Part shown: in pieces, positions 1 to 30,949 of the stretch
Layout: every line of letters starts with the position of its first letter
How positions within the stretch are numbered: the first letter of the stretch is position 1
Position numbers and translations under genes: made by a program
Assembly: GCA_020725805.1 (NCBI GenBank)
Contig: DYEF01000033.1
Coordinates: forward strand, 1 to 30,949
Source: Bdellovibrio sp.
Lineage (GTDB): Bacteria > Myxococcota > SpSt-1050
DNA length: 30,949 nucleotides
Direction: 5' to 3'
The notes under the pieces: model-generated
What the model was told of the DNA's origin: nothing
The model's database searches: none
The model's input: only the letters and a program-made list of their open reading frames with translations

Positions 1-2
1 AG

Positions 3-125
3 CAGAAAGAAGGAAAATCTGCAAGAAAAGTGCTGGAAAATTTAAGAGACAGATGGACAATAACATTAGAAGACGAAATATCGGGGAATACTCTTAATAT
101 CGAGCTTAACAAAATACCGCACTAA
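3..125 (+). CDS. C-terminal end of an unrecognised protein (partial, runs off the left edge)
   Basis: A reading frame is open from the window edge to a TAA at 123-125. It gives about 40 residues, with a basic first half (SARKVLENLRDRW) and a final segment ending in NKIPH. I do not recognise the family, and 40 residues are too few to assign one. The composition is plausible for a protein C-terminus. The frame could also be chance, because the lamin-tail-like remnant in the next frame overlaps its last 16 bases. If real, the gene starts outside the window. Confidence 0.3.
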   Translation, partial: QKEGKSARKVLENLRDRWTITLEDEISGNTLNIELNKIPH

Positions 126-271
126 TTGGGAAACTCAGGAGCGGAGGAGCAGATGAAAAGGCCGGTCACGGTGTTGATACAGATAATAATGTGAATGACT
201 TTGTCTCTCTTGAAATTGCGGAGCCGAATAATTCAGCTTCTTCTTCCGAAATGAGTAGCTGTGTTAAATAG
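110..271 (+). pseudogene. Remnant resembling the C-terminal end of a lamin-tail (LTD) domain
   Basis: Reading frame 2 is open from 110, just after a TAA at 107-109, to a TAG at 269-271. It contains ADEKAGHGVDTDNNVNDFV followed by SLEIAEPNNSASSSE. This matches the typical end of secreted bacterial lamin-tail domains, of the form ERKAGHDTDNN-NDFV--TPNPQNS. There is no in-frame ATG, GTG or TTG start before the motif, and the expected beta-strands upstream are absent. The fragment therefore looks like the 3' end of a decayed or frameshifted gene. It ends three bases before the convergent metF stop. The family assignment is from memory of the motif and rests on about 20 residues. Confidence 0.35.
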
Positions 272-274
272 TAA

Positions 275-1144
275 TCAGGATAGCAGATAACCGTTATTTC
301 TTAAATCGCTGACTATTTTTACTACAGAATATGATCTGTTTAGAGTAAAGAAGTGTAATCCGCAAACGCCGTTTTTCAGAAGATCCAGACATTGATTGAG
401 TGAGTATTCAATGCCAATATCAACTACTCTGTCAGGATATTTCGTCAGTCTGTTTATTAGATCATCAGGGATTATGCAGCCGCAGAGGTTTCTGAATCTC
501 TCGATCTGTGAAATATCGATGACAGGCATAAGTCCGGCTATTATCGGGATGCTGACACCCGCTCTTACGGCCAGCTCCCTGAATCTGTAGAAATTGTCGT
601 TTATGAAAAACAACTGGGTAATTGCAAATTTTGCTCCGGTATCCTGTTTGAGTTTTAAGTATTCGATATCCTTTTCAATGCTTTCGGATTCAATGTGCTT
701 TTCGGGATAGGTTGCACAGCCTGTAATAAATTTATATCTGAAATTGATATACCGGATTAGTTCATACGCATATCCGAAGCCGTTTTCCGCTTTTCTGAAT
801 ATGCCTTTTTCCTGCGGGTCTCCCCTTAGGGCAAGGATATACCGGATTCTGGAGTCTCTCAGACGGTTGAGTATTACATCTATCTCATCTCTCGAGTGGT
901 TTACACAGGTAATATGAGCCATTGCATCTATCTCGAGTTCATCTTTTAGTCTTGTTACGATATCAATTGTCTTTTCCCTTGTGGAACCTCCCGCTCCGTA
1001 TGTGACAGATACGAGGTCCGGTTTCAGCCTCGAGATTTCCGAGAGAGTCGCATAGAGCGTCGCCCAGCCGTCCGGTCTTTTGGGCGGGAAGAGTTCAAAC
1101 GAGAGAGTAGGGGCTCCTGCTCCGAGTTTCTCTGTGAAGTTCAT
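275..1144 (-). CDS. metF: 5,10-methylenetetrahydrofolate reductase
   Basis: The 289-residue product has the usual MetF length and a TIM-barrel reductase pattern. It reduces 5,10-methylene-THF to 5-methyl-THF with an FAD cofactor, in the cytoplasm. The N-terminal SFELFPPK carries Glu17, matching the catalytic Glu28 of the E. coli enzyme. LALRGDPQ at 105-111 carries Asp109, matching the FAD-binding Asp120. VTYGAGGSTREKT (48-60) and AHITCVNHSRDE (76-87) are further family signatures. The ATG overlaps the folD stop codon as ATGA, so the gene is translationally coupled and is the last of the fhs-folD-metF set. It could serve methionine synthesis or the methyl branch of a Wood-Ljungdahl-type pathway; the sequence alone does not decide. 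Confidence 0.96.
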   Translation of the reverse strand: MNFTEKLGAGAPTLSFELFPPKRPDGWATLYATLSEISRLKPDLVSVTYGAGGSTREKTIDIVTRLKDELEIDAMAHITCVNHSRDEIDVILNRLRDSRIRYILALRGDPQEKGIFRKAENGFGYAYELIRYINFRYKFITGCATYPEKHIESESIEKDIEYLKLKQDTGAKFAITQLFFINDNFYRFRELAVRAGVSIPIIAGLMPVIDISQIERFRNLCGCIIPDDLINRLTKYPDRVVDIGIEYSLNQCLDLLKNGVCGLHFFTLNRSYSVVKIVSDLRNNGYLLS

Positions 1145-2028
1145 ACGTTACCGAGACTCCGTCTTTTCAGTCCAAGCATCAGTGTGTTATATAATAGCAT
1201 TGTAATCGTCATAGGTCCTACACCGCCCGGAACCGGTGTAATGAATGACGCCTTCCGGCTCGTGCTTTCAAAATCGGCATCACCGTATATCTTTCCGTCC
1301 TCTCCGCGGTTGATGCCTACATCCAGAACTACCGCGCCATCCTTAATCATATCGCCCGCAAGTATTCCTTTCTTTCCTGTCGCACAGACTACGATATCTC
1401 CCTCTTTTATAACAGATGCTGCATCTTTTGTCTTAGAATGACAGATCGTTACGGTGGCATTTCTGAGCAGCAGGAGCAGAGCAAGCGGTTTCCCTACAAT
1501 ATTGGACCTTCCGATTATTACCGCTCTTTTGCCGGACGGGTCGATATTGTAGTATTCGAGTAATTTCATACATCCGAACGGAGTACAGGGGACCGGTATT
1601 TTTGATGCAATGAGTGATTCGTAATCCTTCGAGGTGAGGAGTATCCCCTGATTATAAGGGTGAAATCCGTCCACGTCTTTTGAAGGAGATATCTTTTCAA
1701 TCACCTTGTCCGGCGATATGTGAAGCGGAAGCGGCAGCTGAACGAGTATCCCGTCCGTATCCGGGTCGTTATTGAGTCTGTCTATAATCAGCAGGAGTTC
1801 GTTTTCTGTCGTTGCCCCGGGTAGGTCTATGTGTTCTGATTCGATTCCGACCTCAATGCAGGAGTTTATCTTGTTTTTGATATATATCTTCGATGCCGGA
1901 TTCTCACCTACGAGAATCGTTGCGAGTCTGAGTCGTACTGATTTTTCCTTTCTGAGTACTTCGGTCTTCTGTTTTATCTCTGAACGTATCTTTGCTGAAA
2001 CAAGTTTTCCGTCAATAATCTCTGACAT
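1141..2028 (-). CDS. folD: Bifunctional methylene-THF dehydrogenase / methenyl-THF cyclohydrolase
   Basis: The 295-residue protein interconverts 5,10-methylene-THF, 5,10-methenyl-THF and 10-formyl-THF in the cytoplasm. The YxxxK catalytic pair is Tyr49 and Lys53 (in SKIYIKNK). The substrate-binding DGILVQLPLPLH motif is at 92-103. The Rossmann dinucleotide loop GRSNIVGKPLA starts at 173. PVPGGVGPMT near 265-274 is the second FolD signature. A good ribosome binding site, AAGGAG, lies about seven bases before the ATG and overlaps the fhs stop, so the two genes are coupled with a 12-base gap. The gene sits between fhs and metF, as expected for one C1 pathway. Confidence 0.97.
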   Translation of the reverse strand: MSEIIDGKLVSAKIRSEIKQKTEVLRKEKSVRLRLATILVGENPASKIYIKNKINSCIEVGIESEHIDLPGATTENELLLIIDRLNNDPDTDGILVQLPLPLHISPDKVIEKISPSKDVDGFHPYNQGILLTSKDYESLIASKIPVPCTPFGCMKLLEYYNIDPSGKRAVIIGRSNIVGKPLALLLLLRNATVTICHSKTKDAASVIKEGDIVVCATGKKGILAGDMIKDGAVVLDVGINRGEDGKIYGDADFESTSRKASFITPVPGGVGPMTITMLLYNTLMLGLKRRSLGNV

Positions 2029-2040
2029 ATCAGTCTCCTT

Positions 2041-3738
2041 TTAGAATATCCCGTCGATGATTCCTTCATCTGAGATATCGATATTGATCGCCGCAGGTTT
2101 AGAGCCGAGGCCGGGCATTGTGGATATTTCACCTGCTACCGGAACAACAAAGCCGGCACCGTTTGAATGCCGTATTTCGCCTATATTGAATGTGTAACCG
2201 GACGGCGAGCCTTTTAATTCGGGTTTGTCTGATATCGACAACTGTGTCTTGGCAACACATACAGGGAATTCAGTGCCAAATCTCTTTTCGATGTTTTCAA
2301 TCTCCTTTTCTGCTGATTTCGAATAGGATACCTCTCTTGCCCTGTAGATGTTATGGGCAAGTATTTCTATCTTTTCCCTGATTGGCTGTTTTATGTCATA
2401 CAAAAACTTCAGTTCCGTGTTCTTTTCCGCAAGTTCTGTTACTTTTCTGGCAAGATTTACCGCCCCTTCGCCTCCCTTTGCGAATGCCTCTGACAGTTCT
2501 GATTCCGTGTCGCAGTCTGCAATGAGGTTTTGCAGGAGTGTAATCTCATCTCTGTCATCCTTCGGGAATCTGTTTATTGCAACTATTACAGGGATGCCGA
2601 ACAGCTTTGTGTTTTCTATGTGTGTCTTCAGATTGGAAAATCCCTTTCTGAGGGCATCTTCATTCTTCTGAAACATTATGTCATCGCTTATTGTTTTGCC
2701 CGGAGGAATCCTGAATGCCCCGCCGTGCATTTTGAGAGACCTTATCGATGTCACGATTACAATGCAGGAGGGCGAATATCCTGCGGTGCGGCACTTTATA
2801 TGTATGAATTTTTCGAGTCCGAGGTCTGCACCGAAACCTGCCTCGGTGACGACATAGTCCGAAAGTCCGAGAGCCAGTTTGTCTGCAATAATAGATGAAT
2901 TTCCGTGGGCAATATTGCCGAAAGGACCAGTGTGGACAAAGACCGGCTGACCCTCGATTGTCTGAATCAGATTTGGCCTCATTGCATCTTTCAGGAGTAC
3001 CGCCATTGCACCGACGGATTTTATATCTCCGGCAAATACAGGTTCACCGTCATATGTATATCCTATGATTATCCGTGTGAGTCTCTCTTTTAATTCCTTC
3101 ATCGAAACCGAGAGTCCTAGTATTGCCATTATTTCGCTTGCCGGTGTAATATCGAAACCGGTTTCGCGTATGATTCCGTCTTTTCCGCCGACTGCAATTA
3201 TGATGTTTCTGAGAGCCCTCTCGTTGATATCTGTTACCCTTCTTAGTTTTATTCTCTGAGGGTCGATTTTAAGTGGATTTTTATGGAATACGGATGCCTC
3301 CGTCATTGCACAGAGCAGATTGTGGGCAGTATTTACGGCGTACATATCCCCTGTAAAGTGGAGATTGAATTCCTCCATCGGCAGGACCTGCGAATAACCA
3401 CCGCCGGATGCGCCGCCCTTGATTCCAAAGACGGGACCAAGGGAGGGCTGTCTGATACAGAGCACGACTCTTTTACCGAGTTTGCCTATCCCCTGAGTAA
3501 GTCCTATGGATGTGACAGTCTTCCCTTCGCCGAGAGGTGTCGGTGTTGTAGCGGTGACGACTATAAGTTTGCCGGTTTTCGAATCCGCTTTTCTTCTCAG
3601 AACAGATTCGAAATCCACCTTCGCGATATAATCTCCGTAGAGTGTCAGTTCTTCCTCCCTGATACCGAGACTTTGGGCAATCTCCCTAATCTTCTTCATC
3701 TCTGCTCTCTTAGCTCTTGCAATCTCTATATCCTTCAT
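2041..3738 (-). CDS. fhs: Formate--tetrahydrofolate ligase
   Basis: The 565-residue product matches the usual length of about 555. The enzyme uses ATP to join formate to THF, giving 10-formyl-THF, in the cytoplasm. The nucleotide-binding TPLGEGKT is at 67-74. Strong family signatures follow: RQPSLGPVFGIKGGASGGGY near 96-115 and FNLHFTGD a little later. The C-terminal end with MPGLGSKPAA is also typical. The start has a strong GGAGGA ribosome site about six bases upstream. The gene follows the GH84 gene by 58 bases. I see no convincing promoter in that gap, only weak -35/-10-like hexamers, so it may be read through from upstream. With folD and metF it completes the formate-to-methyl-THF route. 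Confidence 0.97.
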   Translation of the reverse strand: MKDIEIARAKRAEMKKIREIAQSLGIREEELTLYGDYIAKVDFESVLRRKADSKTGKLIVVTATTPTPLGEGKTVTSIGLTQGIGKLGKRVVLCIRQPSLGPVFGIKGGASGGGYSQVLPMEEFNLHFTGDMYAVNTAHNLLCAMTEASVFHKNPLKIDPQRIKLRRVTDINERALRNIIIAVGGKDGIIRETGFDITPASEIMAILGLSVSMKELKERLTRIIIGYTYDGEPVFAGDIKSVGAMAVLLKDAMRPNLIQTIEGQPVFVHTGPFGNIAHGNSSIIADKLALGLSDYVVTEAGFGADLGLEKFIHIKCRTAGYSPSCIVIVTSIRSLKMHGGAFRIPPGKTISDDIMFQKNEDALRKGFSNLKTHIENTKLFGIPVIVAINRFPKDDRDEITLLQNLIADCDTESELSEAFAKGGEGAVNLARKVTELAEKNTELKFLYDIKQPIREKIEILAHNIYRAREVSYSKSAEKEIENIEKRFGTEFPVCVAKTQLSISDKPELKGSPSGYTFNIGEIRHSNGAGFVVPVAGEISTMPGLGSKPAAINIDISDEGIIDGIF

Positions 3739-3796
3739 CTCTTCCTCCGAAGACCAGATTCTGTTAGCACAAAATGAGACTCAATTCCATTGAAAA

Positions 3797-6001
3797 TTAT
3801 TTACAGACAAGATTTCCTGGCGAGATATTTATGCCTTCGCTGTTATATCCGATTATGACTATTGAGTAGTTGCCCGAAAATGGTATATTGAACCTGATTT
3901 CATCCTTTTGGATTGTGAAGTATTTATCCGGCAACCCGTATACTCCGATATTCACTGTATTTGCAAACGGCCTGAATATTATCTCCCTGCCTGATGTACA
4001 ATCCTGCGGAATTTTTTCTTTAATCTCCGGTATTCTTATTCCGGAGATATTCTCGAAAGTTGTATTAGACACATACTCGGCAAATTTGCTTATCCTGCCT
4101 GCACTATAGACAAATCTCTGCATAGATGCCTTTTCCAGAGATGCCTTCATCTTCTTTTCAAGAGTGTAGTCAGGGGGTCCGCTGAGTTTTGAGAGGAGAA
4201 ACTGCAGGGCATAAATTCCTGTCAATGCGTCGAGCCGTATTTTCTCGGAGGGAAAGAAGATCTCATCGAAGAGTTCTGAATCGATATTTGAATTATACAG
4301 AATACTCTGCAATACGAACATTCTGGCAAATATGCCGTAAAGAGTGACGGTATTCTCAATAATATTTGTCTTATCCGTCGTTTTGAGGGCAGCATATAAA
4401 TTATCGAGCGCAGAGTCGAGTTCAGAAAACCGGATTATCCTGTTAGAATTTCCGTTATAAATATCGGATAAGAGCATAAGGTATTTTTCTGTGTGACGAA
4501 GAGATGTTTCACAGTTTGTGTATTTGAGTCCGAACCATTTAAGCTCATCTTCCGCCCAGTTGCCGGAGATTTTATTGCTCTTCCATCTTCCGAATCTCAT
4601 AATGTTGAGTCTCGATAAAGAGCCCTGTATGAGCGGATTGATTCCAATACCTCTTATGTGTTCCGCAATGTCTGTCTCCCTGCCGGTATAATCAGAGAGA
4701 TAGAGATTTGCCAGAAATCCGTCGCCTCCGTCATTCGCCCAGAAGTTATCCCAGATCAGAGGCTTTCTACCGGTTATCTCCGTAAAAAGTCTTGTGTCTT
4801 CTTTGGTAATAGTTGCACCGCTTGTTTTGAGACCTGTCCAGAATATCTCTATTTCAGGATTTAGTTTTGAAATCTCGCTCAGATATCCGTAACCGTCTTC
4901 GAATGAAAAGACCCTTTCGTCAGAGTAGACAGTCCCGACGAAGAGCAGCTTTATGTCAGGGGAGACTGATTTCAGTGCACTGTATATGTTGTTTGTTATA
5001 TTGGTATGAGTCTTCCCGAGTTCTGCATCGACCTTTATCTCTTTTTCCATCTCGATATCATCTGCAAATATGGCAAAATTCTTTATTCCGTAGTCTGTAA
5101 AAAATTTAAGTTTCTTCAGAAGAGTATCGTAATCACTGCTTCCTGTATATTCGAAATCTATGAAAGGGCTTATGGCATAATAGAAATCAACGCCGTACCC
5201 GCCGGCCTTCCTGTTGAGTTCGGAAAATCTCTTCATCTCCTCCTGAGTATAGTTTTCTCTCCATTTCTCGCGGTGTTTAGGCTCGTTTTTCGGGGCATAA
5301 ACATACATTCCGAGCCCGTAGCTGCCGAGAGTGTAAAATATCTTCTCCCGTTCTGTATCTGACCATCTCACACCGTAAAATCCCTCTATCACACCGTATC
5401 TTTTGTCGGTCGGATTCCCCCCGGATGCCGGCTCGTATGGTCTGATGAATTCAGAAGTTGTAAGGGAAAGAGAGCAGATCTCAAAGCCTTCGGGTGACCT
5501 GAACTTTATTTTTATGCATCCGGCATATCTGTTTTCCAGATTCAGCATCTTTTCGAAAGTCGTCTTTGCACTAAATACCGGATCTCTCTGGCAGTTGTCG
5601 GAAAGTGACACAATAAATTCCGTCCGGTCTTTCTGATTATGTCCGATTTTCAGATATGAGAGAGGGAGAGTCTTTCGGTATGTCGTATAAATATCCAGAG
5701 TAATTATTACATCCTTGTTTTCGGGTCCCTTATAACAGGTCTCCTGTACGTCATCCCTTATTGTATATATTGAGTCCTCTGCCTCCCTTACCCAGCCGAA
5801 CCCTCCCCATGTTTTTGTATCTGATGCAGAGATTCTGATGTTTTTTACGAGTTCATATTCTTCAGGGTTTACATCCTTTATATCCGGAAGGCCTGTGTCA
5901 TTATTTCCGGAAAAACCAAGTTCTCTCTGGCTGCAGGAAGCAAAAAAGATAAAAAGGAGAAAAAATACCGCAAAGAGAGACAGTTTACGAATGATGCTCA
6001 T
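3797..6001 (-). CDS. GH84 family beta-N-acetylglucosaminidase, lipoprotein
   Basis: The 734-residue protein starts with a lipoprotein signal (MSIIRKLS, hydrophobic run, lipobox FASC with Cys23), so it is probably anchored in the cell envelope. Residues about 55-185 look like a beta-rich accessory domain. The catalytic GH84 domain runs from about 200 to 480: RYGVIEGFYGVRWSD (201-215), YVYAPKNEPKHREKWRE (234-249) and FAIFADDIEM (309-318). Asp314-Asp315 is the catalytic Asp pair of substrate-assisted GH84 enzymes, which remove beta-linked GlcNAc from glycans or glycoproteins. The remainder is probably helical. The start overlaps the previous stop as ATGA. The natural substrate is unknown; hyaluronidase or O-GlcNAcase annotations in this family are often over-specific. 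Confidence 0.9.
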   Translation of the reverse strand: MSIIRKLSLFAVFFLLFIFFASCSQRELGFSGNNDTGLPDIKDVNPEEYELVKNIRISASDTKTWGGFGWVREAEDSIYTIRDDVQETCYKGPENKDVIITLDIYTTYRKTLPLSYLKIGHNQKDRTEFIVSLSDNCQRDPVFSAKTTFEKMLNLENRYAGCIKIKFRSPEGFEICSLSLTTSEFIRPYEPASGGNPTDKRYGVIEGFYGVRWSDTEREKIFYTLGSYGLGMYVYAPKNEPKHREKWRENYTQEEMKRFSELNRKAGGYGVDFYYAISPFIDFEYTGSSDYDTLLKKLKFFTDYGIKNFAIFADDIEMEKEIKVDAELGKTHTNITNNIYSALKSVSPDIKLLFVGTVYSDERVFSFEDGYGYLSEISKLNPEIEIFWTGLKTSGATITKEDTRLFTEITGRKPLIWDNFWANDGGDGFLANLYLSDYTGRETDIAEHIRGIGINPLIQGSLSRLNIMRFGRWKSNKISGNWAEDELKWFGLKYTNCETSLRHTEKYLMLLSDIYNGNSNRIIRFSELDSALDNLYAALKTTDKTNIIENTVTLYGIFARMFVLQSILYNSNIDSELFDEIFFPSEKIRLDALTGIYALQFLLSKLSGPPDYTLEKKMKASLEKASMQRFVYSAGRISKFAEYVSNTTFENISGIRIPEIKEKIPQDCTSGREIIFRPFANTVNIGVYGLPDKYFTIQKDEIRFNIPFSGNYSIVIIGYNSEGINISPGNLVCK

Positions 6002-6933
6002 TTCTTGGATTTAATATAGAATGGATATTTTACTATCTTGCGTTCACCGTAGAATGACCTGAACTTCCACATCATAAGTTTTTTCAGGAAACAGTCATAC
6101 ATCGGTCCGTTCGAGAATCTGGGGTCTTCTATCTTAAGGTCGCCGATTCTTCCGTCATTCTTGATTACGAACTCGATGAGTATTTCTCCTCTCAGGTCGG
6201 GGGTTCTCTGGAGTTCTTCCTTTATACAGATGAAGAGTTTCGAAATATTCTTCTGAATCATCTCATAGATTTCCGCATCGCTCAGCTGCTCCGGGGTATC
6301 TCCGTCAGGTGGTTTCTGTGCGGGTATGTCAGCCTTTGCGACCTTTGTTCCTTTTTCTGCCTCTTTGGCGCTCTTCTTGTCCTTTGCTGTCTTCGATTTC
6401 TTTCCGCTTTCCTTTGCGGATTTCTCTTCTGTCTTTGAATCCTCCGGCTTTGTCTCTATCTTCTTCGTCCCGAGGGCAACAAGAGGTGGATGTTTTTCCA
6501 GCCATTCATCCATCGTTACACCGGTTATTTCGACAGAGTCGTCTTCAACGGGCGGTTTCTCCGATTTGCGTGACGAAATGAATTTTTTATATCCGAAATA
6601 GCCGGCCATTCCGAGAATCGACAGTACAAGCAGGGCGGATATGATTTTTATGACAAGAACAAGGATTCCGAGTCTCTTCTGCTTCCTCTCTTCCCGTTCT
6701 ATTGCCTCTCTTCGCTTTCTCGCCTCATATTGTATGACGAACTGATTGAAGTGCTGAATATCCCTTATTTTTTTCCACTCTCCGTCTTCTATAGATATAT
6801 CAGAATTTGCATTGAGGATTCCTTTGTTGATGAGGTCGGCGATTACCTGTGAAGGGACAGGTCCGTAGAGCATATCATTCTGCTTGTATAGCCAGCCCTT
6901 GCCGGATAAAATCTGTAGGTTTTCATCACTCAT
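5998..6933 (-). CDS. GYF-domain membrane protein with AgmX/PglI-type (TonB-like) C-terminus
   Basis: With the ATG at 6933 the product has 311 residues. A GYF-type domain is at about 14-60 (WLYKQNDMLYGPVPSQVIAD). A charged helix at 66-88 and one membrane segment at about 91-115 follow. A Lys/Glu/Ser-rich linker at 150-210 would span the periplasm. The C-terminal domain at 222-305 has the pattern of the AgmX/PglI domain seen in gliding-motility-linked proteins of Myxococcus-like bacteria, resembling TonB C-termini. The frame stays open upstream to a TTG at 7014, with ATGs at 7008 and 6963. I chose 6933 because the GYF domain begins just after it and a promoter-like element covers the upstream codons. 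None of these starts has a Shine-Dalgarno sequence. The gene overlaps the GH84 gene by four bases. Its role (motility, export or energy coupling) is unknown. Confidence 0.8.
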   Translation of the reverse strand: MSDENLQILSGKGWLYKQNDMLYGPVPSQVIADLINKGILNANSDISIEDGEWKKIRDIQHFNQFVIQYEARKRREAIEREERKQKRLGILVLVIKIISALLVLSILGMAGYFGYKKFISSRKSEKPPVEDDSVEITGVTMDEWLEKHPPLVALGTKKIETKPEDSKTEEKSAKESGKKSKTAKDKKSAKEAEKGTKVAKADIPAQKPPDGDTPEQLSDAEIYEMIQKNISKLFICIKEELQRTPDLRGEILIEFVIKNDGRIGDLKIEDPRFSNGPMYDCFLKKLMMWKFRSFYGERKIVKYPFYIKSKK

Positions 6934-6945
6934 AGATATGTATTT

Positions 6946-6972
6946 ATTATAATTATTTGGCATTTCAGTCAA
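6946..6972 (-). promoter_or_regulatory. Candidate promoter for the GYF/GH84/fhs run
   Basis: On the minus strand, TTGACT (6967-6972) is followed after 15 bases by TATAAT (6946-6951), or after 17 bases by TAATAA. Only 12 bases separate the -10 box from the ATG at 6933, and there is no ribosome binding site, so the mRNA leader would be a few bases long. If this promoter is real, the longer upstream starts at 6963, 7008 and 7014 cannot be used from it. The 15-base spacer is shorter than ideal. Confidence 0.4.
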
Positions 6973-6997
6973 ATAATATTTGTTTTGCAGATAAAGA

Positions 6998-7027
6998 TTG
7001 GCTTGCATATTCAAATGGAATTAGTAT
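6998..7027 (+). promoter_or_regulatory. Candidate promoter for the purine permease run
   Basis: TTGGCT (6998-7003) and TAGTAT (7022-7027) are separated by 18 bases. The -10 box lies 28 bases before the ATG at 7056, leaving room for a leader that contains the GGAGG ribosome site at 7044-7048. The region is divergent to the GYF gene, so the two opposed promoters sit within about 80 bases. The match is by eye only. Confidence 0.35.
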
Positions 7028-7055
7028 ATTTGATTTCAAACGCGGAGGCAGTAAT

Positions 7056-8357
7056 ATGATTAAAGAATATTTCGGCTTTGAAAAGAACAATACAACATAT
7101 TCTAAGGAAATCATAGGCGGAGCAACGACCTTTATTACAATGGTCTATATCGTTGTAGTAAATCCCAAGATTCTGGAGGCGGCCGGCCTTCCTTTTGGTG
7201 CATCGATGGTGGCAACCATTCTGACCGCATTTTTCGGGACTCTCATTATGGGAGTCTATGCAAAGATGCCTATTGCAATTGCACCGTATATGGGAGAAAA
7301 CGCATTTATTGCATATACAGTTGTCAAGGTTATGGGATATTCCTGGCAGACTGCACTCGGTGCGATATTCATTAGCGGAATCCTCTTTGTTCTGATAACT
7401 GTCCTGAAAATCAGGAGCTGGCTCGCAAACTCCATACCGCTTAGTCTGAAGATAGGTTTCTCGGTAGGGATAGGGCTGTTTATGACTTTTATTGGTCTGA
7501 ATGATGCAGGTATAGTCGTTCTTGGTGTTCCGGGCGCACCTGTTCACATAGGAAATCTGAAGAATGTGGGAGTGATACTCTCAGTCATAAGTTTTATACT
7601 GATGTCGATACTGATGATAAAGAGAGTCCCGGGAGCAATTCTGATAAGCATCCTTATTGTAACGGTTCTTGCATTTATTATGAAGGTGACACCGCTGCCC
7701 GACAGGGTCTTTTCGGCTCCGCCTGATTTCTCTGAAATCTTTCTCAAACTTGATATTGCCGGCGCCCTCAATTTTGGTTTTATATCGGTTATTCTGACCC
7801 TTTTCGTTATGGCATTCATCGATACAATCGGTACACTGATTGCTCTTGCAATGAAGGCAAACCTCTTAAACGAGAAGGGAGAACTCGAGAATATAGAAAG
7901 ACCGATGCTCTCCGATGCTGTTGCGACTACGCTTGCATCACTTTTCGGGACTACGACAAGCGGTGCATATATTGAATCGGCGACCGGTATCGAGGCGGGA
8001 GCGCGCACCGGATTTGCAAATGTTGTTACGGCCTTTTTATTTCTTCTCTGCCTCTTTCTCGCTCCGCTCTTCTCCTCTGTTCCGGCCTGTGCATATTCGT
8101 CGGCCCTCATTGTGGTTGGTATGCTGATGCTCTCTCCGGTTGTAAGACTGAATTTCGAAGACTTATCCGATGTAATTCCGGCATTTACGGTAGTTGCGCT
8201 TATGTGCTTTACCTACAATATCGGGATCGGAATGACGGCGGGATTTGTAATTTATCCTCTGATAAAGCTTCTTATCGGCAGGGTAAAGGAAGTCCCTTCG
8301 GGGCTCTGGGTTCTGTTTGGTATATCAGCAGTATTCTATATCTTTTATCCTTACTGA
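7056..8357 (+). CDS. NCS2 family purine (adenine/guanine/hypoxanthine) permease
   Basis: The 433-residue integral membrane protein matches AzgA/PbuG/GhxP-type nucleobase:cation symporters by its N-terminal FGFEKNNTTYSKEIIGGATT. MVYIVVVNPKILEAAGLPFG and IAIAPYMGENAFIAY also match, as does the substrate-site region FGTTTSGAYIESATGIEAGA. It has roughly 12 to 14 hydrophobic segments and would import purine bases across the inner membrane. The frame is open further upstream, but the ATG at 7056 has a GGAGG ribosome site and starts exactly at the conserved MIKEYFG. The gene heads a plus-strand run. The S46 peptidase gene begins 26 bases after its stop. Which purine is preferred cannot be read from the sequence. 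Confidence 0.93.
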   Translation: MIKEYFGFEKNNTTYSKEIIGGATTFITMVYIVVVNPKILEAAGLPFGASMVATILTAFFGTLIMGVYAKMPIAIAPYMGENAFIAYTVVKVMGYSWQTALGAIFISGILFVLITVLKIRSWLANSIPLSLKIGFSVGIGLFMTFIGLNDAGIVVLGVPGAPVHIGNLKNVGVILSVISFILMSILMIKRVPGAILISILIVTVLAFIMKVTPLPDRVFSAPPDFSEIFLKLDIAGALNFGFISVILTLFVMAFIDTIGTLIALAMKANLLNEKGELENIERPMLSDAVATTLASLFGTTTSGAYIESATGIEAGARTGFANVVTAFLFLLCLFLAPLFSSVPACAYSSALIVVGMLMLSPVVRLNFEDLSDVIPAFTVVALMCFTYNIGIGMTAGFVIYPLIKLLIGRVKEVPSGLWVLFGISAVFYIFYPY

Positions 8358-8383
8358 AATACATTTTTCCGAGGAGGTCTTAT

Positions 8384-10477
8384 ATGAGAATCAGTATTGT
8401 TTATATTTTTCTTCTTTTAGCTTTGAACGTTTATGCCGATGAGGGGATGTTTACTTTTGATAATCCACCGATTGAACAGATTGAAAAGAAATACAATATA
8501 AAGCTTGATAGCAAATGGTTTGAATATGCAATGAGGGCATCCCTGAGATTCAACAATGGCGGTTCGGGCTCATTCGTATCGAAGAACGGGCTCGTTATGA
8601 CGAATCATCATATAGGTTTCGACTGCATCCAGAAACTCTCTACTCCGGAAAAGGATTATGTAAAGAACGGCTACCTTGCAAAGAGTATGAGTGAAGAGGC
8701 AAAGTGTCCGGACCTTGAGGTGAATATGCTTTATTCTCTGGAAGATGTGACAGAGAAGGTTGTTGCCGCGGAAAAGGATTCGAAGGACGATAAGGAGAGA
8801 GGGAAGAGGAGAAAGGCAGAGATGGCTAAAATAGAGAAGGAGTGTGGTGAAAAGACAGGACTCAGATGTAATGTAGTTACTCTCTACGGTGGCGGACAGT
8901 ACGTGCTTTACAGATACAAGAAGTTTACCGATGTGAGGCTCGTCTTTGCACCCGAACAGCAGATCGCATTCTTTGGCGGTGACCCCGATAACTTCACATA
9001 TCCCCGCTATGACCTTGATATGACATTCTTCAGGATTTACGAAAATGACAAACCGTATCAGCCGGAGTATTATTTCCCTTTCAGCGACAGCGGCGCGGCC
9101 GAGAATGAGGTTGTCTTTGTAATCGGAAATCCGGGGACCACTAAGCGGTTATATTCGGTCTCGCAGCTGAAATTTCAGAGAGACATATTTTATCCTTTGA
9201 GGGTAAAGAAGGCAGAGAAGTTCATCGATGCCCTGAAAAAGTATGCGTCGGAGTCAGAGGAGAATGCGAGGCAGACAAAGGAACTGATTTTTATGTTTGA
9301 AAATTCGTACAAGGCCAATAAGGGTATGCTGAATGCCCTGCTGAATAAAGAGATATTCGGGAAGAAAGAGTCTGACGAGAAAGCGCTGATTGCCTCTTCT
9401 TCCAAAAGCCCTGAAGACCTTAAAAATCTTAAGGATTCATTAAAGAAGATAGAAAAAGCCCAGAATGAATATAAGAAGATATTTCCTACTGCACTGGCGG
9501 TCAGGACAGTTATCAATTACTCCGAACTCTTTTCGAGGGCCTTTACTATCGTTCAGATGGTAATTGAAAAGAAGAAGCCAAACGAGGAGAGATTCGAGGA
9601 ATACAGGGATACCTCGCTTCCGTCCCTTGAACATCAGTTGTATTCGACGGCCCCGATATATAAGGGAGTAGAGAAGGTGCTTCTCAGAACCGCCATTGAG
9701 GATGCGGTAAGGGAAATCTCAGACAAGAACGAATTTATCAGGACGTTGTTGCCCGGCAGGAAGGTTGAAGAGCTCGTAGAGGAGATTGTGGAAAAGACGA
9801 AGATATATGACGTTGAATACAGGAGAGAGCTGGTCAAAAAAGGTGATCTGATGAGCGAGAAGGAGTGGAAGGAATTCCTGTCAAAATCCGATGACCCTCT
9901 GCTGCGACTGGCATCACTTATCGAACCTGTCGTCAGGAAAAACCGGAAGGAGTACGAGGAGAAGGTTGAAAGTGTGGAGAGAACAGCCGCAAGGGTAATT
10001 CAGAATCTCAGATTCAGGATTTACGGAAAAAATCTTCCGCCCGATGCAACTTTTACACCGAGAATATCTTATGGTGTCGTAAAGGGATATCCTTCCGGGG
10101 GTACGATTCTTCCGTTCAAGACCTCTTTTTACGGGCTTTTCGAACGAAGTGCAAACTTCGACAATAAACCGCCTTTTGACCTTCCGAAGAGGTATGTTGA
10201 GAAAGAGAAGCTGATAAATATGAAGATGCCGCTCAATTTTGTGTCGACGGCGGATATAGTAGGAGGCAATTCCGGAAGTCCGGTGATTAATTCGAAACAT
10301 CAGATTGTGGGGCTGATATTCGATTCGAATATCTACGGGCTTGCAGGCACATTCGTCTATTCGGACGAACTTGCAAGGGCGGTCTCGGTACACTCGGCAG
10401 GAATGCTCGAGGCTTTAAGAAGTGTCTACGAAATGAATTATATTGCAGATGAACTTCTTGGAAGGGGAGTTAAATGA
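8384..10477 (+). CDS. S46 family serine dipeptidyl-peptidase (DPP7/DPP11-like)
   Basis: The 697-residue protein has the family's usual length. A signal peptide (MRISIVYIFLLLALNVYA, cleavage before DEGM) sends it to the periplasm. The chymotrypsin-fold triad is visible. LVMTNHHIG gives His75/His76, with the second the likely catalytic one. Asp212 lies in YDLDMTFF after the signature FGGDPDNFTYPRY. Ser630 lies in GGNSGSPVIN. The middle helical part (about 270-560) matches the family's lid domain. At the position that is Gly673 in DPP7 and Arg673 in DPP11 (18 residues after the catalytic Ser) this protein has Ser, so specificity may differ. The ATG at 8384 follows GAGGAGG and begins the signal peptide; the frame extends further upstream but those residues are not needed. 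The start of the next gene overlaps its stop as ATGA. Confidence 0.93.
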   Translation: MRISIVYIFLLLALNVYADEGMFTFDNPPIEQIEKKYNIKLDSKWFEYAMRASLRFNNGGSGSFVSKNGLVMTNHHIGFDCIQKLSTPEKDYVKNGYLAKSMSEEAKCPDLEVNMLYSLEDVTEKVVAAEKDSKDDKERGKRRKAEMAKIEKECGEKTGLRCNVVTLYGGGQYVLYRYKKFTDVRLVFAPEQQIAFFGGDPDNFTYPRYDLDMTFFRIYENDKPYQPEYYFPFSDSGAAENEVVFVIGNPGTTKRLYSVSQLKFQRDIFYPLRVKKAEKFIDALKKYASESEENARQTKELIFMFENSYKANKGMLNALLNKEIFGKKESDEKALIASSSKSPEDLKNLKDSLKKIEKAQNEYKKIFPTALAVRTVINYSELFSRAFTIVQMVIEKKKPNEERFEEYRDTSLPSLEHQLYSTAPIYKGVEKVLLRTAIEDAVREISDKNEFIRTLLPGRKVEELVEEIVEKTKIYDVEYRRELVKKGDLMSEKEWKEFLSKSDDPLLRLASLIEPVVRKNRKEYEEKVESVERTAARVIQNLRFRIYGKNLPPDATFTPRISYGVVKGYPSGGTILPFKTSFYGLFERSANFDNKPPFDLPKRYVEKEKLINMKMPLNFVSTADIVGGNSGSPVINSKHQIVGLIFDSNIYGLAGTFVYSDELARAVSVHSAGMLEALRSVYEMNYIADELLGRGVK

Positions 10478-11760
10478 TGAACGGCAGGAATATCGTCCGC
10501 TGTCCCTCCTGCGGTAAAGAGATAGATGTCAGTGAAATTCTTTACAGACAGATAGAGGAGGAGATGAAGATAAGATATCAGAGGGAGTTTCTGGAAAAGG
10601 AGAAAGAACTGAACAGAAGATTGGGCGAGATTGATTCGGAGAAAAAGAGAATTGAGGAAGAGAAGGAGAGGATGAGACAGGCGATAGAGGAGCAGGTAAA
10701 GCTCGGAATCAAAAGGGAAACCCGGAGAATTGAAGATGAAATCCGCAAGAAGGTCAGGGAAGAGAACCGGGAAGAGATAGATATTCTGAAGAAGGAATTG
10801 AATGAGAAGCATACCCAGTTGCAGGAACAAAAGAGACTTGAGATAGAACTTGAGAGGCTGAAGAGGGAGAAAGATGCATTAAAGGAGCAGATAACACTCG
10901 AGAAGGAGAAGGAACTTACTGAAAAACTCGGTGAGGAGAAAGAGAGAATCAGAAAGATGCTGGAAGATGAATATGTTCTGAAAATCAGGGAAAAAGAGAA
11001 GATTATTGAGAGTATGAACAGGGAGATTGAAGAGGCAAAGAGAAAGAGCGAACAGGGCTGTGTTCAGCTTCAGGGCGAAGTGCAGGAGCTCGAACTGAGG
11101 GACCTGTTGAAACGGCTCTATCCTTTTGACGAAATATCTGATGTCAGGCCCGGACAGAGAGGGGCCGATGTAATTCAGATTGTCAGAACCCGCAGCGGGG
11201 ATGTCTGCGGTAAGATATACTACGAGAGCAAACGGACAAAGGAGTTTAAGTCCGAATGGATAGGTAAACTTAAAGAGGATTCGCAGAAGGAGAAGGCGGA
11301 TATCTCTGTAATAGTTACCGAGGCTATGCCAAAGGATGTAAGGGATTTCTGCCTGAGAGACGGGGTCTGGATATGCAGGTATACAGAGATATCAAATCTC
11401 TCATTTATTCTAAGACATATGCTCGAAAAGGTTCATTCTGTTACAATCGTACAGAAGGATAGAAATACAAAGATGGATATGCTCTACAACTATCTCACAG
11501 GCAATGAGTTCAAGGTACAGTTTGAGATGATGGTCAGGGGATTTATGGAACTGAGAAGCAGCTATGAGAAGGAGAAAGAGCGTACAATCAAGATATTTAA
11601 GGAAAGAGAAAAGCAGATTAACAGAATACTCGAGAATGCCGCGGAATTTTATGGCTCGATAAGAGGGATTGCAGGTTCGGCGATTCCGGAAGTGAGGGAA
11701 TTTGAATCGGACACCGGTGTAAAATCTCTCAAATCCCCGCCGGAGGATGAAGAGTTCTGA
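10474..11760 (+). CDS. DUF2130 protein: zinc-ribbon start, long coiled coil, PD-(D/E)XK-like core
   Basis: The 428-residue protein begins with a single CPSC knuckle (Cys10, Cys13), then a highly charged coiled coil at about 20-200 rich in Glu, Lys and Arg. The conserved DUF2130 block is at about 205-400. Within it Asp232 (QRGADV) and the Glu251-Ser-Lys253 triplet (YYESKRTKEF) have the spacing of a PD-(D/E)XK nuclease active site, and Glu206 or Glu208 could be the helix Glu. The core is followed by a second charged helix. The start ATG overlaps the S46 stop and has a GGAAGGGGAG ribosome site; a second ATG follows immediately. Function is not established for this family. A DNA-acting, RmuC-like role is only an inference. 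Confidence 0.85.
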   Translation: MMNGRNIVRCPSCGKEIDVSEILYRQIEEEMKIRYQREFLEKEKELNRRLGEIDSEKKRIEEEKERMRQAIEEQVKLGIKRETRRIEDEIRKKVREENREEIDILKKELNEKHTQLQEQKRLEIELERLKREKDALKEQITLEKEKELTEKLGEEKERIRKMLEDEYVLKIREKEKIIESMNREIEEAKRKSEQGCVQLQGEVQELELRDLLKRLYPFDEISDVRPGQRGADVIQIVRTRSGDVCGKIYYESKRTKEFKSEWIGKLKEDSQKEKADISVIVTEAMPKDVRDFCLRDGVWICRYTEISNLSFILRHMLEKVHSVTIVQKDRNTKMDMLYNYLTGNEFKVQFEMMVRGFMELRSSYEKEKERTIKIFKEREKQINRILENAAEFYGSIRGIAGSAIPEVREFESDTGVKSLKSPPEDEEF

Positions 11761-11767
11761 ACATTTT

Positions 11768-12415
11768 CTATTCCTTCTTTTGTGACTTGATAATTTTCAG
11801 TTTGAGTTCCTTTATTTCGGCTTTCAGAAATTCTCCTGTATTGTAGTCGGTCCAGAGGTCAATCGTCCTGAATTTCTTGAGCCTGAAACTGAAGTGGTAG
11901 GCCTCGGCTGTTTTACCTGATAACTTTATCTTCTCCTTTTTGGGGATTTCAACTGTTACATCCTTGATCTTCCCGTCCTGTGGTATAAAAACCTTGAGTT
12001 CGTTTTTCTGATTTGGATTGAGCTTTGGAATCAGAGAGAGAAAATGCGATGCCACATAATTGTCAAGAATGGCGTGTCTGTCGGCCCTTGTCAGTACTGC
12101 AAAGTATTCAGTCCCTCTGACCTCGGATTCGGCGGTATATGCAAATTTGGCATTGAGCCTCTTGATATCCAGTTTTACTCTGGTATTGTTTACTGTTCCT
12201 TCGATGACATAGGTATCGGGTTCACCGTCGACATCAAAGAGGGTCTTCTGCCTGAATTTATAGCCGTTGTTAAGGTCAACCGATGATTCAATCATCCTGT
12301 CCTGAATAGAATATTCTTCGGTTCCGATTAATTTGTTGCTGATATAGAATTCAAAAGTTCCCGATTGCGTGATTACAAGAAAATTGAGTGTAAGTATAAG
12401 GCCTGTTCCGAGCAT
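11768..12415 (-). CDS. Exported DUF3108-like hypothetical protein
   Basis: From the ATG at 12415 the product has 215 residues. It starts with a short hydrophobic signal-like segment (GLILTLNFLVIT) and continues with SGTFEFYISNKLIGTEEYSI, which resembles the beginning of DUF3108-type periplasmic beta-sheet proteins. Repeated alternating strands such as GEPDTYVIEGTVNNTRVKLD and YHFSFRLKKFRTIDLWTD support a beta fold. The frame also opens at an ATG at 12508, but those 31 extra residues would precede the signal segment. A promoter-like pair lies inside that extension. No ribosome site precedes either start. The gene converges on the DUF2130 gene with seven bases between stops. The family call is tentative and the function unknown. 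Confidence 0.7.
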   Translation of the reverse strand: MLGTGLILTLNFLVITQSGTFEFYISNKLIGTEEYSIQDRMIESSVDLNNGYKFRQKTLFDVDGEPDTYVIEGTVNNTRVKLDIKRLNAKFAYTAESEVRGTEYFAVLTRADRHAILDNYVASHFLSLIPKLNPNQKNELKVFIPQDGKIKDVTVEIPKKEKIKLSGKTAEAYHFSFRLKKFRTIDLWTDYNTGEFLKAEIKELKLKIIKSQKKE

Positions 12416-12423
12416 ACGGTGGT

Positions 12424-12451
12424 ATTCTACTACTTTTTGACAATATTTCAA
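12424..12451 (-). promoter_or_regulatory. Candidate promoter of the DUF3108-like gene
   Basis: On the minus strand TTGAAA (12446-12451) and TAGAAT (12424-12429) are 16 bases apart. Only eight bases (ACCACCGT) separate the -10 box from the ATG at 12415, so transcription would begin at or within a base or two of the start codon. That would give a leaderless message, consistent with the lack of a ribosome site. Confidence 0.4.
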
Positions 12452-12629
12452 TACCGCAGTAACGATTGCGAAATCATATTTCACAGAATTCAGTACGTAT
12501 GTTTGCATCTAAGGTGCCAGTTATGTTATAATATGTTGATTTTATTGTGTTTTATATAATCGCCAACCGGTACAACAAAAGCCGCTCAGTAATCGGATTT
12601 TCCAAATACTTATCGGTCCAAAGTTTTTT

Positions 12630-12657
12630 TTGACATTACTACTTAATATTATATTAT
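12630..12657 (+). promoter_or_regulatory. Promoter of the amidase-folE2 unit
   Basis: A consensus TTGACA (12630-12635) is followed after 16 bases by TATTAT (12652-12657) in a strongly AT-rich stretch. The ATG at 12672 is 14 bases beyond the -10 box, so the leader should be only about seven bases. The bases in between (GCGG then T's) contain no Shine-Dalgarno sequence. The 170 or so bases to the left, toward the divergent promoter, hold no gene that I can support. Confidence 0.55.
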
Positions 12658-12671
12658 ATACGCGGTTTTTT

Positions 12672-14528
12672 ATGAGGACTTTTCTTCTTACAACAGCAAT
12701 TATTATTATTTTTGGTACCAGCACCTTATTTGCGGACTCAGGTGAAGACAGATTCAATGAACTGAAGAACCGGTATTATGAACTCAGACAGGATAAGAAG
12801 AAGAGGCAATTCAGGGTTTATTGGTCTAACATATCGAAGGAGCTCCAGACTCTCTCTGAAAAATCCGACCCCAAACTCAGGGTAAGGGTTTATTTTATCC
12901 TCGGGGAGTTATTCAGGGACCTAAGAAGGATTACTCTCTCCCCCTATGATTTTGAGTCGGCGATAGAATATTATAAAAAGGTGTTTACTGAATTTCCTGA
13001 CTCCAACCTTGCAGATGATGCGTTGTTTTATACCGGTAAACTCTATCTCGAGGTTGAGAATGATACAGATACGGCGATAAAGTATTTTAAGACTATAAGG
13101 GAAAAATATCCGAAGGGCGATTATTTCGATAAGGCTATTACTATACTGAATTCTGTGCCGGACTCGGATAGGGCGGAGCCTGTACCGAAGGAAAAGCCGG
13201 CGGAAAAGGCAGTTACGGTCCAGAAGGAGGAAGTCAGGGAGCAGGAGACAGAAACCGTAAAAGCTCCTGCCGCCGAGCCTGCGAAAAATATCTTTTCGCT
13301 CAATGAACTGAAAATTCAGGTCGGGGAGAAGGGGGCTGTCTGCGAAATCTTTACGTCCGCTCAGGTGAGATATCAGTACAAGGAACTTCCGGAAGATGTA
13401 AAGGCACAGAAGCCGCCGAGGATTTATATTGACCTCATAGATACGAGACTTTCTGAAAATATCAGTAAGTTTTATTCGATAGAGAAGGGTTTTCTTAAAG
13501 CAGTAAGGGCAGGGCAGTTTGCCGATAATACAGTCAGAATAGTATTTGACCTTGTAAGCATTCAGACATATCTGATTTATACCGCTGAAAATCCCGACAG
13601 GATTATTATGCATTTCGGGGATATCGCCGATGTAAAACCGCTGGAGATATCGAAACCGGAAGATAAGAAGAAGACCGAGGCGGTTATAGAAAAGGAGCCT
13701 GCCACGAAGACTCCGGACAAACCGGCACAGGTTGTAGAAAGATCCGAGGAAGAACTCAACAGCAAAATAATCGAATCTATCAAAAGTGACCTTAAGAAGA
13801 ATACTATAGAAAAGAAGACCAATACTATTCCGTTGTCAAAGCAACTTGGCCTCAAGGTTAAGAGAATCGTGATAGACCCCGGCCACGGAGGAGATGACCA
13901 GGGGGCTGTGGGCAAGGGAGGACTGAAGGAAAAGGATGTTGTTCTGGATATAGCCCTTGAACTTGCAAAGATAATAAAGAAAAACACCGACCTCGAGGTA
14001 TTTCTTACAAGGGATTCGGATGTTACACTGAAGCTTTCGGAGAGAGCGGCACTTGCAAGGGAGAAGAAGGCGGACCTGTTTATCTCCATACACGCCAACG
14101 CCAATAAAAACCGTAAATTTGCCGGAGTAGAGGTCTACTATCTGAACAATACAGATGACAGGGCCTCACAGAAAGTTGCAATGCTCGAGAATATCAATTC
14201 GGATAAGAGTATAAGTGACCTCAAGATGACGCTTCTGGACCTTGCAATCTCTGCAAATGTAGATGAATCGATGCGGCTTGCACAGTATGTTCAGAGCGGT
14301 ATTGTGAGCAGGTTGAGGAAAAAATATCCCGATGTTAAGGACAGGGGCGTCAAGTATGCCCTCTTTTATGTCCTGTTCGGGACAGAGATACCGAGTATAC
14401 TCGTAGAGACCTCGTTTCTGTCAAATCCGGTCGAGGAGAAGAGACTGAAATCAAGAGAGTACAGGCGCCAGATAGCAGAGGGCATATTCGAAGGCATAAT
14501 GAAATATATCAATATCTCGGATGATTAG
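12672..14528 (+). CDS. N-acetylmuramoyl-L-alanine amidase with TPR and AMIN domains
   Basis: The 618-residue protein would be exported (signal MRTFLLTTAIIIIFGTSTLFA). Residues about 65-160 contain TPR-like helices (AIEYYKKVFTEFPDSNLADD). A Pro/Glu/Lys-rich linker follows at 160-205, then an AMIN domain at about 210-320 that targets peptidoglycan or the division site. A second linker leads to a zinc amidase_3 domain at 397-615. The zinc and catalytic residues are present: His405 (DPGHGG), Glu420, His474 (SIHANAN) and Glu579 (VETSFLSNP). It would cut the bond between MurNAc and L-Ala in peptidoglycan. I placed the start at the ATG where the signal peptide begins; the frame open upstream begins inside the -35 box. 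The regulatory loop between His474 and Glu579 is long, as in AmiC-type enzymes. Confidence 0.93.
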   Translation: MRTFLLTTAIIIIFGTSTLFADSGEDRFNELKNRYYELRQDKKKRQFRVYWSNISKELQTLSEKSDPKLRVRVYFILGELFRDLRRITLSPYDFESAIEYYKKVFTEFPDSNLADDALFYTGKLYLEVENDTDTAIKYFKTIREKYPKGDYFDKAITILNSVPDSDRAEPVPKEKPAEKAVTVQKEEVREQETETVKAPAAEPAKNIFSLNELKIQVGEKGAVCEIFTSAQVRYQYKELPEDVKAQKPPRIYIDLIDTRLSENISKFYSIEKGFLKAVRAGQFADNTVRIVFDLVSIQTYLIYTAENPDRIIMHFGDIADVKPLEISKPEDKKKTEAVIEKEPATKTPDKPAQVVERSEEELNSKIIESIKSDLKKNTIEKKTNTIPLSKQLGLKVKRIVIDPGHGGDDQGAVGKGGLKEKDVVLDIALELAKIIKKNTDLEVFLTRDSDVTLKLSERAALAREKKADLFISIHANANKNRKFAGVEVYYLNNTDDRASQKVAMLENINSDKSISDLKMTLLDLAISANVDESMRLAQYVQSGIVSRLRKKYPDVKDRGVKYALFYVLFGTEIPSILVETSFLSNPVEEKRLKSREYRRQIAEGIFEGIMKYINISDD

Positions 14529-14543
14529 AAGGGAAAAGAGAAG

Positions 14544-15326
14544 ATGTTTGATAAACTTCCTGATATTCAGAACAGCATCGATAGCCGCAACATAGCGATT
14601 GATCAGGTTGGAGTAAGCGGTATCAGACTCCCCATAACTGTTCTTGACAGGGAGAAGGGCGTACAGCATACGATAGGCGAATTTCATATAACGGTTGATC
14701 TGCGGCATAACCTCAAGGGGACACATATGAGCCGTTTTATCGAGGAGATAAATAACTTCAAGGAAGGACTCTCTACCAGAAATATCGGTAATCTGGCAGA
14801 GAATATAAGGAAAAGGTTCGACGCAAAGAATGTCTCTATATTTGTTTCTTTCCCGTTCTTCAGGATTAAGACCGCCCCTGTCTCAGGTGTCCCTTCGGTT
14901 ATGGAATATAACTGCAAACTCTTCTTCTCGAAGAAGAAGAAGAAGGATATCATTATTCAGGTTGATGTTCCGGTTACTACTCTCTGTCCCTGTTCGAAGG
15001 AGATTTCACGGTACGGGGCTCACAATCAGCGCACGATTGTTTCGATAGCAGTCCGGTACAGAAAATTTATATGGATTGAGGAGTTGATAAGACTTGCCGA
15101 ATCTGCCGGCAGCTGCGAGATCTACAGCCTTTTGAAAAGAGTCGACGAGAAGTATGTGACCGAGAAGGCTTATCAGAATCCTATGTTCGTTGAGGATGTG
15201 GTCAGAAAACTGTCAGAGAAACTCTCCCGCAACGAGAGAGTAAAATGGTTTATGGTAAGGGCAGAGAGTCTGGAGTCGATTCACAACCATAATGCCTTTG
15301 CCTGTATTGTTAAGAGAAAGAGATAG
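14544..15326 (+). CDS. folE2: GTP cyclohydrolase IB (FolE2/MptA type)
   Basis: The 260-residue protein converts GTP to 7,8-dihydroneopterin triphosphate, the first step toward folate and also toward queuosine. The family signature VTTLCPCSKEISRYGAHNQR is present, with Cys148 and His160. Glu202 and His247 (ESIHNHNAF) complete the metal site known from the Neisseria enzyme, with a uniform one-residue offset. KAYQNPMFVEDVVR near 208 is also typical. The gene follows the amidase by 15 bases, with a GA-rich ribosome site (GAAGGGAAAAGAG), so they are co-transcribed. This metal-flexible form replaces classical FolE in many bacteria. A role in supplying folate for the C1 genes elsewhere in the window is plausible. 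Confidence 0.94.
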   Translation: MFDKLPDIQNSIDSRNIAIDQVGVSGIRLPITVLDREKGVQHTIGEFHITVDLRHNLKGTHMSRFIEEINNFKEGLSTRNIGNLAENIRKRFDAKNVSIFVSFPFFRIKTAPVSGVPSVMEYNCKLFFSKKKKKDIIIQVDVPVTTLCPCSKEISRYGAHNQRTIVSIAVRYRKFIWIEELIRLAESAGSCEIYSLLKRVDEKYVTEKAYQNPMFVEDVVRKLSEKLSRNERVKWFMVRAESLESIHNHNAFACIVKRKR

Positions 15327-15330
15327 AAAA

Positions 15331-15345
15331 TGATACTCAGTATCA
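15331..15345. repeat. 15-base palindrome upstream of the glycosyltransferase gene
   Basis: TGATACT-C-AGTATCA is a perfect inverted repeat with 7-base arms around one central base. It lies five bases after the folE2 stop and just upstream of the -35 box at 15354. The arms are too close to form a full hairpin and no T-run follows directly, so an operator for a dimeric regulator is more likely than a terminator. Confidence 0.4.
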
Positions 15346-15353
15346 GATTTTGC

Positions 15354-15382
15354 TTGAAATTGTTTTTTAAAGATGATATAAG
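15354..15382 (+). promoter_or_regulatory. Candidate promoter for the glycosyltransferase-PilZ pair
   Basis: TTGAAA (15354-15359) and TATAAG (15377-15382) are separated by 17 bases. The ATG at 15397 lies 14 bases beyond the -10 box. An AAGGAG lies partly inside the -10 box and so would probably not be in the mRNA if this promoter is used. Confidence 0.4.
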
Positions 15383-15396
15383 GAGTTTATGAAGTT

Positions 15397-16113
15397 ATGG
15401 AAAACAGGAAGATCGATATCTCGGTGGTTATACCGGTTTACAACGAAGAGAAGATTATCTGTGAATCTGTTGATGAACTGCACAAGATGATGACTGGTTT
15501 CGGGAAAAATTTTGAGATTATAATTTCTGAAAACGGTTCGAAGGACCGTACGAGGGAGCTTCTTAGTGGTATCTGCGCAAAGTATAGTGAGGTTAAGTAT
15601 CTGACTTCGGATACGCCCGATTATGGCGCTGCCCTGAAGAAGGGGATTCTGGCCGCTCAGGGCGAAATCGTTATCTGCGACGAGATTGACCTCGGGATTT
15701 ATGATTTTTACAGGAATTCCATCGATATTATTTCGGGCGGCGAGGCAGACCTTGTAATCGGTTCAAAACTTTTGAGCGGAGCAAAGGACGAGAGGCCGTT
15801 TTTCAGGCATCTGGCAACTATAATTATTAATTTTCTTCTACGGATTCTGCTGGGTTTCAAGGGGTCGGATACTCACGGACTAAAGTCATTCAGAAGGGAG
15901 CGTCTGCTTCCTATTGCCAGCAAATGTCTCGTAACAAAGGACCTCTTTGCGAGTGAATTTGTCATAAGGGCCGAGAGGGAGAATATTAAGATTAAGGAGA
16001 TTCCGCTGGATGTTAAGGAGAAGAGGACCCCGTCCATCAATCTTTTCAGACGGGTACCCAACGTAATAAAGAACCTGATTAAGCTTTTTTATGCCTTAAG
16101 AATCAGGGGTTAG
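15397..16113 (+). CDS. Family 2 glycosyltransferase (dolichol-phosphate-mannose-synthase-like)
   Basis: The 238-residue soluble GT-A fold enzyme starts with ISVVIPVYNEEKIICESVDE (8-27), the typical GT2 opening. The second motif is IIISENGSKDRTRELL at 41-56. The metal/nucleotide motif is Asp95-Glu-Ile-Asp98 (ICDEID) rather than a simple DxD. There are no membrane segments, so it resembles short polyprenyl-phosphate sugar transferases. The sugar and acceptor cannot be told. An AAGGAG lies 11 bases before the ATG, a long spacing. A nearer ATG at 15388 is out of frame and short. The PilZ gene follows after 21 bases, so c-di-GMP control of a surface glycan is possible but is inference. Confidence 0.85.
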   Translation: MENRKIDISVVIPVYNEEKIICESVDELHKMMTGFGKNFEIIISENGSKDRTRELLSGICAKYSEVKYLTSDTPDYGAALKKGILAAQGEIVICDEIDLGIYDFYRNSIDIISGGEADLVIGSKLLSGAKDERPFFRHLATIIINFLLRILLGFKGSDTHGLKSFRRERLLPIASKCLVTKDLFASEFVIRAERENIKIKEIPLDVKEKRTPSINLFRRVPNVIKNLIKLFYALRIRG

Positions 16114-16134
16114 AGATGAAAAAAGGAGGGAAGA

Positions 16135-16470
16135 ATGACAACAGCAGAAAAAAGGAGTGAAGAGAGGAAAGATTGTTTTCTGGAGGCTCACTATGAGAGC
16201 CCGACACTCAGTCTGAATGTGGTTGTCAGAAACATCTCAAGCGGAGGTTGTTTTATAAGTACTCCGTATCTGGATATGATTGGCACATCGGGCATGCTCT
16301 TTCTGAACTCTGGTAGTCAGAAGAGACCTGTTGCCATTCCCTCGAAGGTAGTCTACACAAGGGATGACAGTATCAATAGTGCAGGTATGGGCATAAAGTT
16401 TCTCCATCATTCTTCGGAGGATATTCTGAAAATTAACGATATTCTGAAACAGCTCGAATACAAAATGTAG
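16135..16470 (+). CDS. PilZ domain protein (c-di-GMP receptor)
   Basis: The 111-residue protein is a stand-alone PilZ domain. The RxxxR loop is Arg7 and Arg11 (KRSEERKD), and the second c-di-GMP motif is NISSGG (N-x-S-x-x-G) about 22 residues later. Both binding motifs are intact, so it should bind cyclic di-GMP and act as a cytoplasmic effector. A strong AAGGAGGG ribosome site precedes the ATG. Its partner is probably the glycosyltransferase just upstream. The stop codon lies one base from the stop of the convergent C45 gene, leaving no room for a terminator between them. Confidence 0.9.
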   Translation: MTTAEKRSEERKDCFLEAHYESPTLSLNVVVRNISSGGCFISTPYLDMIGTSGMLFLNSGSQKRPVAIPSKVVYTRDDSINSAGMGIKFLHHSSEDILKINDILKQLEYKM

Positions 16471-16471
16471 G

Positions 16472-17818
16472 CTATTTGATTATATCCGGAACTATCTCTG
16501 GGGCGTCTTTGTACCCGAGAAGTTTCTTCAGGGAGAACCCCACAAACGGCTGCTGCGGAACCGGAATCTTCCCCGTCGCAATCCATACAATCTGCTTTTC
16601 AGGGTCGAATACCATGGCAAAGAGGGCTCCGTATGTCGCTATACTCTTTCCGTTGTCGAACTCTTCTACCGGAGACTCTTCACCTGTGTACGGATTTATT
16701 CTGTCTCTTAAAACCTTCACAAGATTTTCCGGGTCGAACATACCATAGAGCGAGTCCTTTCCGTCGGGCTCGAGCAGCTGTGAGTATCTGTCGTATCTCA
16801 GCAGATTTGCTTCTTTGGTAGGCTCCAAATCATAATCCTTTGTTTCGTCTGCAAGGAAATGATTTGTAACATATACGAGTCCGTTTGAATCCATCTTTCT
16901 CTCACCGATATGCTGCGCTGTCATTTCGAATACAGATGCCGTTCTGTTCTTGCCGTCTGCGATCATAAATATCTCTGTGGACATATGCTTTTCGCCAAGT
17001 ATTATATTTCTTGCCTCGTCAATATTGTGTGCCTCTCTGGCTATACGTCCGAGCATCTGAACATGGCTGTGACCCTGAAGTGCTGTCTGTGAGACATCTT
17101 TCGGGTGAGCCTCATTTGATGCCATTGAAAGACCCTCAGCATTCATGGCTGAATAGGGACTGAGATTTACAGGGAAGCCTATATACATATGCGGTATTCC
17201 GCCTTTTGGCTGTCTTATGAAGATTGTCGGGTTTTCAAGAATGTAATCGATTTTTGACCAGTCCAGAATCCTTCCGTGATACAGGCGCCTGTCCTTTGTT
17301 GCATTTCCGGCCACGGCCGCCTGTGAGCAGGCCTGTTTCGGCATTCCGTCGAGCAGATACTCCATAAAGACATCACCGAAATTGAGGATAATACACTTCT
17401 GGTATGTCCAGCCGGTATCCTTGGCGGCATCAACGATACCCTTGCACTCCTCCACAATCTCCGGATAGCTCTGCTTGATAGCAATATCCATTACTCCCAT
17501 ATCTCTTGCCATCTGCTCCTGCTGGGAGAGAAGAGGGTCATTTTTGATATATTCCAGTCCCTTTCTGAGTTCCTCCTTAAGAAGTGTCCCCTGCTGGAAT
17601 CCCATTTCGTACGGGGTACCCTTGAGCCAGACGACCCTGAATATGCCGTGCTGCTCCTTCTTTGGTTCCACAGTCGGATAACCGGAATCTTCCGGCAAAG
17701 ATGTATCCGGTGATATATCACTGATATTGCTGGTATCTGCTACATTATTATTACCCTCACCGTCTGTACAGGCAAAAAAGATTAAAACCGGCAGAGACAA
17801 AAGAATAATTTTTTTCAT
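16472..17818 (-). CDS. C45 family (acyl-transferase-like Ntn) hydrolase, lipoprotein
   Basis: The 448-residue product starts with MKKIILLSLPVLIFFAC, a lipobox ending at Cys17, then an Asp/Ser/Thr-rich tether. The core from about 58 matches the C45 group (6-APA acyltransferase and related amide hydrolases): GTPYEMGFQQGTLLKEEL, then KQACSQAAV with Cys164 as the likely autoprocessing N-terminal nucleophile. HGRILDWS, then NAEGLSMASNEA and YVTNHF follow, as in the family. If processed like its relatives it would split before Cys164, leaving the N-terminal part on the lipid anchor. The frame is open further upstream, but the ATG at 17818 has a GGGAGGA ribosome site and starts the signal. It follows the GH4 gene by 13 bases. 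The amide or acyl substrate is unknown. Confidence 0.87.
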   Translation of the reverse strand: MKKIILLSLPVLIFFACTDGEGNNNVADTSNISDISPDTSLPEDSGYPTVEPKKEQHGIFRVVWLKGTPYEMGFQQGTLLKEELRKGLEYIKNDPLLSQQEQMARDMGVMDIAIKQSYPEIVEECKGIVDAAKDTGWTYQKCIILNFGDVFMEYLLDGMPKQACSQAAVAGNATKDRRLYHGRILDWSKIDYILENPTIFIRQPKGGIPHMYIGFPVNLSPYSAMNAEGLSMASNEAHPKDVSQTALQGHSHVQMLGRIAREAHNIDEARNIILGEKHMSTEIFMIADGKNRTASVFEMTAQHIGERKMDSNGLVYVTNHFLADETKDYDLEPTKEANLLRYDRYSQLLEPDGKDSLYGMFDPENLVKVLRDRINPYTGEESPVEEFDNGKSIATYGALFAMVFDPEKQIVWIATGKIPVPQQPFVGFSLKKLLGYKDAPEIVPDIIK

Positions 17819-17831
17819 ATTAGTCCTCCCT

Positions 17832-19166
17832 TTACTTGTAATCTGCAAAGTATTTTCTGTGTCTTTCGGAAAAATCCTTAAGTATCTTTCCGGCCACATC
17901 CTTTCCGATAAGAGGATGAACCGATAAGGCCTTTTCTGCCTGTGCAAATGACCTGTTTACAACAGACTGTGCTGCCAGATTCTCATATTCGGCTACTTTT
18001 GTAATGATGTCTTTTGCATATGACGGCAGGTCTGTCTCTGCTCTCTTTGATTCTATTTTTCCCGCTTTTATGTTGCAGAATTTCTCCACAACATATTCGT
18101 CCTGCAGAAATGGTATGGCCCCCCTGTTCGGGAGAATCATCGGTATATTGAGGTCTTTTCTCTCCTTGACCGAGGCAATAATCCTGAGTGCAATTTCGGC
18201 ATAACCCTCAGACTCATTTTCGACGACACGTCTTTTTATGTTATGATATGCATATGACATATACGTTCTGAATCTGTCATTGAGGTAATCTTCGTATATA
18301 TCAATTAACTTCTCGGGATTCTCTTCGGCGTATAATCTGCCGATCAGTTCCCGGTTCTTCCTGAGCAGGTATTCTCCTCTCGTCTCCTTCTCCTGAAGCA
18401 TTCCGTCAAGGGCCTCTCCGGTGCAGTAATAATAGTAAAGGTATTCGTTCTTGAAAAGGTGGTCTTTGACAAAGGTCTCTCTCTCGAACGGACCGTGTGC
18501 AATCTCGTAAAATCTGTCATCAATGATAATATCCTGAAGTATGTCCTTTGAATCAAGAAAAAGTTTTGTGGTCCATGAGAGATGGTTGAGCCCGATGATT
18601 TCCGAATTGAGATCAAATCTCTTTTTGTTGAGGAATTCGGCTGCGTGAATTCGGGCAGCATCTGATGAGTCGCATATCCCTATTACATCATCAAATCCGG
18701 CAATGTTCAGTGCCCTCACTACAATTCCGGCCGGATTTGTGAAGTTGATCAGAATACATCCCGGGCTCTGCTTTCTTATTTCCTGTGCGTATCCGATTAG
18801 TGCGGGTATACTCCTTGCGGCAAATGAAAATCCGGCTGCACCTGTTGTCTCCTGCCCGATAATATTGTATTTCAGGCACAGTCTTTCATCGAAGGCCCGT
18901 CCTTCCTCGAATCCTTCCCGGATTGTAAAGACAGCTGCGTCAAGATTATAAGAAAACTCGGCTGTAGTGTTGCATCTCACGATATTGAGTTTTTTATTGC
19001 CTTTATTGAGTATGGCTTTTGCGAGTTTGATTATCGCATCGGTCTTTTTTGTGTCGATATCAAGAATTCTTACCTCTTCGAGTCTTTCCTCAAAACTGAA
19101 TTCACTGAGCATCTTGATTATTATAGGAGCACGGATTCCTCCTCCACCAAGAATTCCTATGTTCAT
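17832..19166 (-). CDS. Glycoside hydrolase family 4 protein (6-phospho-beta-glucosidase-like)
   Basis: The 444-residue protein has the usual GH4 size. The NAD-binding loop is ILGGGGIRAP at the N-terminus. FTNPAGIV at 142-149, VIGICDSS with Cys165 and IGLNHLSW with His195 are the family's substrate and metal-binding positions. NRGAIPFLQDEYVVEKFC near 345 is also diagnostic. GH4 enzymes hydrolyse glycosides through an NAD- and Mn-dependent redox mechanism, often on phosphorylated sugars in the cytoplasm. No PTS gene is nearby, so the substrate is uncertain. The ATG overlaps the stop of the upstream YbhN gene as ATGA and has a GGAGGAG ribosome site, so the two are coupled. Confidence 0.92.
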   Translation of the reverse strand: MNIGILGGGGIRAPIIIKMLSEFSFEERLEEVRILDIDTKKTDAIIKLAKAILNKGNKKLNIVRCNTTAEFSYNLDAAVFTIREGFEEGRAFDERLCLKYNIIGQETTGAAGFSFAARSIPALIGYAQEIRKQSPGCILINFTNPAGIVVRALNIAGFDDVIGICDSSDAARIHAAEFLNKKRFDLNSEIIGLNHLSWTTKLFLDSKDILQDIIIDDRFYEIAHGPFERETFVKDHLFKNEYLYYYYCTGEALDGMLQEKETRGEYLLRKNRELIGRLYAEENPEKLIDIYEDYLNDRFRTYMSYAYHNIKRRVVENESEGYAEIALRIIASVKERKDLNIPMILPNRGAIPFLQDEYVVEKFCNIKAGKIESKRAETDLPSYAKDIITKVAEYENLAAQSVVNRSFAQAEKALSVHPLIGKDVAGKILKDFSERHRKYFADYK

Positions 19167-20149
19167 TTTGTCTCCTCCGGTGGTTTCTTTATATTGCCAA
19201 GCAAAAAGAGCCCCCTGTTGAGAAAATAGAGCCCCATTATTATCTGGCCTACAATGAAGACCATATTGGAAGCTACCGTTGAGGCAAGTATATCCGCCCT
19301 GTCACCGTATTTTTCGAAGAGTATGATGCTCATACCCTGAAATGTCCCGAGTCCTGAAGGTGTGACAGGTATTGCAGCTATAAAGAGTGAGAGCAGGACA
19401 AGGGAGATTCCCTCTGCATAGGGAACTTTAATGTTGAAAAACCAGAGGGACATAACCATAAAAAATGCCTTGAGGAAGATTCTCGGAATCCTTGCCATCA
19501 GAATAGTTACAAGGTCCGTAAAAGGAATCAGTATGAGTGCCCCAAGCAACTGCCCGATTTTATTGGACATCAGCAGGGCTGAAACGCGCAGTCTGTCGTT
19601 TTTGAAGAGCCACATAATGAAAAATCTCAGAATTAGGTATATGGGTATGAAGAGTATGAGTCCTATGATGACGTAGGGCACAAAATCAGAGACTGAAATT
19701 ACTTCTTCCTTGATATTCAGTCCGAGTGCAATGGTAAGTGAAACTATATCAATGAACAGTAAGAGCAACAGTGCGCCGCCGACATAGAAGAAGGGAAGGC
19801 CGGATTTCTTGTGGTAATAATACCCCAGACTCATCTGCCCTACGGCCTGATTGAGAAATCCGACGAGTCCCGATATTGACTTTACGATGAGCATCTCCTT
19901 GAAGGACGTGTACATAACCGACTTGTCGACAAGAATTTTGGTACCGAAGACATCGATAAAGAAGACGAGAAAGAAGAAGATTATGCTTGCCGGGATAAAA
20001 TATTCATATCTCCCGCGTGAAAGCGAATCGATGAATTTGTTGAGCGATACTATATGTATCAGGTAAATTACGAGAAGAATTCCCAGAATATAGGGAAAGG
20101 CCTTCCGGCCGAAGTATAGGAATTTATTCTTTGCGGCTGGAGTATCCAC
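19163..20149 (-). CDS. YbhN/LPG-synthase-TM family integral membrane protein
   Basis: The 328-residue protein has about seven or eight hydrophobic segments. It carries the hallmark PVTPSGLGTFQG motif at about residue 270 of the flippase-like (lysylphosphatidylglycerol synthase TM, UPF0104) family. GLVGFLNQAVGQMSLGYYYHKKSGLP matches the first conserved region in two parts. Family members move or modify lipids or polyprenyl glycolipids in the inner membrane; this one has no C-terminal aminoacyl-transferase domain. The start is a GTG 11 bases after the VWA gene stop, with only a weak GGGG site, so the exact start is uncertain. Downstream it is coupled to the GH4 gene. Confidence 0.87.
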   Translation of the reverse strand: MDTPAAKNKFLYFGRKAFPYILGILLVIYLIHIVSLNKFIDSLSRGRYEYFIPASIIFFFLVFFIDVFGTKILVDKSVMYTSFKEMLIVKSISGLVGFLNQAVGQMSLGYYYHKKSGLPFFYVGGALLLLLFIDIVSLTIALGLNIKEEVISVSDFVPYVIIGLILFIPIYLILRFFIMWLFKNDRLRVSALLMSNKIGQLLGALILIPFTDLVTILMARIPRIFLKAFFMVMSLWFFNIKVPYAEGISLVLLSLFIAAIPVTPSGLGTFQGMSIILFEKYGDRADILASTVASNMVFIVGQIIMGLYFLNRGLFLLGNIKKPPEETK

Positions 20150-20160
20150 AAAACCCCGTC

Positions 20161-22311
20161 TTATTCAACCAGAGTGCAGGAACAGGAGGAACCAGAGGAG
20201 TCGTCTGTTGCAGATATGTCTCTTGATACTCCCGCATCTTTGCTGACTCCGATATCCGGGTAGGGTTCTCCGTTGTCATAAGGTATTGATGTGTCACTGC
20301 GTTCAGTATCATAGACTATATCGAGGGCAGGACCGAAATCATAACCTGCATCCTGCAAAGGTACCTCCTTTTCATCGAGACACTGTCCGTCATAACACAC
20401 GGACGGGTCAGGGCACTTAATCCTGAAACAGGGGTCATCCACGCACTTTCCGTCTTTGCATATTCTTCCCCACGCACAGATTACACTCCAGCATTTATCT
20501 TCGACACAGTTGCCGTCTACACAGGTTTTTCCGTATTCACATTTGATATTGTAGCATTTATCTTCGGTACATTCTCCGTCGATACACTTTTTTCCGTTTT
20601 CACATTTAATCTGATAACAGCTCTTTACGCAGACGCCATCACGGCAGAACTCGTTATCAGGACAGGTTTTGTCTTTGCAGGGGTCGTCTATACACTGATT
20701 ATCTTTACATACCTTTCCGTTTTCGCATTTGATTACATAGCAGGTTCCGTCCAGACAGGCACCGTTCTTGCATATCCAGTTTTCAGGACATACAAGCGAG
20801 GCACAGGGGTCAATGCAGTCTCCGTTCTGGCATATCTTTCCTTCCGGACAGTCAACATCGAAGCATTTGTCGTCTTTCAGACACCAGCCTTCCTTGTTGC
20901 ATCTGCGGTTGGTAGGGCATTCATTATTCACACAGGGAACCACGCACTGACCTTTATAACAGACCGCATCTCCGCCGCAGATATCTTTCCCCTCATCTAC
21001 CTCTCCGTTGCAGTTATTGTCTATCCCGTCGCATATCTCCTGAGGAGTGGGTCCGCATCCTCCGCATCCGTTGTTGGGAAGCGGGGCATCACAGGACTTC
21101 TCGTCCCATTTGCCGTTCAGGCAATACTCATTACCTGTACCGCACTGGTTGGCACAGGGTCTCCTCATAATCTGGTTTTTGTCGTCTTCGTCTGTAAATC
21201 CGTCACAGTCATTGTCTATTCCGTCACACTGCTCTGATGAGGAATTATAAATCTGAATGCATTTGAGTACGCTTCCCTCACATCTGTTAATTCCGTATTT
21301 GCAGATACCCTGTAATCCTGTATCACATTCCTTGTTTTCGTTTTCAAATGAAGGTGCACTGCAGTTTACCCATTTCCCCTTTTCACAGGTCTCTGTACCT
21401 TTTGTATTGCAGGCCCCTTCGCATTCTCTGGTGAGACCATCATCCGTCTTTCCGTTGCAGTCATTATCAACGCCGTCGCATATCTCTTTCGGGATGGTGA
21501 TATTTAGAATCTTGTTCAGTTCGTTTGCAAGTGTCTGCGGGTCGCTCGCATTGTAGGCCTTATTGTTTACAGCAGTTCCGCCGGCGACAGCCATATCGTT
21601 GAGTGACTGTGCGCCCTTTGTGTTGTCTCCGTAACCGATTACAAAGGTTTTTATGTCATAATAATTTGTCCCGTACTGTGTTGCTCTTAGTTTTAGGACT
21701 GCACCGACAGGGTCTCCTCCGCAGGTCTCCTCTCCGTCAGTGAGCAGAATTACAAAATATGGTCTGCAATCCCTTATCGTGTCGGAGGGTAATAACTGAT
21801 TTACGAAGTAGTCTTTCATAGAGAGAAGGGCCTTCTCAAGAGGTGTGGAACCGTCCGCCCTCAGTTCTTTGTTCTGCGGGTAACTCTCATTATTATCCAT
21901 CCAGCTCAAAATATTCTGTATGTTTCCGTCCTGAACAGGGACGAGCACCTCTCCGCCTTTTGTACAGTTCTCGCTACCGTCATAGCCGATCGTTCTTCCG
22001 CCGTATGCGCTAGAGGGGTTGCTTACACCCTCTTTCTGGTAGAATCTTCCGAGTCCGAAGGTGATTTTTGTCTGGAATGACTGGACGACCGAAGTAAGAA
22101 CGCTCTTTGCGGTATACATTTTTGAGTTTTTACCGTCTCCGTTACAGGGGCTTCCGTTTGAGCCGTCACAATACTGCTCAACACCCTGAGGATTCTCGGT
22201 CATAGAGCCCGATGTGTCAAAGAGAATCAGGACATAGGGTTTTACCGCCTGGGCATTCAGGAATGCAGGAATAATCATTATAAACAATAATAAAAGGAAT
22301 TTCTTTTTCAT
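20161..22311 (-). CDS. Secreted VWA-domain protein with MopE-type loops and Cys-rich repeats
   Basis: The 716-residue product has a signal peptide (MKKKFLLLLFIMIIPAFLNA). A von Willebrand A domain runs from about 25 to 272, with a full MIDAS: Asp32-x-Ser34-x-Ser36 (DTSGS), Thr156 and Asp192 (LLTDGEE). Three MopE-type loops follow near 278, 362 and 427, each with CDGxDNxCNG or CDGIDNDCDG, which could bind calcium or another metal. From about 445 to 645 there are about eight Cys-rich repeats of roughly 20 to 25 residues of the form C-x3-C-x4-x-C-x2-x-C (for example IKCENGKVCKDNQC). An acidic, Ser/Asp-rich tail ends in SGSSCSCTLVE. The start has an AAGGAG ribosome site. It probably acts in surface adhesion or metal binding; that is inference. 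Confidence 0.88.
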   Translation of the reverse strand: MKKKFLLLLFIMIIPAFLNAQAVKPYVLILFDTSGSMTENPQGVEQYCDGSNGSPCNGDGKNSKMYTAKSVLTSVVQSFQTKITFGLGRFYQKEGVSNPSSAYGGRTIGYDGSENCTKGGEVLVPVQDGNIQNILSWMDNNESYPQNKELRADGSTPLEKALLSMKDYFVNQLLPSDTIRDCRPYFVILLTDGEETCGGDPVGAVLKLRATQYGTNYYDIKTFVIGYGDNTKGAQSLNDMAVAGGTAVNNKAYNASDPQTLANELNKILNITIPKEICDGVDNDCNGKTDDGLTRECEGACNTKGTETCEKGKWVNCSAPSFENENKECDTGLQGICKYGINRCEGSVLKCIQIYNSSSEQCDGIDNDCDGFTDEDDKNQIMRRPCANQCGTGNEYCLNGKWDEKSCDAPLPNNGCGGCGPTPQEICDGIDNNCNGEVDEGKDICGGDAVCYKGQCVVPCVNNECPTNRRCNKEGWCLKDDKCFDVDCPEGKICQNGDCIDPCASLVCPENWICKNGACLDGTCYVIKCENGKVCKDNQCIDDPCKDKTCPDNEFCRDGVCVKSCYQIKCENGKKCIDGECTEDKCYNIKCEYGKTCVDGNCVEDKCWSVICAWGRICKDGKCVDDPCFRIKCPDPSVCYDGQCLDEKEVPLQDAGYDFGPALDIVYDTERSDTSIPYDNGEPYPDIGVSKDAGVSRDISATDDSSGSSCSCTLVE

Positions 22312-22422
22312 AGACAATCTCCTTAACCGAATCAACAATATATAATATCATAATTTGGCAATATTATAAAACTAAAAAATCGTCCTTGGCAGGTGTGTGA
22401 TTATATATGCTTTTGATAAAGG

Positions 22423-22467
22423 TGTCCGGTTTCATTCTGCTTCAAAATCAGATGAGAAACACGGATA
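22423..22467. repeat. Imperfect long hairpin between the DsbA-like and VWA genes
   Basis: The arms TGTCCGGTTTCATTCTG (22423-22439) and CAGATGAGAAACACGGATA (22449-22467) pair over about 15 Watson-Crick pairs plus a G-T pair, with three small bulges and a nine-base loop. It lies 41 to 85 bases after the DsbA-like stop on the minus strand. No T-run follows on either strand, so it is not a textbook terminator. The rest of the 196-base gap is AT-rich and may contain the VWA gene promoter, but I see no convincing pair of boxes. Confidence 0.35.
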
Positions 22468-22507
22468 TTCCCGCTTGTTAAAGGTTTTAAAAATTGTGTG
22501 GAATGAA

Positions 22508-23353
22508 TTATTTGTAAGTCTCTCCGCTTATTCTCTCATACTCTTCCAGTATTGCGTCGGTTAGCAAATCTATATGGTAGTTTGAATAATATTTTTTACC
22601 GTTGATGAAGAATGTGGGGGTGGCTTCGACCCCGTTTTTCAGACCCTCTTTCTTGGATTTTTCCAGATACTTCTTTATCCCGGGGTCTTTTGATACCTCC
22701 TCGAACTTTTTAATATCAATGTCGGCCTCTGCGGCATATACGTTCAGTCTCGGCAGTGAAAAATTCATAAAATCTTCCTGCATCTTAATAAGATAGTCAT
22801 AGAATTTCCCCATCTTTGCAGCAGCAATCATTGCGATACCGCCTTCTACAGAGTGTTCGTGCGACTTGAGCGGGAATGGTCTGATATATAATTTGGCCTT
22901 ACCCTTGAGTCTGCCTTCTGTTATCTCCTTGTGGAGCTTCGGGGTAATTATTGCACAGAACGGACATCTGGCACAGATATAAGATACGACAGTTACCTTT
23001 GCTTCTTTGTCGCCGGCCATAAAAGAGTCGTCGAGCTCAATCTCCGGCTTTTTTAACTGGGGTGTCATGGATTTTGCCCTGTTTGAAATCTCTGCCCTGA
23101 TATTTTCATCCTTTAATTTCTCCCTGATGAGCAGGCATATCTCTTCTTTTATTCTCTCTGCAAGTCTGCAGACCTTCTCTTTTTTCAGGCAGTTACTGAC
23201 AGTGTCATCACAGCAGTCATAGAGTTTAATCTCGCTTAAGAGTTTTTCTGCACGGGCTTTCTCCTCCTTGCTGAGCCTTTCACAATGTGTTCCGGCATTC
23301 AGGATAAGAGGAGAAAACAAAAAAAGGATTACAAAAGCAGACAGGTTTTTCAT
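22508..23353 (-). CDS. DsbA-family thiol protein with CPFC active site
   Basis: The 281-residue protein is exported (signal MKNLSAFVILFLFSPLILNA). Residues 22-100 form a helical, Cys-bearing prodomain with CC at 47-48 and further Cys at 55, 62 and 73. The thioredoxin/DsbA domain starts near 105 and has YICARCPFC, with Cys130-Pro-Phe-Cys133 as the redox pair plus an extra Cys127. The cis-Pro loop is EATPTFFING near 245. It would make, break or isomerise disulfides in the periplasm. The ATG overlaps the MauE-like stop as ATGA, with an AGGGAG site. The upstream membrane and rhodanese-like genes suggest that it receives electrons from, or passes them to, that membrane partner. Confidence 0.88.
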   Translation of the reverse strand: MKNLSAFVILFLFSPLILNAGTHCERLSKEEKARAEKLLSEIKLYDCCDDTVSNCLKKEKVCRLAERIKEEICLLIREKLKDENIRAEISNRAKSMTPQLKKPEIELDDSFMAGDKEAKVTVVSYICARCPFCAIITPKLHKEITEGRLKGKAKLYIRPFPLKSHEHSVEGGIAMIAAAKMGKFYDYLIKMQEDFMNFSLPRLNVYAAEADIDIKKFEEVSKDPGIKKYLEKSKKEGLKNGVEATPTFFINGKKYYSNYHIDLLTDAILEEYERISGETYK

Positions 23354-23823
23354 AGTTCATCTCCCTTTTTTCCGAAATAAAAGAGAAGCGGCCTTCTGTC
23401 AAAGAAAAGCACATACAGGGAAATCAGAAGCCATATAGAATCCCTGACGACGGTCTTATAGGAAATCGGGTCTTCCTCGACACTTTGAGAGGCAAAGCAT
23501 CCGCAGCTGATATTGATTCCTTTGTATAAAGCGATTATAAGAGCAATCAGAAAGATCACCATCATTCCCGATATCATAAGTGCTGCCTCTTTCTGAAACG
23601 GGCCGATGATAATCAGGATACCTGAGACAATCTCTATGTAGGGAAGGATTATTGCCATAAGATTGATCAGCGACAGCGGCAGGATATCATAGGTTGCAAT
23701 ATCGGTTGCAAATATTTCCGGATGAATGATTTTGTGAACGGAGGCATAGATAAATACAGCGCCTATATAAATTCTGAGTATCAGTGAAATATAACTGTTG
23801 TATTTATTCTCAAAAATACTCAT
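23350..23823 (-). CDS. MauE/DoxX family redox-associated membrane protein
   Basis: The 157-residue protein has four hydrophobic segments. IYIGAVFIYASVHKIIHPEI at 18-37 matches the DoxX/MauE start. GINISCGCF with Cys107 and Cys109 and the following EEDPISYKTVVRDSIWLL are characteristic of the MauE subgroup. Such proteins act with thiol-disulfide partners in the inner membrane; MauE is required for methylamine dehydrogenase maturation in other bacteria. The ATG overlaps the rhodanese-like stop and the stop overlaps the DsbA-like start, so the three are tightly coupled. I infer a membrane electron relay through the CGC pair. Confidence 0.88.
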   Translation of the reverse strand: MSIFENKYNSYISLILRIYIGAVFIYASVHKIIHPEIFATDIATYDILPLSLINLMAIILPYIEIVSGILIIIGPFQKEAALMISGMMVIFLIALIIALYKGINISCGCFASQSVEEDPISYKTVVRDSIWLLISLYVLFFDRRPLLFYFGKKGDEL

Positions 23824-24293
23824 CTGCCCAGATTCTTGATGCCTCCCCTGAGATAATAAACATTCCTGACTCCCTTGCCTGCTATCTCTTTTGCGAGTTC
23901 CTTTCCGCTGTCCGGTTCCTCTCCGTCTCCGTACACAATCACATATTTTTTCTTCATTGCGATTATCTCTTTAATCTTTAACGGGCAGACGGGGGCGAGA
24001 AAGTCATACGGGATATTTACTGCACCGCCGAAATGCCACTTCTCAAATTCCTCCCGTATTCTTGCATCGATTACAGCAGATTCGCCCGAGAGGCTAAAAA
24101 ACTCTTTTGTGTCAATCTCTTTAACCTCACCGGTTGTATCCGGACAGGGGACATAGATTTCGTATGGCTGTTTTGCAACAAGAGGAATTCGGTTGGGGTG
24201 AATAAAATTTATGATTATGGCAAGTACTGATACGACAATTGTGATAATTACGGAGTTTCTGATAATCCTGAATAAGTCGCTCAGTCCTTGCAC
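23820..24293 (-). CDS. Membrane-anchored rhodanese-like protein lacking the catalytic Cys
   Basis: The 157-residue product has one N-terminal membrane segment (about 14-32). A rhodanese domain at about 55-155 shows VIDARIREEFEKWHFGGAVN and a final YYLRGGIKNL. At the active loop, where rhodaneses have VVYC followed by a G/S-rich loop, this protein reads VIVYGDGEEPDSG, so Gly122 replaces the sulfur-carrying Cys. Two other Cys are at 50 and 103. It is unlikely to be a normal sulfurtransferase and may bind or scaffold. The start is a GTG inside the end of the barrel gene (13-base overlap), with AGAGG upstream; no nearby ATG is in frame. It is followed by the MauE-like gene with an ATGA overlap. 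Confidence 0.8.
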   Translation of the reverse strand: MQGLSDLFRIIRNSVIITIVVSVLAIIINFIHPNRIPLVAKQPYEIYVPCPDTTGEVKEIDTKEFFSLSGESAVIDARIREEFEKWHFGGAVNIPYDFLAPVCPLKIKEIIAMKKKYVIVYGDGEEPDSGKELAKEIAGKGVRNVYYLRGGIKNLGR

Positions 24294-25798
24294 TGGGAAC
24301 CTCTCTGTATGGAGTCATTCTCCTTTAGTATATCCATTACGTTTTGTAAATTACTTTCATTGGATTTGAGGGGGTAATACCTCTTTTCGAACTCGTATTT
24401 ATAACTTACATCCGAAATGTTCTTCTCACTCTTCAGGTTCAGCGAAAATCCTGATAAGATTCTGTGGTCTATGTAATCGAATTTCCCGATCAAAGAATCT
24501 CTGTATGAGAATGTATATGCGAGATAAAACTCCAGATATTTGCTGATATAGTAAGTTGCCTCTATGTTATATCTGAGGAGTTTATCTTCTCTCTTCTTTC
24601 CGTTCATAAAATAACCTGCCGAGTTTATATAATTGTCGAAACCAAAAGATAGAAACTGTGAAATCCCGAACTGAAAGGGGGTCTTATATTCAAGTTTTAT
24701 CAATGCGGAATGACCTAAATCATCATAACCGTCGGAGTTTGCATTATAGTATCTGGTCGTTAGTAAGAATAGGGCGTTGAGATTCTGTGCAAGAGTCCTG
24801 AAATATCCGAAACCTCCGTCGTATTCCCTTCTTCCTCTCACAATTTCGTCGAAGTATCTTCTGCCGGTTCCGAAAAAGAGGGTATAGTTGTCAGAGAAGT
24901 TTAAGTAGAGTTCCATTCTGTGTCCTTCAAAAAACTGTATTGGTGCCTTCTGATATTCTGTGTCCAGATTGAGAAAAATCGTGTCGAATTTGTATTTTAT
25001 AATTCCCCTGAGGTTATCTTTCTTGTATTCAAGTCCCGGACTCAGTACGATTGTATTACTGCTCAGATTGTCGGGTGAAAATTTCTGTTCGCTGTTGAAA
25101 AATTTTGTGCCTTTGATTCCGGATTCGATATTCAGAAGAAATTGTTGAGAAAGAACTTTATTTATGCCAAGACCAAAATCATAATCGAGAAGGGTTGATG
25201 CCTGTCCGGAGCTTGTCTCTGAATCGAGGGGACTGCCTGACAATGCATTTGTCGTATATCCGAAACCGCTCTTTGCTCTTAATGTGTATCCTAAAGCAGA
25301 GCTCTGTTTGTTGTACAGTGCAAGAACGAGTCTTATATCCTCGGGATAAACGGATTTCAGGTCGGGTACTGTAGATTCTCCGGCAAGGCTTTTTATGACC
25401 AGAAACCTCGATTTGAGTTCTTCTGAAAAACCGCTCTTCTCTGTACACAGGCTCAACGACTCCTGTAGTGCTTCTGAGTCGCCGAGCATAAAGTCAATAT
25501 ATGCTATGTACCCGACAATCTCACAGTCACTCTTTTTCTGATAATACTCAACAAGTATCTTTTTGGCGTAGTGATAATTTTCATCCAGTATGTACAGTTT
25601 TGCGAGCAGGATTGTATATTCCTTATTCTCTTTGAGATTTTCAAAACAGGTTTTTGCTGTCCCGAGGAGCTCCTTTTTGTTTTGCAACTGATTTATTTTT
25701 TCAGATAACTCCGGGATATCTTTGCAAAAGTCCGGTTCTGTTGCAGACAGTATTCCTGAAGAAAACAGAATCGTTATAAAAACAGCAACCTTGTTCAT
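24281..25798 (-). CDS. TPR plus outer-membrane beta-barrel protein
   Basis: The 505-residue protein has a signal peptide (MNKVAVFITILFSSGILSA). A helical, TPR-like part at about 20-150 includes YTILLAKLYILDENYHYAKK. From about 160 to 490 there are long alternating hydrophobic/polar strands with many Tyr and Phe, as in a barrel (LLRYNIEATYYISKYLEF, LAYTFSYRDSLIGKFDYID). The layout resembles Slam-type surface-lipoprotein modifiers, with TPRs followed by a barrel, but I cannot confirm family membership. The frame extends 15 codons upstream, but the ATG at 25798 starts the signal and overlaps the SUMF lipoprotein stop as ATGA. That coupling suggests the two products work together. Confidence 0.75.
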   Translation of the reverse strand: MNKVAVFITILFSSGILSATEPDFCKDIPELSEKINQLQNKKELLGTAKTCFENLKENKEYTILLAKLYILDENYHYAKKILVEYYQKKSDCEIVGYIAYIDFMLGDSEALQESLSLCTEKSGFSEELKSRFLVIKSLAGESTVPDLKSVYPEDIRLVLALYNKQSSALGYTLRAKSGFGYTTNALSGSPLDSETSSGQASTLLDYDFGLGINKVLSQQFLLNIESGIKGTKFFNSEQKFSPDNLSSNTIVLSPGLEYKKDNLRGIIKYKFDTIFLNLDTEYQKAPIQFFEGHRMELYLNFSDNYTLFFGTGRRYFDEIVRGRREYDGGFGYFRTLAQNLNALFLLTTRYYNANSDGYDDLGHSALIKLEYKTPFQFGISQFLSFGFDNYINSAGYFMNGKKREDKLLRYNIEATYYISKYLEFYLAYTFSYRDSLIGKFDYIDHRILSGFSLNLKSEKNISDVSYKYEFEKRYYPLKSNESNLQNVMDILKENDSIQRGSQCKD

Positions 25799-27558
25799 TC
25801 CAGATCCCTGCAGCATCTGAAGCCTTTGGCAGACGGTCCCCATGTTGCATCATAATCGCATCTGTGCAACATCTCTGAATCTCCGCAGTTATACGCCCCT
25901 CCCCTGAAATGCTCAAGCCCGTCTTCTGTATCAACTACTTCCCATACATTACCGTTTATATCAGATGCGCCCCATTCGTTTCTGCAGTCCTTAAAATAAC
26001 CTGTAGGCATTACTCTGAATGCCGCCCCGCAGGGTCCGCCGCCTTCCTGTGAAGACTGGTTGTAGCAGTGCGCATATGGACAAGTATTCAGCGATGAGCA
26101 CTGGGGATTCTCGCAATTGCAGAATGCATCAATTCCGTTGCAGATAACAGGATTATATGTATTGCCATATACATAAGAGTAATTCTTCCCCTGCGAGCAG
26201 GCAAGGTACCATTCCTCCGGTCTGCACAGCCTCTTACCTGCATTCTTGCAGGCCTCCCTTGCAATAGAGAGTGTTACAGGATACCACGGAAGTACATTCT
26301 CTCTGGAGGTGGCACAGGAGGTGTCTGCCCCGTTATAACTATCTGTTGCGTCAGGTCTCGAGGCCTCGTATTTATCCATACAGAACTGGTCGTTTATATT
26401 TACCATATCTGAAGGGCAGGCCTTGATAATACCTGTATCGCTTATAATATCATTTGCTTCGGCGTCAGATATGTCCTGTGATTCTGTATCGGATTGAGTA
26501 TCACTGATATCAGAGGTATCCACATTCTCGTCTGCAAACTGAATATCCTCTGATGTTGAATCGTATGTTGTTATATCTTCTTCTATACAACCTTTGTCTT
26601 CAGCAGAAGCCACATCATCTGCCGAATCAGACGCAGAATCTCCGATCTCACTCGTGTCTTTTGCATCGTTCGGAATTGTATCATCATAACCGGCATCGGG
26701 AAGGCTCTCTCTCCCTTTACAGCATCTGAAACCAAGGGCAGAGGGTTTCCAGCTTGTCGGGATATAATCGCATCTGTGAAGTAGTTCTGAATTTCCGCAG
26801 TTATATGCCCCTCCTCTTACTGTATATTCCGAGCCGTTTGCGGTATGTTCCCACACATTCCCGTTGAGGTCGTATACACCGTATTTATTCTTACAGCCCG
26901 GAAATGAACCGGTCGGTGTGAGATGAAAGTCAGAACCGCAGGGTCCTTTACCTTCTGCGGATTTTTCGTTGTAGCAGTGCGGATAGGGACATTCTTTAAG
27001 GCCTATGCATTCCTCGCTGTTACAATTGCAGAAGGCATCGATGCCGTTGCATATCCCGGGGGCATACTCATATCCGTAGGAATAATTCTTCTTCTCGTCT
27101 GTGGCACAGGAAAAATACCATTCCTCAGCTGTACAGAGTCTCTTTCCGGCATTTCTGCAGGCCATTTCAGCCTCACTGTTATCTTTAGTCATCCATGGGA
27201 GAACCCCTTTTCTCGAGGTGGCATAGGAATTATCTTTTCCTGCAAAAATTGCTGTTGCATCGGGTCTTGAGGCCTCATAAATATCCATACAGAAGGAGTT
27301 TTCGATATTTGCCATATCAGAGGGGCAGTTCAGATTACCTGATGATTTAGGAAAACACCTGTGTTTTATGCACTCAAAGTTTATTCCGCAGTCGGTATCG
27401 GTATTACACTGGTATTTACATTCACCAGAATTCCTGTCACATATTTTTTCGTTTGGACAATCCTCGTTGGAGTAACATTTCTCTTTTATGAAACAGGCAC
27501 TGCTAATGGCTGTAAGTATTAAAATAAGGAAAAAATAACGAAGCTTCGAACAAATCAC
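25795..27558 (-). CDS. Lipoprotein with two tandem SUMF (FGE-sulfatase) domains
   Basis: The 587-residue product starts at a GTG with GGAGGA seven bases upstream. The lipobox is SSAC with Cys22. Cys-rich EB-like motifs follow at 25-70. SUMF domain 1 is about 79-281, a Ser/Asp-rich linker is 282-380, and SUMF domain 2 is about 381-585. Both domains keep CMDxYEASRPDAT, LPW, NAGKRLCxxEEWY, CNGIDAFCNC, DxNGNVWE, RGGAYNCG and GFRCC. In true formylglycine-generating enzymes RGGSYxC is followed five residues later by the second copper Cys; here that position is not Cys, so these are probably binding domains rather than active FGEs. The two halves are also similar at the DNA level, so the gene grew by internal duplication. 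It heads the redox and barrel run. Confidence 0.88.
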   Translation of the reverse strand: MICSKLRYFFLILILTAISSACFIKEKCYSNEDCPNEKICDRNSGECKYQCNTDTDCGINFECIKHRCFPKSSGNLNCPSDMANIENSFCMDIYEASRPDATAIFAGKDNSYATSRKGVLPWMTKDNSEAEMACRNAGKRLCTAEEWYFSCATDEKKNYSYGYEYAPGICNGIDAFCNCNSEECIGLKECPYPHCYNEKSAEGKGPCGSDFHLTPTGSFPGCKNKYGVYDLNGNVWEHTANGSEYTVRGGAYNCGNSELLHRCDYIPTSWKPSALGFRCCKGRESLPDAGYDDTIPNDAKDTSEIGDSASDSADDVASAEDKGCIEEDITTYDSTSEDIQFADENVDTSDISDTQSDTESQDISDAEANDIISDTGIIKACPSDMVNINDQFCMDKYEASRPDATDSYNGADTSCATSRENVLPWYPVTLSIAREACKNAGKRLCRPEEWYLACSQGKNYSYVYGNTYNPVICNGIDAFCNCENPQCSSLNTCPYAHCYNQSSQEGGGPCGAAFRVMPTGYFKDCRNEWGASDINGNVWEVVDTEDGLEHFRGGAYNCGDSEMLHRCDYDATWGPSAKGFRCCRDLE

Positions 27559-27578
27559 AAAAATATCCTCCGGTTGGT

Positions 27579-27609
27579 ATTATATTAGTAGATTGTGCAA
27601 AATATGCAA
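27579..27609 (-). promoter_or_regulatory. Possible promoter upstream of the SUMF lipoprotein gene
   Basis: On the minus strand a perfect TATAAT (27579-27584) lies 20 bases before the GTG start. TTGCAT (27604-27609) is the best -35 candidate, but at a 19-base spacing. The GGAGGA ribosome site falls in the predicted leader. The ProC-like gene ends at 27612 on the same strand, so read-through is also possible. Confidence 0.3.
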
Positions 27610-27611
27610 TT

Positions 27612-28391
27612 TTATTTTGTGAGTTTCGAATAAATGCCTCTTAAATTTGCTGTGAACATTTCTTTTATCTCTCTTTCCTTTTCAGAGAGCGGTCTTAACG
27701 GCACAAGGTCCTTTACTTCCTCATTACTGAGGCCCGAACCGAAAATGGTCCTGACAGAACCTGAGACCATCTTTTCTATCGCACATTTTGCCTCCTTTAA
27801 ACTGAGTCCAAATTCCAATGCCAGATTCAGCAAAGTCTCAAACTGAAACCAAAAGTATGTCGGACCCATCCCGGAAATTACAGCGTATGCCTCAAGTTTA
27901 TTCTCCTTAACCTCGGGGGAGTCTCCCAGATACGACAATAAATTTCTGAGGGAGGTTTTTTCTTCATCAGATATATTGTCAGAGAAACATACAGGATTGA
28001 AGCCGTCAGCAATAATGCTATTTGCATTTGGAATTACCCTCACGATCTTGGCATCATAATTCAGAATTTCTCTTATCATATTTACATTAAATTTTGGTGC
28101 AAGGGAAATAATAATTGAATCTCGTTTTACATCATTTTTGATTTCATTCAGCACATCTTTCAGGATGTTTGGGTGTACGGCAAGGAAGATGAGTTCTGCA
28201 TTCAGAACAACAGAATTGTTATTATCAGTGATAATTATTTCTGGGTATAATCGTCTTAGTACATCTATAACTTCCCTATTTTTATCGGAGACAAATACCT
28301 TTTCAAAGTATAGATGCCTTGAGAAAAATCCGCCAAGTAAAATTCTTACCACCCTTCCACCACCAATAAAACCTATCGTGTTATATTTCAT
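27612..28391 (-). CDS. Divergent pyrroline-5-carboxylate reductase (ProC) family protein
   Basis: The 259-residue protein has the P5CR fold signatures. IGFIGGGRVVRILLGG at 6-21 is the NAD(P) loop and RVIPNANSIIADGFNPV matches RVMPNTP. YAVISGMGPTYFWFQFETL matches the SGSGPAY dimer and substrate region, followed by ALEFGLSLKEA. Several normally fixed residues differ, such as PNAN for PNTP and SGMGPTY for SGSGPAY, so it may act on a related imine or ketone instead of making proline. The ATG is two bases after the stop of the broken ferredoxin, with AAGGGAAAA as ribosome site, so it belongs to the arsR run. Its place there is unusual. Confidence 0.8.
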   Translation of the reverse strand: MKYNTIGFIGGGRVVRILLGGFFSRHLYFEKVFVSDKNREVIDVLRRLYPEIIITDNNNSVVLNAELIFLAVHPNILKDVLNEIKNDVKRDSIIISLAPKFNVNMIREILNYDAKIVRVIPNANSIIADGFNPVCFSDNISDEEKTSLRNLLSYLGDSPEVKENKLEAYAVISGMGPTYFWFQFETLLNLALEFGLSLKEAKCAIEKMVSGSVRTIFGSGLSNEEVKDLVPLRPLSEKEREIKEMFTANLRGIYSKLTK

Positions 28392-28392
28392 A

Positions 28393-28723
28393 CTATTTTC
28401 CCTTCAGATTCGGGTATTTTTCCAAAAGTTGCATTTTAGCTAATTCAAGTATTTTGTTTTCGCCTATGAATCTCCTGACAATTAAAGGGTCAGGGAAAGA
28501 TATTGCGTCATATACACACCATATCTTACAGGATGTACAACCAATCATACACTGAAGGTCTACTAACTACAGCCTTTTTTAATTGTATATCAAAGTCAAA
28601 CACTTCCCTTCCGCAAGAGGTTACACACAGCCCACAACCGTTGCATTTTTTAGTGTCAACTGAAGGTGCCCAATTGATTTTATCTCTTTCTACACCCTTC
28701 CATTTTTTATATTTTTCATCCAT
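28393..28723 (-). pseudogene. Frameshifted 2[4Fe-4S] ferredoxin
   Basis: The intact reading starts at the ATG at 28723, overlapping the previous stop as TAATG. It gives VDTKKCNGCGLCVTSCGREV and KKAVVSRP, then SVYDWLYIL and a TAA at 28526-28528. In the next frame, from about 28551, translation continues as CMIGCTSCKIWCVYDAISFP and ends in LEKYPNLKGK at a TAG at 28393-28395. That second part holds exactly the second cluster expected after KKAVVxRPxx in this ferredoxin type. The frames join at about 28552-28558, where two bases appear missing or one extra. The sequence shows a real indel, a sequencing error or, less likely, a recoding site; there is no slippery run. Only the first cluster is encoded without the shift. 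Confidence 0.85.
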
Positions 28724-29079
28724 TATTTTGTCTCAGAAATGAGCTTTTTTATTGCATCGGTTGCCTGGTCGGTATTCATATTCCTGATATCCGCACCGTA
28801 GTGTCTTGATTTGTCGAAGCCGGAATTTTCAATGGCATCTCTGAACATCTTCCGCTGCATCGAATAATCACAGCCTGCAACAAAGAAATGGGTAATATCG
28901 TGGTCTTTGAGAAAAGAAGCAAGAAAGATATCGCCGTCGTCCGCGCATAGTTGCGGATGGAGTGCTACCATGTCAACCAGTTTCTCCCTTCTGATACGGT
29001 TTAGAATCTCCATCGTATTCATATCTTTAAATGATGGACAGGTCCCCTGACAAACACATAGCAGTAATGCTTTTTTCAT
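28723..29079 (-). CDS. Small Hdr-like cysteine protein (electron-transfer module)
   Basis: The 118-residue protein has a conserved cysteine set. LLCVCQGTCPSF holds Cys8, Cys10 and Cys14, ALHPQLCADDGD holds Cys45, and FFVAGCDYSMQRKMFRDAIE holds Cys70. HYGADIRNMN follows. The pattern (CxCx3C, HPQLC, VAGCDxxMQ) resembles part of heterodisulfide reductase subunit A-like proteins, here without the FAD domain. It probably ligates an Fe-S cluster or forms a disulfide and exchanges electrons with the neighbouring ferredoxins. The ATG at 29079 has an AGGAGG site six bases upstream. The frame reaches a little further, to 29100, but that ATG overlaps the previous gene and lacks a site. The substrate is unknown. 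Confidence 0.75.
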   Translation of the reverse strand: MKKALLLCVCQGTCPSFKDMNTMEILNRIRREKLVDMVALHPQLCADDGDIFLASFLKDHDITHFFVAGCDYSMQRKMFRDAIENSGFDKSRHYGADIRNMNTDQATDAIKKLISETK

Positions 29080-29080
29080 A

Positions 29081-29290
29081 TCAATCCTCCTCATCTCCAA
29101 AAAATGTTATTGCTTCAAAATCACACGCACCTTTTGCACACCCTTTGCAGAAGTCCACACAGTTATCGGGATTGACCACAATTACCTTTTTATCCTCAAC
29201 CCCGAACACATTGTGTGGACAGAAATCGTAGCATTTGAGACAGCCTGTGCATTTTTCATAGTTAATTACGGGGTACCAGTCCTTTGACAT
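29081..29290 (-). CDS. 4Fe-4S ferredoxin
   Basis: The 69-residue acidic protein has KCTGCLKCYDFCP with Cys14, 17, 20 and 24 for one [4Fe-4S] cluster. A second, unusual set CVDFCKGCAKGAC has Cys44, 48, 51 and 56, spaced C-x3-C-x2-C-x4-C. A strong AGGAGGAG ribosome site precedes the ATG. The Hdr-like gene starts one base after its stop. It follows the ArsG-like gene by 15 bases, so it is in the arsR run. I infer that it carries electrons to or from the Hdr-like protein. Confidence 0.88.
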   Translation of the reverse strand: MSKDWYPVINYEKCTGCLKCYDFCPHNVFGVEDKKVIVVNPDNCVDFCKGCAKGACDFEAITFFGDEED

Positions 29291-29305
29291 ATTCTCCTGC
29301 TCCTC

Positions 29306-29995
29306 CTAAAAAAGCCTGAACACGTAACTCCCGACCAGGTACAGGCCTACAATAATGAATATTATTCCGGTTATCCATCTCATATATTTTTCAACCTTCG
29401 ACAGGTCTTTGATGAATCTGTTTATAAGATTACTGCCTGCAACTGTCAGAAATGCAAATACAAGTACCGGAATGGCAGTACCTATTCCAAATGAGAGAGG
29501 AACCAGAAATGCAGACTTTGCTTTCACCGATATGGGAATTACCGTTCCAAAGAATATAGCAGCAGATATAGGACAGAAGGCGAGGGCAAAGACAATCCCG
29601 AGGAGGAGCGAACCCGTCAGACCAAGTTCTTTGTATTTCTTCCTCTTCTCTTTGTTCATCTGTATGCCCGGAACTTTGATGGTTATAAGGTCAAGCAGTG
29701 CCATGCCGGCGACAATCATTATCACTCCGAGTATCTGATTGCCGATATTCTGAAGTGTGTTTGATATACCGGATATACTAACCAAAGCCTTTACTGCTAT
29801 AAAGCAGATAATTATATATGATATACTTCTGCCAATGGCGTATAGAATACCCGAGAGCAGTGTCAATACCCTGCTGGTCAGCTTCTGGGTCACAAAGGAT
29901 ATCATAGCGAGATTGGTAGAGAGAGGACACGGTGAGATAGAGCTCAGTAATCCTACCCAGAATCCTGTGAATGTAAATACGAGTAACTCGTTCAT
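29306..29995 (-). CDS. arsG: ArsG-type permease (CcdA/DsbD-related)
   Basis: The 229-residue protein has about six membrane segments. SISPCPLSTNLAMISFV at 19-35 carries Cys23 in the SPCP motif, and LAFCPISAAIFFGT carries Cys141. This paired-cysteine half-transporter layout is shared with CcdA/DsbD. The CPL(S/A)TN variant is typical of the ArsG group, reported with ArsE and ArsF in resistance to aromatic arsenicals. It would move arsenicals or electrons across the inner membrane. It starts four bases after the ArsF-like stop. The symbol rests on motif recall and context with arsR, not on an alignment. Confidence 0.75.
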   Translation of the reverse strand: MNELLVFTFTGFWVGLLSSISPCPLSTNLAMISFVTQKLTSRVLTLLSGILYAIGRSISYIIICFIAVKALVSISGISNTLQNIGNQILGVIMIVAGMALLDLITIKVPGIQMNKEKRKKYKELGLTGSLLLGIVFALAFCPISAAIFFGTVIPISVKAKSAFLVPLSFGIGTAIPVLVFAFLTVAGSNLINRFIKDLSKVEKYMRWITGIIFIIVGLYLVGSYVFRLF

Positions 29996-29999
29996 AAAA

Positions 30000-30485
30000 T
30001 TACATTTCCCTGATGAGGTTTTCTATCTCACTTTTGACATAATTTTTGAAGCCTTCATCATTGTAGATTAACTGCCAGATCTCTGTCAGGTTCTTATATT
30101 TTATCTCCTTTGAATTTTTGACAAGGGAGATTATGAGTGATTTCGAAAAGAGCTGATAATCTCTGATATAGTGTGAATTCTCCGGTTCGTCTGTATTGAC
30201 CTCCATATATCGGATTTTACCGGAGTCTATCTCGTTCTTAAAGAAGGTCTCAACCGTCTCTTTAGAAAGCTTTTCTGCTTTCATACAGGATTGACACCTT
30301 TTTGTTGTATGAAAGTAATATACCACTATTCCATTTTCAATCGCTGCCTTATTTGAGTGTGTGTCCTGTTTCTCTGTTTGAATCTCCTTCTCCTTCTGCC
30401 CTCTGAATCCGTTTACTATAATAACGACAACGGCTACTGCCACAACCAGACCAAGCAGAATTGTAATGATTTTTTTAAAATTCAT
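30000..30485 (-). CDS. arsF: ArsF-type thiol protein
   Basis: The 161-residue protein is anchored by one N-terminal membrane segment (about 5-25). VVYYFHTTKRCQSCMKAEKL at 54-73 has the CxxC pair Cys64 and Cys67. VNTDEPENSHYIRDYQLFSK then SLIISL and KNLTEIWQLIYNDEGF match the ArsF family, annotated with arsenical nitro-group reduction. The thioredoxin-like domain probably faces the periplasm. The ATG lies four bases after the ArsR stop, with an AGAGGTG ribosome site inside the end of arsR. Its likely membrane partner is the ArsG-like protein. The name rests on motif memory and gene order. Confidence 0.75.
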   Translation of the reverse strand: MNFKKIITILLGLVVAVAVVVIIVNGFRGQKEKEIQTEKQDTHSNKAAIENGIVVYYFHTTKRCQSCMKAEKLSKETVETFFKNEIDSGKIRYMEVNTDEPENSHYIRDYQLFSKSLIISLVKNSKEIKYKNLTEIWQLIYNDEGFKNYVKSEIENLIREM

Positions 30486-30489
30486 AAAT

Positions 30490-30816
30490 TCACCTCTGAT
30501 GTTTTTGATTAATGATTTTTAAGAGATATTCCTTCTTTTCCCTCATTACGTCAGTTGCACAGGATAGAAATTTTACGGCACAGGGGGTCAGAAGTTTGTA
30601 GTAGATATTGTTGCCTTCTCTTCTGTCTGCTACTATATTATTGAGTCTGAGTAGAGAAAGATGCTTTGAGATTATTGATTGTTCAGACCCTATCTCCTCT
30701 ACGAGTTCGCTAACAGTCTTTTCTGTGTCCTTTAAAGAATAGATGATGGCAAGTCTGACCTCGTTTGCAAGAATCTTCAATAACTTTGCCTGGTCCGAAA
30801 ATTCTTTCTGGGACAT
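30490..30816 (-). CDS. arsR: ArsR/SmtB family metalloid-responsive repressor
   Basis: The 108-residue winged-helix protein has the family shape: KLLKILANEVRLAIIYSL, then ELVEEIGSEQSIISKHLSLL as the helix-turn-helix. REGNNIYYKL is the wing. The classical alpha-3 ELCVCDLC site is absent (it reads TVSELVEEIG). The only cysteines are Cys79 and Cys86 near the C-terminal helix, so metal sensing must use these or a site across the dimer. It has a GGAGGAATAA ribosome site. It heads the minus-strand run of ars-like genes and has a palindromic operator in its own promoter, so it is probably autoregulated. The inducer (arsenite, antimonite, an aromatic arsenical or another metal) cannot be told. Confidence 0.9.
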   Translation of the reverse strand: MSQKEFSDQAKLLKILANEVRLAIIYSLKDTEKTVSELVEEIGSEQSIISKHLSLLRLNNIVADRREGNNIYYKLLTPCAVKFLSCATDVMREKKEYLLKIINQKHQR

Positions 30817-30847
30817 TTATTCCTCCTAAATAGACGATGGAATTATG

Positions 30848-30876
30848 CGTATATGCCAATATTAACATATTGTCAA
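30848..30876 (-). promoter_or_regulatory. arsR promoter with palindromic operator
   Basis: On the minus strand a consensus TTGACA (30871-30876) is followed after 17 bases by TATACG (30848-30853), ahead of the arsR ATG. The inverted repeat CAATAT-TAAC-ATATTG (30857-30872) fills the spacer and touches the -35 box, the usual position for an ArsR-family operator. Binding there would block RNA polymerase. The plus-strand stretch to the right (30877-30949) shows no gene I can support. Confidence 0.7.
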
Positions 30877-30949
30877 GAACTTTCCGTTTCAGATATTTAA
30901 ATAACGAGCTTTTTGCGTTGCACTGGGATATATGGAAAATGGGGTATCC

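Follow-up and report, generated by a model that had tools for sequence, protein, structure and literature searches.

A predicted ArsR-controlled arsenical-response operon combining arsF and arsG with a conserved HdrL-ferredoxin module

Gene content of the operon

Seven genes, all on the minus strand, occupy positions 27612 to 30816 of the window (the whole 30,949-nucleotide stretch of DNA analysed), in the order ArsR, ArsF, ArsG, Fd1, HdrL, Fd2 and ProC-like (Table 1). From ArsR to the ProC-like gene the spacings are 4, 4, 15 and 1 nt, a 1-nt overlap, and 1 nt. The downstream neighbour of the ProC-like gene begins 53 nt further on. Upstream of ArsR, the contig continues for 133 nt before it ends. 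The original prediction of a nearly contiguous set with these identities was accurate, curated models placing ArsR, ArsF and ArsG above their cut-offs. The GC content of the operon is 39.1%, against 43.6% in the remaining window. A sequence scan returned 19 promoter-like sites (10.7 expected) and 4 terminator-like sites (2.3 expected), none of them convincing upstream of ArsR or past the ProC-like gene, respectively.

Table 1. Genes of the operon, in order from the first gene
Gene product	Position	Strand	Evidence
ArsR/SmtB-family repressor, first operon gene	30490..30816	(-)	NF033788, 75 bits, cut-off 55
ArsF-family protein	30000..30485	(-)	NF040494, 114 bits, cut-off 60
ArsG-family permease	29306..29995	(-)	NF040495, 239 bits, cut-off 200; DsbD_2 fold
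Fd1, 69-aa ferredoxin, HdrL partner	29081..29290	(-)	eight conserved Cys
HdrL, 118 aa, stand-alone HdrA N-terminal Fe-S domain	28723..29079, from ATG	(-)	profile, fold, Cys
Fd2, second ferredoxin, frameshifted	28393..28723	(-)	intact relative in L039
ProC-like NAD(P)-binding oxidoreductase	27612..28391	(-)	proC 120 bits, below cut-off 196.75

The ArsF sequence contains an N-terminal membrane anchor and a thioredoxin-like CQSC site, and the protein is probably extracytoplasmic. ArsG is a CcdA/DsbD-type membrane protein with cysteines in the motifs SPCPL and FCPIS. ArsE had been noted as missing from the operon, and the profile for ArsE-type thioredoxins (Trx3) indeed finds no match within the window.

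ArsRs of the R773 type bind As(III) at a site formed by Cys32-Cys34-Cys37 (PMC11868830). In the window ArsR the alpha-3 DNA-binding helix has no CxC As(III) site, reading KTVSEL at that position, and two C-terminal cysteines stand in PCAVKFLSC. SpArsR from Shewanella putrefaciens, an organism with arsEFG, uses two cysteines and responds to methylarsenite, not arsenite (PMC11868830). MAs(III)-selective repressors of this type bind trivalent organoarsenicals with a C-terminal cysteine pair, from which the two cysteines of the window ArsR (C79, C86) differ in spacing. Given this precedent and the missing CxC, an organoarsenical would be a plausible inducer of the window operon.

The last gene encodes a divergent ProC-like reductase, as predicted: it falls below the cut-off of the proC equivalog model (pyrroline-5-carboxylate reductase, TIGR00112) and is 21% identical to the only over-cut-off proC in the genomes searched (genome G281). 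ProC-type enzymes catalyse hydride transfer without a flavin, so the ProC-like protein is unlikely to be a direct electron source for Fe-S clusters.

HdrL and its ferredoxins

Pfam contains no family for HdrL. Curated profiles give weak, partial matches to HdrA models, with HdrL aligning only to the N-terminal ~100 residues of HdrA. A profile built from 13 HdrL sequences recovered heterodisulfide reductase HdrA chains from the PDB (best E 5.5e-6). An AlphaFold2 model of HdrL (mean pLDDT 90) matches HdrA structures at residues ~4-139 with Z-scores of 11.9-14.1, against 9.0 for the next unrelated structure. Five cysteines (8, 10, 14, 45 and 70) are invariant in HdrL. Four are common to HdrL and HdrA, namely those of the CxC motif, a mid-domain cysteine and the cysteine of AxC, while Cys14 is an HdrL-specific addition, invariant in 13 of 13 alignment rows. 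HdrL is thus a free-standing HdrA N-terminal Fe-S domain. The beta subunit of ferredoxin:thioredoxin reductase, in which CPC...CHC is the cluster and active-site motif, was rejected as a candidate identity, inspection of the HdrL alignment having found no such motif.

Fd1 has its cysteines in two sets, C14-C17-C20-C24 and C44-C48-C51-C56, and is 54-66% identical to the HdrL-adjacent ferredoxins of loci L034-L040. Fd2, which had been reported as broken, is a single ferredoxin gene that one frameshift, near 28555-28560, cuts in two, its halves being read in neighbouring frames; the frameshift may be a mutation or an assembly error. Fd2 is 58% identical to its intact homologue in L039 and carries the N-terminal GxxRxKIxWxP motif of the HdrL>Fd type.

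HdrL neighbourhoods and the origin of the operon

A scan of species genomes identified 13 HdrL loci, each with a ferredoxin adjoining HdrL, from Dictyoglomus, Caldatribacterium (two), Stahlbacteria (two), Bacteroidetes (two), Chthonomonadales, an Actinomycetes MAG, a Thorarchaeote and three further bacteria. In whole-genome searches, the Thorarchaeote's phylum showed strong HdrL matches in 25 of 195 genomes, the Stahlbacteria (WOR-3) phylum in 8 of 147 and Bacteroidota in 4 of 395; plasmids and viral contigs gave no match. HdrL with an adjacent ferredoxin spans both bacteria and Asgard archaea, covering at least eight phylum-level groups.

In total, 47 HdrL loci were scored with HMMs built for this analysis, about half of them from related Asgard genomes, so that the counts are not independent. 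A ferredoxin lies beside HdrL in 43 loci by HMM, or 44 counting L041, where it is masked by an overlapping frame, and the two genes often overlap by 3-19 nt. ArsR is encoded within 6.5 kb of HdrL in 38 loci, and 24 contain at least one of Acr3 (19 loci), ArsC (5), ArsF (4) and ArsM (3). DGC proteins are found in 28 loci and ArsE-like Trx3 proteins in 14. ProC-like proteins occur in 4, following HdrL-Fd in L142, L148 and L149 as in the window, so the ProC-like gene belongs to the set in some lineages. As controls, 15 full-length HdrA genes were taken, most of them in the same genomes; their neighbourhoods contain neither ArsR nor any of the arsenic genes. The resulting Fisher values (p 1e-8 for ArsR and 2e-4 for arsenic genes) treat interrelated loci as independent and therefore overstate the certainty, though the contrast still holds across lineages. 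HdrL and a dicluster ferredoxin form a gene pair that lies together with arsenic genes in many anaerobes, which supports the original prediction of a functional, arsenic-linked ferredoxin/Hdr set.

Were the linked ArsRs to sense thiols, mercury or redox state, the arsenic link would be secondary. This would suit the lack of CxC in the window ArsR, the several loci without arsenic enzymes, and weak matches of the ferredoxins to HgcB, the mercury-methylation ferredoxin. However, the CxC As(III)-site motif is present in 31 of 37 ArsRs near HdrL, compared with 8 of 17 unlinked ArsRs from the same genomes, and Acr3, ArsC, ArsF and ArsM recur in the numbers given above. HgcB itself was rejected, as every ferredoxin match is below the cut-off, and by a wide margin (45 against 99 bits, NF040864). 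A primary signal other than arsenic is therefore quite unlikely.

The simplest HdrL loci, L034-L036, consist of ArsR, ferredoxin and HdrL alone; L036 also has a neighbour with the Fe-S biosynthesis domain PF01521. In about half of the HdrL loci, the examined stretch encodes neither an enzyme nor a pump specific to arsenic, and no acr3 was found anywhere in genomes G196-G200, whose HdrL loci hold the ferredoxin with or without ArsR. In several minimal loci, arsenic detoxification would therefore rest on the module or on something unseen. Arsenite binds Cys-rich sites, and both the minimal loci and the genomes without acr3 would accommodate an HdrL that, with its five invariant cysteines and its ferredoxin, binds or sequesters As(III), or serves as an arsenic/redox sensor or chaperone, instead of passing electrons to a reductase. 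We regard this as unlikely, since four of the five cysteines correspond to those of the HdrA cluster domain and a partner that is so strictly a dicluster ferredoxin suggests a redox role.

The gene directly after HdrL-Fd in the Asgard, Bacteroidota and Armatimonadota loci encodes a DGC-GcvH fusion bearing the lipoylation motif ES(V/T)K. The lipoyl-lysine motif of these fusions, like the PF01521 neighbour in one locus, would fit a module that protects or repairs arsenite-damaged Fe-S or lipoyl enzymes, for example by re-reducing lipoyl groups or thiols, rather than turning over arsenicals. The window operon and the ProC-type loci have no lipoyl protein, however, which makes a repair function distinctly unlikely.

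ArsF and ArsG occur together in 4 of the 47 HdrL loci: the window, L042, L043 and L142. The ArsG label assigned by our own HMM in L040, L143-L145 and L149 probably spans generic CcdA-type proteins, so only ArsF-bearing loci were counted. In the original prediction, the ferredoxin/Hdr-like set could supply electrons to ArsF via the ArsG cysteines. In its specific form, HdrL-Fd would be a dedicated donor to these two proteins and stand in for ArsE, in a conduit resembling a split DsbD. The proteins themselves would allow this, as ArsG is of DsbD_2 type with two cysteine sites and ArsF has a CxxC motif and a membrane anchor, and so would the lack of ArsE in the window operon. Yet HdrL-Fd is found without ArsF in 43 of the 47 loci, and an ArsE-family thioredoxin coexists with HdrL-Fd and ArsFG in three of the four loci with both proteins (L042, L043 and L142). 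Moreover, of the five genomes with true ArsG in the window's phylum, HdrL-Fd is present only in the window's own, and the four other arsF-arsG loci in that phylum lack the pair. Such a conduit is thus improbable. The expected recurrence was borne out for HdrL-Fd near arsenic genes in distant anaerobes and failed for adjacency to arsFG, a rarity that counts against the ArsFG version and not against arsenic in general. The conserved unit is ArsR-HdrL-Fd rather than ArsFG-HdrL.

As a whole, the operon is most closely related to L142 from the WOR-3 genome G923, which has the order ArsR-ArsP-ArsF-ArsG-ArsE-HdrL-Fd-ProC followed by two ArsP-type permease fragments. The ArsE of L142 scores 85 bits (cut-off 62). 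Among the 147 genomes of the WOR-3 phylum, G923 alone has ArsF. The ArsG, ProC-like and ArsF proteins of the window are closest to those of L142 (50%, 49% and 35% identity, respectively), but for HdrL and Fd1 the nearest counterparts (up to 68% identity) come from Fd>HdrL loci in thermophilic bacteria, with tree support of 96/88 for a grouping with Dictyoglomus. The operon therefore looks like a mosaic, with Fd1-HdrL of one type and Fd2-ProC placed as in the other. Elsewhere in the window's genome, on contig 65, acr3 lies next to a CxC-type ArsR. A genome of the same genus has acr3 and gives no ArsG or HdrL match, which is consistent with gain or loss of the operon. Together these observations fit a special-purpose acquired operon, and horizontal acquisition is probable.

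Proposed function and comparison with known systems

We propose, at slightly less than an even chance, that the window contains an ArsR-controlled arsenical-response operon in which arsF-arsG is joined to a conserved HdrL-Fd electron-transfer module, a predicted relay for arsenical reduction. For a soluble HdrA Fe-S domain and a dicluster ferredoxin with no flavin, low-potential electron carriage is the simplest role. The N-terminal cluster of HdrA has one cysteine ligand supplied by a partner subunit and lies along the route that electrons take to the inserted ferredoxin domain (PMC9012536). HdrL would carry its own [4Fe-4S] cluster on the four HdrA-common cysteines and C14, the latter possibly replacing the ligand that HdrA borrows and so making HdrL self-sufficient. 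HdrL and the ferredoxin may then form a flavin-free, low-potential relay that draws on the cell's ferredoxin pool. The recurring thiol proteins nearby are obvious acceptor candidates, and the relay is predicted to serve a thiol/disulfide partner that varies between lineages: ArsE/ArsF-type thioredoxins, ArsC or the lipoyl-carrying DGC protein. In this way, arsenicals in pentavalent or another oxidised form would be reduced ahead of export. For the window operon, the likely substrate is an organoarsenical, which would be exported via ArsG. Against the proposal stand the frameshift in Fd2, the window ArsR without CxC, the half or so of HdrL loci without an arsenic enzyme or pump and the lack of acr3 in genomes G196-G200.

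Asgards are reported to carry acr3 but not arsC (PMC10060404), which makes arsenate reduction by the module an interesting reading. The broader claim, that HdrL-Fd (with lipoyl-DGC in archaea) is a ferredoxin-driven arsenical reductase system of anaerobes, a third electron route beside thioredoxin and glutaredoxin, and also supplies the missing arsenate-reduction step of acr3+ arsC- Asgards, is unlikely. No description of an HdrL-Fd arsenic module was found in the open-access literature, to which the search was limited. HdrL-Fd appears to be a novel component that supplies electrons in the arsenic defence of anaerobes. If so, anaerobes spend ferredoxin electrons on arsenic detoxification through a domain cut from an electron-bifurcating enzyme. 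A function could then be assigned to an unnamed protein family ranging from thermophilic bacteria to Asgard archaea. There would also be a candidate for the arsenate reduction that Asgards are said to lack (PMC10060404), and models of anaerobic arsenic cycling would gain a component.

In Shewanella putrefaciens, the arsEFG operon (Chen, Zhang and Rosen 2019, cited in PMC9144182) likewise has ArsF and ArsG families, adjacent, in the same order and under ArsR control. The window operon differs in lacking ArsE and in adding Fd1, HdrL, Fd2 and the ProC-like gene, for which no arsEFG report was found in the open-access literature. Weak matches to SaoT and SaoE of the SAO/Tso selenoprotein organometal systems (NCBIfam names; reviewed in PMC13188914) occur among the neighbours in some HdrL loci. 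All of these matches are far below cut-off, and an SAO core was not seen. The sHdr-LbpA sulfur oxidation system, for which lipoate-binding proteins are obligatory (PMC6067878), resembles the Asgard-type HdrL loci in combining an Hdr-derived protein with GcvH-like lipoyl proteins. HdrL loci differ in having only the HdrA N-domain, a lipoyl domain fused to DGC and linkage to arsenic genes, and the window has no lipoyl protein. Finally, HdrL shares the N-domain fold and four cysteines with HdrA of methanogen HdrABC (5ODC, 7BKB, 8RVY). HdrB and HdrC are absent from the gene list of the window operon, and HdrL, at 118 aa, dispenses with both the FAD-binding thioredoxin-reductase domain of HdrA and its fused ferredoxin domains while possessing, in Cys14, an extra conserved cysteine.

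Genes beside and beyond the operon

The Cys-rich protein adjoining the operon consists of two similar halves (CPSDM-NI...FCMD-YEASRPDAT), presumably a duplicated FGE/SUMF1-type domain. No proC scored above the cut-off in the window's own genome (G000) or the same-genus genome G001, the operon's ProC-like gene being the sole relative found in G000. A separate, canonical arsenite locus of G000, in which acr3 adjoins a CxC-type ArsR, lies outside the window operon.

Coordinates of the features discussed
Feature	Location	Strand	Context
Cys-rich protein, 587 aa	window 25795-27558	minus (operon's)	adjoins operon
acr3/ArsR	G000:C65:33231-34834
DGC/GcvH-like fusion	L043:6640-7497		immediately follows HdrL-Fd
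Thioredoxin-like protein, ~97 aa	L139:9316-9609		close to HdrL-Fd

HdrL loci of other genomes

Divergent HdrL proteins have no adjoining ferredoxin in L146 and L147 (WOR-3) and L150 (Bacteroidota); in each of the two WOR-3 loci, HdrL is flanked by a CxC ArsR, an ArsC-like protein and an ArsP-type permease. The L043 fusion protein joins a DGC domain to a GcvH-like one that carries the lipoyl-lysine motif; it precedes two further DGC proteins, an arrangement also present, immediately following HdrL-Fd, in Asgard loci L118-L141. The thioredoxin-like protein (motif CSCSQTG) of L139 recurs near HdrL-Fd in 10 further Asgard loci, and weakly matches SaoT, a component of SAO selenoprotein organometal systems.
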